The notes below the pieces were generated by a model. The model saw nothing but the letters and a program-made list of their open reading frames with translations. It was not told the origin of the DNA and ran no database searches. A stretch of 64,000 nt of DNA from Pelosinus propionicus DSM 13327 (GTDB lineage: Bacteria > Bacillota > Negativicutes > DSM-13327): assembly GCF_900114615.1 (NCBI RefSeq), contig NZ_FOTS01000002.1:1-64000 (forward strand), given 5' to 3'. Below, in pieces: positions 1 to 64,000 of the stretch (positions are counted from its first letter, which is position 1; every line of letters starts with the position of its first letter). The translations under genes were made by a program, and so were the position numbers.

Positions 1-2
1 AT

Positions 3-197
3 TTAATTGAAGCTACTAGCCATGTAAAGAATCATTTATCTGAATATGCAGCTTTTTACCAGAAGAAGTATGATGAAGTTAAAACTCATCAGCACAAACG
101 CGCACTCGCACTTACTGCTCGTAAATTCATCCGGCTGATTTTTGGATTGCTGGCCAACCATCAGCTTTACTCTCCAAGTAGAGTAAGCCAAAGTTAA
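3..197 (+). mobile_element. IS110-family transposase, C-terminal part (cut by window edge)
   Basis: The frame is open from the first bases and codes for the last 64 residues of a protein, ending at TAA 195-197. The peptide is basic and helical, with the run HKRALALTARKFIRLIFGLL near its centre. This pattern of H-x-x-A-L-x-x-A-R-K followed by a hydrophobic helix is typical of the extreme C-terminus of IS110/IS116/IS902 DEDD transposases. The catalytic domains would lie before the window. About 100 bases of AT-rich non-coding sequence follow, as is common at the 3' end of IS110 elements. I cannot place the element boundary or say whether the copy is intact. Confidence 0.65.
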
Positions 198-409
198 TAG
201 ATCCCATTTATTTACTTTTTCTTCGGCTTGAAGAAGAGGCTTGTTTAGTGCACCCATTTTTTGCGGATTACTTACAAAACTTATTTTTTATGGGCTTGAC
301 ATATTACCAGATTGCTTTAATAATATTATTTTTATCTTTATTAATTTTATCAAGATTGTTTAGGAGTGTCAATATCGTCGATTCCTATTTAGCGATTCAT
401 AAAATTCAT

Positions 410-447
410 AAAAAAAGGCTGTACTCCAAAATTATGGAATACAGCCT
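410..447 (-). terminator. Rho-independent terminator of the GNAT gene
   Basis: Arms 416-428 and 435-447 pair over 13 bp with one mismatch around a 6-nt loop. On the minus strand the stem is followed by a run of T (A411-416 on the plus strand). It lies downstream of the minus-strand acetyltransferase that stops at 574. The rest of 198-573 is AT-rich and shows no gene. Confidence 0.7.
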
Positions 448-573
448 CTAGTAAATGACTAGTCAGTTGTTAAACTAATTGTATTCTATTTTTATAAATA
501 TTGTCAAAAGTTATCTTAACAATAAGGCTTTCATTCAGGATGAAAGTCTCTGTATAACATCCATTAGTATTAT

Positions 574-1062
574 TTAAAATCTCGTCTTATAAAATCTTGT
601 ATCCACTTTCATAATCGGAAATGTATCCGGCAATACCTCTTTTGCGATTTGGATAAAATTATTTTTTTCATAAAAACGATGTGCAGCTACAAATTTCTCG
701 GTAGTACCCAGGTAAATTTCATGTATGTTATGCTCACTAGCCCATGACGTTAACTGTAATAGAAGCAGTTTGGCTACATTATGCCCTTTTCCTCGATAAT
801 CAGCTTTCACAAACATTTTTCGTAATGCACCTTGCTGATTGCCAATATCGATCAGTGCAATCGTTCCCACAATCTGTTGATCATAAATAGCAATCCAAAA
901 ATTTCCTCGTCCAGATTGATAGAAGTTAGGTATGTCACTTAAATCCGGCTGATCTTCTTTGCTGATCGGAATATTAAACTCACTTCGCTGAATGGTAAGA
1001 ATTAAATCAATGACTTCATCTTGATATTCTTTAGAAAATTTCTGTACAATAACTGTTTCCAC
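574..1062 (-). CDS. GNAT-family N-acetyltransferase
   Basis: This 162-residue protein is a single GNAT domain, expected to transfer an acetyl group from acetyl-CoA to an amine; the substrate cannot be told. The acetyl-CoA pyrophosphate loop is visible as R90-G-K-G-H-N (motif A: R/Q-x-x-G-x-G/A), preceded by the beta-4 strand LRKMFV. The C-terminal FYEKNNF is the usual GNAT motif-B end. The start is GTG at 1060-1062, 8-9 bases after AGAGGTG. The gene is monocistronic, with a terminator at 410-447. The family is clear and the role unknown. Confidence 0.85.
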   Translation of the reverse strand: METVIVQKFSKEYQDEVIDLILTIQRSEFNIPISKEDQPDLSDIPNFYQSGRGNFWIAIYDQQIVGTIALIDIGNQQGALRKMFVKADYRGKGHNVAKLLLLQLTSWASEHNIHEIYLGTTEKFVAAHRFYEKNNFIQIAKEVLPDTFPIMKVDTRFYKTRF

Positions 1063-1195
1063 CTTATATTCACCTCTTTATAAAATAACCCTTTACAGTT
1101 TAAATTTCTGTAGTTTATAGCACGAATTGACTAAACACCGTAAGCATTCTGACTTCTCAATGAATTTGATATTTCAATTTGGCATGTAAAAGTTC

Positions 1196-1270
1196 ATTTA
1201 AGTAGTTGATATTTCAACTACTTAAATTTTAATGCCAACTAGTTGAAATGTCAACCAGTTGGCATTAAAA
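1196..1270. repeat. two adjacent inverted repeats at the end of the amidotransferase gene
   Basis: The first is a perfect palindrome with 14-bp arms (1196-1209 and 1214-1227) and a TATT loop. The second has 20-bp arms (1227-1246 and 1251-1270) with one mismatch and an AATG loop; it contains the stop codon of the amidotransferase gene. Both carry the core GTTGA...TCAAC, and a third TTGATATTTCAA lies nearby at about 1166. They probably end transcription from the minus strand, but no clear T-run follows, so an operator-like or mobile-repeat origin is possible. Confidence 0.5.
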
Positions 1271-2048
1271 TAATTTTATTACTCGAAGCTAGATACAATA
1301 ACCGTTTTCTTTGCTGCTTCGACGAAGGCTCTAAAAAGAACATATCAGCAGACTGGGCAACCATCATTTCCGGATGCCACTGAACCCCTACAATAAAGGC
1401 TCCCTCCCTTTTTTCAATTCCTTCAACTATACCATCTTTTGCTCTGGCATTCACAATAAATCCCGGTGCAATTTCCTTAACAGACTGATGATGAAAGCTG
1501 TTTGTTACAATGGAATCTTTCGAAAAAATTTGAGACAGTACCGTATTTTGAGTCAGTCCCACCGTATGGCTCGGGACATGTCTTTCTCCCTTTTGAAAAT
1601 GTTTCAAACACTTGCTGGAATATTGGGCTGCTATATCTTGATACAATGTGCCGCCAAAAGCTACGTTGATAACTTGTAAGCCGCGGCAAATTCCTAATAT
1701 AGGCTTTCCCAATGCCGCGGCAATATTAACAACTCGTATATGATGCTCATCCATCTCTGGAAAGATCGTATCTAATTCTCGCAATGGTTCCTCATCATAT
1801 AGCAACGGATTGATATCGTACCCGCCTGATAATAATATACCATCTACCTGCTTTATCTGCTCTGTAATATCTTCTTCATCATTAATAGCAGGCAATAAAA
1901 GCGGTACTCCTTCGGCTGATACAATTGCTTGTATGTAATCATGACTAACTACTGCTTTCTTCATTCCTGAAAACAAGCCATCCTCGAGAAAAAGTATCGA
2001 AACCAGTATACCTATAATGGGTTTCTTAATCACAATCTCCTCCCTCAT
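1251..2048 (-). CDS. class-I glutamine amidotransferase / gamma-glutamyl-GABA hydrolase-like (peptidase C26)
   Basis: The 265-residue protein has the layout of PuuD-type gamma-glutamyl hydrolases. LSGGYDINP near residue 73 forms the oxyanion region, Cys121 in GICRG is the nucleophile, and His225-x-Glu227 in QWHPE completes the triad. Family members cleave gamma-glutamyl amides such as gamma-glutamyl-GABA in putrescine degradation, or act on other gamma-glutamyl compounds. No other puu genes are nearby, so the substrate is open. The C-terminal 40 residues are less conserved-looking. A strong hairpin precedes the gene at 2057-2098. Confidence 0.85.
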   Translation of the reverse strand: MREEIVIKKPIIGILVSILFLEDGLFSGMKKAVVSHDYIQAIVSAEGVPLLLPAINDEEDITEQIKQVDGILLSGGYDINPLLYDEEPLRELDTIFPEMDEHHIRVVNIAAALGKPILGICRGLQVINVAFGGTLYQDIAAQYSSKCLKHFQKGERHVPSHTVGLTQNTVLSQIFSKDSIVTNSFHHQSVKEIAPGFIVNARAKDGIVEGIEKREGAFIVGVQWHPEMMVAQSADMFFLEPSSKQQRKRLLYLASSNKIILMPTG

Positions 2049-2056
2049 AATAGATT

Positions 2057-2098
2057 AAGGTCAAAAAAAGTGATTATGATCCCACTTTTTTTGACCTT
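2057..2098 (-). terminator. perfect 16-bp inverted repeat, likely terminator of the MATE gene
   Basis: Arms 2057-2072 and 2083-2098 are perfectly complementary with a 10-nt loop, and the stem contains a run of seven A/T pairs. It lies about 140 bases beyond the stop of the minus-strand MATE gene and just before the next minus-strand gene. Termination is the simplest role; regulation of the downstream amidotransferase is possible. Confidence 0.55.
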
Positions 2099-2238
2099 TA
2101 GTTTCAATAATCAGCCGTTTATAATGATCGCTTTCTAAGCGCAATATCTTGGTAAGATAATAACACTCCTAATCAGCATTGTCAATGCGCTAAAAGCACA
2201 GTAAAAACAAAAACGCAATGTTTTTTCTCATCTTAATC

Positions 2239-3570
2239 TCAGCGCCTGAGGTACTTAAAATGCTTATACATCAATGCTATTGACAGTAACAATGTCATCA
2301 TTTCAGCAATGGGCACTGTAAGCCAAATGCCCTTAATACCAAATAAAGCTGGTAATATAAGAATTCCTGCGCCAATCCAAAGAATGCCTTTACTCAAAGC
2401 AATTAAGGCAGCACTCTTGGGCTTTGAAATCGCAGTAAAGTAACCTGATGCAACAATATTAAGACCACTTACGAGAAATGCAAATGCATATAATTGTGCA
2501 CCAACTACAGCAAAATTTAGAATATGTTCACTGTTACCACCCAAGAATATCGCAATAATCTCTCTAGCAAGAATAGAAATCACTGCAAAAAATCCTACAC
2601 CAATCGTTAATGCCGATAAGGTGGCAAGCTTAATTGCCTTTTTTACCCGTTCCATTTTACCGCTGCCATAATTATAACTAATAATCGCACCAACACCGTC
2701 TGATAATCCAATCAGTATATTATTGCCAATAAAGGACAAATAGCTAATGGCTGTAAAGGCAGCTACACCGAGCTCGCCGACATAACGCATCAGCACAATA
2801 TTAAAGAGAAAGGTGGTAACACCTGTTCCAATCTCCGATAACCCTTCGGCTGATCCATTATAAATGATTGTCGCAGCTGACGTTTTCTTAAAACTTCCTT
2901 TACATAATTTCAAAGTGGTTTTACCTGTTATAAAAGGAAAAATTGCTAATAAGAATGCGATACTATAGCCTAGTCCAGTAGCTAAAGCAGCACCTTTAAC
3001 CCCTAATGCCAGCTGTACAATGAATAAATAATTAAACAGCATATGGCTTGTAACAGAAATAACTAAAATCACCATTGCATATGTGGGCTTGCCCATGACT
3101 TTTAATACATAATCTAATACAAACATAACCCCGAAAAAAGGCAGAAATAAGCCAATATAACTAATATAAGTTGTTACCATAGGCATTAATTGTTCATTAG
3201 CTCCCAGGAATAGAGCAATCTGTGTTGTAGCTCCAATAGCTATTATAGATAATAAGAGCGACACCCCCACAATTAAAATAAGTGCTGTTTTGAAGGTATC
3301 ATTCGCCTCTTTTATATTGCCCTGTCCTAACATTTGACCAATATGACTCTGTGTCCCAATCCCGATTATCACACCAACGGCAAGCATTACACTCGAAAAT
3401 GGCATAACAATATTTACACTTGCTAGCGCATCGGCCCCTATATAGTTGCCAACAAAGAAACCATCCACAATTGTATTGAGCCCTAAAAACAGCATCCCCG
3501 AAATGGTAGGAATACTGTATTTTAGAAATAAAGTCATAATCTTTTCTTTTCCTAATATACTTTCCCCCAT
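2239..3570 (-). CDS. MATE-family multidrug/cation antiporter
   Basis: The 443-residue membrane protein has about twelve hydrophobic segments in two similar halves, the normal MATE length and layout. The N-terminal LFLKYSIPTISGMLFLGLNTIVD segment is typical of the MepA-like branch (helix 1, with conserved polar residues before VDGFFVG). Such pumps export cationic drugs or metabolites using Na+ or H+ gradients. I chose ATG at 3568-3570 because AAGGGGTG lies 6 bases before it; a GTG three codons upstream overlaps that ribosome site. The gene sits 46 bases behind a MerR regulator and is probably cotranscribed with and controlled by it. Confidence 0.88.
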   Translation of the reverse strand: MGESILGKEKIMTLFLKYSIPTISGMLFLGLNTIVDGFFVGNYIGADALASVNIVMPFSSVMLAVGVIIGIGTQSHIGQMLGQGNIKEANDTFKTALILIVGVSLLLSIIAIGATTQIALFLGANEQLMPMVTTYISYIGLFLPFFGVMFVLDYVLKVMGKPTYAMVILVISVTSHMLFNYLFIVQLALGVKGAALATGLGYSIAFLLAIFPFITGKTTLKLCKGSFKKTSAATIIYNGSAEGLSEIGTGVTTFLFNIVLMRYVGELGVAAFTAISYLSFIGNNILIGLSDGVGAIISYNYGSGKMERVKKAIKLATLSALTIGVGFFAVISILAREIIAIFLGGNSEHILNFAVVGAQLYAFAFLVSGLNIVASGYFTAISKPKSAALIALSKGILWIGAGILILPALFGIKGIWLTVPIAEMMTLLLSIALMYKHFKYLRR

Positions 3571-3616
3571 GCTTATCACCCCTTATAAGAGGATAAACCT
3601 TGGAGTAACTCCAATG

Positions 3617-4426
3617 TCAAGAATTATCAGTTGCGATCCACACTTCATAGTAATCAAGACCATCTTTATGCGAGCTTGCCATGTATCTGCCAATTAAAGG
3701 TCCCTTTACTTGTCTCCCCTCTTCTTTTAGATAATCTAACGCTTTACTCAGTACATCATGTTCTGGCTCTACGTAACTTGTTCCGACGATTGTATATAAA
3801 TATTCTGCCCCATTTAAGGAGGAGAGCTCTTGCTGCTCTAAAGAATCAAGTCTATACAAATTTTCTTCATCAAGGCTAATACCCACGCGAGCCGATCGAA
3901 AGCTTGGATTTTTTAAAAGTTCTTCCTGTGAGACTAGCAGGGTATAGCGAATACTGTCCAGCCACCCCCAATCCTCTTTTTTGTATTTTCGAATCATATC
4001 CACTAGATCATCTGCCTGTTTCTCCAGGAGTTTGTATTTAAAACTAGGAGCAGGGACCAGGACAAACTCACCCAAATGCTGTTCACATGCTTCGTAATGA
4101 GAAGCAACTTGATTAATCATTTTTTTCAACTTTATTAATTCCTGTATTCGATCTTCAACAACCCTTTGATTTTGATATAATATTCTTTTAATGTCACCAA
4201 CATCCATTTGCGTCACAATCTGTTTAATATCTTTTATCGACAGCTCCATATTACGAAAAAATAATGTATCCATCAGAACTACAATTTCGTCATAGGAATA
4301 ATATCGATATCCATTGGCCTTATCTTTATGAGCTGAAAGTATGCCTGCCTTTTCATAGTATCGCAGTGTATCAGTCGATACGCCAAAGAGCTTTGCTACT
4401 TCACCAATTATCCACTTCTCATTCAT
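3617..4426 (-). CDS. MerR-family regulator with GyrI-like effector domain
   Basis: The 269-residue protein starts with a MerR winged helix (residues about 4-70; GEVAKLFGVSTDTLRYYEKAGIL, then a YRYYSYDEI wing). A dimerisation coiled coil follows at about 75-120. The C-terminal 150 residues resemble the GyrI/BmrR drug-binding fold, ending in DYYEVWIA. BmrR-like regulators bind hydrophobic cations and activate an efflux pump, and the next gene is a MATE pump 46 bases away, so this is probably a drug-responsive activator of that pump. The effector is unknown. An alternative view is a regulator of both itself and distant genes. Confidence 0.85.
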   Translation of the reverse strand: MNEKWIIGEVAKLFGVSTDTLRYYEKAGILSAHKDKANGYRYYSYDEIVVLMDTLFFRNMELSIKDIKQIVTQMDVGDIKRILYQNQRVVEDRIQELIKLKKMINQVASHYEACEQHLGEFVLVPAPSFKYKLLEKQADDLVDMIRKYKKEDWGWLDSIRYTLLVSQEELLKNPSFRSARVGISLDEENLYRLDSLEQQELSSLNGAEYLYTIVGTSYVEPEHDVLSKALDYLKEEGRQVKGPLIGRYMASSHKDGLDYYEVWIATDNS

Positions 4427-4462
4427 TCCTCAATCCCCCTCATAACCATGTCGCATCAACTA

Positions 4463-5806
4463 CTAGTTGTTTTCATGTTTCACTTCTTTAACAATCGTCT
4501 TGACGCCCTCATCGATTTGCTCCAGCTGCGCTCGTGAAATGCTGATCCGTAGAAATTTCTCCTGCTCCAGGTAATGAGACAAATAAAAACCTTTTCCAGG
4601 TACGACACTAACATTTCTGCCAGCAAGCCGCTTCATCAAGCCATCTATATTCACTTTTTTCGGCAGTTTAAACTGCACATAGATACCAGAGCTTCCCTCC
4701 GACACTTCTAGCAGCTTATCCTTACTATTATATCGTTTTACTGCCTCATTCAACGCTTGAAAGCGCACTGTATACAAACTGCCAATTTTGTGCTTATGAT
4801 ACTCATACATGCCATTTTTGATATATACTTCAAGCGCTGCCTGAGACAGAAGTGAGGTATCCCCATATCGTTTGTAAGCAAAGAAGGCTTTTTGCAGACT
4901 TTCCGGCAAAACGGCCACTCCCAGCCGCAATCCTGGAAAAATAATTTTTGAGAAACTTTTTAGGTAAATAACATGAGAAGTTTGATCGTAGGCGAAAATC
5001 GGTTCAAAACCTTGCGCTTCTCCCAAATCCCCCATATAATCGTCTTCCACAATATACACATCATATTGATCAGCCAACTTGGCAATCGCCTTTCTTTCCT
5101 CCCTTGTATAAGAGGTACCTAGGGGATTGTGATATCGCGGCATGGTGTAAAAGAATTTAATATTATCATTTTTAAACTTCTCTTCCAATTCTTCCAAATC
5201 AATTCCATCTGCCCTACGAGTAATCCCGCAGACCGGCATTCCTTGCGATTCTAAGAAACGTAAGTAAATATCGTAACTAGGCTGTTCAACTAAAACCACT
5301 ATTTTCTCGTTGGGAAACGGCATCTTCGCCAGAATTTCCAATGCCTGCTGGACACCAGAAGTCACAATGATCTGTTCCTTTTTTGCAAATACTTGGGCAT
5401 TAGCCAAGTGAGATACAAGCGTTTGCCGCAATGTCTCCAGTCCTTTGGAATCACCGTAGGTGAACAAGTGATACTTATATTTGTCGATCGCTTTATTTAA
5501 GCAATGCTGGAAATCCAAATACGGGAATACATTTAAATCCGGAGAGGCTGAAGCAAAATCAATGACTTGACTCTTTTCATTGTTATGTAAATATCCAGGT
5601 TTGGCAACAACGTAAAAGCCACTTTGTGGAATTGAATAAATAGCATGACGCTTTTCCAGCTCTACATATGTCCGCATAATTGTGCTGATACTGCACCCAT
5701 ACAATTCTGCAGCGTCGCGAAGAGAAGGCAGCCTTTGACCAGAACGATACTGACCTTCACTAATTCTGCTCTCGATATCAGCTAGAATGGAAAAATATTT
5801 TTTCAC
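4463..5806 (-). CDS. MocR-type regulator (GntR helix-turn-helix plus PLP aminotransferase fold)
   Basis: This 447-residue protein joins a GntR-type winged helix (residues about 5-68; QRLPSLRDAAELYGCS) to a class-I aminotransferase fold (about 90-440). The PLP lysine is Lys287 in SFSK, with the cofactor Asp in EDDY at 255-256. MocR/PdxR-family proteins sense PLP or an amino-acid/PLP aldimine and control neighbouring genes. The start is GTG at 5804-5806 after GGGGG. It is transcribed divergently from a DMT exporter at 6016, which is its most likely target. A promoter is visible at 5883-5912. Confidence 0.9.
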   Translation of the reverse strand: MKKYFSILADIESRISEGQYRSGQRLPSLRDAAELYGCSISTIMRTYVELEKRHAIYSIPQSGFYVVAKPGYLHNNEKSQVIDFASASPDLNVFPYLDFQHCLNKAIDKYKYHLFTYGDSKGLETLRQTLVSHLANAQVFAKKEQIIVTSGVQQALEILAKMPFPNEKIVVLVEQPSYDIYLRFLESQGMPVCGITRRADGIDLEELEEKFKNDNIKFFYTMPRYHNPLGTSYTREERKAIAKLADQYDVYIVEDDYMGDLGEAQGFEPIFAYDQTSHVIYLKSFSKIIFPGLRLGVAVLPESLQKAFFAYKRYGDTSLLSQAALEVYIKNGMYEYHKHKIGSLYTVRFQALNEAVKRYNSKDKLLEVSEGSSGIYVQFKLPKKVNIDGLMKRLAGRNVSVVPGKGFYLSHYLEQEKFLRISISRAQLEQIDEGVKTIVKEVKHENN

Positions 5807-5882
5807 ACCACTTTCCCCCAGTTTAGTATCCCAAATATCAACATGGTATTTGCACTGAAACGAATCTCTTATAGTATTCTTT

Positions 5883-5912
5883 ATTATACCTCATGAAACT
5901 GTTACGATACAA
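5883..5912 (-). promoter_or_regulatory. candidate sigma-A promoter of the MocR gene
   Basis: On the minus strand TATAAT (5883-5888) lies 18 bases after TTGTAT (5907-5912), about 77 bases before the GTG start. The -10 is perfect and the -35 matches only in part. The same 210-base divergent region must hold the promoter of the DMT exporter. Confidence 0.45.
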
Positions 5913-6015
5913 TTTCACTAAATAAGCATTGTTGGAATCAGTATTTTGTAATACCGTTAAGATAACGGGTGAGACAATTGCAAATACTCCCGATTGTTTA
6001 GGAGGGTAATATACG

Positions 6016-6933
6016 ATGAAGCAAAAAGAACTACGACTTGCTTATTTATTCGCTATACTTAATGCGGTGATCATTGGGTTTTCATTTTTATTTACCAAGA
6101 TAGCTCTTGAATATACACATCCCCTCGACACGCTGACCTACCGTTTTGCTGCCTCTTTTTTTGTTATGTCAATCCCAGTTGTCTTCGGTTGGGTCAAACT
6201 TAGGTACCGCGACAAACCCTTGTATAAAGCACTGCTGCTAGCAGGTATTTATCCGCTGGGATTCTTCATGTTTCAATCCTTCGGACTCCAGCAAGCCACC
6301 TCTGCCGAAGGGGGCATTATGTACGCATTTACACCAGTTGTGACAATGGTATTCGCTTCTATATTTTTGAAGGAAGCAACAACTCTCTTACAGAAGCTAT
6401 CCATTTTCCTGTCAGTATTCGGCGTTATATTTATCTTTATTTTGACGGGAAGCAGCATCGATTTATCCAATCTGACGGGGCTCTTCCTATTGTTTTTAAC
6501 ATGCATAACATTTGCCGGTTACAGTGTCTTGGCCCGCTCTCTTTCAAAGCATTTTAATCCAGCAGAACTTTCCTATTTTATGCTGGCAATTGGCTTTGCC
6601 GCTTTTGGAATAGTTTCTCTCGTCCACCATGGGTTGGCAGGGACATTGGATCTCTTTTTCTCTCCCCTTGTCAGCATTACTTTTATCACTTCGATCCTAT
6701 ATTTAGGCATCCTGTCTTCCCTCGTCACAGCCTTAACAGCAAACTATGTCTTATCCAAAATAGAAGCTTCAAAAATGAGTGTATTCACCAATCTATCAAC
6801 AATTGTCTCCATTGCCGCCGGGTCACTATTCCTCAGTGAAAAAGTAACCATGTACCATCTCATCGGTTCACTGATGATTATAACCGGGGTTATTGGAGCG
6901 AATCATTTCGGACAGAAAAAGACCGTAGAATAA
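6016..6933 (+). CDS. DMT-superfamily (EamA) metabolite exporter
   Basis: The 305-residue protein has ten hydrophobic segments and two EamA repeats (about 7-145 and 155-295). Each opens with the pattern of an F/Y-rich helix followed by P-x-x-x-x-x-R-F, seen here as HPLDTLTYRFAASFF. EamA proteins usually export amino acids, nucleobases or drugs. The start ATG is 9 bases after AGGAGGG. Its divergent MocR neighbour suggests control by PLP or an amino acid and hence an amino-acid-like substrate; that is inference. Confidence 0.87.
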   Translation: MKQKELRLAYLFAILNAVIIGFSFLFTKIALEYTHPLDTLTYRFAASFFVMSIPVVFGWVKLRYRDKPLYKALLLAGIYPLGFFMFQSFGLQQATSAEGGIMYAFTPVVTMVFASIFLKEATTLLQKLSIFLSVFGVIFIFILTGSSIDLSNLTGLFLLFLTCITFAGYSVLARSLSKHFNPAELSYFMLAIGFAAFGIVSLVHHGLAGTLDLFFSPLVSITFITSILYLGILSSLVTALTANYVLSKIEASKMSVFTNLSTIVSIAAGSLFLSEKVTMYHLIGSLMIITGVIGANHFGQKKTVE

Positions 6934-6934
6934 G

Positions 6935-6972
6935 CAAATCCCCATGCTATACAAGCTTAGCATAGGGATTTG
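6935..6972 (+). terminator. hairpin after the DMT exporter
   Basis: Arms 6936-6949 and 6958-6971 pair over 14 bp with one mismatch around an 8-nt loop, directly behind the stop codon. No strong T-run follows. It lies between converging genes and may act on both strands. Confidence 0.5.
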
Positions 6973-7019
6973 ACTCGCCGTCTTAGGCAATAATTAAATG
7001 TTACACTACTACTTTTCAA

Positions 7020-7751
7020 TTATTCTATTAATACATCTAACATTTTTTCGCGATTATTTATAAATTCTTTCATTATGATATAATGCTCTGTTTCTTCATA
7101 TGCAATTGCTTCAATCCTATTATTTGCTATTTGTAAAATCGTTGCGCCCGGGTATCCCATTAGGATAGGCGAATGAGTTGCAATAATGAATTGCGATTGT
7201 TGATCCGCTAAGTCATGCATTCTTAAAATCATTGCCATTTGCCTCATGGGAGATAAGGCGGCTTCTGGCTCATCCAATAGGTATAGTCCTTTTCCCTTAA
7301 ATTTATTCATGAAAGTCGCAAAGAACGCTTCCCCATGGGACTGCTCATGCAGTGACTTTCCTCCATAGTAATGGCTCACTTGAAGTTCATCAATTTGCGT
7401 TGACAGATTATAAAAGGTTTCTGCACGTAAGAAAAATTCATTCTTAGGTTTTCTTATACCTCGTATTAAACGAATGCATTCATGTAACTGGGAATGAGAC
7501 GTTCTCGTAGAAAAATTAAAGTTGCGAGTCCCGCCCTCAGGATTAAACCCCCAGGCAATCGCAATTGCCTCTAGCAGTGTAGATTTTCCCGTACCGTTTT
7601 CCCCCACAATAAATGTCACCTGCGGATGAAATTCCAACTCATCTAACTCACGAAAAATGGGCAGAAAAAAGGGATATTGATCAAAGCTATCTATTTCATC
7701 TCGCAATAATTTTATAGAACGTAAATAATGTTCTGTATTTAATCCATCCAT
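7020..7751 (-). CDS. lone AAA/ABC-type ATPase (COG3910-like)
   Basis: The 243-residue soluble ATPase has a Walker A motif GENGTGKST (50-58), a signature-like QSHGE (137-141), Walker B YLLDEPEAALS (157-167) and a switch histidine in ATHSP (H193). The short helical lobe between A and B and the absence of membrane segments place it with the small RecF/SMC-like ATPases of the COG3910 type, not with ABC transporters. Some relatives sit in phage-defence loci, but no partner nuclease is next to it here. The role is unknown. Confidence 0.8.
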   Translation of the reverse strand: MDGLNTEHYLRSIKLLRDEIDSFDQYPFFLPIFRELDELEFHPQVTFIVGENGTGKSTLLEAIAIAWGFNPEGGTRNFNFSTRTSHSQLHECIRLIRGIRKPKNEFFLRAETFYNLSTQIDELQVSHYYGGKSLHEQSHGEAFFATFMNKFKGKGLYLLDEPEAALSPMRQMAMILRMHDLADQQSQFIIATHSPILMGYPGATILQIANNRIEAIAYEETEHYIIMKEFINNREKMLDVLIE

Positions 7752-7894
7752 ACGAGTCTCCTACTCATTTATCAATTACTACTATATTACTGCAGTAAGC
7801 TACCATAATACAACTATATTTGGTATATCCCATTATTTCACCATAGGAGATTATTAATCAAAAATCATTTTAATAATACGTGACCATACCGATG

Positions 7895-8530
7895 CTATCG
7901 AATCATCACTGGCGTACCTACTCTGACCATGGCAAACAACTCTTCCACATGATGGTTATGCATGCGAACACAGCCTAGAGAAACCAATTGACCAATTGAC
8001 CAGGGAGCCCGATTGCCATGTATGCCGTAATTAGGATCAAAATTCAAACCCATCCAACGTGTTCCTAATATACCTCCGGGATTCATAATCTTCGTAGCAA
8101 TGGCAAAATCGCCTTCCGGTGTAGGCGTTGACGGCTTACCTATAGCTACTGGATAGCTGCGCAACTGATTCTTCCCATTAAATAAGGTAAGCTGACGAGT
8201 TGGTTTATGAATTAAAATCCGACCTCGTACCAAGGTCATGTCAGCTCTATGCCGGTTATCTTTTACAGGAGTTATTTCCATTACATCAGTACCATATAAG
8301 CGGCAATAGGTGATCGGATCTATCCTGCCTGTTGGCAACAATTTTTCTGATTTTTGAAACTGAAAAATAGCCTCGCCGATTTCTTCCGTATAAATAGTTT
8401 GCTCTACCCCTCGATAAAATCCCTTTTTTTTGAGAAGGCACTGAATCTGCCCTAGCATAGGCTGGCTGAGGCCCTTTGAGAGATGCGTTTCGGCCAATGA
8501 ATATGGCAAGTAAATTTTTCTAATATTCAT
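7895..8530 (-). CDS. L,D-transpeptidase (YkuD) with N-terminal peptidoglycan-binding domain
   Basis: With the start at ATG 8528-8530 (8 bases after GGAGG) the protein is 211 residues. An upstream in-frame ATG would add 31 residues without a ribosome site. Residues about 15-80 form a PG_binding_1 three-helix domain (LLKKKGFYRG...IFQFQK). Residues about 100-211 are a YkuD domain with the catalytic His171 in IHGN and Cys187 in SLGCVRMHN. The enzyme makes 3-3 crosslinks or attaches proteins in peptidoglycan. No signal peptide is visible, as in several spore-former homologues of YkuD, which are spore-associated. Confidence 0.88.
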   Translation of the reverse strand: MNIRKIYLPYSLAETHLSKGLSQPMLGQIQCLLKKKGFYRGVEQTIYTEEIGEAIFQFQKSEKLLPTGRIDPITYCRLYGTDVMEITPVKDNRHRADMTLVRGRILIHKPTRQLTLFNGKNQLRSYPVAIGKPSTPTPEGDFAIATKIMNPGGILGTRWMGLNFDPNYGIHGNRAPWSIGQLVSLGCVRMHNHHVEELFAMVRVGTPVMIR

Positions 8531-8835
8531 GTAGTCGTCCTCCATGTAACAATTCTTCTCATGAACCATTATATGCTTGGACAAGTACTCCTTGTGTTTT
8601 TTGAAACGACAATCCTTGATCAATAACTACTATCTATGCTCTTTTTTAAGAAAACCTAATGTAAGACTCGATGTGACTTCGTAACGATCAGGAATGTGCA
8701 ATTTTTGTCACTAATTTCTCAGAGACAATCTATTATTAATGAGAGTGATTGCACTAAAAGTGGCTATAATAATAGTAGATAATCTCAACTTCCAATAATA
8801 TTGTTAATACCAAATAATAATAGGGGTGAGGATTT

Positions 8836-9147
8836 ATGAATATAATAAATCGTATTATATGTCCAAACTGTAATGATGACCATCTTGTATTAAAATATGT
8901 AGCTACATACGAATATTCATATGTACTAGATTCAGATGCTCCCGGGCTTAAGAATACGAATGAACTTCTCCCCCATATGTATGACAAACGTGAACAAAAA
9001 GACACCCAGCAGTATATAGAATGCAGAACCTGCGGAACCAGCTATCCCTGTTATTTTGATAGGTGGACTGAAAGAATGAATAAGACAGCGCTGCAAAATG
9101 CCGTCAACTCAGCCTACTTAGCAACACATCCTTCCGTTCAACCCTAA
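8836..9147 (+). CDS. small putative zinc-ribbon protein
   Basis: The 103-residue protein has CPNC at 9-12 and CRTC at about 62-65, spaced like a four-cysteine zinc ribbon, with an acidic, tyrosine-rich stretch between. The start ATG is 7 bases after GGGGTGAGG. I do not recognise the family. It converges with the LysR gene at 9182. A function in nucleic-acid or protein binding is possible but not shown. Confidence 0.6.
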   Translation: MNIINRIICPNCNDDHLVLKYVATYEYSYVLDSDAPGLKNTNELLPHMYDKREQKDTQQYIECRTCGTSYPCYFDRWTERMNKTALQNAVNSAYLATHPSVQP

Positions 9148-9181
9148 TTTTTATTTTGGCAAAGCTAAGACTGTTATATCA

Positions 9182-10069
9182 TTAAAAATCTAATAACCCT
9201 TGCCGCCTTAGCCAAGACTTTATGCAAGTTAAAAATTTGCTTGCAGCAGGAGAAGTATTTTTTATTGAGTTAAGAGCAATACCGATGGTTCTATATGCAG
9301 GCTTTTCAAGGTTTGCAATATGTACATCATGCATATTGCGGTATAATACCATCTCTGGGAGGATGCTTATTCCTAAGCCATTTTGCACCATTGCAATAAT
9401 AGCCTGCTCTTCTATCACTTCATATTTGCTTTTCGTTTTCAGATTATTTTCAAGTAAAATTCGTCGTACATCACCAGTATCGCCCCATTTAGGCATGATA
9501 AATGCCTCTTTTTTTATTTCTTCAAAAGAAATTTCATTGCGCTGCCCTAAAGTATGCTCTTTTGGCAGAATACAAAGCATTTTATCCTTTTTTAATGGTA
9601 TAAATTCAAATGACTGATGAACAGGCAAAGATACAAAGCCAAAATCAACAGCTCCATTCAATATCCAACGATGAATATCATCATAATATCCTTCATTTAA
9701 TTTAATTTCAATAGCTGGATGCTGCTCTTGAAATTCTTTGATAATGCCTGGAAGCCATTGCGAAGATACACTGGTAAATGTTCCAATTCGTACTGTTCCA
9801 ATTTCCAATCCTTTAATTTCAGCTACTTTTTGCCTTAAGCGCTCATTGCATTGCAAGGTTTCCCGCACGTATTTTAATATTAATTCACCGTTACTTGTTA
9901 ACGTTACGCCTGCTCGGTCACGGGTAAGCAATAAAAATCCTAATTCTTCTTCCAGACTGGCAATGGCATGACTAACACCTGATTGTGTCAACTTCAAATT
10001 CTCTGCGGCTTTTGTTAAACTGCCAAATTCAACTATCCCATGAAAAATTTCATATTTGGAAATAGTCAT
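9182..10069 (-). CDS. LysR-family transcriptional regulator
   Basis: The 295-residue protein has the LysR winged helix at 1-60 (LTKAAENLKLTQSGVSHAIASLEEELG) and a periplasmic-binding-like effector domain at about 88-290. I prefer ATG 10067-10069 because AGGAG lies about 9 bases before it; the longer frame adds eight residues ahead of that site. It is divergent from a DMT exporter at 10211, the usual arrangement for a LysR protein and the transporter it controls. The effector cannot be read from the sequence. Confidence 0.9.
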   Translation of the reverse strand: MTISKYEIFHGIVEFGSLTKAAENLKLTQSGVSHAIASLEEELGFLLLTRDRAGVTLTSNGELILKYVRETLQCNERLRQKVAEIKGLEIGTVRIGTFTSVSSQWLPGIIKEFQEQHPAIEIKLNEGYYDDIHRWILNGAVDFGFVSLPVHQSFEFIPLKKDKMLCILPKEHTLGQRNEISFEEIKKEAFIMPKWGDTGDVRRILLENNLKTKSKYEVIEEQAIIAMVQNGLGISILPEMVLYRNMHDVHIANLEKPAYRTIGIALNSIKNTSPAASKFLTCIKSWLRRQGLLDF

Positions 10070-10210
10070 ACTGCTAATCTCCTCCCTTAGCATGATAATA
10101 ATTCATGAAAGACATTAAAAACATTCACTTTTCTAATGATAATTATATGTTTATACTACTAATTAAACAACTTAAACCTAAAAGAACTTTTGTTAAATGG
10201 AGGATTCAAT

Positions 10211-11080
10211 ATGAAAACAAGATTCACAGCTAATGCAATGTTGCTGATGGTAACAATTTTCTGGGGCTTTTCCTATTTATTTATGAAAATGGGCTTGAAT
10301 TCATTGCAGGAGTATAATCTTATTGCATTGCGATTTGGTATCGCATTTTTCCTAGCAGCTGCAATCTTTCCAATTCGCTTGCTAAAAGCAAATACAAAAA
10401 CAATTCGTTATGCTTTTATCTTAGGTCTGATTTTATTTTTAGTTTTTTCTTGCATCATATTCGGAATAAAGTATACTTCAACCTCCAATGCAGCATTTCT
10501 CGTAAGTCTTACCGTCATCTTTGTCCCTATTTTAACATCCCTTATTGTAAAAAAACTTCCTGAGATTAGTGTTATCGTTGGAGTCTCTTTTGCGCTTCTC
10601 GGAGTAGGTCTATTAACGTTAAATAGTCAGCTTATTATCAACTTCGGTGATTTACTATGCATTGCTGGGGCACTGCTTTATGCAACGCATATTATTGTGA
10701 CTGAAAAGCTAACAAAGGCAGTTGATTCCATCGCCCTTGGGATCATGCAGCTTGGATTTGCGGGATCTTTAGGATTTATTTTTTCTTTACTTCTTGAAAC
10801 CCCCAGGTTTCCTATTACTACTGTTGAATGGCTGCCGATCTTAGTCTTGAGCATATTGTGCAGCGCAATAGGGTTCATTGTACAAACAGTTGCACAGCAG
10901 CATACAACATCAACAAATACTGGTCTTATTTTCTCTTTAGAACCTGTATTTGCAGCGTTATTTGCTTTTTTGTTTTTAGGCGAAACTCTTTCTATCCAAG
11001 GCTGGTTAGGCGCAATCCTTGTCTTACTTGGCGTTATACATCCGCAATTAAATCTTTACCAAATAAGAACGTGGAAATAG
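10211..11080 (+). CDS. DMT-superfamily (EamA) exporter under LysR control
   Basis: This 289-residue membrane protein has ten hydrophobic segments and two EamA repeats, starting with FWGFSYLFMKMGL and LIALRFGIAFFL. The ATG at 10211 follows GGAGG by 8 bases. It is divergent from the LysR gene and converges with the NhaC-type gene with 13 bases between the stops. It is not closely similar to the exporter at 6016, so the two pumps likely move different solutes. Substrate unknown. Confidence 0.87.
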   Translation: MKTRFTANAMLLMVTIFWGFSYLFMKMGLNSLQEYNLIALRFGIAFFLAAAIFPIRLLKANTKTIRYAFILGLILFLVFSCIIFGIKYTSTSNAAFLVSLTVIFVPILTSLIVKKLPEISVIVGVSFALLGVGLLTLNSQLIINFGDLLCIAGALLYATHIIVTEKLTKAVDSIALGIMQLGFAGSLGFIFSLLLETPRFPITTVEWLPILVLSILCSAIGFIVQTVAQQHTTSTNTGLIFSLEPVFAALFAFLFLGETLSIQGWLGAILVLLGVIHPQLNLYQIRTWK

Positions 11081-11093
11081 CCCCCCTCTGAAT

Positions 11094-12434
11094 CTATATT
11101 CCTTTCCGTAAAAAAACTGTTTCCTCATGTTTCTCTAATCTTCTCGTAAAAATAGTAGTTAAAGGGACAAGAAAAAGATAAAAAGCATATAAAATGAAAC
11201 TCGCATTCGCCGATAAAATCGCAGCAGGAACGGCTCCCGCAACATTCCAGGGAATGAGAGCCGAAATCATTATTACCGTATTTTCCATATCGACTGCAAG
11301 CTGTTCATTGCTTATTTTTCTTTTTGCATAAATCTTATGTTCAAATTGATGTGTAATCATTACGGCAAGAGTTTGATTGCAGCTAAAACCTGCAGCCACT
11401 ATGCTAGTGATAATGGTCGTCAGATATACTCCTACTTTTTGGCTAAGTCTCTCAAAGAAAAGTTCAATTTCATTTAGCAAGCTCGTTCCTGCAAAAATCC
11501 CCGAATAGGCGGAAGAAACAAAAACAATCATTGAAACCTTCACCATGGAATATAGACCGCCCCCTTGGATTATCCCTGCAAAAATACCAGTTCCATCAAT
11601 ATGGTAGCCCATTAGAATATAGTCTAGCATTTCAAGTAAAGTAATTTGCTGATAAGCTACACCAATCACTATGCCTGCCAAAATGCTAATTCCCATAGAA
11701 ATTTTTACATTGATTTTGCAAATTGCAGAAAGCAATATAATAATCGCAGGAATTGCTAAAATAGAGCTGATATTAAAATACATTACTATTTCATTCCCAA
11801 TTTGGCTGCCGTAAAAGACTAGAGGATTATAATAAGATAAGCAAATGTAGCCTATGATGGATAATACTAAGGGAATTACTGATGTTTTCATCATATTTCT
11901 GATATTTGTATAAATGTCCGTATTAGTTAAAACTGCGACGAGGTTGGCACTGGAAGACATTGGCGAACATCTGTCACCAAAGTAAGCTCCGGCAATGATA
12001 GCTCCTGCAGCAACATTACTATCCACATTACCGCTTTTAGCTAATACGATAAGTACAGCACCTACTGTTCCTACGGTGCCAAAAGAGGTTCCTAATAAAA
12101 AAGAAACAGCACAGCTTAAAAGAAAGGCAAATAATACGAAATATTCAGGATTCATAAACATAATTGCATAATACACAATAAAAGAAATCGTTCCACACGC
12201 CCTCCAAACCGCTGTGATCGCACCGATGAGCACGAAGATCTTGATTACAATAAGAGATTTTTTTGAGCCCTTTAGCATCATGTTGCATAAATCAGCCAAT
12301 GCGTATCCTCTACGCAAAGCAATCAGAATAAAACCAACGAGTCCCAGAATCAGGGGATAGAGTATAAAGATCTCTTGATACACACTATATAATAGCGAAG
12401 CAAAAAATAAAAATAGAATCACAATGGTATCCAT
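11094..12434 (-). CDS. NhaC-family Na+/H+ (or substrate/Na+) antiporter
   Basis: The 446-residue protein has about eleven hydrophobic segments. The signature GAYFGDRCSPMSSSANLVA lies about a third of the way along and is typical of NhaC-type antiporters, including the malate-lactate branch (MleN). Such proteins exchange Na+ for H+ or for organic acids across the membrane. The gene is alone, with no organic-acid genes next to it, so ion exchange is as likely as metabolite exchange. AGGTG lies about 7 bases before the ATG. Confidence 0.82.
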   Translation of the reverse strand: MDTIVILFLFFASLLYSVYQEIFILYPLILGLVGFILIALRRGYALADLCNMMLKGSKKSLIVIKIFVLIGAITAVWRACGTISFIVYYAIMFMNPEYFVLFAFLLSCAVSFLLGTSFGTVGTVGAVLIVLAKSGNVDSNVAAGAIIAGAYFGDRCSPMSSSANLVAVLTNTDIYTNIRNMMKTSVIPLVLSIIGYICLSYYNPLVFYGSQIGNEIVMYFNISSILAIPAIIILLSAICKINVKISMGISILAGIVIGVAYQQITLLEMLDYILMGYHIDGTGIFAGIIQGGGLYSMVKVSMIVFVSSAYSGIFAGTSLLNEIELFFERLSQKVGVYLTTIITSIVAAGFSCNQTLAVMITHQFEHKIYAKRKISNEQLAVDMENTVIMISALIPWNVAGAVPAAILSANASFILYAFYLFLVPLTTIFTRRLEKHEETVFLRKGI

Positions 12435-12662
12435 AGATGCACCTCATTTTAAAGTATAAGACTGATTAAATCCTATGTATACTTTGTTCTGAAATAATTT
12501 CACAGAATAGATAACGAAAAAATATAGTATTACAACGTAATGTTCTTATAATATATCACATCGTAATCCTACTACTTCAGTCTATGGCTGGCAAGAGTAT
12601 TCTACTTTTATTGTCTATTTCAAATGATTCAGCCATATTGCTAAAAATAAAGGCATACATAA

Positions 12663-12706
12663 CAAGAGTCACGATTTATCAATAAAATGATAAATCGTGA
12701 CTCTTG
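12663..12706 (-). terminator. perfect 19-bp terminator hairpin
   Basis: Arms 12663-12681 and 12688-12706 are perfectly complementary around a 6-nt loop. It begins 22 bases beyond the stop of the minus-strand kinase gene. The rest of 12435-12727 shows nothing else I can name. Confidence 0.7.
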
Positions 12707-12727
12707 CTACACTACTTAATACTCTCT

Positions 12728-13300
12728 TTAAAGCTGACTTATAAATAAAGATTGAATATCTTGCATGTTAATTGATACGCTGTTATTACAGTATTGTACT
12801 ATTCTTATATTCTCCCATAAACATTGTTTTTCTTGTACTAATTGTATGTAAGTATCCCAATTCTCCAGCTTCCATTGGTCTCTGTCGACAGCTCTTTCTA
12901 TCATTCTAGACTTCAATATCGGAAAATCAACGTGTACTTGTAGTACAATGGTCTTCACATTCTTCCAATCATAGGTTTCTTTTAGTTGTTCGATATAGCG
13001 AACATTTGAAAAATAGCTAATGAACGGTGCATCAAGAACGACTGATTTTCCTATTTGAATGTTATCATCTGCAATATCTAATAATGTTTTATATTCCATA
13101 TTCATTATAACATCACTATAGAACGCGCATTCCCTGTCATCAGGAGAATGTCCTTTTAATTCTAATAATTGTTTTGTAAATGTATTGCAAACAACATCTT
13201 TATCTAAGTAACAAAAGTTAAATTGCGATGCTATCATCTTTCCAATCGTAGATTTACCTGACGCAGGCAAACCTATAAGAAATAATAGAGTTGGGTTCAA
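12728..13300 (-). CDS. P-loop kinase-like protein (AAA_33/zeta-like fold)
   Basis: The 190-residue protein has a Walker A motif GLPASGKST (10-18) near the N-terminus and YLDKDVV at about 30, the position of the substrate-binding acid in small-molecule kinases of the AAA_33/shikimate-kinase/zeta type. Family members phosphorylate small metabolites, antibiotics or UDP-sugars. No antitoxin gene is adjacent, so I do not call a zeta toxin. The start is TTG at 13298-13300, 9 bases after GAGGAG. Confidence 0.72.
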   Translation of the reverse strand: MNPTLLFLIGLPASGKSTIGKMIASQFNFCYLDKDVVCNTFTKQLLELKGHSPDDRECAFYSDVIMNMEYKTLLDIADDNIQIGKSVVLDAPFISYFSNVRYIEQLKETYDWKNVKTIVLQVHVDFPILKSRMIERAVDRDQWKLENWDTYIQLVQEKQCLWENIRIVQYCNNSVSINMQDIQSLFISQL

Positions 13301-13370
13301 AAGAAGCTTCTCCTCAAAATTACACAGATTTTATTTCTTATCCCACTACGTTAATCTACATTACACTTTA

Positions 13371-14024
13371 TTAATACTCCATTACTACTTTTGAAAACCC
13401 CTTAGCTCTTTTTGTAAATTCTTCAAAATCTCCTGTGCTAATAAGTTTTCGGTCGGTAAGTCTTCCCCCTATCCCAGCACCTGCAAAACCAAGTTTTAAG
13501 TATTCTGGGAGTATTTCTTCCGTAACTCCTCCTGTAGCAACAAGCTTCACATGGCTAATCGGAGCCATAATATTTTTTATGTAGTCAAATCCGAGGTCTC
13601 CTGCTGGAAACAGTTTTACAAAATCCGCTCCTGTATTATGAGCTGTTAAGATTTCTGAAGGCGTCATTGCACCAGGAATGGAAACAAGAGCTAGTTCTTT
13701 TGTATATTTTATAATCTCGATATCAACATTTGGAGAAATAATATAACTTCCTCCCGCATCTTTTGTCGCTCTTACCTGTTCTTTCGTAAGAACTGTTCCT
13801 GCACCAATTTTCATCGTTCCTTCGAAATTTTCAACAAGCATCTGAATTGCCTCAGAAGTTTTTTTGATGCATTCGGGGTCACTTTGGTCAAAGGTCACTT
13901 CAACCATGTTGATTCCACCTTGGTGCAAAGCCCTAACTAGATTAAGCAGATCCTGTCCGTAAAGTCTCCGGCATATTGTTATTACCTTATATTTCTGAAT
14001 AAAATCTATGACTTCTGTATTCAT
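13371..14024 (-). CDS. eda: KDPG/KHG-type aldolase
   Basis: The 217-residue protein is a class-I aldolase of the Eda family. Glu42 in VEVTF is the proton-shuttle residue, GAGTVL forms part of the phosphate site and Lys137 in FVKLFPA is the Schiff-base lysine. The enzyme would split 2-keto-3-deoxy-6-phosphogluconate or a related keto-deoxy acid to pyruvate and an aldehyde. It lies 18 bases behind a LacI-type regulator and is probably its target. It is a paralogue of the aldolase at 50504. No kinase or dehydratase accompanies it, so the exact substrate is unknown. Confidence 0.88.
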   Translation of the reverse strand: MNTEVIDFIQKYKVITICRRLYGQDLLNLVRALHQGGINMVEVTFDQSDPECIKKTSEAIQMLVENFEGTMKIGAGTVLTKEQVRATKDAGGSYIISPNVDIEIIKYTKELALVSIPGAMTPSEILTAHNTGADFVKLFPAGDLGFDYIKNIMAPISHVKLVATGGVTEEILPEYLKLGFAGAGIGGRLTDRKLISTGDFEEFTKRAKGFSKVVMEY

Positions 14025-14042
14025 TCCCTATTCCCCCTTATA

Positions 14043-15053
14043 TTATATTGCTTTTTTTGTTGTGCCCCTATGAATCATTTTTAATTCAAAGTTCTTGTAC
14101 CTTACAAGATTATTGGGATCAAGAATTTTTTGAACTAATAATTCCATCGCACCAGATGCCATTTCCTCTACCGGCAAATTTACTGTTGATAATTTAGGAA
14201 TTGTAAAATTTGAAAAGCTTTGATTATCAAATCCAAAAACCTCACATTCACCTGGTATGCTAATCCCATGATCATGTAATGCAGAAAGAGCTCCCATAGC
14301 AGTTTGATCACACACACAAATCAATCCTGTGGGTACATCGCCAGCCTTAATAAGCTTGGCAACTGCATCATAGCCACTCTCTTCGGTAAAGGAGCAGTGT
14401 CTTATGAGATATTCCTTTGCATCCAGCGTCTCAACAAATCCTGCAAGTTTTTGGTCCAACGCTTGCGACGAAAGATTCGATGCCAAAATGACAATTCGTC
14501 GATGCTTATTCCTAATAAAATGCTCTGCTACTTTTTGGCTTGTCTCAAAATAACTGGCCCAAACATAGGGATAGATTGGAGAAGTTCTGCTAAAAAGTAC
14601 AATTGGAACACTTGGCGGCACTTTATGAATATATGCCTCATCTTCTGCTGATACATTCGCTAAAATTGCACCATTAAATACGTTTGAATCATACAATTCT
14701 TTTACACCTTGAATACCATCTTCGTCCATCGTTTTTACCAGAAGGTTAATTGTAATTGTTTCAAGGGAAGAGGTAAAACGGTGAATCCCAGTTAAAATGC
14801 GCCCAATCAATCCAACACGTGCATCGATAGGCCACAAAACAGCTAACGTTAAACTTGTATTCCCACTCTCGCTTTGGCGCAAATTACGCGCAGACATATT
14901 GGGGATATACCCTAATGAAAGAGAAGCTTCACGTACTCTTCGAATTGTGTCTGCAGAAAACCGAATTGCGCCTTCTTTTTGATTAAGAATCAGTGAAGCC
15001 GTGGTAATCGATACATTTGCCGCTTTAGCGATACTTTTAAGAGTGACTGCCAT
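14043..15053 (-). CDS. LacI-family transcriptional regulator
   Basis: The 336-residue protein has a LacI helix-turn-helix at 1-25 (LKSIAKAANVSITTASLILN) with the hinge at about 45-60, then a two-lobed sugar-binding domain ending in a dimer interface. LacI proteins bind a sugar or sugar acid and release DNA. A palindromic site at 15255-15268, about 200 bases upstream, fits self-regulation. The downstream aldolase suggests an effector from a keto-deoxy-sugar pathway. Confidence 0.9.
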   Translation of the reverse strand: MAVTLKSIAKAANVSITTASLILNQKEGAIRFSADTIRRVREASLSLGYIPNMSARNLRQSESGNTSLTLAVLWPIDARVGLIGRILTGIHRFTSSLETITINLLVKTMDEDGIQGVKELYDSNVFNGAILANVSAEDEAYIHKVPPSVPIVLFSRTSPIYPYVWASYFETSQKVAEHFIRNKHRRIVILASNLSSQALDQKLAGFVETLDAKEYLIRHCSFTEESGYDAVAKLIKAGDVPTGLICVCDQTAMGALSALHDHGISIPGECEVFGFDNQSFSNFTIPKLSTVNLPVEEMASGAMELLVQKILDPNNLVRYKNFELKMIHRGTTKKAI

Positions 15054-15254
15054 AAAACTCTCCTTTACCGTCCTGCTTTAGATCGTTTAGCTCTATCTAA
15101 TAACGCAATACTGCTCCAACTAACAAGTCAACTATAAGCATTAATCATTTAGCACAATATACTCGTTTAGACTATATTATTACCATTCGTATATCAACGA
15201 TTTGCAGGCTATCTAAATGAATCATCCATCTCTATATTGGTTAAAAGGTTTAAC

Positions 15255-15268
15255 GTAAAACGTTTTAC
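15255..15268. promoter_or_regulatory. LacI-type operator
   Basis: GTAAAACGTTTTAC is a perfect 14-bp palindrome with the central CG and flanking A/T that LacI-family operators share (core AAACGTTT). It lies upstream of the LacI-type gene on the minus strand. The rest of the gap 15054-15362 holds only the terminator at 15333-15355. Confidence 0.75.
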
Positions 15269-15332
15269 CCTTACAATATACCATTCCTATTCAAAAAACT
15301 CAATCCTATTTCTATGTCTATTCTTTCTTTAT

Positions 15333-15355
15333 AAAAAAAGAGCCCGCAGGCTCTT
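15333..15355 (-). terminator. Rho-independent terminator of the zinc-ribbon gene
   Basis: AAGAGCC (15338-15344) pairs with GGCTCTT (15349-15355) around a 4-nt loop. On the minus strand it is followed by a T-run (A15333-15337). Confidence 0.8.
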
Positions 15356-15362
15356 CTAAATG

Positions 15363-15569
15363 TTATTTAGGATTTTCGATTGCTCCACGAACAAAATTGA
15401 GAACGGAGCACTTCGAAATCTTTCTATGTTCAGTAGGATACTTAGAACCGCTTATTACAAGACCGCATTGAGTGCAGCGAGTAAAAAATTTTTTTTCTAT
15501 CATTCCAACGGGCGTAATATCCACCTTCTCAAACAGAGTACTACCACAATAGCACTTGTTCTTGCCCAA
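15363..15569 (-). CDS. small Cys-rich putative zinc-ribbon protein
   Basis: The 68-residue basic protein has CYC at 6-8 and CTQC at about 32-35, enough to bind one metal ion. The start is TTG at 15567-15569 after GAAGGTG, and a terminator follows directly. It is the third gene after norC-norB (92 bases beyond norB) and could be cotranscribed. I do not recognise the family and give no function. Confidence 0.55.
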   Translation of the reverse strand: MGKNKCYCGSTLFEKVDITPVGMIEKKFFTRCTQCGLVISGSKYPTEHRKISKCSVLNFVRGAIENPK

Positions 15570-15661
15570 TTTATCACCTTCTTTACCTTTTTTTCATGGT
15601 ATCATGATTCCATCCTTTCTTGCAAAATTCCTATTGCGCCAAAATCTACTGTGACAATTAA

Positions 15662-17239
15662 CTATAGCTTATTCTTCTTGTTTTCCCTCGTTTTATGTCT
15701 AATATTAGCAGTATATGCGATCTGTTTCTTCCATACTCCTCTTCTTTTATTTTTTTTATTTAAAAAAAGCAGCCTCTGGTAAAGAACCTGTATTCTCTTA
15801 AGCAGTGGCTCTATTTTTTTTTCTTCTTGCAGTAATTCTCCCACCAATCGATGCATATGGTGCAAATCATCACAATTCATCACAGAAATTCGCCCTTCAC
15901 TTTGAAAGATTACTTTTATCTTGGGCCATATGTTTTTTATAACAATGAAGGTCAACGTTAAGCTCCCTATGGCGTATAAAAAACCGCCAAATGCCCTAAT
16001 TAAAAGATACGGCCGAATCAATTCGTTAGTTTCTCCAATACTGAGCCCAATCACGCGCCAGAAATAAACCTGTAAACCACCAGCGATTAATAGGCCGATT
16101 CCCATCGTTAGCAATCCTCCATTTAAAGCAAAGATTGCCCCCCAGCACCAACGATACATTTTCTTTGCAAGTATGATTTCAGTAAAAAGGATATGGAAGC
16201 AGATTGCTAAAACTAAAAAACCAAATACACCAAATAATGCAAGGTGGGAATGAGCTGATGTAATATAGGTCCCGTGTACATAGCGGTTTAATGGTGGATA
16301 AGCCATGAAAAACCCTAAGAACCCAGCACCAAATATATGATAAAACATACTCGATCCAATGAGAGACAGCGTTATTTTATCCCGATTCGACAAATCAGAA
16401 ATCCCCGTAAATGTTAGCGATTTCACCGTCGTATACAATAATACAATCGCTGGCAGTAATTGCATTGCACTAAAAGTACCACCGAGCCAAAGCCAATACG
16501 ATGGTACTCCAATCCAGTAATAATGATGTCCAGTTGCCAAAATTCCAGCTAAGATTGCGAATGTAATGTCTAAATATATGGCTGTTTCTACAGCCTGACG
16601 CTCCACCTTTGTCACCTGAATCAGCAAAGCAGCTAATACTCCCGTACCAATAAGCTCTAAAGACATTTCCTCCCATATATGTACCACCATAAATTTGGCA
16701 ATTTCATCGACAGTCGGGTGGGCATAGGATACGATATTGGGCACATAAAATAGAATTAATGTGACACTTCCCGTTACCATGCTAATTAGTGTTGCCCTAC
16801 TCTTCGGCATATCAGAGGACAGATACGTCGTCAGCAGATTAAAGCATAGTACAACAGTACAAGCAGCCGTTGCCAGTTTCAAAGGCCAAATTGCTTCTAA
16901 ATATTCTCTCCCTTCGTTAAATCCGAGCAGCAAAGATCCTAAGATTAGAGCCAATGTACTCGCCAGCATCCAAAAGTTAACCGTAATCAGCTTCAGGCTG
17001 TAAAATTCCTGCTGCGCTTCTTGGCAAAAAAAGAAATATATAGCACCCATCATTCCAATTAACGGCCAATAGATACTAATATTCAAATGAAAAGCTCTAC
17101 CAGATACAAACGGAATTGGATTACCAAGGTCGGGAAAGAGAAGATCGATTGCTCCGCCCGATGCTACCAACCCTTGCAAACCAAAAAGGAAGTAGGCAAA
17201 TAAGGCATATTTATAACTCAGGTGCTGAGATCGAAACAA
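15662..17239 (-). CDS. norB: nitric oxide reductase large subunit (cytochrome-b-containing NorB)
   Basis: The protein is a NO-reductase-type haem-copper oxidase relative with about twelve membrane helices. The ligand pattern matches NorB: His51 and His332 for low-spin haem b, His330 for haem b3, and His187, His238 and His239 for the non-haem iron. Glu residues follow His187 (HIWEE), as at the NorB active site. It reduces NO to N2O with electrons from NorC. The start is TTG 17237-17239 after AAGGGG. NorB proteins usually end near residue 450-470; this one has about 70 further basic, cytoplasmic residues (452-525). NorC is 23 bases upstream. Confidence 0.9.
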   Translation of the reverse strand: MFRSQHLSYKYALFAYFLFGLQGLVASGGAIDLLFPDLGNPIPFVSGRAFHLNISIYWPLIGMMGAIYFFFCQEAQQEFYSLKLITVNFWMLASTLALILGSLLLGFNEGREYLEAIWPLKLATAACTVVLCFNLLTTYLSSDMPKSRATLISMVTGSVTLILFYVPNIVSYAHPTVDEIAKFMVVHIWEEMSLELIGTGVLAALLIQVTKVERQAVETAIYLDITFAILAGILATGHHYYWIGVPSYWLWLGGTFSAMQLLPAIVLLYTTVKSLTFTGISDLSNRDKITLSLIGSSMFYHIFGAGFLGFFMAYPPLNRYVHGTYITSAHSHLALFGVFGFLVLAICFHILFTEIILAKKMYRWCWGAIFALNGGLLTMGIGLLIAGGLQVYFWRVIGLSIGETNELIRPYLLIRAFGGFLYAIGSLTLTFIVIKNIWPKIKVIFQSEGRISVMNCDDLHHMHRLVGELLQEEKKIEPLLKRIQVLYQRLLFLNKKNKRRGVWKKQIAYTANIRHKTRENKKNKL

Positions 17240-17262
17240 CTTTTCTAACCCCTTTTCATTAC

Positions 17263-17673
17263 TTATTCCGAATCTTTCTTTTTATCAAATACAGGCCTTG
17301 GCGGCCACCCCATATTAGGAATTGATTGAAGAAAGCGAAAATAGTCGATCATTTCTTCTGCTTCCTCATGATTTACGTAAATATGCTGCTTTTTCTTTGC
17401 TCCACTAAGCAGTGGAGGATTGGTTAAATACTCTCTTAATCCATCACTTCCAAATTTTTCATATACTTTAGTAAGGTCGCCTCCATAATATCCTCCATTA
17501 CCAAATATAGTATGACATTCGATACATGCTTTTTTCTGAAATACAATTTTCCCTTTGACTGCTTCAGAAGGTACATTGCTCAGATTACCTGCAATCGAGT
17601 CATATATAACAAAAGAAAATAGAGCGACGGAAAAAAATATGGCTGCTAAAAAAATTTTCAAGCGAAACTGCAT
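17263..17673 (-). CDS. norC: nitric oxide reductase cytochrome-c subunit (NorC)
   Basis: The 136-residue protein has one N-terminal membrane anchor (about 5-25) and one haem-c site, Cys50-x-x-Cys53-His54 in CIECH. The following GNGGYYGGDL and the C-terminal GWPPRP are hallmarks of NorC. It carries electrons to NorB on the outer face of the membrane. It precedes norB by 23 bases and forms an operon with it. A Met in the EEMIDYF region could be the second haem ligand. NorBC rather than quinol-fed qNor in a presumed anaerobe implies a cytochrome-c or other donor. Confidence 0.9.
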   Translation of the reverse strand: MQFRLKIFLAAIFFSVALFSFVIYDSIAGNLSNVPSEAVKGKIVFQKKACIECHTIFGNGGYYGGDLTKVYEKFGSDGLREYLTNPPLLSGAKKKQHIYVNHEEAEEMIDYFRFLQSIPNMGWPPRPVFDKKKDSE

Positions 17674-17819
17674 CGTTCATTCCTCACTGCTATTTTTCTT
17701 ATTTTCAATTATGCTAACTAGACGTCTTTAGTAATAGATCTGGAGAATTCTAGAACCAACTATACTTAAAAATAAATGCAGCTGGAAGTACATTCCTGCC
17801 ACATTTATCTTTTTTTATA

Positions 17820-18281
17820 TTATCTTCGTTTCTTACCCGTAATATGTTCTATATTAATACGAATTACCGAACATTTATCTTTAAAAGCATCAATTATTTT
17901 TAATCCTTTATCATAGTATTCAGGGCTAAATTTTTCAACTAATGCCTTTAACATTTTGATTTTCTCAGTTCCTTCAACCAAAGTCCCTTCTCCAAAAACA
18001 ATAACACTTTCATAGTTTGCAGTAAAAGAGCTCGGCAGTACCTGTGTATATCCAACAACAGTAAAGGATACTTTATTATTGTAAGAAAGATTATCCAGTA
18101 TATGGCCTTCTAAGTCACAATGCAGATAAATAGCTTCATCTAAAATAATATAATGCAATGGCAATCCATAAGGATATCCATTTTTATCGATTGTAGAGAG
18201 TACTCCATATTCGCTTTGTCCTAACATCTCCATAGCCTCATCATGAGTTACCTGTTTCTGAATGTCCCGAATACTTCTCAT
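17820..18281 (-). CDS. NimA-like flavin-binding protein (pyridoxamine-phosphate-oxidase fold)
   Basis: The 153-residue protein has the split-barrel FMN-binding fold: EYGVLSTIDKNGYPYGLPLHYI near residues 24-45 and an IYLHCDLEGHILDNL segment that contacts the flavin phosphate. This is the 5-nitroimidazole-reductase (NimA) branch. Members reduce nitro compounds or serve as redox/metal stress proteins. It is last in an operon with DUF2798 and a cupin, divergent from an HxlR regulator, which fits a stress response to electrophiles or nitro compounds. Confidence 0.82.
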   Translation of the reverse strand: MRSIRDIQKQVTHDEAMEMLGQSEYGVLSTIDKNGYPYGLPLHYIILDEAIYLHCDLEGHILDNLSYNNKVSFTVVGYTQVLPSSFTANYESVIVFGEGTLVEGTEKIKMLKALVEKFSPEYYDKGLKIIDAFKDKCSVIRINIEHITGKKRR

Positions 18282-18327
18282 TGTTTTGCCTCCTATGCGC
18301 TCACTTACATCCTTTACTATCTTTGGG

Positions 18328-18642
18328 TTAAAATATTTTAACCTGCAGAACCACTAGATTACCTGTACTTGTATTAAAAAAGCCATGTCCTTCTCCTCGC
18401 GGGGATAAAATAATATCCTTTTCCTTAAGAATAAATTCTTTACCATTAATCGTGAGTATACCTTCACCTTCAACAACATAAAAGACCTCATCCATATCTT
18501 TATGAGTATGCTCGGGCGTATTTTGCCCAGGTGCATACAATAAAAGTCCTGTATCAAGTTTACTGCCTTCATGGGTGAGAGCTTTACGCACCGATTTTTC
18601 ATTTGAAAAGTCTAATAACGAATTAACATTTATTTTTTCCAT
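18328..18642 (-). CDS. single-domain cupin
   Basis: The 104-residue beta-barrel protein has both cupin motifs: HTHKDMDEVFYVVEGEG (metal ligands His44, His46, Glu51) and the later PRGEGHGF with His86. All four metal ligands are present, so it should bind Fe, Mn or Ni. The role is not predictable. AGGAGG precedes its ATG. It lies between DUF2798 and the NimA-like gene with gaps of 37 and 46 bases. Confidence 0.8.
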   Translation of the reverse strand: MEKINVNSLLDFSNEKSVRKALTHEGSKLDTGLLLYAPGQNTPEHTHKDMDEVFYVVEGEGILTINGKEFILKEKDIILSPRGEGHGFFNTSTGNLVVLQVKIF

Positions 18643-18679
18643 TCCAATTCCTCCTTGTTTTTATATAGTTTTGCTGCCT

Positions 18680-18907
18680 TTAGAAATCCTCCGTAATTCT
18701 CGCAATCCCCCGCCTAATAATAGGGGGAATATATGTTGCAATAGGAACAGCTAAGCTAAGAGCAATCATCCACTCCTTTATCCAATGCAAAAAAAAATTT
18801 TCAGTTCCACTGTTCGTAAATGTTAACACAGCGGAAATAATACATGATGTGAAACCTCCCATTAGTAATCCAAATACGATTCCTGCATATTTTTTATTAA
18901 TCTTCAT
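18680..18907 (-). CDS. DUF2798 two-helix membrane protein
   Basis: The 75-residue protein has two membrane helices (about 6-30 and 42-62) separated by a short loop and looks like the DUF2798 family, whose function is unknown. It is first in the operon controlled from the divergent region next to the HxlR gene. It may sense or protect the membrane during the same stress; that is inference. Confidence 0.7.
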   Translation of the reverse strand: MKINKKYAGIVFGLLMGGFTSCIISAVLTFTNSGTENFFLHWIKEWMIALSLAVPIATYIPPIIRRGIARITEDF

Positions 18908-18948
18908 AATGCCACCCTTTCTTTTTTACCATAATGTAATTGGCACTA

Positions 18949-19009
18949 CGTATTGCCTATAAGTACATTTGTTACTATAATAAGAGCGAAAGTTACTTTT
19001 TGCAATACG
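18949..19009. promoter_or_regulatory. HxlR promoter with mirrored boxes
   Basis: On the plus strand TTGCCT (18953-18958) and TATAAT (18976-18981) are 17 bases apart, a good sigma-A promoter for the HxlR gene. CGTATTGC (18949-18956) overlaps the -35 and its reverse complement GCAATACG (19002-19009) lies just after the start of transcription. The pair flanks the promoter and is a candidate HxlR operator. Confidence 0.55.
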
Positions 19010-19072
19010 GCACTATTTCGTTCAATACAAACGAGATGGTAAGTATTATTGATTTTACTGGAGGCTCGCACT

Positions 19073-19417
19073 TTGGATACAAAAGTCTGTCCTATTGAAG
19101 AGGCAATTAACTTAATAGGGCATAAATGGAAAGTCCTTATTATTAGAAACTTGCTAACTAAAGATCATCAACGTTATGGCTGCCTTCAGAAAGGAATAAA
19201 CGGCATTAGTCAAAAAATGCTTACTCAGCAGCTTCGACAGCTAGAACAAGATGGGCTGATTTCTCGCAAAGTCTTTGCAGAAGTTCCCCCAAAGGTTGAA
19301 TACTCTTTAACTGAGCTTGGAAGAAGTCTTCAGCCAATCTTAGAGTCCATAAGTACTTGGGGAAAAGGATATCTGGGAACCAAAGGAACGGATTCTAAAG
19401 ATTTTATTGATGACTAA
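19073..19417 (+). CDS. HxlR-family winged-helix regulator
   Basis: With the TTG start at 19073 (8 bases after TGGAGG) the protein is 114 residues. It has the HxlR pattern: CPIEEAINLIGHKWKVLIIRNLL near the N-terminus, ISQKMLTQQLRQLEQDGLI as recognition helix, and the wing VEYSLTELG. The N-terminal Cys (VCP) is the redox- or electrophile-sensing residue in several relatives such as YodB and HypR. It faces the DUF2798-cupin-NimA operon and probably represses it until stress occurs. Confidence 0.88.
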   Translation: MDTKVCPIEEAINLIGHKWKVLIIRNLLTKDHQRYGCLQKGINGISQKMLTQQLRQLEQDGLISRKVFAEVPPKVEYSLTELGRSLQPILESISTWGKGYLGTKGTDSKDFIDD

Positions 19418-19495
19418 ACTAGTATCCCTCATCTCCGCAAATTCATAACTGGGAGTGCACATAACAATCTTTATTTAGCGCCTTTCTCAGATAAT

Positions 19496-19531
19496 AAAAA
19501 AGTATCAGCGTAATTATGCTGATACTTTTTT
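19496..19531. terminator. bidirectional terminator
   Basis: Arms 19496-19509 and 19518-19531 (AAAAAAGTATCAGC and its complement) form a perfect 14-bp stem with an 8-nt loop and A/T runs on both sides. It serves the converging HxlR and desulfidase genes. Confidence 0.8.
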
Positions 19532-19541
19532 ATTATCTTTT

Positions 19542-20855
19542 TTATTGTTTATTCAGCATGATTTGCAAAATCTGCCCATCGGTCTGAACCATTCCCTGAC
19601 ATGCTAATTGTCCTAAGTTAGCAATCGATTGATCCACATCTTCCGCAACAATCCCTTCACTCTCTGTAACACGAATTCCTTCAAGAGCCATTAATACAGC
19701 CTTATATCCAGACATAACCGACGTAGAAACCTTCATGGCACAGCTATTGGATGCTCCATCACAAATGAGCCCTGCCACATCACCAATCATGTTAGAAATA
19801 GCCATACTAACCGTCTTAAAGTCTCCTTTCATCAGCCAGGCCATTCCTGCTGCTGATCCCATTGAAGCGGTGGTAACAGCACATAATGCTGATAATTTGG
19901 GAAGCTTATCGTGGATATAGATCGCCATCATATGAGATAACATCAATGCTCTTGTAAGGGCTTCTTCATCGGCTTTTACATGCTCGGCCACTACTACTAC
20001 GGGCATCGTTGCCGATATCCCTTGATTGCCAGAGCCAGAATTGGTCATAGCAGGCAATGCCGCTCCGCCCATTCGCGCATCAGAAGCTGCAGTTGTACGC
20101 ATTAAAATCTGAGTCAAAAGACCATCGGATAAAAGTCCTTGATTTCTATGATGTTCCATTGTGGCACCAATACGCAGCCCATACTGCCCGCTCATCCCTT
20201 CCTGGGATAATGAATTATTTAGGGTTGCTGCTTCGAGGATAAAATCAATTGTCTCCAATGGTGCTTGAGTGGCAAAATCGAATATATCACGAGCTCTTAT
20301 CCCAGCTATTGAATATTCATCTTCTTTATCATCAGCAGGACAAGCCTCAGGTTCTGCTTGAAACACAACTTTGCCATTTTCCTCAATGCGTATCACTTGA
20401 GTATGGCTATCAGCAATAGAAACCGTCACCCATTCTTCTCCATGTATAACCTTTGCTTCAGAGTACAAAATCTGTGGTACCTCTGCAATCGTAATCTGAA
20501 CCCGCCCTTGAGCAATCATTTGCTTACTCTCTTCAACCTGCGCTGCAGTCAGATGCTTAAGTACCTCTAGTTTTCCTTCCGGATCGCCACCAATGGCACC
20601 TACAGCAGCTGCAATAAAAAGCCCGGTCGTGCAAGTCCCCGGCACAGTAACCCCCATTCCGTTCTTCATCAAGTTAGCCGATACTTTTGCTTCAATCTTT
20701 TCAACAGATTTTCCTAACTTCTGAGCTGCAATAGCAGCTGCTAACGCTAACGAAATTGGTTCTGTACAGCCTAAAGCTGGCACTACTTCTTTTTTAACAA
20801 TATTGATAAATTTTGACCATAAAGGATTCCCCGCTTCTAAAGACACTTCTTTCAT
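19542..20855 (-). CDS. L-cysteine desulfidase-like Fe-S protein (UPF0597/YhaM, CyuA-like)
   Basis: The 437-residue protein matches the serine dehydratase alpha-chain/UPF0597 family. Near the N-terminus is [18 protein letters not shown], whose Cys is a cluster ligand, and in the C-terminal third [13 protein letters not shown] supplies further Cys. Relatives (CdsB/CyuA) use a [4Fe-4S] cluster to convert L-cysteine to pyruvate, ammonia and sulfide. The gene is alone, with no transporter next to it. The oxygen-labile cluster suits an anaerobe. L-serine deamination is the main alternative. Confidence 0.85.
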
Positions 20856-21080
20856 ATTGAAACACTCCTTTCACGCATATTATTTTAAAAAACTGCTTTT
20901 ATCAATGAAGCTCTGCTACATCAAATGACCTGTCAGATTCTCTCGACCCTAAGTATACACTACAATCAACACTTATTACCGTACAAGATTTTGATTGAAT
21001 CTGATTCTTTTGGTAATTTACTGCCAGTTACAGAAAAATCGACAAAAGCACTATTCTACTAAAGCGTATAGCACTTCTAA

Positions 21081-21560
21081 TCATTCCTTTGTTTGTATAT
21101 CATGATCAAGAGATAATTGCATATGCAATAATGGGAAAGGTTTACCCATACTATCAGCTTCTGATTTTCCTATAACAGTAAAACCTATGTGCTTATAAAA
21201 GCCGACGGCTTGTTCATTTTGTACATTTACATCTACATAGTTTGCATGAAAAGTGTCTATGGCGTGCATTACTAATTGATATCCAATTCTCCTTCCACGC
21301 CACGAGGGATGGATAAAAAGCATTTCAATTTTTTCTTTTTCTACCCCTATAAAACCAGCAATGAGATTTTGCTCATCACGTATACAAGCTAATTCTCCCA
21401 TCTGCAGCAATCCACTTTGAACGAAAGGTTTAAAAAATTGAATATCCCCTTCTGTTAAAAAATGATGGGTTGCACGTACCGATGCTTCCCAAACTTCTAA
21501 AACTTGCGGATATTCTTCAGCTTTTATTATATCTACTTTATACCGTATTACAACAGCCAT
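21081..21560 (-). CDS. GNAT-family N-acetyltransferase
   Basis: The 159-residue protein is one GNAT domain, with motif A HPSWRGRRIGYQLV near residues 88-101 and the C-terminal FYKHIGF. It resembles the YjaB/PhnO-like group by length. I chose ATG 21558-21560 with GAGGTG 6 bases before it, over a GTG three codons upstream that overlaps the ribosome site. No partner gene identifies the substrate. Confidence 0.82.
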   Translation of the reverse strand: MAVVIRYKVDIIKAEEYPQVLEVWEASVRATHHFLTEGDIQFFKPFVQSGLLQMGELACIRDEQNLIAGFIGVEKEKIEMLFIHPSWRGRRIGYQLVMHAIDTFHANYVDVNVQNEQAVGFYKHIGFTVIGKSEADSMGKPFPLLHMQLSLDHDIQTKE

Positions 21561-21654
21561 CGTCCTCACCTCAGTTAGAGTATCACTAACCCACTCTATT
21601 ATTAAGCTCTATTAATATTTACCACCGAAATACGAAACTCCTGCACTATTATGA

Positions 21655-21719
21655 AAAAGCAGTTCTCCTGCGGGCTTTTTGCCGGTTTTTCCGGATCAAA
21701 GCTGTGGAGAACTGCTTTT
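21655..21719. terminator. long structured terminator behind PTS operon 1
   Basis: Arms 21655-21668 and 21706-21719 form a perfect 14-bp stem (AAAAGCAGTTCTCC and its complement). The 37-nt interior can fold further (CCGGTTTTTCCGG). On the minus strand a T-run follows. It lies about 80 bases after the IID gene. Confidence 0.65.
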
Positions 21720-21801
21720 AAAATCGTGAATAAAAATCTATAAATTCTAGGGAATTAGCTGGTATAGATTAATTGCTGCAGCGAATAGCAATAAACTTTT
21801 T

Positions 21802-22635
21802 TTAGAAAATACCTAATGCTGCACCTATACCTGAAATACCAGCAATTATGCATAATACTGTTGTTGATTTCATTTTCCTGTTTAATAAGTGAAGCGTAAA
21901 TAATGTCATGACCAGTGGTAATAAGCCTAATAGCAATTTGTCTAAAACATCTGCCTGCAATTTCAATACAGATTCACCCAAGTGAAAGGAAACAGGAGAA
22001 GACAAGGTAACAAAACTTGCTGTAAGGCCCCCCAACACGATTCCCCCCATCGTTTGCGCTACTGTCATTACTTTTTGAATCATATTTCCCGCCATGAGCT
22101 TTTGCAGACCTTCACGCCCGAGGAAATATCCCTTCATCCACAAGTTATATGCAATCGTGAACATGATTAACGGCATTAGAAGGATATATAGACCTACACC
22201 GATCAAATTTCCTTGAGCAGAAATACTCAAAGCAAAGGACAAGAGAATCGGCGTCAATGTACCCTGCCATAACGTATCTCCGATACCAGCAAGAGGGCCC
22301 ATTAAACCCGTTTTTAAACCATTGATCATCTGATCGCTAATAGGCTTACCTTTCGCTCGCTGTTCTTCCAATGCAATCGTCATGCCACCAATGATGCTGC
22401 CAAAATGCGGTTCAGTGTTAAAAAATGCCAAGTGGCGCTGCAGTGCTGCTTTCATTTCTTCTTTGTCATGTCCATATAGTTTCTTTAAAACTGGCGATAA
22501 TGCATGAACAAAGCCATTTGCCATTAAGCGTTCATAGTTGTAATTAGACACGTAGAAAAACATCCAAAGCCAGAAGGATTTTACTACATCACTCTTCTTA
22601 AGCAAACTTTGTTCCGTTTTTTCTTGCTCAGCCAT
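21802..22635 (-). CDS. mannose-family PTS component IID (operon 1)
   Basis: The 277-residue protein is a PTS-D subunit. It has an amphipathic N-terminus, then NYERLMANGFVHALSPVL, the family block HLAFFNTEPHFGSII and LKTGLMGPLAGIGDTL, followed by membrane helices. IID forms the membrane channel with IIC and is unique to the mannose/sorbose/fructose (Lev) PTS class. Its ATG overlaps the region of the IIC stop. It is last in the operon and is followed by a terminator hairpin. It shares the layout of the IID at 47884. Confidence 0.93.
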   Translation of the reverse strand: MAEQEKTEQSLLKKSDVVKSFWLWMFFYVSNYNYERLMANGFVHALSPVLKKLYGHDKEEMKAALQRHLAFFNTEPHFGSIIGGMTIALEEQRAKGKPISDQMINGLKTGLMGPLAGIGDTLWQGTLTPILLSFALSISAQGNLIGVGLYILLMPLIMFTIAYNLWMKGYFLGREGLQKLMAGNMIQKVMTVAQTMGGIVLGGLTASFVTLSSPVSFHLGESVLKLQADVLDKLLLGLLPLVMTLFTLHLLNRKMKSTTVLCIIAGISGIGAALGIF

Positions 22636-23397
22636 TTATCTCGCCCCCTGATCTTTCATTGAAAGTTCTGTATAAAGTATTGCAATGATAAATCCAATAA
22701 TGGAAATCGTAATAATTGGAATATGGAAATATACCTGTAAGATGAAACCAATCAGAAAGAATAAGATGATGTACTTGTTAACAATTGCTCTTAGGTTCAT
22801 TGCAATCCCCAATGCAGGCAATACTCCGCCAATAACAGTGAGTACGTGGAGCGGTGTTCCGCTGAGTGATTGAATAATCCTCGTCATGATATCGGCGCCA
22901 TAGTATACGCCCAAAGCTACTGGCAATATCGATATAAATGCTAGAAATAATTGCGATGGTACAACATTAAAGAAGTTCACTTTCTTGTAATTACCTTCTG
23001 CTGCAGCTTTGTCTGCCATATGAACAAATGCGATATCTACCGTCATTCTCAACGTAAAGAGCATCGTCCCTAATAATCCGATCGGTACTGCCAGTGATAC
23101 AGCTACCTGAGGTGTTGCTCCCGCTGCCATAGCCAGTGCCGTTCCCATCGTTCCAGCTAGACCCGGATCCATGGGAACAGTACCGCCTGCAGAAATATAA
23201 GCCAGATAAGGTAAGTTGATTGCTGCACCAATAATGCATCCGGTAACTGGATCTCCGAGAATAAATCCGACTAAGGTCCCGGCAATTAAAGGTCTGTTTG
23301 CAATGGTTGCCCCTAAATTGGTCAACCATGGAGTTCCGTTAAAACCCAAATAATATACCACGCCAATTAATATGGCCTGAAAAATATCTATGGACAT
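22636..23397 (-). CDS. mannose-family PTS component IIC (operon 1)
   Basis: The 253-residue membrane protein is the sugar-binding IIC subunit. Typical features are the N-terminal LIGVVYYLGF, the repeated GxxxGDPVTGCIIGAAINL block and AGGTVPMDPGLAGTMGTALA. It is directly followed by IID. The transported sugar cannot be read from sequence; the SDR encoded just upstream in the operon suggests a ketose or polyol, by analogy with the Klebsiella sorbose operon. Confidence 0.92.
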   Translation of the reverse strand: MSIDIFQAILIGVVYYLGFNGTPWLTNLGATIANRPLIAGTLVGFILGDPVTGCIIGAAINLPYLAYISAGGTVPMDPGLAGTMGTALAMAAGATPQVAVSLAVPIGLLGTMLFTLRMTVDIAFVHMADKAAAEGNYKKVNFFNVVPSQLFLAFISILPVALGVYYGADIMTRIIQSLSGTPLHVLTVIGGVLPALGIAMNLRAIVNKYIILFFLIGFILQVYFHIPIITISIIGFIIAILYTELSMKDQGAR

Positions 23398-23454
23398 TGA
23401 GCATCCCCCTCTTTTTTCATGTGGTGTGGATCAGTGCTTAATACACTTACTTTA

Positions 23455-24231
23455 TTAATGCATTAAGCTGCCACCTGTTAAATTTATCGCCTGACCTGTC
23501 ATGTATTCCGATTTATCACTAGCAAGGAAAATTGCCATATCGGTAAAGTTCTTATAACTGCAAACGCGTCCCATTGGAATGTTCTTGCAGAAATATGGCA
23601 TAACATCTTCTGGTTTCAAATTACGTTTACGCGCATAATCGGCAATCTGCTTATCCCACATTGGCGTTTGTACAACGCCTGGGCAGATAGAATTTGCACG
23701 TATTCCTTGTTGAGCATATTCTAATGCAATGGACTGTGTAAGTCCGATCACACCGAATTTACTGGCACAATATGCCTGATACTGTGCGCCTGCTTTTTTA
23801 CCCGATTGGGATGACATGTTAATGATGACGCCACCGTCATTTTTGAGCATGTGCATTACTGCACTCTGGCAGCAGAAGAACATGCCTTTAAGGTTGACAT
23901 TAAGCGTCAGATCCCATATTTCTTCTGTACAATCGAGAAATGGTAAGATTTTCGATACTCCTGCGCAGTTCATCCAAACATCAATGCTGCCAAATGTATC
24001 AGCTGCTGCTTCGCCAGCTGCAAAAACCGAACCTTTATCTGCTACATTTACTTTTTGATACATTGCCTCGCCGCCATTTGCGTTGATTTTATCTGCTGTG
24101 CATTTTGCTGCTGCTTCATCAAGATCTAGCACTGTAATTTTGGCGCCTTCCTTTGAAAAAGCTATTGCTGCTGCTTTGCCAAGGCCGCTGCCTGCACCTG
24201 TTACAACAATAGATTTTCCTGTTAATAACAT
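23455..24231 (-). CDS. short-chain dehydrogenase/reductase in PTS operon 1
   Basis: The 258-residue protein is a classical SDR. The nucleotide motif is TGAGSGLG (11-18) with Asp35/Asp37 after strand 2, which favours NAD. NCAG (88-91) and the catalytic Ser-Tyr154-Lys158 (YQAYCASK) are intact. The start is ATG 24229-24231, 9 bases after GAGGAG; an earlier ATG touches the ribosome site. Placed between PTS IIB and IIC genes it probably oxidises or reduces the imported sugar phosphate, like sorbitol-6-phosphate dehydrogenase of sorbose operons. The exact substrate is inferred only from position. Confidence 0.88.
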   Translation of the reverse strand: MLLTGKSIVVTGAGSGLGKAAAIAFSKEGAKITVLDLDEAAAKCTADKINANGGEAMYQKVNVADKGSVFAAGEAAADTFGSIDVWMNCAGVSKILPFLDCTEEIWDLTLNVNLKGMFFCCQSAVMHMLKNDGGVIINMSSQSGKKAGAQYQAYCASKFGVIGLTQSIALEYAQQGIRANSICPGVVQTPMWDKQIADYARKRNLKPEDVMPYFCKNIPMGRVCSYKNFTDMAIFLASDKSEYMTGQAINLTGGSLMH

Positions 24232-24260
24232 TGAATCCATCTCCTCTTTTTACTTTAGGC

Positions 24261-24737
24261 TTATTTCAAATATTCTTCCACGCCAACAGCTTGCTGATCA
24301 GGAATAATATGAATTACTAATTTTGTACCATGAGCCGTGATCTTCTTAAAAGTTTCTCTTTCTGTATCGGAAGCCGAAATGTTCTTATAGAATTTCGTGC
24401 GTTTTGTATTTGCCCCCATGCCGCCGATAATGATCTTTTCAAGGGGAAGTCCTGTTTCGATTACAGTTAAGAAACTTTCCGGAACTTTTGCCAGGATCAT
24501 GAGTTTTTCATCATCACTCATTTTTTTAATCTCTGCGGCTGCTTCCTCGCAATGGTAAATATGCAGCTTAATTTCTCTAGGAACAGCCATTTCAATAATA
24601 GATTTCAGAAAGTCATCGGATGCTGTTTCATCATCGATGATTACGATGTGATTTGCTCCTACATATTGCAGCCAAGCTGTCATTACCTGCCCATGAATCA
24701 ATCTGTCATCAATACGTGCCAGCACTATTGTCGCCAT
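24261..24737 (-). CDS. mannose-family PTS component IIB (operon 1)
   Basis: The 158-residue cytoplasmic protein starts with MATIVLARIDDRLIHGQV; His15 is the phosphorylated residue of the IIB-Man/Sor family. It passes phosphate from IIA to the incoming sugar at IIC/IID. Its first 29 bases overlap the end of the IIA gene, a sign of tight coupling. Full family length, nothing missing. Confidence 0.93.
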   Translation of the reverse strand: MATIVLARIDDRLIHGQVMTAWLQYVGANHIVIIDDETASDDFLKSIIEMAVPREIKLHIYHCEEAAAEIKKMSDDEKLMILAKVPESFLTVIETGLPLEKIIIGGMGANTKRTKFYKNISASDTERETFKKITAHGTKLVIHIIPDQQAVGVEEYLK

Positions 24738-25179
24738 TGTAACTCGTCTCCTTATTGCCTATTAAGCTTTTTTTGTTCAACTCGCCAATTAAATCTTTAA
24801 TTCCATATTGTCCGGATTCTATAAGAGCATCTACCATGCTATCCAGATCTTCTTGTGCCATTCTTTTTCCAATTGCTTCTAGCAGCATCGGAAGGTTGAC
24901 GCCAGTAATTGCTTTGAATTTGTATTCTCTTAACAGAGGATACTTTAATGCTACCTGATTCGCCGGGCTTGCCGAAAACAAATCCGTAAATACCAAAACC
25001 CCATCACCATCATCCAATTCACCAACCTCCTTACAAATTAAATTTCCAAATGCTGTGATATCATCTCCATGATATAATCCTAATACTTTGCATTTTTCCT
25101 GCTTTCCTATAATCAGTTCAGCTGCATTTAAAAGTCCTGCTGCCAATTCTCCATGTGTTGCAATCAATATACCGACCAT
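24709..25179 (-). CDS. mannose-family PTS component IIA (operon 1)
   Basis: The 156-residue protein is an IIA-Man domain with His9 in ATHGELA as the phospho-acceptor from HPr and FTDLFSASPAN as the second family block. It is first in operon 1, 76 bases after a sigma-54 promoter. GGAGG lies 7 bases before the ATG. The last ten codons run into the IIB gene. Confidence 0.92.
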   Translation of the reverse strand: MVGILIATHGELAAGLLNAAELIIGKQEKCKVLGLYHGDDITAFGNLICKEVGELDDGDGVLVFTDLFSASPANQVALKYPLLREYKFKAITGVNLPMLLEAIGKRMAQEDLDSMVDALIESGQYGIKDLIGELNKKSLIGNKETSYNGDNSAGTY

Positions 25180-25254
25180 TCTTTCGCCTCCAAAATTTAT
25201 AACAGCAACGATATCTATATATTCTCATTACATTGCTTCTCTATTTAATATACT

Positions 25255-25270
25255 TGCAAGTACTGTGCCA
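25255..25270 (-). promoter_or_regulatory. sigma-54 promoter of PTS operon 1
   Basis: On the minus strand TGGCAC, five bases, then TTGCA match the -24/-12 consensus of RpoN promoters with the invariant GG and GC correctly spaced. It lies 76 bases before the IIA start and points into the operon. The divergent gene codes for a sigma-54 activator. Confidence 0.88.
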
Positions 25271-25352
25271 ATTCAAATAATCGTCTATGTGTGTTATAAA
25301 AACATAATTAATTTGACAAAAAACTGCATATTTTTCATTATAGAAAATCCAC

Positions 25353-25493
25353 GTGTGTCAAAAAGTCTGGTATTTCAAAATCCAGTGTTTGCCCCTCTCA
25401 TCTGTGTCAACAATATTATTTTTTTATAGTCTGTGTCATTTTACTGTGTCACAAATATGGCGTTTCAGTTATAATGAAAAGTGAACTGTGTTG
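25353..25493. promoter_or_regulatory. CTGTGTCA direct repeats, probable activator-binding region
   Basis: GTGTGTCA at 25353-25360, CTGTGTCA at 25402-25409, 25431-25438 and 25444-25451, and CTGTGTTG at 25486-25493 all face the same way. They lie about 85-220 bases upstream of the -24 element, the right range for enhancer sites of a LevR-like activator. They also precede the activator gene itself. Confidence 0.6.
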
Positions 25494-25512
25494 AAATGAA
25501 AGGGTGAAAAGT

Positions 25513-28185
25513 TTGCACTATGAGAAGAATTTAAAGCGAAAAGACCGAATTTATCAATTATTAAATAAAAATCTTGAAAAACAAGAAATCCAAGAGGCAG
25601 CACAGATCTTTAATTATGGTCTGCATGCCGGCAAAATTTCTACTGAGCTGCATATTGACCGCTCCAATGTCAGCAGAGAATTAAATCAACTGGTAAAAGA
25701 AACTACTGTGATTAAAATCTCTGGCAAGCCAGTATTATATTTTTCAAGAAAAGCCATCGAGTGTCTTTTTCACGTAAAAATTTTACAATATGTTTTTAAT
25801 AGCAAAACTCTTTTTTTACAAATTCTAGATCCCCATGTTGGTATAGTTACTTTGTCTGAGACAAAACAAAACAGCTATTCCATGCCATCACTTCCAAAAA
25901 AAGATAAAATCGCAACAGAATCTTTTAAGAAGATTTTCGACACCCTTATCGGTACAGATTCCAGCTTAAAGAATCAAATCAAACAGGCTATCGCTGCCAT
26001 CATCTACCCGCCTAACGGCCTGCATACTTTTTTGATGGGACCTACCGGTGTAGGTAAAACAACTTTTGCTGAGCTCATGTATCGTTATGCCATCGCAATA
26101 GAAAAATTAAGCGCAGATGCGCCTTATATCATCTTCAACTGCGCTGATTATGCAGGAAATTCTCAATTGCTTTTGTCTTATCTGTTCGGCCATGTCAAAG
26201 GTGCCTTTACCGGTGCTGACAAAGAAAAGCCAGGTTTAATCGACGCTGCTGATGGAGGCATTTTATTCTTAGATGAAGTTCACCGTCTTTCACCAGAAGG
26301 ACAGGAAATGTTGTTTTCCTTGATGGATCGGGGAATTTTTCGCAGACTCGGTGAATCTGACAATCTTCATAAAGCCAATGTTCGCTTAATTTTAGCCACA
26401 ACAGAAAATCCAGAAAAAGCGGTGTTAACAACCTTCTTGCGCAGAATTCCCTGCGTAATCAAAATCCCTAGTCTTTCTGAACGACCAATGAAGGAACGGA
26501 TGCAGCTTATTTGCGCCTTCTTCATCGAAGAATCAAAAAAAATAAAACTTCCAGTCACAGTATCAACAGAAGTTCTAAAGTTATTTTTATTATATGACTG
26601 TAAGGGAAACATCGGACAGTTGAGAAATGATATTCAAATCACCTGTGCTAATGCTTTTGTCGATTATCTCACCGAAAACAAAGATACAATCTATATCAAG
26701 CTCTCTCAGATGGCAAACCGATTCACAGAAGGTCTTTTTATAATGGATCAAAAACGCGAAGAGCTGGTTCAGAGTTTTGATTTGAATTCTATCGTTGACC
26801 TTACATTCAGCGCAGAAACGATAGAAGATGAAGACCCTTTAAAAAAAATCATATTTCACGATGATTATAAAACAGAAGAAGATTTTTATGAAAGCATCTT
26901 ACACAATTCCAGAAAATATTTCGATGAAGGAAAATCCATTGCAGAAATTAAGAATAACATTAATTTACAGGTAGTAGAATATTTCAATAAATTTCCTCCA
27001 CAAAAAATAAATAAAACTAGTAACGAACAAGATTCCATGTTATATAAAATTATCCAGGAAGAAGTAATAAATGTCGTCAGAGAAATTCTAGCTGAAGTTG
27101 CAGCAGATCTTAATATTTGTATTGATTCCAGGATTATTTACAGTTTGGCACTACATATAGAGACATTAATGGAACGACTCAAAACTGGAGTTCATGTATA
27201 TAATTCAAGTTTGCTAATGAATCAGACTCACCTCACGGATGAATATGAAATGTCATTAAAAATTAAAAACAAACTTGAAAAGAAACTTCATATAAAGATT
27301 CCAAATGAGGAAGCGGATTTCATTGCTATGTTCCTTTATGCCCTGAAGAATAGTGAACATCAGAATTATATCAGCGTCATTGTAATGGCTCATGGAAATT
27401 CAACGGCAAGCAGCATGGCAAGCGTCGCAAATGAACTGCTCCAAACGGATCATATTAAAGCAATCGATATGCCCTTAAAAAAAACAGTAAATGATACCTT
27501 GCAAAATGCGATTGAATTGGTACGAAACATCAACCCTCAAAAAGGTGTATTACTCTTAGTAGATATGGGCTCTTTAGCAACTTTTTCCGAGTCAATTACG
27601 AAAGAAACAGGAATTTTAACAGATACGATAAAAATGGTAAGTACACCTATGGTGATTGAAGCAGCAAGAAAATCTATGATGCCAAACATGACATTGGAAC
27701 TTCTCGTTGAAGAAGTAGAAAAAACCAGCATTTTCATTGGACAAAGCATGAGTCTTTCAGCTAACAAAAGAAAAAATGAAGCCGCTGCCAGTAAAACTAT
27801 TGCATCAGCCACTGAATTGGATTATTTTGACCATGACCGTGATAAAATGATGACGCTGTTAGGTCGAGTACTTACTTTTTTAAATCCAGTGAAAGCTTAC
27901 GATTTGCTCAATCAAGTATATAATGCTCTTTTGAAACAGTTAGAGATTGCGCCTGACAGGGGATTAAAAATAAAATTTATGTTTCACAATATGGGTATGA
28001 TTGAACGACTTATATCTAAGGAAATATTTGAATATACAAAATTAAAAGACTTTAAAAAAGAAAAAAAATCTATTTTCATTACAATAAAAGCCGAATATAA
28101 AATTATCGAAAATGCATTCGGCATCCATATCCCCGACAGCGAATTTGCCTATATTATAGAAATGCTGAGTATTTATTTTGATTAA
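25513..28185 (+). CDS. LevR-type sigma-54-dependent activator with PRD domains (PTS operon 1)
   Basis: The protein of about 890 residues has an N-terminal helix-turn-helix (about 25-75) and a sigma-54 AAA+ domain with Walker A GPTGVGKT (about 176-183) and GAFTGA (about 230-235). A first PRD, an IIA-Man-like domain with a phosphorylatable His ([10 protein letters not shown], about 627) and a second PRD with His about 825 follow. PTS phosphorylation of these His residues sets activity according to sugar supply. LevR also has a IIB-like domain before PRD2; here that stretch is missing. TTG 25513 fits AAAGGG better than GTG 25504. It is divergent from PTS operon 1. Confidence 0.9.
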
Positions 28186-28253
28186 ACATAGCATATTGGC
28201 TTTAAGCTAGCATAGAGCATCAGCGATCGATCTATATTATGATTCTTTTTAAT

Positions 28254-28315
28254 AAAGATAGTTTAAGACTCTACAAGCAGGAAAATTCTGCAATGTTGAG
28301 TCTTGAACTATCTTT
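28254..28315. terminator. bidirectional hairpin between converging genes
   Basis: Arms 28254-28271 and 28298-28315 pair over 18 bp with one mismatch; the loop holds a smaller GCAG/CTGC stem. It separates the LevR-like gene from the converging ABC permease gene. Confidence 0.6.
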
Positions 28316-28327
28316 GGACAGAACGGA

Positions 28328-29539
28328 TCACAAATATTTTGCAACATCCATCTTGTAGGTAAGTACTGCAGGAATCAGTCCAGCCAGGATACCAAACAAA
28401 ATACCTCCAATGGTAATGTATATTTCTTCAGAAGCAACTCCCGATGTCAGCACAATCGCTGTTTTACTTTCCATAATGTTTACCAATATGGAATAGATTC
28501 CATGTCCTGTTACTATACCAATCACAACGCCAAAAACGCTCAGCAGAGCACTTTCAGCCAGGATGACGTTAAAAATATCTCGAGTACTGGCTCCTAATGC
28601 CCGTAAGATAGACCGGTCCCTGGCACGTCCAAGAGCCGACCAATACACAGAAAGCGCCATAATCATTAATCCCATCACAATGATGACATAGGCAATGCCC
28701 CTTAGCATCTGCTCCCCTTGCCCTAAGATACTAAATAACTGAACAATAACCTGAGCAGGAAAAATCATCTGGGCTCCTTTTTCCTGCTGAAATTGCTGGT
28801 ACAGGCGCATCGCTTCACTGTAGCCCTTGGGTTTTACCAGAATGGCAGTGACTTCATGCTCATGTTCGTGTTCATGACTGTCTTCAACAGCCTCAGCCTT
28901 AGATTCATGCTTCTCATGTGCCAGCCAGATACTTTCAATCGGAACTAAAACAGCCTGATCATAGGGACCACTCACTGGCTGCAGTATACCCACAACCTGA
29001 TAGACATGGTCATGTGTATGACCTCCAGGTATAAAACCATGAGCTGATTTAAATTCATCTCCTAGCTTTAGCCCCAGCTCCTGAGCAGCTTTTGCTCCGA
29101 CAACAGCTTCAAATGGCACAGAAAAGGGACGTCCTGCCGCAAATTGCAGCCATTCTCCCTGACCAACCCTGGGTTCATGGGAAAAGATATCACTCCCGCT
29201 TCCTACTATGGTATATCCTCTATAGTTATCACCAAAGGCCAGTGGAATAGCCGAAGCCACTAGTGGATTCTCTGACAATTTTTCATAAATCTCATGACTC
29301 ACATTGCCAATGGGCACATCCTTAAAAAAAACCGTGTTTAAGACAAGCTGATTTGGGCTGCCTTTGGCCCCGACAATGAGGTCGAAAGGTTCCACAGCTC
29401 TAACCAAGCCAGCATGAGTACCAGCAGACAGCAAGGTCACCACTGCCAGCATGGCGATAGTAGCAGCTACGATAAGTACAGTCAAGCCACTTTGAACCGG
29501 CTTTGCCAGCAAATTACGCCAGGCGATTAGAAGTCGCAC
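28328..29539 (-). CDS. MacB/FtsX-type ABC permease with His-rich loop (Zrg-like)
   Basis: The 403-residue protein has one N-terminal membrane helix, a large outside domain (about 45-270) and three C-terminal helices, the MacB/FtsX/LolC layout. The outside domain carries GGHTHDH (about 172-178) and a run SHEHEHEHE (about 222-230), probable Zn or other metal ligands. Together with the adjacent ATPase and DUF3299 protein this resembles the zinc-regulated Zrg systems of gamma-proteobacteria. It is the last gene of a phoA-led operon and overlaps the ATPase gene by 26 bases. Metal handling is inference from the His-rich loop and gene order. Confidence 0.82.
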   Translation of the reverse strand: MRLLIAWRNLLAKPVQSGLTVLIVAATIAMLAVVTLLSAGTHAGLVRAVEPFDLIVGAKGSPNQLVLNTVFFKDVPIGNVSHEIYEKLSENPLVASAIPLAFGDNYRGYTIVGSGSDIFSHEPRVGQGEWLQFAAGRPFSVPFEAVVGAKAAQELGLKLGDEFKSAHGFIPGGHTHDHVYQVVGILQPVSGPYDQAVLVPIESIWLAHEKHESKAEAVEDSHEHEHEHEVTAILVKPKGYSEAMRLYQQFQQEKGAQMIFPAQVIVQLFSILGQGEQMLRGIAYVIIVMGLMIMALSVYWSALGRARDRSILRALGASTRDIFNVILAESALLSVFGVVIGIVTGHGIYSILVNIMESKTAIVLTSGVASEEIYITIGGILFGILAGLIPAVLTYKMDVAKYL

Positions 29540-30212
29540 TTCCTATCACCTCCTCTGACTGTTTCCTTAGGGAACAAATTCGCTCAAACTGATTCATGAT
29601 TTGTCTGTCATGAGTAGATACCACTAAGGTGCTGCCTGATTCTTTGGCAAACCGCCGCAGCATATCAAGTACCAGCAACCCATTATCCTGATCTAAACTG
29701 GCGGTTGGTTCATCAGCCAAAATCAGGCTGGGCTTATTAATGACGGCTCTGGCAGCAGCCACTCTCTGTTGCTCTCCCATGCTGAGCTGGTGAGGGAACT
29801 TACCAAGTTTGTCGGATACCCCCACCTGGTCTAGCAATTGAATCGCCCATTGTCGCTGCTCTTTCTTTGGAATCACATTTGCAAAACTCATAGCAACTAA
29901 TAAATTATCCAAAACAGTTAGGCTGGAAAGAAGATTTAATTTCTGAAAGACGTAGCCCACTGCCTTGGCCCGCCATGTATCCCGCCAAGTCTCCAGCATA
30001 GATGAAAGAACAATATCATTGAATTTTATCTCACCAGCAGTCGGTGTTAAGAGTCCTGAGATAAGATGTAACAGCGTAGTTTTTCCCGAACCGCTTGGAC
30101 CAACCAATGCTATCTGCTCGCCAGTCTGTATCATAAGATGATCAACAGCAACAGCCGTTATGGTCTGCAAAACATCACGATATTCTTTTCTAACCTGATT
30201 GAGTTCTAACAT
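29514..30212 (-). CDS. ABC transporter ATPase (MacB/LolD type)
   Basis: The 232-residue ATPase has Walker A GPSGSGKTT (about 38-46), Q-loop FQKLN, signature LSMGEQQR, Walker B LILADEPTASLD and the switch His in STHDR. LolD/MacB-type ATPases drive conformational work by their permease rather than ordinary import. I prefer ATG 30210-30212, 8 bases after GGAG; an upstream ATG at 30228-30230 overlaps the DUF3299 stop. It overlaps the permease gene by 26 bases, so the two are one unit. Confidence 0.9.
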   Translation of the reverse strand: MLELNQVRKEYRDVLQTITAVAVDHLMIQTGEQIALVGPSGSGKTTLLHLISGLLTPTAGEIKFNDIVLSSMLETWRDTWRAKAVGYVFQKLNLLSSLTVLDNLLVAMSFANVIPKKEQRQWAIQLLDQVGVSDKLGKFPHQLSMGEQQRVAAARAVINKPSLILADEPTASLDQDNGLLVLDMLRRFAKESGSTLVVSTHDRQIMNQFERICSLRKQSEEVIGSATSNRLA

Positions 30213-30229
30213 CTTCTCATCTCCATCCA

Positions 30230-30766
30230 TTAATTAGCCTCTTCGATGTTGTCAGCAACGATGCGCACCAAACTGACAAAACCAGTTTCCTCATCCATCT
30301 GATAACCTAACTCTAATTGCCCTGTCACGGTAATAGGCCGATCAAAAGGCAGTGCAGCGACCGCTTTTGAAAGCTTGATCAGCACAATATCATCCGGCCA
30401 GTCAGCATCAGTTGAACAAAAAGGACAGATTGCCATAGGCACTTTTGTTAAAACAAAAAAGTTTAGGGTTGGTTTAAGAGGCGGTGCCATAAAGCCGCTT
30501 ATTCGTACCTTTTTTCCTTTCAGACTTTCTAATTTCGGTGAAAACTCTAACCCCAGCGCCGAAGCACCACTATATAATTCATTAAATTCAAGAGGGGCAG
30601 CTTCCTCATTAAACCACGGCAGCCATGCCGGGGCCGCTTGCGCACGAGTGCAGAACAGGGACGATTCATTCCGAATCGTCCCATCTTGCCCTAACCAGTT
30701 TAGTGGCACCCAGATTAACATCATAGCAATAATGACTCTGCTGATTCGTCTAGTTAATTTGTCCAT
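30230..30766 (-). CDS. DUF3299 exported protein (Zrg-like)
   Basis: The 178-residue protein has an N-terminal signal segment (about 7-26) and a compact OB-like domain. LKGKKVRISGFMAPP and the CPFC pair (Cys114, Cys117) fit the DUF3299 family, found next to MacB-type ABC genes in zinc-regulated loci. The Cys pair could bind metal or be redox active. It lies 34 bases after phoA and ends at the ATPase start. The function of the family is not established. Confidence 0.78.
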   Translation of the reverse strand: MDKLTRRISRVIIAMMLIWVPLNWLGQDGTIRNESSLFCTRAQAAPAWLPWFNEEAAPLEFNELYSGASALGLEFSPKLESLKGKKVRISGFMAPPLKPTLNFFVLTKVPMAICPFCSTDADWPDDIVLIKLSKAVAALPFDRPITVTGQLELGYQMDEETGFVSLVRIVADNIEEAN

Positions 30767-30800
30767 ATATTGCCTCCGGGTTATTTATTCATTTTTTTCG

Positions 30801-32615
30801 TTATTTACTTTCTTTGCGACCATCAAGTCCCAAGGCGCGTACAATGCCGTGAAACACTTCCGTATTATCCATAATACCCTTAAAGTAATCTGCCCCAGGC
30901 CCTTCAGCTGTTAAAGGTACATCATCAGCAGAATGGACTTCTGACGGATCAGAAGCAGGAATATTACCCACTTTCAAATCCCCGCCTTGGGGAGCTCGTT
31001 TCAGATTGGCAATCGCTTTGCCGTCAGCCATAATAGCTGGTGAAGTAGGAACATCCTGGAACTTTTCGTTCTCATAATAATCGGGATGATTGGCGAACTG
31101 AACAGCCAATGTTACATCCGGATTGGGATCGTCAGGAAAACCATCTCCGTCGGCATCAGCAAAGGTAGGCCAGCCGGCATCAGCATAAATGCGAACTGCT
31201 TCGCGGCCGGTTTTACCGTCTTTTTCATGGTAAGTACCGGTAATGCTGGCACCATGAGCATGATCCGCTACGACAATAATCAGCGTATCGCCATTCTTTT
31301 TGGCAAATTCTTTAGCAATGCCTACTGCTTTATCCATTTCGATCGTATCATAAGTAGCTCGCTGCCAGTCCATGGTATGAAGCTGCTTATCAATCGAAGC
31401 GCCTTCTACCATGAGAAAAAAACCTTTTTGATTTTTACTTAAGACGTTAATGGCAGTCTTCGTCATGTCCATAAGAGTCGGCTGATCTGTGAATTTTCCA
31501 AGAACGGCGGGATTTTTGGTTACCTCACGGTCAACATATACATCCATGTTATCCAGCTGGAAAAGGCCAAGTAGTTTATCCGGTGTACCAGCCTGTTTTA
31601 ATTGCGTTTTATTCGTTGCAATAGAATATCCTTGCTCTTTAAATTCTTCTATTATATTGCGCTCATCGCTCCGTTTGGAACCTGGTACACTCTTAGGTAA
31701 AAAGTGACGGGAACCGCCGCCTAAAATAACATCCGGCCGGTGCTGTGGATTGAGCATTTCCTGGGCAATAAAATTCTGCTCACTCCGCTTGCGAGTATGA
31801 GCTAACATGGCTGCCGGAGTTGCATCTGTTATATTTGCAGTCGAGACAATACCAGTCGACATGCCACGAGTACGTTTTACCAGTTCAATAATATTTTCTA
31901 CTTTGGGATCATCAAAAGGATCTTTGGTATTATCAGCATATACACCCATAGCATTTACAGCACTTTTATGGCCAGTAGCATAAGCAGAAGCACTGTTCGC
32001 AGAATCAGTTACCAATGAATCATTCCCCGACGTTGTAATTAATGCTAGGTTTGACATTTTTTCCATTTCAAGTAAATCGTTATATTTACCTTCGGTAATG
32101 CCCTTAGAAAGAATACGAGCCATTTGCCTTGCCTGCAGACTCATTCCATCTCCAACAAAGAGGATCACATTTTTTGCAGGCTTTTTAACTTTATCAGCTG
32201 GAATATCATAATTTACAGCACGTTTTTCGATACCATTTTCAGTTTTTACTGTTACCGCCACACTCACCTTACCTGTTTGTGGAAAAGCAACTTGATTGAT
32301 TCGGTATGTACTCATTTTGTCAAGCGAAATGATCGCTTGCTTTCCAAAGAATGTTTCTGCTGCTTTGCCATTTACCAACACTTCGATGGCAGTAGCAGGA
32401 ATGTCGGTTTTTACTTCAATAGCAAAATCAAACTTTTGACCAACAAGAAATTTTGCACGATCAATGGGCATAATGTTGATATGTGGTACTTCCGGCGCAC
32501 TGTAAGCAGCATGGGAGACAGTTGTACCAGACATAAGAGACATTACTACAAGTAGTGCCGCTAACAATCGAAAACACTGTGACAGGCATAAAGTAGACAT
32601 TTTAAGGTTATACAC
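30801..32615 (-). CDS. phoA: secreted alkaline phosphatase with N-terminal Ig-like domain
   Basis: The protein has a signal peptide (about 10-36, AHA/AY-like cleavage) and an Ig-like domain (about 40-135). The phosphatase domain follows, with metal ligand Asp156 in VGDGMS, nucleophile Ser205 in TDSANSASAYATGHK, and VVADHAHG and HSADDVPL as further zinc-site His residues. It releases phosphate from organic esters outside the cell and needs two Zn and one Mg. The start is GTG 32613-32615 after GGAGGT. A Pho box lies upstream (32689-32716). Downstream genes DUF3299-ATPase-permease appear cotranscribed, an unusual link to possible zinc handling. Confidence 0.92.
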   Translation of the reverse strand: MYNLKMSTLCLSQCFRLLAALLVVMSLMSGTTVSHAAYSAPEVPHINIMPIDRAKFLVGQKFDFAIEVKTDIPATAIEVLVNGKAAETFFGKQAIISLDKMSTYRINQVAFPQTGKVSVAVTVKTENGIEKRAVNYDIPADKVKKPAKNVILFVGDGMSLQARQMARILSKGITEGKYNDLLEMEKMSNLALITTSGNDSLVTDSANSASAYATGHKSAVNAMGVYADNTKDPFDDPKVENIIELVKRTRGMSTGIVSTANITDATPAAMLAHTRKRSEQNFIAQEMLNPQHRPDVILGGGSRHFLPKSVPGSKRSDERNIIEEFKEQGYSIATNKTQLKQAGTPDKLLGLFQLDNMDVYVDREVTKNPAVLGKFTDQPTLMDMTKTAINVLSKNQKGFFLMVEGASIDKQLHTMDWQRATYDTIEMDKAVGIAKEFAKKNGDTLIIVVADHAHGASITGTYHEKDGKTGREAVRIYADAGWPTFADADGDGFPDDPNPDVTLAVQFANHPDYYENEKFQDVPTSPAIMADGKAIANLKRAPQGGDLKVGNIPASDPSEVHSADDVPLTAEGPGADYFKGIMDNTEVFHGIVRALGLDGRKESK

Positions 32616-32662
32616 AAGACACCTCCAACATATTTTCTTGACAGGCTCGACCTCTTACCCTC

Positions 32663-32716
32663 ATTATGGCACTAAATTAGGCACAAAGGATTAATAAATT
32701 GTTAAGGTTATGTTAA
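32663..32716 (-). promoter_or_regulatory. Pho box and promoter of the phoA operon
   Basis: On the minus strand TTAACA (32711-32716), TTAACA (32700-32705) and TTAATC (32689-32694) repeat every 11 bases, the spacing of PhoP sites in Firmicutes (TT[A/T]ACA, N5). A -10 CATAAT (32663-32668) lies 20 bases downstream, so the boxes cover the -35. The operon should be induced by phosphate starvation. Confidence 0.8.
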
Positions 32717-32832
32717 AGAATTCCATTTGAATTTATTTCACTAACAGCGTATTTAATCCATATCTAGAAAATGTTTACAGATACCGCCTGAATACGATAC
32801 AATAATGATGTAATAAGAATGGAGGTGGGTCC

Positions 32833-33570
32833 TTGTTTACTGTTGAGGAGATTCAAAGTTTGAATGAACTTGAATTGTCTTTATATGACTATATCAGCAA
32901 AAATAAGGATAAAGTTATATATATGCGAATTCGGGATCTTGCCAGTGAAGCACATGTCTCCACCACCACCATTTTAAGATTTTGTCACAAGATGCAATGT
33001 GTAGGTTTTTCTGAATTTAAAGTTAAGCTTAAACTCTATCTTCAAGAGCAAAAACCCCTAAAAATAATTGATGATCGAACGATCTTTTTGGAGTTTATGG
33101 ATAGGGTTTCTACTCCTATTTTTCAAACTAGCATAAACAAAGCATGCCACATGATCTATAATGCCAGTAATGTAATTTTTGTCGGGATTGGCAGTTCAGG
33201 TATCTTAGCCTCCTATGGTGCGCGTCACTTTTCAGCGCTAGATAAATTTTCGGTCTATATAAATGATCCATTTTACCCGATTATCGGGAAAGACCTTGAG
33301 AATAGTGTTTCAGTTATTTTTTCCGTTTCAGGTGAGACGACTGAGCCCATTCGACAAGCAAATATGCTTAAGAATAAAAAGAGTCAAATTATCAGTATTA
33401 CCAATAGTAAAAGCTGTACTTTGGCGAAAATAGCTGACCTATCGATATCCTATTATGTACAAACAGAAAAAACCATTAGCAGTGACGTAACGACGCAATT
33501 GCCAGTATTATATATTATTGAAGCCATTGCCAAAAGAGTACATAATATAGCACTCACCCCCCCTGTTTAA
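32833..33570 (+). CDS. RpiR/MurR-family regulator with SIS domain
   Basis: The 245-residue protein has an RpiR helix-turn-helix (about 5-75; IRDLASEAHVSTTTILRFCHKM) and a SIS sugar-phosphate-binding domain (about 95-235; VIFVGIGSSGILA and IFSVSGETTE). RpiR proteins bind phosphorylated sugars or amino sugars. The start is TTG 32833, 7 bases after GGAGG. A terminator follows directly. It could control the GH9 gene 320 bases downstream; that link is only positional. Confidence 0.88.
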   Translation: MFTVEEIQSLNELELSLYDYISKNKDKVIYMRIRDLASEAHVSTTTILRFCHKMQCVGFSEFKVKLKLYLQEQKPLKIIDDRTIFLEFMDRVSTPIFQTSINKACHMIYNASNVIFVGIGSSGILASYGARHFSALDKFSVYINDPFYPIIGKDLENSVSVIFSVSGETTEPIRQANMLKNKKSQIISITNSKSCTLAKIADLSISYYVQTEKTISSDVTTQLPVLYIIEAIAKRVHNIALTPPV

Positions 33571-33575
33571 ACTGA

Positions 33576-33631
33576 CCGTTAAAAAGGAGTAATTTTCTCA
33601 ATGAGAGTTACTCCTTTTCTAACGGCTTTTT
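33576..33631 (+). terminator. Rho-independent terminator of the RpiR gene
   Basis: CCGTTA...AAAGGAGTAA pairs with TTACTCCTTTT.TAACGG and is followed by five T at about 33626-33631. The stem is about 17 bp. The rest of the gap to 33892 is AT-rich; besides the GH9 ribosome site I see no gene or named element. Confidence 0.85.
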
Positions 33632-33892
33632 GATATAACAAGGTGTTTTTCTAATGTAACGTATTTTCTTTGTGAAGACATGTTCCTTTATCCTAAATTA
33701 CATTTACTAATTTTCAGAATAGTTTTATAATGATTCACATATCCCAGATATAGTAAATTGCTAGTACGATGTCTGCAAATGATTCGTGACAAACATAATC
33801 ATATTTTTAGAAAGGAGCTGAAAAGAGCAACTACTTTCGATCTCAATAGATATTAAAATGTAAGTCATTACAAACAGTACGGAGGTAGACAA

Positions 33893-35758
33893 ATGAAGAA
33901 ATTTCTTGCCATTATCATTAGAGTCTGCATGCTTTCAATCCTGATATTCAATATGGCATTGCCTGCATTTGCAGCCCCTGAAAGTAGTACCAAAATACAT
34001 ATAGACCAGGTAGGATACCTACCACAATATCCTAAAGTTGCGATTGTTGTAGCAGGCAAGGGTCCAAAGGAATTTAAAGTAGTTAATACTGCTACTAATG
34101 AAATTGCCTATAAAGGAAACTTATCAGCACCGCGTACCGATAACTCCTCTAAGGATACTGTAAGACAAGCAGATTTCTCGGCAGTAACTACACCCGGTAC
34201 CTATATGGTGACAGTTGATGGAATCGGTAGTTCTTATCACTTTACAATTGCAGATAATGTCTACAATATCCCCTTTATCCATACTTTGCGTTCTTTTACG
34301 CTGGCACGAAGCAATATCCTAATCAATGACCCGATAACCGGCCTGACGAATGCAGCAGGACATGAAAAATATAAGACTGCAAAAGTCTTTTTTACTGACG
34401 AAGTCAGCACTGCTGGACAGATTCTGGATGTAAGCGGCGGCTGGTATGATGCAGGTGATTTTGGTAAGTATATCCCCACAGGCGGAGTTACAGTAGCCAA
34501 TATTTTACTGGCATATGAAGCTCAACCAGAAAAATTTAATAAAGGACAAATGTTTTTCCCTGAAAATCTATCAACTGTAGATGCAGCCTCGAATATGCCT
34601 GATATACTAATAGAAATGAAGGTTGAGCTAGATTGGATGCTAAAAATGCAGCGTCCGGATGGTGGTGTCTATCTTAAAACATCAGGAAAATATTGGCCTG
34701 AATTAAAAACTAAACCTATTGACGATGTACAGAATCGTTATATCTATGGTCTTTCTACCTATGGTACGGCTATCTTTGGAGCTACTACTGCTATGGCTGC
34801 CCGAATTTACGAACAATATGACCCCCAATATGCAGGTATACTGTTGACTTCCGCTCAAAAAGCCTTTGCCTTTCTAGAAAGCCGTCCTGAGCCTATCTTT
34901 CGCGTTGATGCCAATCAGAACACAGGATCAGGCCCTTATGACAAAACAAATGAACACGGACAACGCAGCTGGCTTCAATCGGTAGAAAGAGAGTACCCTA
35001 ATGTTAAAATGACAGCTGACGCTGATGACCGTATATGGATTGCTGCAGAATTATTTAAGACAACAGGCAATTCAGCATATGAACTACTCTTACAGCAACG
35101 ATATTCAAATATCCTTACACTCAAGCCTGATACCTTTTCTTGGATGAATACACTAGCCTTCGGACAATGGGCTTATCTTACCAATAAGCATGCAGACGAA
35201 ACGTTAAAAAGTAAGGTCAAAGATGCCTTTCTTAGTTACGCAGATGCTACGGTAAAACAAATTGCCGCAGATGGTTATGCTTGTTCCTTACGAAATGATG
35301 AATACACCTGGGCCTCTAGCCGAATTGCGATAGCAAAAGGTAATATGCTGGTGCTGGCTTATCAGATCGAACCTAAAAAACAATATTTATATGGCGCAAT
35401 GGATCAGGTACATTATATCCTGGGCAGAAATACGAATGGGATCAGTTACTTAACCGGTGCTGGCACCAAGACGCCGCAGAACGTACATAATAGAATCCAT
35501 GAAAGTACGGGTATTGCAATTCCAGGGCAACTTGTCGGCGGACCGAATAATTGGCCAGGCGGAGATCCGATCCAGGAAAAAGTAATATCAACCAGTAAGA
35601 TGCCTCCTGCTAAAGTGTATTTTGATGTAAGCGGTTCGTATTCCACAAACGAATATGCAATTGACTATACTGCACCAGTAACGTATATATTATCTTATTT
35701 CTCAAGAATTGATGACAGCTTAACATCGGAAGATCTCAAACTCAAGACTGAAAATTAA
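33893..35758 (+). CDS. secreted GH9 beta-glucanase (endoglucanase/exoglucosidase)
   Basis: The 621-residue protein has a signal peptide (about 1-27, AFA cut), an Ig-like CelD_N domain (about 32-122) and a GH9 barrel (about 125-610). GGWYDAGDFGKY holds the catalytic base Asp186/Asp189, VHNRIHE near 525 a substrate His, and STNEYAIDYTAP the acid Glu587. The family cleaves beta-1,4-glucans by inversion; the Ig-like type includes endoglucanases and exo-beta-glucosaminidases. No dockerin is visible, so it acts alone. The start follows GGAGG by 7 bases. A secreted binding protein follows 83 bases downstream. Confidence 0.92.
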   Translation: MKKFLAIIIRVCMLSILIFNMALPAFAAPESSTKIHIDQVGYLPQYPKVAIVVAGKGPKEFKVVNTATNEIAYKGNLSAPRTDNSSKDTVRQADFSAVTTPGTYMVTVDGIGSSYHFTIADNVYNIPFIHTLRSFTLARSNILINDPITGLTNAAGHEKYKTAKVFFTDEVSTAGQILDVSGGWYDAGDFGKYIPTGGVTVANILLAYEAQPEKFNKGQMFFPENLSTVDAASNMPDILIEMKVELDWMLKMQRPDGGVYLKTSGKYWPELKTKPIDDVQNRYIYGLSTYGTAIFGATTAMAARIYEQYDPQYAGILLTSAQKAFAFLESRPEPIFRVDANQNTGSGPYDKTNEHGQRSWLQSVEREYPNVKMTADADDRIWIAAELFKTTGNSAYELLLQQRYSNILTLKPDTFSWMNTLAFGQWAYLTNKHADETLKSKVKDAFLSYADATVKQIAADGYACSLRNDEYTWASSRIAIAKGNMLVLAYQIEPKKQYLYGAMDQVHYILGRNTNGISYLTGAGTKTPQNVHNRIHESTGIAIPGQLVGGPNNWPGGDPIQEKVISTSKMPPAKVYFDVSGSYSTNEYAIDYTAPVTYILSYFSRIDDSLTSEDLKLKTEN

Positions 35759-35841
35759 GATGATAGGTAACGCGCTAAAGAATAATCATCCCTTGATTTG
35801 TTCTTTCGTGTTCACTATATAAAAAGCAAGGAGGATAAACG

Positions 35842-36399
35842 ATGAAAAAAAATTTAGTATTTACTTTCGTAATGGCATTTATGGTTAGCATCTTCAGTAC
35901 TGCTTTTGCCGCAGAGGCTATTACTGTAAAAGGTCCAGGCAGTGCAGACAAAAACTATATTAGCTGCTTCGCAGGTCAAAAACCGTTTTCAGATGGAGCA
36001 TCTGTGATCAAGCCAATAGTCGACTCCAAAGGTGTATTGACTATCAAGTATGAGTTACAAAAAGGTGGCTGGTTAGGAGCGACTTGTGAACAATTTCAGG
36101 AAGATTGGTCCAATTTTACTGGCTTACAATTTAATGTTGCAGGTGGGACTGGCAACAAAATCCGACTCGAATTAACCGATGGGAACGGTGTTTCATATGA
36201 ATTCGTCTTCGTAGATGATTCTGCGAAGGGCAAGGTAGTTACCGTTCCGTTCAAGGATTTCAAAGTTAGAACTGATTATCAACCAGCTGGAGCAGATACG
36301 GATAATCCTTTTTCATTGACTCCTGTACGGACTCTAAATATTTCACCCCTCAGCGGCAAAGGCACACTGACTTTTTCTAACATGAAACTCTATAAATAA
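35842..36399 (+). CDS. secreted carbohydrate-binding-like protein (CBM11/CIA30-like)
   Basis: The 185-residue protein has a signal peptide (about 1-23, cut after AFA) and a single beta-sandwich. The run WSNFTGLQFNVAGGTGNKIR, then LELTDGNG and VTVPFKDF, is the pattern of CBM11/CIA30-like domains (a strand pair, then the v-PFxdF motif). It probably binds beta-glucan next to the GH9 enzyme, with which it shares an operon. There is no catalytic domain. AGGAGG lies 8 bases before the ATG and a terminator follows. Confidence 0.75.
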   Translation: MKKNLVFTFVMAFMVSIFSTAFAAEAITVKGPGSADKNYISCFAGQKPFSDGASVIKPIVDSKGVLTIKYELQKGGWLGATCEQFQEDWSNFTGLQFNVAGGTGNKIRLELTDGNGVSYEFVFVDDSAKGKVVTVPFKDFKVRTDYQPAGADTDNPFSLTPVRTLNISPLSGKGTLTFSNMKLYK

Positions 36400-36403
36400 C
36401 TCA

Positions 36404-36439
36404 TATAAAAAGCTGTTCTTTGCAGAACAGCTTTTTATA
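36404..36439 (+). terminator. terminator of the GH9 operon
   Basis: Arms 36404-36419 and 36424-36439 pair perfectly over 16 bp with a TTGC loop (AAAAAGCTGTTCT stem) and end in a T-run. Confidence 0.85.
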
Positions 36440-36505
36440 TTGTCAGAGTTACCTGCCTCTATAAGAAATTGATTCAATTACTTCCTTATCCGCTAATCTC
36501 TATAA

Positions 36506-37336
36506 TTATGATAATCTCATGCTAATGTCAGCTGTCTTTACCGAATGAGTCAGCTCACCGCTTGAAATAATATTCACTCCAGCAGCAGCCAGCTCCGATA
36601 TTCTTTCTAAAACCACATTTCCTGAAACTTCAACCAAAGCCTTCCCATCAACCATCTTTACAGCCTGCTCGATCATCTGAATGTGCATATTATCCAGCAT
36701 AATAATATCTACACCCACTGACAAAGCTTCTTGCACCTGCTGCAAATTTTCAACTTCTACTTCTATTTTTCTAAAAAATGCACCTTGACTGCGCACACGC
36801 TGTACTGCTGTAGAAATACCTCCTGCAGCCTGAATATGATTATCCTTTATTAATACCATAGAGTCCAACCCATAACGGTGATTTCTCCCACCACCAACTG
36901 TTACAGCATATTTCTCCAACATACGTAAACCAGGCGTAGTTTTACGTGTATCCACGACAATTGCAGGAAAGTCATTTACAGCCTCGACATAACGCCTAGT
37001 ATGAGTTGCTATCCCTGACATTCGCTGCAGCAAATTAAGAGCAACTCGTTCTCCCGCTAATAAGGAGCGAGTATTTCCTGCCATACTTGCTATTTTCTCT
37101 CCTCTTGGAACTGCTGTACCGTCGGCATAATAGGGATTAATCTGAATCTGAGAATCCAACAAGGCAAAAACTTGCACAAATACTTGCATTCCTGCTAAAA
37201 TGAGGTTTTGCTTCGCGAGAAGAAATCCTTGGGATCTATGATCCTCAGGGAAAATAGCTTCGCTGGTAATATCGCCAAATCCAATATCTTCCAATAAAGA
37301 TCTGCGCAGCAGATCATCTAATGCTAACTTGTTCAT
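36506..37336 (-). CDS. nadC: nicotinate-nucleotide pyrophosphorylase (carboxylating)
   Basis: The 276-residue enzyme converts quinolinate and PRPP to nicotinate mononucleotide in de novo NAD synthesis. Seen are LLEDIGFGDITSEAI at the N-terminus, RKTTPGLRMLEKYAVTVGGG with the phosphate-binding residues, and VEVEN and MLDNM near the active site. I place the start at ATG 37334-37336 (8 bases after GGGAG); the longer frame runs into nadB. It overlaps nadB by 23 bases and is last in nadA-nadB-nadC. Confidence 0.95.
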   Translation of the reverse strand: MNKLALDDLLRRSLLEDIGFGDITSEAIFPEDHRSQGFLLAKQNLILAGMQVFVQVFALLDSQIQINPYYADGTAVPRGEKIASMAGNTRSLLAGERVALNLLQRMSGIATHTRRYVEAVNDFPAIVVDTRKTTPGLRMLEKYAVTVGGGRNHRYGLDSMVLIKDNHIQAAGGISTAVQRVRSQGAFFRKIEVEVENLQQVQEALSVGVDIIMLDNMHIQMIEQAVKMVDGKALVEVSGNVVLERISELAAAGVNIISSGELTHSVKTADISMRLS

Positions 37337-38930
37337 GCAAGACACTCCCTTTTCCCCATTGCTGAACCACATGCTTAGAAAAATCAGCATCTTTTTTATC
37401 AGGGTAATCCTCGCGGTAATGTGTCCCTCTGCTCTCACACCTCAGCAACGCTGCTTTTAGCACTAATTCCGCCAACTGACAAGCATTATACTCCTGATAC
37501 CCCTGAATACTACTAACATAAGAACGATCGCTATTCTCTTCTTGCTGCAACTCTATCAGCACCGAACACATAGAGTCACCTTTGCGTACCACTCCTGCTA
37601 CTTTATCTAAAGTGATTCCTAACTTCTTAGTATCACACCGCTGCTGCAATATTGCGCCCCCTATCAAGGATTTCCTGCTAATTAGAGAATGATTTACAGG
37701 AAATCCTTGATTAATAGACCGGGCGACTCTCCGTCCAAAGACAACACCCTCCAGCAATGAATTGCTGGCAAGCCGGTTTGCACCATGCACGCCTGTAGCT
37801 GCCACTTCTCCACAGGCAAATAAACATGGCAATGTCGTCTGCCCCCAAAGATTCGTAGCGATACCGCCAATAGTATAGTGAGCTGCTGGTGCTATGGGTA
37901 TTAAATCTTTTTCCATATAATAACCATTTCCTAGCAATTCCCCATAGACCTGCCGAAAGCGATCCATTAAAAATTCTTTTCCAAGATGTCGAGCATCTAG
38001 GAATACAACCTCTTGCTTAGCAGACTGCAGCTCCGTAACAATGGCGCGAGAAACTTCATCCCGGGGAGCCAATTCACCGTCCCCATGATACGAACACATA
38101 AATCGCTCCCCTGCTGCATTACGCAGCAGGGCTCCTTCCCCTCGAAGCGCTTCTGTTAATAAAAATATATCTCCTGATAATGTTGCAAAGGACGTCGGAT
38201 GAAACTGAACAAATTCCATATCCGCAATGGCAGCTCCAGCTCGATATGCCGCAGCAATTCCATCACCATTTGCGGCAATGCTATTGGTAGAACGGGCAAA
38301 TAAACCGCTATAACCACCTGTAGCCATTACAACAACATGGGCACGAAGTGTTACTAACTTTTTAGAATGCAGAACAATACAACCATAACACTGATCATTC
38401 TGCGTCAAAAGATCGACTATAAAACAATGATTAAGCATATCTATATTTTCCTGCATTTGAATTTGTTTTGCCATCGTCTCTGCAATGTGTCGCCCTGTTG
38501 AATCATAGTAATGTACAATTCGGTGGTGAGAATGGCCTGCTTCTTTACCCAAATACAGCCCGTCCTCTCCTTGGTTGAAATGAGTACCTAAAGACTGTAA
38601 GAAATCCAATGCATTCGGCGCTTCTCTTATTGTAGCCTCCACTGCGGGTTCATGGCATAGACCTCTGCCTACTCGCAGTGTATCAGCAATGTGTTCTTCT
38701 AAGCTATCATCAGCCCCTAAAGAAATCGCCATTCCTCCTTGGGCTTTATAAGTGCTGCTTTCCTTAAGATGTTCCTTACTAACAAGGGCTACCTTAAGCT
38801 TCGGATCTAAAGACAGGGCAGCTGTCATGCCTGCAATTCCTGCACCAATGATGATAACATCATAATGCTGATCATCTAACTTAGCAATATTTATCTTGGG
38901 TGATACAATATAGCTTCGTTCTGTCATCAC
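37314..38930 (-). CDS. nadB: L-aspartate oxidase
   Basis: The 538-residue flavoprotein oxidises L-aspartate to iminoaspartate for quinolinate synthesis. The FAD site is VIIIGAGIAGM (about 25-35) with STYKAQGG; the catalytic region includes FHPTSF and the later GANRLASNSLLE. In anaerobes fumarate can replace oxygen as acceptor. It overlaps nadA by 4 bases and nadC by 23. Its length is normal. Confidence 0.95.
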   Translation of the reverse strand: MMTERSYIVSPKINIAKLDDQHYDVIIIGAGIAGMTAALSLDPKLKVALVSKEHLKESSTYKAQGGMAISLGADDSLEEHIADTLRVGRGLCHEPAVEATIREAPNALDFLQSLGTHFNQGEDGLYLGKEAGHSHHRIVHYYDSTGRHIAETMAKQIQMQENIDMLNHCFIVDLLTQNDQCYGCIVLHSKKLVTLRAHVVVMATGGYSGLFARSTNSIAANGDGIAAAYRAGAAIADMEFVQFHPTSFATLSGDIFLLTEALRGEGALLRNAAGERFMCSYHGDGELAPRDEVSRAIVTELQSAKQEVVFLDARHLGKEFLMDRFRQVYGELLGNGYYMEKDLIPIAPAAHYTIGGIATNLWGQTTLPCLFACGEVAATGVHGANRLASNSLLEGVVFGRRVARSINQGFPVNHSLISRKSLIGGAILQQRCDTKKLGITLDKVAGVVRKGDSMCSVLIELQQEENSDRSYVSSIQGYQEYNACQLAELVLKAALLRCESRGTHYREDYPDKKDADFSKHVVQQWGKGSVLHEQVSIR

Positions 38931-39841
38931 ACTACCTCCAACATTCTTTGCAAGGTGAGCTGTGCGCGTAAAGCATATTCTGGCTCCACATGAATTTCAT
39001 ATTGCTGATCTTGCAATGCTCGATAGACACTTTCTAGTCTAGTCTTTTTCATATTGGGACATACCAACCCTGGATGCAGTAAGAAAAATTGCTTATTAGA
39101 CAGAGTCTCTTTCAGCGTACATACAACTCCCATTTCTGTGCCAATCACAAATGCGCTTTCCTCTGAGAGTTGTGCATAACGAATAATCTCGGATGTACTG
39201 CCAACAAAGTCAGCTAAAGCAGCTACTGCCGGATTGCACTCCGGATGAATTAAAATTTTTGCTGTAGGATATAACTCTCGAACTTGATGTACATCTTTGG
39301 GTTGTACTTTGGCATGGGTAACACAGTAACCTTTCCATAAAATTAACTCCTTGTCCGGCATTTGCTTGGCAACATAATCACCCAAATTCTCATCGGGAAC
39401 GAAAATAACCTTATGATCAGGCAGAGAGGCAACAATTTTAACTGCATTAGCCGAAGTACAGCATATATCACTCTCAGCCTTTACCTCTGCTGATGAATTA
39501 ATATAACAGACGACCGGTACACCTGGATGCTGAGATTTTAAAATGCGTAATCCTTCTACTGTAATCATTTCTGCTAATGGACAGCCAGCATCTTTTTCTG
39601 GTAATAATACGGTTTTTGTCGGCGATACGATTTTGGCTGTTTCCGCCATGAAGCGAACACCACAAAACACAATTACATCCTGTTGGCTATTGGCTGCCAA
39701 TTTACTTAAATAAAAAGAATCTCCGACATAGTCGGCAACCTTTTGCACCTCTTCTAATTGATAATTATGTGCTAAAATCACCGCATTACGTTCCTGTTTC
39801 AAACGCTGTATCTCTCTTGTTAACTCCAGCAATATTTTCAC
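38927..39841 (-). CDS. nadA: quinolinate synthase
   Basis: The 304-residue Fe-S enzyme joins iminoaspartate and dihydroxyacetone phosphate to quinolinate. The three cluster Cys are Cys87 (DAGCPLAE), Cys173 (KGYCVTH) and Cys261 (CPNMKKT), with spacing like other NadA proteins. The N-terminal VILAHNYQ and CGVRFMAET blocks are present. Start is GTG 39839-39841; TTG 39830-39832 after GGGAG is an alternative. It is first in the nad operon. The 255 bases upstream hold no clear regulator site that I can name with confidence. Confidence 0.94.
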   Translation of the reverse strand: MKILLELTREIQRLKQERNAVILAHNYQLEEVQKVADYVGDSFYLSKLAANSQQDVIVFCGVRFMAETAKIVSPTKTVLLPEKDAGCPLAEMITVEGLRILKSQHPGVPVVCYINSSAEVKAESDICCTSANAVKIVASLPDHKVIFVPDENLGDYVAKQMPDKELILWKGYCVTHAKVQPKDVHQVRELYPTAKILIHPECNPAVAALADFVGSTSEIIRYAQLSEESAFVIGTEMGVVCTLKETLSNKQFFLLHPGLVCPNMKKTRLESVYRALQDQQYEIHVEPEYALRAQLTLQRMLEVV

Positions 39842-40096
39842 TCCCTATTCCCTAATTATAATCTTCCTTCTGTACTTCCTCCTTACTATATCTACGATTT
39901 ACTCGATGGCTGAAATTCAGGACAGTCAGTCATTTTTCCAGTTTAAGTCTTCTTCATCTCATTGTAAGCCATCATCTTCATTATTGTCAATGCAGATGTA
40001 AAGACACCTAAATTGAAAAAGAAAAAGCCGAATATACACATAGAATCGAATCTTTTCGATCTAAAATGCACAAGGGCTTTGATTTTTCATAATAGA

Positions 40097-42679
40097 TTAC
40101 ATCTCGGTCTCACAATCACATAGAAATTTAAGTCGTTCCATCTTAAAATTTGCATTTGCCAGGATTTCCGGCCAAATCGCCACCATTTGGTAAATTTTAT
40201 ATTGATTCTCCTTAGGCAGACTACTCCAATTGACAAGGGTTGGATCTGTTTTCTTCGTCTTGTCTTTCACATTCCCCTTTTTCCAGCCAGCCCCTTTACG
40301 ATAGCGGCACCAATGAGTATGTTCATATGCAACAAGCATATCCAATTCTCTTTGTGTAAACTCTACAATAGGTGGAGTTTCTTTAACAGAAATAACATCA
40401 TAATTAATCGTCAGCAAAGCATTGGGAATATTTCTTGCCTGATTGCGAGCAGATTCTTTAAGATCTTCGTCAAGATCTTCCCATTTTTTTAGTAATTCAG
40501 AATCTACATTTGTATTATGCTGATTGAGTTCTCTATATTTTTCATGAATGGCAATTGCTAGACTTTCAATTTTCTCACTAAAAAAAGTATCATGCATCAA
40601 GTGGCGTAGAAATTCCTCTTCATCAACATGTAATTTCAGCTGCTCTTGGGACGGCAAGTATGATTGTTCCCATTTTTTTGCATTCGTGAGCAGACTCATT
40701 TCCAGTATGGCTTCCATAGACCTTGATTCATGTTTATATCTTGGAATTTTAAGCATTGCCCGCAATACTCCATTATCAATTTGAGCTTCGCCTTTATCTT
40801 TGATAAGGTGAGGTACTTTTCTCTCTAACAGGGCACGCAATAGCATCGCCCGACGAATAATGAATAATTGATCGTTGTGCTGATTAGTCTGATTGGGCCC
40901 CAATATATTGACATAACCTCTTAAGCGGCTTAAGAAATCCGGCCCCTTTGCCCCTTTGAAATCTAGCAAAAAGCGTTTACGTTCCTGTTCATCTTCAATA
41001 TCCTCACCACAAAAGTCTTGCAGGGTACTGCTTGTGCCGCCAGCAAATACAAAGATCGCTTTGCCAATCGAATGAAGAGAGTCCCCTTCCCTAAACACAC
41101 CATCCTGCATAGGTGCTAAAAAGTATTTTAGCCAACCCAGTTTTTCTCCAAAAGGAGAATCAAATTCATCAAAAAATACTAGGGGAAGCTTACCTTCCAG
41201 ACACACATCTCTTACCTTGTGAAAGGCATTAATTAACTCCAGGGGAGTGCTTAGTTGGGATAAATTAAAATTTAGCTTCTTAATGAGTCTAGGTGCAATA
41301 CTGGAGGCGATTTCGGTTACGCCAAAGGACTTTCCTGACCCGGGAGTTCCAAAGACTGCCATACACAACGGACGAGGTGCATTATTCGTAGAAATATACT
41401 CCGTCATTAGGTTCTTAATACTTCTGTAACTTTCGATTTCTCCCCTATCCACAGTTTGCAAATTTCCAAACTGGGCAATCGGTATAAATTTAAGCGCATC
41501 TTGTACACCATTTTTGACAATGTTATACGCAATTTCCGCCAAGTTGGTTGAGCTGTTATCTTTGAGTATATACCAGCAAGACTGACAGCTTACATTGTCT
41601 GCAAGCCGTATAACTACATCTTGCACATGTTCTTTATATATAAAGTCATCTTCACCTTCTAAGAATATCTCAGGATTAGGAAAGGGAGCAATTCCAATCG
41701 TTTTACCGAATCCTTCGATAAAATATTTCTGTGCAGCAACAATTCCTTCCCGTATCCCTTCTCCTATTGATACAGACAGCTCTTCGTTATTGTCATATCC
41801 CGCAACAATACTGCGGGCAATTCCTGACACAAAGCATGAAGTAAAACCTGACATTTTCCCCTGACTATCCGTAATAAACTCTCCCTCAAATTCGTAAGGT
41901 AAAAAATATAAACACGATTCAGGCACGCCCTCATTCTTATAATAAATAGCGCCTTCGAGACCAAAAAGAACAACAAGGTGACGACATTGCGTCAGAAAAG
42001 CAAGATTCGGACTATTGTTTATCTGCCACACAAAATCCTGTGCAGTCCTTTCCCAGGAAAGACTTCTGCTAATGTTAACCCCTTTTGAACGTAAATCATC
42101 ACTATTAATAATAACGATCGTTTTATCCATATGATTTTTCTCGAGATTTTTCCAGAGAAGAGTAGTATTGATTGGGTTACTCATTTTATATAAAATAATT
42201 GGGGACTTATCAGGCATTTTTACGGCTAAGGGCCAAAATTCTTCATTCGAATGATAGCCGTTATTTTCATCATCAATGATAACCATCTCAGCATTCGCGT
42301 CATCATTTGCAATTGGCAGCAATTTAGGCACACCAGAAGCAGGTCCAGCAAACCCTAGAAGACGCTTTACTCTGTACACTTTATCATTATTCTTTTTATT
42401 ACCAAACCTAGGAAACAGTTCTACTTCTGCCATTGCTCTAAGATATTCCTTGGATGCAATCGATTCAAGATCTTGTATGTGAGGAGACAGTATACAAGAC
42501 CCTGTTGCCAAGGTTACAAGCTTTGCTAATAACAGTGCTTCTCCTGGCATTAAAATACTATGGATGTTTAAACTATTTTGCCAATTTAACCCTGTATTAT
42601 TTTGCGGATCTGTAGTCCAATATAGAGAATTTATACATATATCTCCGGATATGGCAATTTTTAAGTTGTTGCGTTGCAT
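40097..42679 (-). CDS. orphan ribokinase-like/AAA+/RyR-repeat signalling protein
   Basis: With ATG 42677-42679 (9 bases after AAGGAG) the protein has 860 residues; positions follow this start. Residues about 5-330 resemble a PfkB/ribokinase fold, but the GxGD catalytic site reads SGFTSCF (near 278-284), so the Asp seems lost. An AAA+ ATPase follows at about 410-640: Walker A FGTPGSGKS (443-451), Walker B LVFFDEFDS (500-508). Two RyR repeats end it: about 700-757 (SLAIAIHEKYREL, ARNIPNALL) and about 775-845 (YEHTHWCRYRKGAGWKKG). RyR domains bind ligands in eukaryotic calcium channels and occur in bacterial signalling proteins. No partner gene is adjacent. Confidence 0.78.
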   Translation of the reverse strand: MQRNNLKIAISGDICINSLYWTTDPQNNTGLNWQNSLNIHSILMPGEALLLAKLVTLATGSCILSPHIQDLESIASKEYLRAMAEVELFPRFGNKKNNDKVYRVKRLLGFAGPASGVPKLLPIANDDANAEMVIIDDENNGYHSNEEFWPLAVKMPDKSPIILYKMSNPINTTLLWKNLEKNHMDKTIVIINSDDLRSKGVNISRSLSWERTAQDFVWQINNSPNLAFLTQCRHLVVLFGLEGAIYYKNEGVPESCLYFLPYEFEGEFITDSQGKMSGFTSCFVSGIARSIVAGYDNNEELSVSIGEGIREGIVAAQKYFIEGFGKTIGIAPFPNPEIFLEGEDDFIYKEHVQDVVIRLADNVSCQSCWYILKDNSSTNLAEIAYNIVKNGVQDALKFIPIAQFGNLQTVDRGEIESYRSIKNLMTEYISTNNAPRPLCMAVFGTPGSGKSFGVTEIASSIAPRLIKKLNFNLSQLSTPLELINAFHKVRDVCLEGKLPLVFFDEFDSPFGEKLGWLKYFLAPMQDGVFREGDSLHSIGKAIFVFAGGTSSTLQDFCGEDIEDEQERKRFLLDFKGAKGPDFLSRLRGYVNILGPNQTNQHNDQLFIIRRAMLLRALLERKVPHLIKDKGEAQIDNGVLRAMLKIPRYKHESRSMEAILEMSLLTNAKKWEQSYLPSQEQLKLHVDEEEFLRHLMHDTFFSEKIESLAIAIHEKYRELNQHNTNVDSELLKKWEDLDEDLKESARNQARNIPNALLTINYDVISVKETPPIVEFTQRELDMLVAYEHTHWCRYRKGAGWKKGNVKDKTKKTDPTLVNWSSLPKENQYKIYQMVAIWPEILANANFKMERLKFLCDCETEM

Positions 42680-42811
42680 ACTGATTACTCCTTGCAAGGT
42701 TATTTTTCTATTCTTAGACAGGTACAAATAATATATGGAAGAACTAATGCAGCCGATAAATACATTATATGTTAATTATGATTGAGTATCCACTTATTTC
42801 GCTTACATAAA

Positions 42812-42848
42812 AGGCACTATTTGCTCATCATCAGCAAATAGTGCCTTG
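42812..42848 (-). terminator. terminator of the LevR2-HAD unit
   Basis: Arms 42812-42826 and 42834-42848 pair perfectly over 15 bp around a 7-nt loop; the minus strand continues with TTTT. It follows the HAD gene stop by about 60 bases. Confidence 0.8.
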
Positions 42849-42909
42849 GTCATACACATCTAATTTATAGCCTTACTCTTGTTTATATTCTCCCTTGCAA
42901 CCATAAAAC

Positions 42910-43737
42910 TCATGTCAACCGTTTATCAAGAATGTACTGGTGAATTGCATAGGCAACACCATCTTCATTATTAGACAAGGTTACATACTTGGCGGACTGC
43001 TTTACTTGTTCTTCCGCATTGGCTACTGCGATTGGATAACCAGCTAACTCCATCATGCTGATATCATTATAATTATCGCCAAATACCATTGTATTAGCAA
43101 GATTAATGCCATATTTCTCAGTAAAAAAGCGCAGTGCCTCCCCTTTGGAAGTACATTGAGCCATAATATCAAGACCATTTTTCTCAGATGAAACAATGGT
43201 CAGCTTCCCTTCTGAATTATGAAGCTGAGAGAATTCATCGATTTGACTTTTATTAAGTTTCCATATAAATAATTTCAATAGCTTTCCTAGAGGTAAAGCA
43301 TCAGACTGAGTGATCTCTTTTAACGGTACTCGCAACGAGAGGTGTACCTTAGCATTATACTGATGAAACACAGCAACTCTTTCACTATTTTTTCGATGAT
43401 AAATACAATCATAACTACTGACAGTAAAATCATAATCTTTTGCTAAACAATATTCAATTATGGTACGGTCGGTGGGTGAAGGAAGGTGCTTACTATATAG
43501 TATCTCTCCCGTATCTTGCCAGCGAACTAAGCCGCCATTACAAGAAATAATTGGTGTTGAAATTCCCAACTGACGGGCTATGTCCTTAACGTAAAGATCA
43601 TTTCTCCCAGTAGCCAATACCACCATAATCCCACGTTCTTGTAATATGCGTATGGCACTAATGTTTGCATCACTAAGAGCCATGGACGAATTCAGAAGCG
43701 TGCCATCTAAATCACATACGCAGCATTCAACATCCAT
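42910..43737 (-). CDS. HAD-superfamily Cof-type phosphatase
   Basis: The 275-residue protein is a Cof/YidA-like HAD hydrolase: DLDGTLLN (9-16, nucleophile Asp9), the C2B cap, Lys in the KGEAL region and GDNYNDISMMELAG near the C-terminus for Mg. These enzymes dephosphorylate sugar phosphates, PLP or FMN. It lies 54 bases behind the LevR-like activator and before a terminator, so it may remove excess sugar phosphate made by PTS operon 2. Confidence 0.88.
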   Translation of the reverse strand: MDVECCVCDLDGTLLNSSMALSDANISAIRILQERGIMVVLATGRNDLYVKDIARQLGISTPIISCNGGLVRWQDTGEILYSKHLPSPTDRTIIEYCLAKDYDFTVSSYDCIYHRKNSERVAVFHQYNAKVHLSLRVPLKEITQSDALPLGKLLKLFIWKLNKSQIDEFSQLHNSEGKLTIVSSEKNGLDIMAQCTSKGEALRFFTEKYGINLANTMVFGDNYNDISMMELAGYPIAVANAEEQVKQSAKYVTLSNNEDGVAYAIHQYILDKRLT

Positions 43738-43791
43738 ATCATTTCTCCTTCAAGCAAGTTTCAGGTTCTACGTCTTCTTGCGCTTATAATG

Positions 43792-46605
43792 TTACTTATT
43801 TATAACAGGAAGTGTACTTAGAAAATAGCAGGTTTCAGAATCAGGAACCTCTACTCTCAGAGTTATCGCAGCGTAATCTACGAAACTTTTTAATTGCTGA
43901 AAGTCGGTCTTCCTCTCGCTTTTAATCTGTTCACTCCAATCCGGAGGCTGCAATGCCTCACCAGCATGAATACGGTCAAACATACAAGCAGCATGCAAAT
44001 AAATACGAACAATAGCATCTTGTGATATTTTTCCATTGAAAAAATAATGTTCAATTTTTTCAACTAACTCTTCACAACAAGCTTTAACTTGATTTACTGA
44101 TAATGTCTTTACAAATTTATTAAGTTGCCCAGCAACTAAAGCATATGCCTCTCCTTTTGCGCATTCATCCAGACTTATTTGATTTTCTTCTATTGAGTCC
44201 AACTTTAGCAAGGCACAAATACGATGAATGCCATCTTGCGAAAATAATTCACTGACATGTACAAAAGGTATCGCTTCTAACCTTGGATCAATACTGCCAA
44301 CAGCAATTCGCAGATCCTCTCCAACCTCTTCAGCCATCCCTTGTATGTCACTCATAGCCCCCGCGGTAATAAAGCTCATATTGTGAGTTTCCGGAATATT
44401 GTCAAGCAATATTTCTTTAATTTTTTTAGCTACCCCTTCCCCGCTAGAGCAAGTAACTAAAATAATGCCTCTACCTTCTTTACGATCAACTTTAGACTGT
44501 CTTTTCTGTCTTAAGGTCAACGTATATTCATCATATGAGGTATAAATATTAGATACTGCCTGTTCTAGATTATCATCAGTTGTTAATACTCTTCTTCCTG
44601 CTTCCAAAACCAATGCAGTAGTAACATTAGGAATAATTTTTAAGGGGACATGGGTCGCTTTGGCAAGCATGTTTTCCATTGTAACTAAAAAACCCATATC
44701 TACCAAGATAATAACTCCACGGCCTTCATTGGCCTTTAAGACCACTTCCTGCAATTCTTCTACCGTTTTTGCATTACTTTTATTTAAAGGAATATCATAG
44801 GATTTCACATGATCTGTACCTAACAAGTTATTGGCTACCTCTGCCATGTTTTGTGCAGTCCCTCGCCCATGTGCCACTATAATCAGACCGATTCTAGATG
44901 TGGCGATATCATCAGAACCATGAATTAAAAACATGGCAATAAAACCAAGCTCATCAGGAGATATCGTGACATCAAGCTTTCTTGCTAAAACAGCAGCATT
45001 GTGCTGTACTATGTCAAATGCCTGCCCATGTTCAGTTTTTATCGCTTTAAGATTGGGATTATAGACGACTCGCCCTGATGCGACTCGATCCTTAAATTGC
45101 TGCAAGTGCAGTGCCAATGCGACTAGCGTTTTTCTGCCATATTTCCGATTCATCTTGCCTGCAGCATCATTCAAAAGTAAATTTGCAGCTTCCCAAAAGT
45201 CTTGTTGAATAATACTGATCGGCATATCAGAATGCTCAGGCTTGAAAAATGCCTGGACAACTGACTCAAAATATTTTTCTAAATCTTTTCCGACTTGATA
45301 TTCGACATCTTCATCCGACATCCGCATCTGCCGATGGCTAGCAATTTTCTTATCAATAAAACTGTAGAGATCAATAGGCAAATCATAATTATTGGATAAA
45401 TTTTGAGTTAAAGGCTGCCCTCCAGGTTCAACAACAAGACCATCCTTAAAGAGCTTATTAATAGAAGCATCAATGACCTCTTGATGCCTGATGACCATGG
45501 AAAATATCCTTTGTGGTATCACATTTGTATCAATAGTTAGTTTATCCACTGTTGATGCCAAATAAGATAGATAGCTTCTTGCGCAGCATAACTGTAAATC
45601 ATTGCGCAATTCACCAATATTGGCTGGACAATTATAATACGTAAAAGTACGTAAGGCTTCTCCTGAAATCCATATTGGCAAATCCAAACGAATGGCCTCT
45701 TGTTTTACAAAAAGAACAATTAAACCAATTCTTTCTTTTACGGGTCTTTCGCTAATTCTGGGCAAGGTAATTTGTACTGGTATACGACGTCGAAATGTCA
45801 TCAACAATGAACTGGAAATATCCTCAGAAGTTGCACAAATCAACATTACTTGCGCTTTTCGCTCTTCTCGACTCTCACCAAGCCTTCGGTAGATCCCTTT
45901 ATCCACCAACGTAAAGAGCAGCTCCTGTCCCGCTGGAGGAAGCCTATGTATCTCATCTAAAAATAAAATTCCTCCACTTGCTCGATCCACCAGACCTTCG
46001 TGTTCCTCATTCGCACCTGTAAAGGCACCTTTGACATAGCCAAAGAGCTGAGAAAGCAGCAGTTGTGAGTTATCTGCATAATCAGCGCAGCTAAAAGTAA
46101 CAAACGGAACCTTTTCATTTCCGTTCCCTCTCCGAGCCCATATTTGCGCTGCATACCGCCACATTGCTTCCGCCATCAAACTTTTACCAACACCACTTTC
46201 ACCACAAATCAGCGTGTGTAAACCATTTGGCGGATATACTACAGCAGCCTTCGCTAACTCAATTTGGGCCTTTATACTGCCTTTACTTCCAATGATATTT
46301 GAAAAAGGAATCTCGTGATCAGCATCGTTATTCTTATTTTCTGAATTTTTTTGACGCAAGGCTTGAAATTCGTTAGCCTGACTATTTCCATTCTCAATAG
46401 CAAAATACATGACTGGTCGTGTACCATTTTTTTCAACATAACCTAATTTACATAATTTATTTAGATCTGCCGAAGCATCACTGCGATGAATCTCTAATTC
46501 GGCAGCAACTGCAGCAGCACTTACACCAACTGCTTTACCTGCTGTGAGACCTTCCTTTGTGATTCGTTCTACATATTCCATTACCTTATCCATTCTAGCA
46601 GCCAT
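43792..46605 (-). CDS. LevR-type sigma-54-dependent activator with PRD, IIA and IIB domains (PTS operon 2)
   Basis: The 937-residue protein has an N-terminal helix-turn-helix (about 20-70) and a sigma-54 AAA+ domain with Walker A GESGVGKS (135-142) and GAFTGA. Then follow PRD1, an IIA-Man-like domain (IVAHGRGTAQN), a IIB-like domain (ILVTCSSGEGVAKKI) and PRD2, the full LevR layout. ATG 46603-46605 follows AAGGAG by 8 bases. It is a paralogue of the activator at 25513, which lacks the IIB part. A sigma-54 promoter stands before the PTS operon upstream of it, its likely target. Confidence 0.92.
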   Translation of the reverse strand: MAARMDKVMEYVERITKEGLTAGKAVGVSAAAVAAELEIHRSDASADLNKLCKLGYVEKNGTRPVMYFAIENGNSQANEFQALRQKNSENKNNDADHEIPFSNIIGSKGSIKAQIELAKAAVVYPPNGLHTLICGESGVGKSLMAEAMWRYAAQIWARRGNGNEKVPFVTFSCADYADNSQLLLSQLFGYVKGAFTGANEEHEGLVDRASGGILFLDEIHRLPPAGQELLFTLVDKGIYRRLGESREERKAQVMLICATSEDISSSLLMTFRRRIPVQITLPRISERPVKERIGLIVLFVKQEAIRLDLPIWISGEALRTFTYYNCPANIGELRNDLQLCCARSYLSYLASTVDKLTIDTNVIPQRIFSMVIRHQEVIDASINKLFKDGLVVEPGGQPLTQNLSNNYDLPIDLYSFIDKKIASHRQMRMSDEDVEYQVGKDLEKYFESVVQAFFKPEHSDMPISIIQQDFWEAANLLLNDAAGKMNRKYGRKTLVALALHLQQFKDRVASGRVVYNPNLKAIKTEHGQAFDIVQHNAAVLARKLDVTISPDELGFIAMFLIHGSDDIATSRIGLIIVAHGRGTAQNMAEVANNLLGTDHVKSYDIPLNKSNAKTVEELQEVVLKANEGRGVIILVDMGFLVTMENMLAKATHVPLKIIPNVTTALVLEAGRRVLTTDDNLEQAVSNIYTSYDEYTLTLRQKRQSKVDRKEGRGIILVTCSSGEGVAKKIKEILLDNIPETHNMSFITAGAMSDIQGMAEEVGEDLRIAVGSIDPRLEAIPFVHVSELFSQDGIHRICALLKLDSIEENQISLDECAKGEAYALVAGQLNKFVKTLSVNQVKACCEELVEKIEHYFFNGKISQDAIVRIYLHAACMFDRIHAGEALQPPDWSEQIKSERKTDFQQLKSFVDYAAITLRVEVPDSETCYFLSTLPVINK

Positions 46606-46725
46606 TACCTTCACTCCTTACCCCAAAAGCCACAAATGACGATACTGTTCCATAATCTTTTTAACCTAGCGGATGCTTTATCGATTTAAAATTCCTTCTA
46701 ATACTATATTGTAAGTCTTTTAGTA

Positions 46726-46769
46726 ATGGTTGCCAACGATTAATGTTAACATTAATTGTTGGCAACCAT
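46726..46769. terminator. 44-base near-perfect palindrome after PTS operon 2
   Basis: The sequence 46726-46769 is its own reverse complement except for one base pair and is centred on GTTAAC. It lies just beyond the Ldh2 stop (46777) and before the LevR-like gene. It may end the operon transcript. There is no T-run, so a protein-binding site is an alternative. Confidence 0.5.
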
Positions 46770-46776
46770 GCTTAGC

Positions 46777-47832
46777 TTATGCTTTGACTAAAGGCACCCC
46801 ATATTCACTGGAAATCTCCTTTAATTCCTCAAGCAATTCCTTAGGAATTTCAATCCCTTTCAATAATAACTGTTGTTCTAAAGTCTGCTCCCGTTCTCCT
46901 GGCAAGTATATCTCACTAACACCAGCTGCTTTTTCAACAGCTTTGATTTCTTCACAAAATTTATCAGTACGCTTATAGTAGTCATCTTTGCTAATAAACC
47001 CATCAACTTTTATCACAATAATAAGATGTCCAACGTCAGCCTGATTATGTGTACCTTGATAAGAAGCCACATCTTGGCCGAAGGCAGCTCCTGTCAGTAC
47101 ACCGCTCAAATGATCAACAGCAAGCGCCAATGCATAGCCTTTGGGTCCAGCCATTGGCAAAATCATACCTAACAGTGCTTCTTCGGCATTCGTAGTTGGA
47201 CGCCCGTTTTTATCCAGTGCCCATCCTTCTGGAATCGTTAATCCCTGTTTTGCAGCCGTAATAATTTTCCCTCGGGCAACAATGCTAGTGGCCAAATCAA
47301 TTATGACCGGATTTTTTTCTAACCGAGGAAATCCTATAGCAATTGGATTAGTACCTAAATACGCTTCCTTGCCGCCCCAAGGAGGAATCGCTGATAAAGC
47401 ATTCGTAAAAACAATGGAAAGATAATTGCGTTTAGCTGCCATGTCACAATAAAATCCTGCAGTTCCAAAATGATTGCTACTCCTGACACCTACTGCGCAC
47501 AAACCAAAGTCTTCTGCCGCATCCATGGCCGCTTCCATTGCCTTGGCTGCAACCACCGAACCGAGTCCATTATCACCATCCACTGCAAATAAAGCAGGCC
47601 AAAGTTTATTAATGGTAATATTCGGCTGAGAATTTATCGATCCATCCTTTATTCTCATAAGGTATCGAGGGAAACGGCTGACCCCATGAGTCCCAACTCC
47701 CCATAGGTCAGCTTTTAAAAGATTGTCAGCAACAATTTTACCATCTGCCGCGGGCACACCAGCCTTTATAAGCACCTGTACAATAAATTGATGCAGTGAA
47801 CTAACAGAAAATATATTTTGCTCGCTGCTCAT
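46777..47832 (-). CDS. Ldh2/AllD-family NAD(P)-dependent dehydrogenase
   Basis: The 351-residue protein belongs to the malate/L-lactate/L-sulfolactate/ureidoglycolate dehydrogenase family, which is not Rossmann-like. GVGTHGVSRFPRYL near the N-terminus, catalytic His in SSNHFGTAGFY (about 122) and GPKGYALALAVD are the family blocks. It oxidises or reduces a 2-hydroxy or 2-keto acid. As the last gene of PTS operon 2 it probably acts on an acid formed by the aldolase or on a keto sugar acid. Confidence 0.9.
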   Translation of the reverse strand: MSSEQNIFSVSSLHQFIVQVLIKAGVPAADGKIVADNLLKADLWGVGTHGVSRFPRYLMRIKDGSINSQPNITINKLWPALFAVDGDNGLGSVVAAKAMEAAMDAAEDFGLCAVGVRSSNHFGTAGFYCDMAAKRNYLSIVFTNALSAIPPWGGKEAYLGTNPIAIGFPRLEKNPVIIDLATSIVARGKIITAAKQGLTIPEGWALDKNGRPTTNAEEALLGMILPMAGPKGYALALAVDHLSGVLTGAAFGQDVASYQGTHNQADVGHLIIVIKVDGFISKDDYYKRTDKFCEEIKAVEKAAGVSEIYLPGEREQTLEQQLLLKGIEIPKELLEELKEISSEYGVPLVKA

Positions 47833-47883
47833 ACCATAATCTCCCCTTAACTCTACTCATTATGAATCCACAAAGTAATAAGT

Positions 47884-48714
47884 TTATTTAATAATACCTA
47901 ATGCCCCGCCAATCAATGCAAATGCAAATAAGCTTAAAAGCACGTTAATAACGCGGTGCCCTTTCATGATTGCTCGCCAGCTAACGATAGTTAATAATAA
48001 AGGCAATGCTTTCGGAACGATCTGATCCAATAATTCTTTAAAGACTATTTTCTTACCCGCAATTACCGTTTGCAAAGCAATATCAACAGTTATAAACTTA
48101 CAAACCATGATTCCTAATACAAATAGACCCATTATGGAGAAAAAGGTTGTTAATTTTTTAAATAAACCGCCTTCTAGTATGGTCGTTACTGCAGTTGTAC
48201 CTAGTTGATAGCCTTTACGAATGCTTAAGCGAGTAATTGTATAATCATACCCAATCATACCGATTGCAAAAGCCAGTGGTCCCAGAAAACTGCCAGTAGA
48301 CGCCCAGCCAAGGCAGATACCTAATAATACGGGCTTATAGAGTGCCCCTGATATCGTATCACCAATTCCTGCTAGGGGTCCCATTAACGAACTTTTTAAA
48401 TCAATAATGGTTTCCTCTGAGATATCTTCACCCTTGGCTTTTTGTTCTTCCAATGCAATGGTTATGCCATGGATAACAGCTCCCCAGCGAGGTTCCGTAT
48501 TAAAAAACATCATATGCCTTTTTAAGCCAGCAATTACTTCCTCTGGTTTATCAGGATATAATTTTTGTATGATTGGACCAATCATAGATGCAAAGCCTCC
48601 AGCCTGCATTCTTTGATAGTTATAGGATAAATGACTCATCAGCCACCAACGCAATGTGGCCATTTCAATATCTTTTGAGGTTAAGCTTACTCCCGTCTCT
48701 ACTTTTTCAGCCAT
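47884..48714 (-). CDS. mannose-family PTS component IID (operon 2)
   Basis: The 276-residue subunit has the family blocks MMFFNTEPRWGAVI and LKSSLMGPLAGIGDTI and several C-terminal helices. It forms the sugar channel with IIC. Its ATG overlaps the IIC stop by one base (TAATG), which means coupled translation. It shares its layout with IID of operon 1. Confidence 0.93.
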   Translation of the reverse strand: MAEKVETGVSLTSKDIEMATLRWWLMSHLSYNYQRMQAGGFASMIGPIIQKLYPDKPEEVIAGLKRHMMFFNTEPRWGAVIHGITIALEEQKAKGEDISEETIIDLKSSLMGPLAGIGDTISGALYKPVLLGICLGWASTGSFLGPLAFAIGMIGYDYTITRLSIRKGYQLGTTAVTTILEGGLFKKLTTFFSIMGLFVLGIMVCKFITVDIALQTVIAGKKIVFKELLDQIVPKALPLLLTIVSWRAIMKGHRVINVLLSLFAFALIGGALGIIK

Positions 48715-49475
48715 TATATTTCATCCTCCTCGCTCATACCAGCTGGCACCTCTTTAGGCTGCAACGAAATGTATATATATCCCATTGCAGCGCCAATTAA
48801 GGCTGCAAATAATAAATTATTCATCCCCATATAAGCACTTACCGCAAAACCAAGACCAAAAAAGACCAGCAGATCTTTACGAGCCATATATTTCAACAGC
48901 ATGGCCACCCCTACAGCCGGCAGTACTTTGCCGACAGTGTTAAATCCAGCAATCCCCCAAGCTGGCACCGAAGCTAATAATCCGTCAATAACAGTCGGAC
49001 CGTAAAAGGCTGCCAAAAACGCAGGAATTCCTCTTACCAGTATGACAACCGCTTGAGAAGGTAAAGCCTGCATCAGCATAATACCTCGAACATCGCCTTT
49101 TTCTGCATACTTATCCTGTATGGAAGGCACCATTGAATTGATAGACATAAATAAAATCCAAGCATAATTGCCAATAACGCCAATGGAAACAGCAACTACA
49201 ACTGCCTGTTCCGTACTCATATTACTTTGTATTGCCACTGCAGTGCCCAGCAATCCTGCTGAATAAAGATCTGATGGATTGGCTCCCCCAGTACTGTTCC
49301 AGCCTAAAAAAGCTACATTAATCGCTGCTCCAATGATCAATCCTTCCATTGGTTTTCCATAGATCAGTCCCACCCAGAATCCTGCCATCAGCGGTTCTCT
49401 AATTAACCACCACCCAATAGGGTTTGATGAAGATTGCGCCCAAGCTAACAATCCTACAAAAACAGCTTGAATCAT
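48714..49475 (-). CDS. mannose-family PTS component IIC (operon 2)
   Basis: The 253-residue membrane protein has the IIC blocks: REPLMAGFWVGLIYGKPMEGLIIGAAINV in parts and STGGANPSDLYSAGLLGTA. It sits between IIB and IID. Compared with IIC of operon 1, the loop with GGTVPMDPG reads GGANPSDLY, so the two systems likely carry different sugars. Confidence 0.92.
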   Translation of the reverse strand: MIQAVFVGLLAWAQSSSNPIGWWLIREPLMAGFWVGLIYGKPMEGLIIGAAINVAFLGWNSTGGANPSDLYSAGLLGTAVAIQSNMSTEQAVVVAVSIGVIGNYAWILFMSINSMVPSIQDKYAEKGDVRGIMLMQALPSQAVVILVRGIPAFLAAFYGPTVIDGLLASVPAWGIAGFNTVGKVLPAVGVAMLLKYMARKDLLVFFGLGFAVSAYMGMNNLLFAALIGAAMGYIYISLQPKEVPAGMSEEDEI

Positions 49476-49499
49476 AATTTTTCCTCCTTATTTCCAACT

Positions 49500-49991
49500 T
49501 TAAAAACTTACGCTTTCCATTACTTTTTCGTATTCCATTGGCTTGTCTTCAGGAGTCGCCTGGAAAAATACATTTACGCCTCCACTGCTCATCTCCGTTA
49601 ACATAGCAGCGTCCTCTGGATTTAATGTCATATTGAGATAAACTGCTTTTCTCCCCGGTCCTGCACCCAGTCCGCCGATTTGCAGTTGCTCAATAGGAAA
49701 GCCCTTTTTCCAAACTTCAAGTGTGGTATGAACATCTTTAAATAAAACCAGTGCATTCCCCTCACCCAGCTGATTTTTGTTCCATGCTGCCATAAATGTG
49801 TCAATGCCCACTACGCTGCATTTCACATCAGCAGGTGTAGCCATTTTATAAATATTACTCATTACCGGGTCCTTCGCCAACGTATTATTGACAACAATAA
49901 TCTTAGTAGCTTGAATTGTTTTTAGCCACTTCGCCACTACTTGTCCATGGATCAGGCGAAAGTCGATTCTGATTAAAGAAAGTTTAGCCAT
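49500..49991 (-). CDS. mannose-family PTS component IIB (operon 2)
   Basis: The 163-residue protein carries RIDFRLIHGQV with the phospho-His at about 15, then INNT/VVNNTLAKD and GGLGAGPGRK typical of IIB. The start is ATG 49989-49991, nine bases after AGGAAGG; an earlier ATG touches the ribosome site. It hands phosphate to the sugar during uptake. Confidence 0.92.
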   Translation of the reverse strand: MAKLSLIRIDFRLIHGQVVAKWLKTIQATKIIVVNNTLAKDPVMSNIYKMATPADVKCSVVGIDTFMAAWNKNQLGEGNALVLFKDVHTTLEVWKKGFPIEQLQIGGLGAGPGRKAVYLNMTLNPEDAAMLTEMSSGGVNVFFQATPEDKPMEYEKVMESVSF

Positions 49992-50036
49992 ATATTTCAT
50001 CCTTCCTAGCGGTTTTATATTTTATATTCGATACTC

Positions 50037-50474
50037 TCACAAACTATCTAATTCCTGTACTTCAACCAGGATGTTTTGGCATCCATCACGTCCTGCTTTA
50101 ATTACTGCCTTTGCTAATTCTTCCCCTCGCATCCCCATCCGAGCAGTTACGGCTTCAATTACCATACCAAGACTTAAGCCAGCAACCGCACTCACATTCC
50201 TAGTGGTTGAAATAGCTGCTGAAACATTGGCTGGAGTACCGCCAAATAAATCACTAATCAGCAAAGATCCCTCTGTCATGGACTCTAATACCTTATTAAT
50301 CTCTGCCATAAAATCAGCCGGTTCCATACCTGGCATCAGAGACAACGCTTTTACACTTTCCATTGGTCCCATGATCATTTCAGCACTTTTAACTAATTCT
50401 TCGCCAAATTTTCCATGAGTTACAATAACGATACCTGGGATACCTTCTTCCAATTCGTTACTGGTATCTGACAT
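50037..50474 (-). CDS. mannose-family PTS component IIA (operon 2)
   Basis: The 145-residue protein has the phospho-His in IVTHGKFGEEL (about 19) and ISDLFGGTPANVSAA. The N-terminal ten residues precede the domain. AGGAGG lies 9 bases before the ATG. It lies 29 bases after the aldolase gene and starts the PTS part of operon 2. Confidence 0.92.
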   Translation of the reverse strand: MSDTSNELEEGIPGIVIVTHGKFGEELVKSAEMIMGPMESVKALSLMPGMEPADFMAEINKVLESMTEGSLLISDLFGGTPANVSAAISTTRNVSAVAGLSLGMVIEAVTARMGMRGEELAKAVIKAGRDGCQNILVEVQELDSL

Positions 50475-50503
50475 TATAATCGCCTCCTTATCTTACAATT
50501 TGC

Positions 50504-51160
50504 TTACTTACCTTGTTGACGTGCCTTTTGAATAGCTTCTACAAACTCTCTGGCAGCTAGTGTAACTTTGTTGTAATCACCATCTTTTTTATGAGCTTTC
50601 GTCACATAACTGCCTACACCGATTGCATCGCAGCCTGCATGAATCCACTCATGTACGTTTTGAGGCGTTGCTCCGCCAGTCGGCACAATGGATGCTTGGG
50701 GAATCGGCGCCTTGATAGTTTTTACATACTGAGCACCTAAGAAATCTGCTGGGAATAACTTCACCATATCAGCACCAGCCTCTAGTGTTTCCACGACATC
50801 TTTAGGAGTCATAGCACCAACAATAGATATAGCCTGATAGCGGTTGCTTACTTTAACCATATCAACATTTAAATGAGGACTAACTAAAAGCTCAGCTCCA
50901 GCCAAGATGGCTGCTCTTGCAGTTTCTGCATCTAAAATTGTTCCAGCACCGATAACGACTTCACCATTTTTATAGGTTTGAGATAAAGATTCAATAATTC
51001 TTAATGCACCTGGCACACTCATCGTAATTTCTACTGCCCCAACTCCGCCTTTGATGCAGGCTTCCGCAATTTTTTGCGCTTCCTCTGTATCATCACTGCG
51101 AATAATAACTACAATACCACCATCAATTATTTTACGTAAATTTTCAAACTTTTTACTCAT
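50504..51160 (-). CDS. eda: KDPG/KHG-type aldolase (operon 2)
   Basis: The 218-residue protein has Glu44 in VEITM, GAGTIL for phosphate and the Schiff-base Lys134 in MVKLFPA. It splits a 2-keto-3-deoxy-(6-phospho) acid to pyruvate and an aldehyde. It differs clearly from the aldolase at 13371. In the glucosaminate (Dga) system of Salmonella a mannose PTS is also paired with such an aldolase and a LevR-like activator, but its ammonia-lyase is absent here. Confidence 0.9.
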   Translation of the reverse strand: MSKKFENLRKIIDGGIVVIIRSDDTEEAQKIAEACIKGGVGAVEITMSVPGALRIIESLSQTYKNGEVVIGAGTILDAETARAAILAGAELLVSPHLNVDMVKVSNRYQAISIVGAMTPKDVVETLEAGADMVKLFPADFLGAQYVKTIKAPIPQASIVPTGGATPQNVHEWIHAGCDAIGVGSYVTKAHKKDGDYNKVTLAAREFVEAIQKARQQGK

Positions 51161-51187
51161 TATTCATTCCTCCTAATTTTTATATTA

Positions 51188-52144
51188 TTATTTTACAACT
51201 GAATATTTAGCCTCAGAGCCGGATAAAACTCGTACTATTTCTTCTGCTGCCATGACACCAGCCCCCACAATTGCCTCATTGGTATACGCACCGGCATGAG
51301 AGGTAAAAACTACATTTTTCAGCTCCATCAAAGGCGAATTTTGGGGTGGCTCCTGTGCAAATACATCCAAAGCAGCACCAGCAATGATACCTTCCTTCAA
51401 GGCCTTATACAAATCATCTTCAACAATGAGTTCTCCTCTAGCCGTATTAATAATATAGGAGGTCTTTTTCATCTTACGCAGCCTGTCCATATTAACCATA
51501 CCAGCGGTTTCTAACATTGCAGGAGCATGCAAGGAGATAAAGTCGGCTTCTGAAAATACTTCATCTAAGGATAAATAGGTTACACCATAATTGTCAATAA
51601 ACTCTTGTCTAGGGTATACATCATAGGCAATAATTTTCATACCAAAGCCATAAGCACGTTTGGCTACCTCGCCGCCGATATTTCCCATACCAATGATTCC
51701 CAAAACCTTTCCTCTCAGTTCAACACCGGTATGACGATACCACTCTCCCTTTCGTATGGAACTATCCATTTGGGGAATTTGTCTAGCGATTGCCATCATT
51801 AATCCTAGTGCTAAATCAGCTACAGATTTACTATTAGCGCCTGGAGTGATCGTAACTGCCACGCCATGTTCTTTAGCAGCATCTACATTGATCGTGTTGT
51901 ATCCCACGCCTTGTTTAGCAATGACCTTAAGTGTCGGAGCCCCTGCAGCAATTACCGCCGCTGTAACTATTTCACTTCCCGCAATCATCCCCTCGACTCC
52001 CTTTATCATCTCCAAAAGCTCATTCTCTGTTAATGCACGATCATGAGGGTTTACTATCAGTTCATAACCTTGTGCATTCAAGATTTCCATAGCCTCTGGT
52101 GAGCGAGAGCGCTCTCTAGATCCTATCAAGACCTTTTTCTTCAT
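51188..52144 (-). CDS. D-2-hydroxyacid dehydrogenase (SerA-like)
   Basis: The 318-residue protein is a D-isomer 2-hydroxyacid dehydrogenase without an ACT domain. The NAD site is GKVLGIIGMGNIGGEVA (about 143-159). The catalytic Arg, Glu and His are seen in NTARGEL, the QEPP region and TSHAGAY. It is the first gene of operon 2, 80 bases after the sigma-54 promoter. It probably reduces or oxidises a keto sugar acid in the pathway rather than making serine. Confidence 0.9.
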   Translation of the reverse strand: MKKKVLIGSRERSRSPEAMEILNAQGYELIVNPHDRALTENELLEMIKGVEGMIAGSEIVTAAVIAAGAPTLKVIAKQGVGYNTINVDAAKEHGVAVTITPGANSKSVADLALGLMMAIARQIPQMDSSIRKGEWYRHTGVELRGKVLGIIGMGNIGGEVAKRAYGFGMKIIAYDVYPRQEFIDNYGVTYLSLDEVFSEADFISLHAPAMLETAGMVNMDRLRKMKKTSYIINTARGELIVEDDLYKALKEGIIAGAALDVFAQEPPQNSPLMELKNVVFTSHAGAYTNEAIVGAGVMAAEEIVRVLSGSEAKYSVVK

Positions 52145-52224
52145 AGAAGCAACTCCTTTGTTAGAAATATCTAACTTCTTGAGAATTATATTTCCCTACA
52201 AGTAGAATTATCTATAATTATTAT

Positions 52225-52240
52225 GCAAAATCCATGCCAC
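52225..52240 (-). promoter_or_regulatory. sigma-54 promoter of PTS operon 2
   Basis: On the minus strand TGGCAT, five bases, then TTGCA fit the -24/-12 pattern with invariant GG and GC. It lies 80 bases before the first gene of operon 2. The LevR-like activator at 43792 is the obvious partner. Confidence 0.85.
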
Positions 52241-52335
52241 TACACATCACCCTAAAAGTCTTTCTTAGCTTACCTCCTTCACTACAGAAAAACAGAAAGT
52301 AGTGTAGTACTATCACTACACTACTTTCTGTTTTT
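52239..52335. promoter_or_regulatory. CACTACA repeats and 21-bp inverted repeat upstream of operon 2
   Basis: CACTACA occurs at 52239-52245, 52280-52286 and 52314-52320, and its complement at 52302-52308. The last two sit in a perfect inverted repeat with 21-bp arms (52288-52308 and 52315-52335) and a 6-nt loop. The region lies between divergent genes, so it ends neither; enhancer binding by the LevR-like activator is likely, though the ends (AAAAACAG/CTGTTTTT) also look like a terminator. Confidence 0.55.
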
Positions 52336-52472
52336 GGTGTACTAGCTAATTCTATATCACCATTAACAACCATTGCCAGTATATTTCTTGCTTTAATGGA
52401 GGATACTCCCCAATAGTAGTTCCTATGAATGATCTAAGTAAAAAACATATTTTATAGTTAGGAGATGTCAAT

Positions 52473-53318
52473 ATGAACAAGACAATCTTCATACTCTTTT
52501 TTATGATAGTATTATTTTTTCTCAGTGCTTGTAGCTCTTTAAATGCCCCCCAGGAAAAGCCAGAGGTAGAAGCAGATCCGCCAATTTCTAACCAACCACT
52601 AGCAGAGCAAGAATCTTCTTTGCAGCTAATGAACGAATTAAAGCAGTTTAATGGCAAAATCGGTTTATATGCACGCAATCTTAAAACGAATCAAATTCTT
52701 CAATTTAATCAAAATATGATTTTTCCCACAGCATCCACCCATAAATTAGTTGTTGCAATTTCCGTCTATAAATATTTATATCACGATGCCTCTACTAGCG
52801 AAAAGCAGCACTATGATGAGAATATTAAACAAATGATGATCGTCAGCGATAATCCTGCTTTTTATGAGTTATTGGATATTATAGAAGCAAAGCAACCGGA
52901 TGCCCTTACTCGCGTCCTAAGTGACCTAAATCTTGTCAATACCAGAATCCACAACCGTAAGGCTTTCAAGGAATATGGATATCACAGCGTTACAACCCCT
53001 TATGAAATGTCGCAGGTTTTTGAAACAATCTATAATGAAACCTATCTTGGAAAAGAATTCTCATCCATTTTAAAAGAAGAATTGAGCAATACTATATTTC
53101 AAGATGAAATTCCCCGCTTTCTGCAAGGGAAAAAGGTACTGCATAAGGTTGGAGAGCTTCCTGGAGTCCAATGTGATGTAGGTATTATTGATGACGGGCA
53201 GAATGTGATTCTAATTAGTCTGTATACTACAACCGAGCAGCCGCTGCCTTATGCCAGTAATTTTATTGCTGATATTTCTGCCAAGTCATACAATATTTTA
53301 AAATCCTTACATCTGTAA
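52473..53318 (+). CDS. class-A beta-lactamase-like serine hydrolase lipoprotein
   Basis: The 281-residue protein has a lipobox LSAC with Cys20, a linker (21-50) and a class-A beta-lactamase fold. The three motifs are Ser88-x-x-Lys91 (STHK), Ser125-Asp126-Asn127 and KVG (near 226) in place of KTG. An omega-loop ExxLN with the deacylating Glu is not evident, so it may bind beta-lactams or act as a peptidase without efficient turnover. It would be anchored outside the cell. It is divergent from PTS operon 2 but probably unrelated. Confidence 0.85.
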   Translation: MNKTIFILFFMIVLFFLSACSSLNAPQEKPEVEADPPISNQPLAEQESSLQLMNELKQFNGKIGLYARNLKTNQILQFNQNMIFPTASTHKLVVAISVYKYLYHDASTSEKQHYDENIKQMMIVSDNPAFYELLDIIEAKQPDALTRVLSDLNLVNTRIHNRKAFKEYGYHSVTTPYEMSQVFETIYNETYLGKEFSSILKEELSNTIFQDEIPRFLQGKKVLHKVGELPGVQCDVGIIDDGQNVILISLYTTTEQPLPYASNFIADISAKSYNILKSLHL

Positions 53319-53342
53319 CAAACAATAATAGTAAAGAAAAAA

Positions 53343-53363
53343 CACAACCATCCAGTGGTTGCG
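53343..53363 (-). terminator. terminator of the 29-codon gene
   Basis: On the minus strand an 8-bp stem with one mismatch (arms 53343-53350 and 53356-53363) and a 5-nt loop is followed by six T. It lies 15 bases after the stop of the small gene at 53379. Confidence 0.75.
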
Positions 53364-53378
53364 CTTTAGTATGAAAAA

Positions 53379-53468
53379 TTATTCAGATTTATTTGCTAGA
53401 ATTGTTAGAGTCTTCTTTTCAGCTTTTTTCTTCTTCTTTTCCTTATTCTTTGGGCTCTTATCTCCCAT
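53379..53468 (-). CDS. 29-residue Lys-rich small protein (MGDKSPK type)
   Basis: ATG 53466-53468 follows AGGAGATGTTCGAT (10 bases). The frame reads MGDKSPKNKEKKKKKAEKK and ten further residues to TAA at 53379-53381. The MGDKSPK start followed by a Lys run is a pattern I know from short conserved bacterial proteins with no assigned role. A strong ribosome site, the start pattern and an immediate terminator make it a real gene despite its length. It would be highly basic and may bind nucleic acid or membranes; that is inference. Confidence 0.7.
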   Translation of the reverse strand: MGDKSPKNKEKKKKKAEKKTLTILANKSE

Positions 53469-53676
53469 ATCGAACATCTCCTTTTCTATAATAAACCTAG
53501 ATTTAGTATACCATAGTTTTCCATATTGCGACGTTGCTTATACAATCACATTCAGGCATACGTTCCTTTACAGACAGGAGAAACATGCAAATATCATGTT
53601 TTTCATTAAATAACGTACTATTTCATGAAATACCTATATAAATTATTTTCATAGGACCATCATTCTACTATTTGTT

Positions 53677-54306
53677 TCAACTTATTTTAACAGCAACATA
53701 TACAAAGCCGCCTCCAAATCTGGTCGTTTCCAGCCAAAGACCCAAATCAAAAGTAAGCAAACGTCCTCCATCATAACAAGTAGCTAAATAACAATTCTGA
53801 CTTTCGTCATAAGACAGAGAAACAAGTACAATCCAGTGCCAGCTTTCCAGAGCTATTACTCGTCCTTTATGCAAATTCAAAAATGCAATCGGACAATCCG
53901 ATGCGAGACCTTCTTCTAAGAATTTTACTACTTGAAAAAGTGATTGCCGCTTGAATCTAAATGCAGAAAGGCTAAGTTCACGACATTGCCAACTTAGTCC
54001 ATAATACGCTGCAAGAACATTTACTCCCCTGCAAAATTTTCCAGTGCTATTGAGTCCCAATAACCAATTAGGAGTAACAAACTTCCATACATCCTCCAGT
54101 ATTTCTATTATGGTGGAAATACTATGGTCTTGGTATGGCAAAGTTCCTCCTTCACGTTTATTTAAATACAAAAGCAGCATGGCAGCTGCCGTGGGACCGC
54201 AGCCTCTCGTCTTCTGAAAAGACGTCTTATACCACTCTTGATTATAACCATATACTATAGGACTGCCTGTTTTTAGCTGTAACCATTCAGGATGCTTGAT
54301 TTCCAT
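53677..54306 (-). CDS. papain-like (C39-type) cysteine peptidase-like protein
   Basis: The 209-residue protein has the nucleophile Cys36 in RGCGPTAAAMLLLYL, a His in LESWHWIVLV (about 155) and a following acidic residue in ATCYDGGR. This is the C39-like/papain-like arrangement. No signal peptide or partner ABC gene is seen, so it is not a bacteriocin-processing transporter. The target is unknown. Confidence 0.75.
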   Translation of the reverse strand: MEIKHPEWLQLKTGSPIVYGYNQEWYKTSFQKTRGCGPTAAAMLLLYLNKREGGTLPYQDHSISTIIEILEDVWKFVTPNWLLGLNSTGKFCRGVNVLAAYYGLSWQCRELSLSAFRFKRQSLFQVVKFLEEGLASDCPIAFLNLHKGRVIALESWHWIVLVSLSYDESQNCYLATCYDGGRLLTFDLGLWLETTRFGGGFVYVAVKIS

Positions 54307-54462
54307 TTTCCATCCCCCTTAACTGACTTAGTAAAATCCAATAATACTAGTATTTATAAGATATGCTAAAAGAATAAGTACTTCCATTAAAACACGCACT
54401 TCTTTCTTCAATATATTTAGCAAGCCACTGTATTTATCCTGCAAATTAAACTAATAGACAAA

Positions 54463-54504
54463 TGTAAAACCCCGTTCAGTTTATTGACTGAGCGGGGTTT
54501 TACA
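54463..54504 (-). terminator. terminator of the 33-codon gene
   Basis: Arms 54463-54480 and 54487-54504 pair over 18 bp with one G-U and a 6-nt loop (TGTAAAACCCCGTTCAGT). It lies 20 bases after the stop of the small gene at 54525. Confidence 0.8.
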
Positions 54505-54524
54505 GACAAAGAATCTTTACAGTT

Positions 54525-54626
54525 TTAATCATTCAATTTCTCACTTAGACGATATAAATATAATAAAAAAACGACCGTCAGTACAAGATGCAGTACATTC
54601 GATAACCATGGCTCTATAACAAACAT
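54525..54626 (-). CDS. 33-residue single-helix membrane protein
   Basis: ATG 54624-54626 lies 8 bases after AAGGAG. The 33 residues begin MFVIEPWLSNVLHL, continue with a hydrophobic helix (about residues 8-26) and end in a charged tail RLSEKLND. A terminator follows 20 bases after TAA. The strong ribosome site and the terminator support a real gene. I do not recognise the family; size and form suit a small regulatory membrane peptide or a type-I toxin-like peptide, but neither is shown. Confidence 0.6.
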   Translation of the reverse strand: MFVIEPWLSNVLHLVLTVVFLLYLYRLSEKLND

Positions 54627-54748
54627 AACATCGTCTCCTTTATAAAAACTTCAATTATCTGCCATTACTTTAATTATCGTAATAAATAGAAGATTTTTAC
54701 ACGTGTAAAATGTCATAGTTTTCTAGGCCTTTTGTCCTTTTATTGTAC

Positions 54749-54788
54749 AATAAGACCGTCTGACTTACAAGGAAAGACGGCCTTATTT
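54749..54788 (-). terminator. terminator of the 67-codon gene
   Basis: AATAAGACCGTCT (54749-54761) pairs with AGACGGCCTTATT (54776-54788) with a small bulge. It begins just after the stop at 54796. Confidence 0.7.
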
Positions 54789-54795
54789 TCATAGT

Positions 54796-54999
54796 CTACT
54801 CCAGATCATCACCAACAATCTCTAGTATTTTAGTATTATTATCTGAATCGATACCACAAATAACATATTTGTCTTTATATTTACTACTATCTTCATTTTC
54901 CAAAGTGACAGTCTTTTGAGTATCATCCATAAAAACAATATTGATTTTTATGGCATTTCCTTCCTCCACAACATTCGTGACTTTTCCTGTACTAACCAT
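54796..54999 (-). CDS. small hypothetical protein
   Basis: The 67-residue acidic protein is predicted to be all beta: VTNVVEEGNAIKINIVFMDD, then QKTVTLEN and a C-terminal ILEIVGDD. AAAGGAGG precedes its ATG by about 7 bases and a terminator follows. I do not recognise the family. Nothing nearby points to a role. Confidence 0.6.
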   Translation of the reverse strand: MVSTGKVTNVVEEGNAIKINIVFMDDTQKTVTLENEDSSKYKDKYVICGIDSDNNTKILEIVGDDLE

Positions 55000-55145
55000 T
55001 GCTACACCTCCTTTAGATTATATTTCCATAAATGATATTTTTCATTTGAAAAATATCTTATGAAGAATGAAGAAAAAGGATTTTTTTCGATGATATGGAA
55101 TTATATATACAAAAAATGATAATAAATAGGAGAAGGTGTCAGAAT

Positions 55146-56096
55146 ATGCATACACCACAGCAAGTCAGGCAACCCATACAAGCGCTTACTCCAGTAATTA
55201 GACCTAAATGGAGTATCTGGTGGAAACTACTTCGTCCACACACCTTAACAGCCTCTTTCGTACCAGTAGCTATTGGCACCGTTTTAGCCTTACCTTCCCA
55301 TCAAATTCGGCTAGACTTACTATTTATTATGCTCCTAGCAAGTATTCTCATGCAAATTGCAACAAATATATTTAATGAATATTACGATTATAAACGTGGC
55401 TTGGACCACGAACACTCTTTGGGAATTGGTGGTGCTATTGTTCGCCATGGTGTTGATCCTCAGCAAATCTTAGCTGTTGCACAATGTACAGTGATTTCGG
55501 CAATCGTATTGGGACTCTATCTTTGCCACGAAAGCAGCTGGTGGCTGCTCCCTATTGGACTTTGTTGTGCTGCTGTAGGCTATCTTTATTCTGGCGGTCC
55601 TTTTCCTCTTTCAGCAACACCATTTGGTGAGCTGGTTTCAGGTATTTGTATGGGACTCGTCATTATTATGATTTCCTTTTATCTTCAAACTGATACTGTC
55701 TCCACCATAGCCGTTATGGGCTCAATATCAACTTCTATTTTAATCGGAGCTATTTTAATGTCTAATAATCTTCGTGATTTAGAAGATGACAGAAGACATG
55801 GTCGACAAACTCTGGCAATCCTTTTAAAGCGAACCAAAGCAACTTACTGTTTAATCGGAATGTTTTCTTTCTCTTATGTATGGATCTTATTTTTAGTGAC
55901 CATTGATATACTGCCTCTTTGGGCTCTTTTATGTTTCATCAGTATCCCCAGAGCCATCCAAGCTTCACAAATTTTTCTTAAAAATACAACTCCAGAATCT
56001 CTAGCGCCAGCCATGGTAGCCACAGCACAAACCAATACTCTTTTTGGCTTTTCCTTGATTCTGGGGCTGCTCATTCAATATTGGTCTGCCCACTAA
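55146..56096 (+). CDS. menA: 1,4-dihydroxy-2-naphthoate polyprenyltransferase
   Basis: The 316-residue UbiA-type membrane enzyme attaches a prenyl chain to dihydroxynaphthoate in menaquinone synthesis. The two Mg-diphosphate motifs are NIFNEYYDYKRGLD and NNLRDLEDD, with several membrane helices around them. The following RRHGRQTLA is typical of MenA. I chose ATG 55146 with AAGGTG 8 bases before it; the longer frame adds 17 residues without such a site. Other men genes are not in the window. Menaquinone fits the NO-reductase-containing respiration. Confidence 0.88.
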   Translation: MHTPQQVRQPIQALTPVIRPKWSIWWKLLRPHTLTASFVPVAIGTVLALPSHQIRLDLLFIMLLASILMQIATNIFNEYYDYKRGLDHEHSLGIGGAIVRHGVDPQQILAVAQCTVISAIVLGLYLCHESSWWLLPIGLCCAAVGYLYSGGPFPLSATPFGELVSGICMGLVIIMISFYLQTDTVSTIAVMGSISTSILIGAILMSNNLRDLEDDRRHGRQTLAILLKRTKATYCLIGMFSFSYVWILFLVTIDILPLWALLCFISIPRAIQASQIFLKNTTPESLAPAMVATAQTNTLFGFSLILGLLIQYWSAH

Positions 56097-56150
56097 AAAT
56101 GAACTTACATCTACTACCCTAAAGGGATAAAGGCTCTGCATCCATGAATT

Positions 56151-56208
56151 GATAAACGAACCTCCTGCAAACTCACGTTAGAGTTTTTGCAGGAGGTTCT
56201 CGTTTATC
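56151..56208. terminator. bidirectional terminator between menA and the His-rich gene
   Basis: GATAAACGA.CCTCCTGCAAA pairs with TTTGCAGGAGG.TCGTTTATC over about 22 bp with small mismatches. Both flanking genes converge here. Confidence 0.75.
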
Positions 56209-56213
56209 ATGAT

Positions 56214-56684
56214 TTAATTTTTACAAAGTACTGTCAAAGCAATGATTTGATCAATGCTGATCCAAACGATCTGTCCTGGAATAAACGGAAAAGATGGGCA
56301 TGTCAAAGACAAAATCACAAATTCTTGCATTGTTTTTACTTCATGCTCATAATCATTTTTATGTTCTTCAAAACCCTTTTTATCGTGGGATTTATGTTCC
56401 TCCCAATCATTTTGTTTATCATCATGTTTATTTTCATGACAACAGCAATCTCCCACCTCTTTTTTACTATCATCCTGCAACTCACTTAAGCCATCAACGG
56501 AAATCAGTAGATGCTTGGAACTTCTTTTTAACCTGAGCTCAGATTCTTCAAGAACAACACCAGTAAATATGCCTTGCCCATTTACTCGTCTGCAATGTTT
56601 GGTGTCCGCAACGGCAGTTGTAAGGATTGTCACTGTCGAACCAAAATCAAGCTTTAATCCACTAGGATGCTGCTTTATAGACAA
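56214..56684 (-). CDS. hypothetical protein with His/Lys/Asp-rich insert (pair member A)
   Basis: The protein has about 156 residues from TTG 56682-56684, which is 9 bases after AGGAG. It is built as a beta domain (VTILTTAVAD ... GQGIFTGVVLEE), a charged insert of about 40 residues starting with CCCHENKHDD and rich in H, K, D and E, and a second beta part ending FIPGQIVWISIDQIIAL. The same order recurs in the divergent gene at 56928. The insert could bind metal. In spore-formers such proteins are often coat or exosporium parts; this is a guess. Confidence 0.6.
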   Translation of the reverse strand: MSIKQHPSGLKLDFGSTVTILTTAVADTKHCRRVNGQGIFTGVVLEESELRLKRSSKHLLISVDGLSELQDDSKKEVGDCCCHENKHDDKQNDWEEHKSHDKKGFEEHKNDYEHEVKTMQEFVILSLTCPSFPFIPGQIVWISIDQIIALTVLCKN

Positions 56685-56854
56685 AACGTTCAACTCCTAC
56701 TCATAAAATTTGGGGTTTACTTTATTCTATTCAAGGAAAATATGAACGTGATTATCAAGAATCTTTTCGTGAAAAAATCAGTACTACTGTTGATCCCGCA
56801 GCACAGTTCCTTCCTAATAACAGAAAAATAATGCCGCCATTGTCTCGATATTAA
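56681..56854 (+). pseudogene. possible remnant open frame between the His-rich pair
   Basis: The frame from 56681 to TAA 56852-56854 is open for 57 codons and reads protein-like (IWGLLYSIQGKYERDYQES and beyond), but it has no ATG/GTG/TTG near its start and no ribosome site. It may be the tail of a decayed gene or chance. I list it as weak. Confidence 0.25.
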
Positions 56855-56927
56855 GTAACTATTACATAATCACTTTCATATTATGAAGTAAGCAGTAAGT
56901 CAAATTGTAAAAAGGAGAGATATCAAT

Positions 56928-57425
56928 ATGGGATTCCCAAAAGACTTCGATTTCGCCAGTTGCCTTCATGTAACTTTGGTTCTCAAGGATTTTCAGGTAC
57001 TGACTGGACGGTTTAAAGGTCTGATAGGCGATCGGACAGAACACGATTGTTGCGACAAAGACCACGAATATGAACACGAACACAAACACGAAGATGAAAA
57101 ATGTAAAAAAGACGATAAATGCTGTAAATCACCAAAATTGGACATTGATGTTAAAGTAGAGGACGATTGTGAATTTATTCTACTAGAGCTGACAAGATCG
57201 GCTGCAGCAATAAATCTCAGCTCATTTACCTGCAACGTACACGATGACTGCATTAAAGACATAGATTTCGTTATATCCGGAACAACATTCCCCGTAGGCA
57301 CATGCGTTGCTATCAATGTCTGTAATATACTTTATGCCGGTCCATGTGCTGTTTTCTGCGATATACCTTTCCACATTGGCAGACACGTGACTGGCAACGG
57401 TCTAACTATATCACTGAAAGAGTAG
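56928..57425 (+). CDS. hypothetical protein with His/Cys/Asp-rich insert (pair member B)
   Basis: The 165-residue protein has a short beta domain (LHVTLVLKDFQVLTGRFKGL), an insert with CCDKDHEYEHEHKHEDEKC and KCC (about 41-67), and a C-terminal beta domain with FPVGTCVAINVCNILYAG and eight more Cys. The order and the two framing motifs (G-x-F-x-G and F-x-x-G-x-x-V-x-I) match the gene at 56214, so the two seem to be diverged copies. The insert is a likely metal site. AGGAGAG precedes the ATG. Confidence 0.65.
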   Translation: MGFPKDFDFASCLHVTLVLKDFQVLTGRFKGLIGDRTEHDCCDKDHEYEHEHKHEDEKCKKDDKCCKSPKLDIDVKVEDDCEFILLELTRSAAAINLSSFTCNVHDDCIKDIDFVISGTTFPVGTCVAINVCNILYAGPCAVFCDIPFHIGRHVTGNGLTISLKE

Positions 57426-57528
57426 CTCTCTATGCTTAAATAAAATATCTATGTTAAGTACATTCTCTACTAACTTGGATCTGACTTGTCAGTATGACTG
57501 CACTTGACCTCGCCTCCTATAAGATATG

Positions 57529-57559
57529 AAGAAAGGCACTAGTGTATAGTGCCTTTCTT
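57529..57559. terminator. terminator between converging genes
   Basis: AAGAAAGGCACTA (57529-57541) pairs perfectly with TAGTGCCTTTCTT (57547-57559) around a 5-nt loop. Confidence 0.8.
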
Positions 57560-57564
57560 ATTTA

Positions 57565-58068
57565 TTAATATGCATCCCTTTTCGGATTAAACTCTGCTGC
57601 TTCTACCCAATCATTAACATGGTTTAGCATTTCAATAATATTTTCAATCACTTCTACATGTTTTTCTTCTTCCTGCATCAGTTTTTTAAAAATAAGCTTT
57701 GCCTCAGGATGATTTGAATCTTCTTGCAGTCTTTTATAAAGTGCAACGCTCTCTTCTTCTTTTAGTAATGCAGCCCGGTAAACATCAGACTGTTCGTCTT
57801 TTAACTTTGCAATAAGGTCAGTTTCCAGAACAAATGTTTTCTCTTTGTTTCTAGAAAACACATTTGGCATATCATGTAAAGAAGAATCCGAAATAGGATT
57901 GAATATTTGACTTTGAGCTAACTGAATAATTTTATAATGGCGCTGCTCATCCTCTGCAAGACCTTCCAAGACTGTCTTAAGATCATTATCTCTTACTTTA
58001 TCAGCCAAATCTCGATAATACTTTTCTCCATCTAATTCCATTTGCAATGCAAAATCAAAAATATCCAT
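57565..58068 (-). CDS. ferritin-like/rubrerythrin-type diiron protein
   Basis: The 167-residue four-helix protein has two E-x-x-H motifs, in EDEQRHY and EEEKHVE, and paired Glu in helices 1 and 3 (ELDGEKYY, EEESVALY), the diiron site of rubrerythrins. It lacks the rubredoxin Cys domain. It probably removes peroxide or stores iron. ATG 58066-58068 is preferred over an upstream ATG. The nearby His-rich genes may share a metal theme. Confidence 0.85.
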   Translation of the reverse strand: MDIFDFALQMELDGEKYYRDLADKVRDNDLKTVLEGLAEDEQRHYKIIQLAQSQIFNPISDSSLHDMPNVFSRNKEKTFVLETDLIAKLKDEQSDVYRAALLKEEESVALYKRLQEDSNHPEAKLIFKKLMQEEEKHVEVIENIIEMLNHVNDWVEAAEFNPKRDAY

Positions 58069-58287
58069 GCAGCTATACCCCTCTCCCATTTTCTGTTTAT
58101 AATCATATTAGGTGATTTCACTTTCCAATGAATCCTGCTTTTAAATTTAGATGCCTTCCGTTTAAATCAAGCTATTATTACCTATATTTACCACAGAATA
58201 TAAAATTCCTGCAAGCAATTTTTATGCTTTCTGCATAGGCTTATTTCTTCAATCCATTCTAGTTTCATAGATATGTTTACTCTTTAT

Positions 58288-59127
58288 TCAAAAGCGATTA
58301 TTTAAAATAAACTTATTAATAGCATTAGCTACTCCCTCGTTGTCATTGGAGCCGGTTATGTAATCCGCCCTTGCCTTTACAAGCTCCGAAGCATTTTCCA
58401 TAGCAATCCCCAAACCGGCAAATTCAATCATGGATAGATCATTAGCGCTATCCCCTATGGTAATGATCTCTTCTCTCTTTAGTTGATAAAACTCTGCAAG
58501 TATTGCTACCGCTTTGCCTTTAGAAACTCCTTTACGAGTAATTTCAATATTATACCTTGAAGAATCGACGATTTCTAATTGCGGCACATTCATTAATTCA
58601 TTCCTTAAGGCAGAAACTAACGCTGGATTTCTATAAATAACTTCACTTTTTACAATATTATCTTGCTCTTTATGTAATACTTTTTGCCACTGGTCCCAAG
58701 AAAATACATATTGCAGATCCAGTTTATTGTTTCTGACACCCCATAATTGACTTCCTAAATAAAAGATTTTAAACATAATATTACCATAATAAAATTTATG
58801 GGGTGTACAGAAATAAGGCTTTATTTGATGTTTGCGAAATATCTTCAGTATTTCGAGTGATACTTCTGAACCAAGAACATCCTTGTAAAGTACTTTATCA
58901 TTATTTTTTTCTTTTATAAATGCTCCATTTGACGCTATTACCGGAGACTGTACACCAAGAAGATTGGAGTAGTATTCTGCATCCGTATACATTCTTCCAG
59001 TGCTAATGACAATATGAACACCTAGCTTATGTGCCTTCACTAGTATCTCTTTTGTTCTTTTGGTAAGCATATGCTTTTTATTGAGAAGTGTTCCATCAAT
59101 ATCAATACAGACTAATTTATATGCCAC
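58288..59127 (-). CDS. HAD-superfamily Cof-type phosphatase
   Basis: The 279-residue protein has DIDGTLLN (8-15), a C2B cap, the Lys in KGKAVAIL and GDSANDLSMIEFAG near the end. It dephosphorylates a sugar phosphate or cofactor, substrate unknown. The start is GTG 59125-59127. It is a paralogue of the HAD at 42910 but stands alone. Confidence 0.87.
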   Translation of the reverse strand: MAYKLVCIDIDGTLLNKKHMLTKRTKEILVKAHKLGVHIVISTGRMYTDAEYYSNLLGVQSPVIASNGAFIKEKNNDKVLYKDVLGSEVSLEILKIFRKHQIKPYFCTPHKFYYGNIMFKIFYLGSQLWGVRNNKLDLQYVFSWDQWQKVLHKEQDNIVKSEVIYRNPALVSALRNELMNVPQLEIVDSSRYNIEITRKGVSKGKAVAILAEFYQLKREEIITIGDSANDLSMIEFAGLGIAMENASELVKARADYITGSNDNEGVANAINKFILNNRF

Positions 59128-59410
59128 CTAACTCCCCTTCTTCTCTTATGTATTTTATTTTTACTTTTATCTATAGTATATACAAAAGGTACTCACATTA
59201 CGATTTCATTCCCGCTTGCAGCTCAATTAAGAATCATTTGATTCGAGCCGCTAAGATTACAGGACGAAAAAGTGTCATTCTGACGTGTCAAAAGCATCTA
59301 GTCGATTACTTTTGGCTACATAATAATGGACCTTCTAAATCAACGTATGATGGTTCCCAATGGTGTGATATGACGCTCACATTCTAAAGGTCAACTGATA
59401 TCATTTGAAG

Positions 59411-59453
59411 ATAAGAAATAATGGGGAGCATAAAGCTCCCCATTATTTCTTAT
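59411..59453 (-). terminator. terminator of the flavin-protein gene
   Basis: Arms 59411-59429 and 59435-59453 pair perfectly over 19 bp with a 5-nt loop; GGGGAGC is the core. It lies 31 bases after the stop at 59484. The rest of 59128-59410 shows no gene I can support. Confidence 0.8.
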
Positions 59454-59483
59454 TCTTTGATAGAGAATATGTAACTTTTTCTA

Positions 59484-59882
59484 TTACCATCGAACAGTTT
59501 TAGAATCACCATTCATTGTACGGAATGTTGCCTCAGCCTCTTCAATATAAAACAATTCAAAGATCGCATCATCAACACTATAGATTTGGCTGAGAAAAGG
59601 GGCAGAATTCAAAGCTGCCTGTTTGGATTGCTTATTAGTATTAAATACAGCTTTGCCTGACAGACGAAGCCATTCTCCGCTTTGAGACGTTGTAGATACT
59701 TCAAAATGTGGATTTGCTTTGAGCTGCTTGTACACATCTTTTTGGTTGCTGGTATCAAAATGCAGCTTACCTTCATAATTCATCACAAATCCAAAAGGCC
59801 TTACTTTGGGTATATTTCCATCAATAGACGCAAGATAGAACGTTGGGTTATCTTTCAGAAATTTTAGAACTTCATCCATCAT
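59484..59882 (-). CDS. pyridoxamine-phosphate-oxidase-fold flavin protein
   Basis: The 132-residue protein is a compact split barrel: FLKDNPTFYLASIDGNIPKVRPFGFVMNYEGKLHFDTSNQK in the first half is the FMN-site region. Short members of this family bind FMN, F420 or haem and act as reductases. AAGGAG precedes two adjacent ATG codons, either of which could start. It is not adjacent to pyridoxine genes, so the role is open. Confidence 0.8.
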   Translation of the reverse strand: MMDEVLKFLKDNPTFYLASIDGNIPKVRPFGFVMNYEGKLHFDTSNQKDVYKQLKANPHFEVSTTSQSGEWLRLSGKAVFNTNKQSKQAALNSAPFLSQIYSVDDAIFELFYIEEAEATFRTMNGDSKTVRW

Positions 59883-60009
59883 AATTACTCCTTTTCATTT
59901 TGATATACTACTAACTATTATACAACTAAAAATTGACCTCTGTCATTTTTTATCCTTACATCGTCTTAATTAGTCTCTCCATCTTGTATGCCCATATGTA
60001 TATACTAAA

Positions 60010-60948
60010 TTAAAACAATGAAACCTGTCCGTTTTTTAAAGAGGTTACTACGCGATCCCTTATTTTGCAATCTGAATAGAGTTGATTAAGCAGCAAAGGC
60101 GACTGACGGTCATGCTGCCGCATATTCTGGTAAATCTTATTCTCATTCGATGTAGCATAACAATAAACACAGCCATGAGAACAACAATCGTAGGCACCAA
60201 TATCGATACTTTCGATACAGCTGCAATGCGGTCTTTGATTCAAATCTCTTTTCCCATTAATAGTATACCCGATGATATTTTCAATTGTTTTTTGATTAAT
60301 ACAGGAAGAATGTCTAATACCATAGTTACTAAAATCTATTTTCTCCGAACAGGTTTCTAAAGAAAGTTTATGGTCCTTTGCAATTTCAGAGAAGGCACAA
60401 GCAATTTTATTCCGATTCTCAAAATCTACCTCTTGATCGATGATATCTTTTGTGCGCTTTTTTATTTTGGCATATAATTCTACAAAGCTGAAAATACACT
60501 TTGTTGTGTAGTCCTTAAGGGAACAGCACATGTTGTAAAATTGTTCAAGATGATAATCCACAGAAAAACTGTTACTTATAATAACAGGGTCATAGCGCCA
60601 GATTACCCTTTGCCTGCCAATTTTTTCACTCAATGCCTTAAATCCTTCCATAATTTTAGCTTTATCCGCCAAGTGATGTTCTATCCTATGATCATAGGGA
60701 GTGAGCGTAAATTGAAAATAATAAGAATACCCCATCGCATTGATGATATCCAGCTTATTTAACATTGGCTGGGCATTTTTTGTCCAAAAAACAATGCAAT
60801 CTACAACATCAGCAGTCAGAGGGACTTTACTAACCTGCTTAGGATTCATGGGATTGACAGTATATACAAAGCCTTCTTTTAAGCGATTAACAATCCAATC
60901 AGAATAGAATGCCGGAATATCGGTGCGTCTGCTGGCACTTATAATCAT
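60010..60948 (-). CDS. DUF1848 family protein
   Basis: The 312-residue protein begins ISASRRTDIPAFYSDW and has VFWTKNAQPML, the marks of DUF1848. A C-terminal cluster HCSCIESIDIGAYDCCSHGC and CYA gives at least five Cys, suited to an Fe-S cluster (C-x3-C-x2-C-like spacing). The family has a TIM-barrel look related to radical-SAM enzymes, but its reaction is unknown. It is monocistronic. Confidence 0.75.
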   Translation of the reverse strand: MIISASRRTDIPAFYSDWIVNRLKEGFVYTVNPMNPKQVSKVPLTADVVDCIVFWTKNAQPMLNKLDIINAMGYSYYFQFTLTPYDHRIEHHLADKAKIMEGFKALSEKIGRQRVIWRYDPVIISNSFSVDYHLEQFYNMCCSLKDYTTKCIFSFVELYAKIKKRTKDIIDQEVDFENRNKIACAFSEIAKDHKLSLETCSEKIDFSNYGIRHSSCINQKTIENIIGYTINGKRDLNQRPHCSCIESIDIGAYDCCSHGCVYCYATSNENKIYQNMRQHDRQSPLLLNQLYSDCKIRDRVVTSLKNGQVSLF

Positions 60949-61104
60949 TTTCTATCACCACCACCAATAGCAAAATTTTCGTATTTAATCTTTCTATATT
61001 TACGGTTAGCAACTTTCCCAAATGCGCTTGGGATAATTTCCTTATCTATAGTATTTACCAAATGCTAAGATTAACCTTCTGTTAACTATAAATTTTAACA
61101 TATT

Positions 61105-61135
61105 AAAAAACCATCTAAACCTTAGTTCAGATGGT
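61105..61135 (-). terminator. terminator of the PEP-hydrolase-family gene
   Basis: ACCATCT (61110-61116) pairs with AGATGGT (61129-61135), with an inner AAC/GTT pair; on the minus strand a T-run follows (A61105-61109). Confidence 0.75.
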
Positions 61136-61169
61136 CTTTAAAAGTAATTAAGTATATCAATCACTTATT

Positions 61170-61997
61170 TTAAATATTGATATTTTTAAATGCTTCTGCC
61201 TGTTGTTTTATGCCGACTTCTGTGGCAAATCGTTCAATGCTGGATGCGCCAAAGAATCCTGCTACCCCTTTCGTTCTGGAAATTACATATTGAGCATCTT
61301 CTGGCTCAGCAATCGGACCTCCATGACAAATCACTAAAATATTAGGATTTATCGATTTTCCTGCGTCACATATGGCTTGAACTTTCTTTACACAATCATC
61401 CAATGTTAAGGCTGTTTTTGCTCCAATCGTTCCCTTGGTTGTTAGCCCCATATGAGCAACTAGAATATCGGCCCCAGCCTTTGCCATTTTGACGGCTTGC
61501 TCTTCATCAAAAACATAGGGTGTTGTAAGCAGGTCAAGCTCATGAGCCTGCTTAATCATATCTACTTCTAAGTCATATCCCATACCAGTTTCCTCTAGAT
61601 TTGCTCTGAAAACGCCATCAATTAATCCGACTGTCGGGAAATTCTGAACTCCTACAAATCCTGAATTCTTTAGCTGCTTTAAGAACACATCCATTAAACG
61701 AAAAGGATCGGTTCCGCATACTCCTGCAAGCACAGGAGTATGTTTAACTACAGGCAATACTTCCGCCCCCATGTCCACAACAATTTGATTGGCATCCCCA
61801 TAAGAAAGCAATCCGGCCAAAGAACCGCGACCAGCCATTCTGTATCGTCCGGAATTATAAATGATAATCAGATCCACTCCGCCTGCTTCACCGCTTTTTG
61901 CAGATATACCAGTTCCTGCGCCTGCTCCTAGAATAATTTTCCCTTTTGCTACTTCAGCTTTAAGTTTTGCTAATACTTCGCTGCGAGTTAATGCCAT
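61170..61997 (-). CDS. phosphoenolpyruvate hydrolase-family TIM-barrel protein
   Basis: The 275-residue protein fits the PEP_hydrolase (PF09370-like) family. [42 protein letters not shown] and ICHGGPI are conserved-looking blocks on a TIM barrel. The family name comes from similarity to PEP mutase-like enzymes; the true reaction is unproven. It lies 70 bases after the Tm-1-like gene and before a terminator. The C-terminal half of this fold recurs in the AraC regulator at 63385. Confidence 0.82.
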
Positions 61998-62067
61998 TTT
62001 CTTTTCCTCCTCGTTATGTCCGGTTATTTTTATCCGATGACCCAGTCGCTCTAAGACTCCATCTGAA

Positions 62068-63279
62068 TCAAGCCTTCTTTATAAGCTCAATTAACTTCTT
62101 TGCTGCTGCAATGGCAAATTTCTGATCATTAATATCAGAATCTATTTCGATTAGCTCCACTACATCCCTATCAATCTTTTCTCTTAATGTGGAAAAGAGC
62201 ATTTGATCTTCTTCGGGACCGTAAAAAGGCTGATCCTTGGCGTCAATCATGGAAACACCTTTAAGGGGCAGCATGAGTGCAGTAGGCGATTTTGCTTGAT
62301 TGAGCTTCTCTGCTAAGATTACCCCTAATTGCCGATTTTCCTCTATCGTCGTTCGCATTAATGTTACTGTCGGATTATGTTTGTACAAATTTCTTCCCTG
62401 AAATTCTTTAGGAACAGTTTCGAATGGACCGAAATTAACCATGTCTAATGCTCCTGTTGAAACAACTTGAGGAATATTACAGCGTCCTGCAGCCTCCAGT
62501 CGATGTGGACCTGCATTTAAAACGCCCCCAACTAATTCATCACACCATTCCGTCGTTGTAAGATCCAGTACTCCATCAAAAAAACCGGACTCTATAAGAT
62601 TTTCCATGCTTTTTCCTCCAATACCAGTTGCATGGAAGATAATGACTTCAAATCCCTCTTTTTCTAAGTATTCCCTAGCATAATTTATACATGGTGTCGT
62701 CACGCCAAACATCGTAGCAGCAATTAGCGGCTTTTTTTCAACCTCTTTACTTCCCTCAAAGGTAAGCATACCTGCTATAGCAAATGCTGCATTCGTAAAA
62801 ATCTTCACTGAAATGGAGTTAATACCGGCTATATCTACAATAGAAGGATACATGATTACATCACTTGTTCCAACATATTGTGAAGTATTTCCAGAAGCTA
62901 CAGTAGATACCATTATTTTTGGTATACCGACAGGTAATGCACGCATTGCCGGAGTGACAATTGCCGTACCGCTGCTTCCTCCAAAAGAAAGAATACCATC
63001 AAATTTGCCCTCAGCATACAATTGAGGGACTAGTTTTTCCATACCTTTAGCAAGTATTTCTGTTGCTAAAGACCGATCCTTCTTTGCTGCAATTTCATGA
63101 ATCTCTGCCCCAGCAGCTTTTGCTACTTCTTCATTGGATACATCTGGGGCAAATGTGGGTTCAAAAACCCCGCTATGAATGGTAAAAGTCTTTAATCCTA
63201 ATCCTTGGATAATGTCTCTCACATAAGCAAACTCCGTTCCTTTAGAATCAAAAGTACCTACGATGGCAACTGTTTTCAT
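62068..63279 (-). CDS. Tm-1-like ATP-binding protein (UPF0261)
   Basis: The 403-residue protein starts [16 protein letters not shown] and has [18 protein letters not shown] and the later [14 protein letters not shown], marks of the Tm-1-like/UPF0261 family. Tomato Tm-1 binds ATP and a viral replicase; the bacterial role is unknown. In bacteria and in plant fusions it is joined to the PEP-hydrolase-like TIM barrel, as here with the next gene. Probably metabolic, substrate unknown. Confidence 0.82.
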
Positions 63280-63312
63280 GTGATAACCTCCATTCCAGCT
63301 TTAAAAAAGAAA

Positions 63313-63374
63313 AATATTCAATATAAACAGTATTTCTTTTTCTCACTAAGAGAATACTGTTTATTTCGAATATT
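63313..63374. terminator. inverted repeat between the AraC and Tm-1-like genes
   Basis: TAAACAGTATT (63324-63334) pairs with AATACTGTTTA (63353-63363), and an outer AATATTC (63313-63319) pairs with GAATATT (63368-63374). It may end the AraC transcript or attenuate into the downstream genes. Confidence 0.5.
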
Positions 63375-63384
63375 GTAAATGTAT

Positions 63385-64000
63385 CTAAATATGGTGTTTA
63401 TGTCCTTTTGTATCATTTAGATATTCTCGGGGAGAATAGTTTGTTTCTTTTTTAAATGCTTTGCTGAAATGGGCGTAGTCACTATAACCACAAGCGAAGG
63501 CAACTTCTGATAAGGGGATTTTTTTATTTGTAATAATTTCTATTGCCTTGTTAATTCTGTATCGGGTTATATATTCAGAAAAGGTACAACCTACTTCTTT
63601 TTTAAATAAGGCACTTAAATAGGTTCGAGATAAATGAGCTTCGATTGCCAAATCACTAAAGGATATTTTGTTCATATAATTTTGAGAAATATATTCTTTA
63701 ACAAAGGCAATATAATCATGATGCTCTGTCATTCCCTCCAGTATTTTAGCAAGGGTATCATCTTGGATACCAGCTATTTTAAATTCACGCGTTATTTTTG
63801 TTATGGCGACTTCAGAAGGAATACGTTCGAAAGCAGATCCTCCCAGATACCCCATTACATTCGTATTGTCATACATATATTTTAGATCCAAAGGAGAATT
63901 AATTGGTCCGCCATAGATCATTTTGATAACTCCGGGCCGGATTTTATCACATACGTCAAAGATACTTTTTGCCACCTTGGCAGCTGCATCAAGAGAAAGG
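63385..64000 (-). CDS. AraC-type regulator with PEP-hydrolase-like TIM-barrel sensor (N-terminus beyond window)
   Basis: The frame stays open through the window end, so the protein is N-terminally cut; at least 204 residues are visible. The first about 80 match the C-terminal part of the TIM barrel at 61170 (VIKMIYGGPINSP and YLGGSAFERIPSE against ICHGGPI and [13 protein letters not shown]). An AraC helix-turn-helix pair follows (FSDLAIEAHLSRTYLSALFKKEVG, then SEVAFACGYSDYAHFSKAFKKE). The regulator likely senses a metabolite with an enzyme-derived domain and controls the two downstream genes. GTG 63973-63975 is only an internal codon. Confidence 0.85.
   Translation of the reverse strand, partial: LSLDAAAKVAKSIFDVCDKIRPGVIKMIYGGPINSPLDLKYMYDNTNVMGYLGGSAFERIPSEVAITKITREFKIAGIQDDTLAKILEGMTEHHDYIAFVKEYISQNYMNKISFSDLAIEAHLSRTYLSALFKKEVGCTFSEYITRYRINKAIEIITNKKIPLSEVAFACGYSDYAHFSKAFKKETNYSPREYLNDTKGHKHHI

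Follow-up and report, generated by a model that had tools for sequence, protein, structure and literature searches.

That RyR-domain proteins bind cyclic ADPR immune signals, or cleave them, is a recent finding made in phages. RyR domains of phages bind 2'/3'cADPR or cleave it, those of the sponge type bind and do not cleave, and RyDEP uses H75, W78, H100 and D117, with H75/D117 as its catalytic dyad (PMC13232231). In Thoeris, a TIR protein (ThsB) is encoded beside its effector, the SIR2-SLOG protein ThsA. SLOG and RyR are unrelated as folds, and the ligands of SLOG vary: in DprA it binds DNA. Here we describe a protein family that carries one or the other of these folds behind a pseudokinase-AAA+ core; no account of the pseudokinase-AAA+-RyR combination was found in the literature searched, whose coverage leaves out most subscription papers.

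The window analysed is a 64,000-nucleotide stretch of the Pelosinus propionicus DSM 13327 genome (contig NZ_FOTS01000002.1, positions 1 to 64,000). One of its genes almost certainly encodes a protein of three domains (pseudokinase, AAA+ ATPase and tandem RyR), laid out as follows:

40097..42679, minus strand: whole gene, 860 aa, with ATG start and stop included
41624..42679, minus strand: ribokinase/PfkB-fold pseudokinase, residues 1-352, from an AlphaFold2 model with Foldseek and VIA
41837..41848, minus strand: kinase GxGD site, here G278-F-T-S281 with the catalytic Asp replaced, from a 31-member alignment
40592..41488, minus strand: AAA+ ATPase domain, residues 398-696, from the family alignment and motifs
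41327..41350, minus strand: Walker A, GTPGSGKS, residues 444-451
41159..41179, minus strand: Walker B, VFFDEFD, residues 501-507
40370..40582, minus strand: RyR repeat 1, residues about 700-770, without the pocket loop
40130..40354, minus strand: RyR repeat 2, residues about 776-850, matching PF02026

A first-pass annotation of the bare sequence had proposed these same parts, to be checked by profile searches and by structure prediction of the N-terminal third. All were borne out, by different routes. PF02026 matched residues 781-833 (E 1.5e-9, 38.4 bits against a curated cut-off of 27.4 bits), AAA matches to the window copy lay below the Pfam threshold, and Pfam covered none of the first 400 residues and did not see the PfkB fold; the predicted structure of the N-terminal third was ribokinase-like. 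NCBIfam held no match to the protein.

The PfkB fold of the N-terminus is visible by structure only, since sequence methods miss it: Pfam gave no relevant match in the N-terminal third of 17 family members, and an N-terminal profile had zero matches among PDB sequences. In an AlphaFold2 model of the window protein (input 17 family members; mean pLDDT 78, pTM 0.71), this region retrieved ribokinase-family structures in Foldseek (best E 8.6e-8, prob 1.00) and aligned in VIA with Arabidopsis pseudouridine kinase 7c1x (Z 20.0, rmsd 4.3, 286 residues), with ribokinases, LacC and other ribokinase-family members at Z 17-19. The loss of the GxGD Asp, noticed in the first-pass annotation, extends to every aligned member: the family reads G-x-x-[STAV] where kinases have GxGD, and the Asp position holds S in 19 of the 31 members, T in 7, A in 2, V in 1 and a gap in 2. 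Nearly all members retain G12-D13, L196-R197, S208-W209-E210, G243 and E265-G266, which indicates that the pseudokinase is conserved rather than decayed, and the family-wide retention of G12-D13, S208-W209-E210 and G243 suggests that the fold could bind a ligand. A kinase that still acts on small molecules through a catalytic base at another position, under regulation by the AAA+ and RyR parts, would fit the near invariance of G12-D13, E210 and G243 and the nucleoside and sugar kinases among the best structural matches, but with an Asp in no aligned member we consider such an activity very improbable.

The AAA+ domain has 64% mean column identity in the family alignment. In Walker A, G444, P446, G447, G449 and K450 are present in 31/31 members and S451 in 30/31, the sole deviation being one Ser-to-Gly change at the motif end; D504 and E505 of Walker B are likewise invariant, as are R585 (in D-F-x-S-R-L) and R653 (in x-R-S), whose roles as arginine finger and sensor 2 were assigned from sequence context. 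With K450, D504, E505, R585 and R653 kept in all 31 members the motif set is complete, and the motor apparently works, judging from these residues. Because confidence in the AAA+ part of the AlphaFold2 model is low (pLDDT about 50-75), the domain was assigned from its motifs. A homologue from a Clostridial genome (L058) has a Pfam AAA match at 3.4e-6, and an AAA+ profile gave weak matches in the PDB to torsin and ClpE.

The two C-terminal segments read as RyR repeats in the first-pass annotation are homologous (hhalign probability 97.0, E 8.4e-11), and helix-helix-helix-strand occurs twice in the model, at 704-764 and 776-849, a tandem arrangement as in the animal R12 domain. A profile of the module found four matches in RyR1, the best single repeat with an i-Evalue of 1.1e-17.

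RyR is the C-terminal domain in most family members, and in one subfamily (L059-L062, L104 and L105) the same N-terminal-plus-AAA core ends in SLOG instead. When the C-terminus of this subfamily was folded alone (model pLDDT 65), VIA placed YpsA first (Z 11.4, rmsd 3.0, 135 residues), with ShosA, DprA and ThsA below it at Z 7-9 and Moco carrier protein also below it. Foldseek likewise returned YpsA first and next the ThsA SLOG domain with 3'cADPR (prob 0.99, E about 1e-3); solved structures among these matches show that ThsA SLOG binds cyclic ADPR isomers. A SLOG Rossmann-like fold was thus found in these six members and not in the window protein, and on the models the C-terminal slot is swappable between RyR and SLOG. 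The C-terminus is likely the sensor in the family. The first-pass annotation had cast the kinase fold in that role; such sensing is possible but unsupported, and the C-terminus is the likelier sensor because it has been exchanged for another cyclic-ADPR-binding fold.

In a tree of the AAA+ core, 19 rows form the window's clade (support 98/97) and 6 rows the single branch of the SLOG subfamily (100/100); the placements of the members from Methylobacterium, Streptomyces, IMG/VR and G793 are unsure because branches are long. The family was present in 18/380 genomes of the class, a count that leaves out two further matches (RyR end only, or weak), and in 5/8 Pelosinus, 6/398 genomes of a phylum sample that included the window's genome, and 11/83 genomes of the class of G501. 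Single members lie on Methylobacterium and Streptomyces plasmids; the Methylobacterium plasmid member (L005:1-7235) has as neighbours a transposase and a SIR2-family gene of very large size. Carriage by phages was considered and set aside: annotated phages contained no family match, and IMG/VR yielded one family-bearing contig, matched twice.

Within the RyR pocket, the RyDEP spacing of 0/3/25/42 fits the family exactly and points to H787, W790, D812 and I829 in the window protein, a mapping made by shared spacing rather than direct alignment to the RyDEP sequence. The repeat thus keeps His and Trp, and has D812 and I829 in place of the second His and the Asp. Among the 14 RyR members of the window's clade, the first position is His in all, the second is Trp in all but L044, nearer relatives of the window protein have Asp at the H100 equivalent where the remainder have His, and the D117 equivalent is always I, M, L or V. 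An Asp occurs there only in L058, L097 and the Methylobacterium member, and the Clostridial and Methylobacterium members keep the full His/Trp/His/Asp pocket. With the catalytic Asp position hydrophobic throughout the window's clade, hydrolysis of cADPR is not expected there. In five further members of this clade the pocket is deleted, with an AAA+ core that is nearly unchanged.

These pocket changes raise the possibility of a constitutive AAA+ remodeller, in which the clade's RyR part would be structural or protein-binding, without nucleotide sensing, and the ATPase would do a standing job on a client recognised by the pseudokinase. Selection on the gene is compatible with such a role. Copies 96-97% identical to the 860-aa protein occur in four other Pelosinus genomes, against which dN/dS is 0.045-0.07 for the whole gene, and two within-Pelosinus comparisons made by domain gave 0.045 and 0.004 for the AAA+ segment; purifying selection is at least as strong as on nadA and nadB, and identity to other genera mostly exceeds that of NadA from the same genomes. 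The clade's want of a partner gene would also suit a standing job. However, retention of H787 and, in all but L044, W790 is harder to reconcile with a purely structural module, given that sponge-type RyR domains bind without cleaving (PMC13232231), and the patchy presence described above is unlike that of a housekeeping gene. We therefore hold the remodeller to be possible, if on balance doubtful.

The gene is preceded by a Shine-Dalgarno sequence (AAGGAG, 42688-42693), and two further features lie upstream of its ATG:

42764..42792, minus strand: possible sigma-70-like promoter, TGGATA-17-TATAAT, 10/12 matches, in a region where 13 such sites were found against 10.0 expected, a count not above chance
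42811..42847, minus strand: 15-bp hairpin followed by TTAT, read from the sequence, between the upstream HAD gene and the pseudokinase-AAA+-RyR gene

The hairpin suggests a separate transcription unit, and the gene looks monocistronic. The upstream neighbour encodes a HAD-type phosphatase (42910-43737, minus strand). In P. fermentans JBW45 the pseudokinase-AAA+-RyR gene sits in the same place with otherwise the same flanks and no HAD counterpart, and the HAD gene was accordingly rejected as a partner. Adjacency to nadABC was likewise treated as chance: the NAD-synthesis genes adjoin in Pelosinus only, and the neighbours in other genera are unrelated. Close relatives aside, no neighbour gene recurs between genera of the window's clade. 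The earlier claim that the gene is tied to no neighbour therefore stands for this clade and fails for the whole family, in which Clostridial members adjoin an RyR membrane protein.

One such case is L058 (8812-14066, minus strand), where the pseudokinase-AAA-RyR gene is the third of three co-directional genes. The first encodes a 535-aa TrkA-like membrane protein with RyR (RyR by Pfam, the membrane and TrkA-like parts by eye) and the second a 448-aa TIR protein (PF13676, 1e-12), separated from the pseudokinase-AAA-RyR gene by about 41 bp. We regard this cluster as a candidate Thoeris-like locus. It is the one locus at which a TIR gene adjoins a family member; in L097, a fragment of a membrane RyR protein overlaps the ATPase gene with no TIR between, and the contig ends there. 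In the neighbourhood of the window gene and in its clade, no TIR is encoded beside the putative effector.

TIR genes also adjoin those of other RyR proteins in the phylum, as recognised by Pfam in L064, L068 and L072 and by eye in L069 and L107. In L064 (5497-14411) a TIR gene clusters with genes for a membrane protein of TrkA_N-RyR type and for a protein that begins SLOG-like and matches DUF4231 weakly, and with another TIR-like gene. In L068 (6019-9647) and L069 (4977-8602) a 578-aa RyR protein gene overlaps a TIR gene by a few bases, with leucine-rich repeats accompanying the TIR in L068, and in another Negativicute (L072:7931-9471) a stand-alone 100-aa RyR protein directly precedes a TIR-NACHT-like gene. 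Elsewhere, an 864-aa protein (L065:6816-9407, minus strand) ends in RyR and also contains a RelA/SpoT-like region and a segment that weakly matches TRPM-type SLOG (LSDAT); its N-terminus matches PADLOC PDC-S33 at 4.6e-16.

The Clostridial cluster and the patchy presence between genera would suit a role in defence for the Pelosinus protein itself, as a one-gene or Thoeris-type effector switched on by a signal from an invader or by the product of a TIR encoded at another place in the genome. A TIR partner in trans was sought and rejected: profile searches of the window's genome with TIR_2 and ThsB_TIR returned no match. TIR_2 occurs in 4/22 clade genomes (three being other Pelosinus, and one match lying below the curated cut-off) versus 21/200 in the class, so coupling of the clade to TIR is not indicated. 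PADLOC matches to the window protein were very weak (E about 0.003), and at E 0.001 there were none for family members L058, L060 and L005. The protein also carries no nuclease, NADase or membrane effector. Within Pelosinus the synteny of its gene is stable and purifying selection on it is strong, which likewise speaks against this role; we judge the role unlikely. Of the earlier proposal of a one-gene signalling or defence system, the single-gene status in this genome holds; defence has indirect support from one Clostridial TIR locus, but here TIR_2 and ThsB_TIR are missing and the match to the catalytic Asp is lost. The window's clade looks uncoupled from TIR or Thoeris-type signalling.

We suggest that the family is best explained as ligand-gated AAA+ ATPases of an NAD-nucleotide signalling network, re-purposed in the window's clade, a reading we hold with slightly less than even confidence. 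For the ATPase family, the class of ligand, the gating, the oligomerisation, the client and the biological role are what we infer here. Sensing would fall to the tandem RyR C-terminus and the work to the AAA+ part, with the inactive ribokinase fold at the N-terminus as a further domain that binds a ligand or docks a client; a cyclic-ADPR-type molecule on the RyR or SLOG domain may switch the ATPase. The wider family may have arisen in, or been drawn into, the network of NAD-derived-nucleotide signalling to which Thoeris belongs, and the window's clade would be a stand-alone regulator without a partner gene, with an RyR pocket of changed specificity or one that binds without hydrolysing. Intact ATPase motifs, replacement of RyR by SLOG, the action of phage RyR domains on 2'/3'cADPR, the RyR membrane protein beside Clostridial members (in L058 with a TIR gene), the TIR genes beside other RyR proteins of the phylum, low dN/dS, and clade-wide pocket changes set against the pocket kept in Clostridial and Methylobacterium members all argue for ligand gating. 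Against it stand the single member with an adjoining TIR gene, the absence of TIR_2 and ThsB_TIR matches from the window's genome, the varied ligands of SLOG domains and the weak AAA+ model.

More tentatively, this nucleotide-signal-controlled AAA+ family, undescribed in the papers searched, may constitute a new class of cADPR-responsive effectors whose receptor end can be RyR or SLOG and whose other end is a pseudo-ribokinase; in Negativicutes the family would have left antiviral signalling for a cellular role of its own, in which it reads an endogenous NAD-derived or ribosyl nucleotide. As a natural experiment, the exchange of RyR and SLOG on one core predicts which class of ligand binds and singles out the residues to mutate. 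Bacterial NAD-derived signals may, then, drive an AAA+ machine, an output that we did not find described in the papers searched.

Among known systems, the PfkB/ribokinase family (pseudouridine kinase, ribokinase) shares the fold of residues 1-352 and the GD motif at the first strand, whereas the GxGD Asp is absent throughout the pseudokinase family, whose kinase fold is invisible to Pfam. Torsin and Clp-type AAA+ proteins have Walker A/B and an ARS-type sensor-2 arginine in common with the window family, with profile matches too weak to settle kinship, but the latter has no recognised protease partner or second ATPase domain and differs in its flanking domains. Thoeris resembles the family in a C-terminal fold (SLOG or RyR) of the kind that binds cyclic ADPR isomers and in the TIR gene beside one Clostridial member; it differs in that most family members, like the window's genome, have no TIR partner, and in that the output is a pseudokinase-AAA+ ATPase in place of the ThsA SIR2 domain. 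RyDEP and the phage RyR (PF02026) proteins (PMC13232231) share the RyR fold and the His/Trp pocket pair at the same spacing. Unlike RyDEP, the window's clade has no His/Asp dyad, its catalytic-Asp position being hydrophobic (I829 here), and in the window family the RyR domain is fused to an AAA+ ATPase within a cellular protein.
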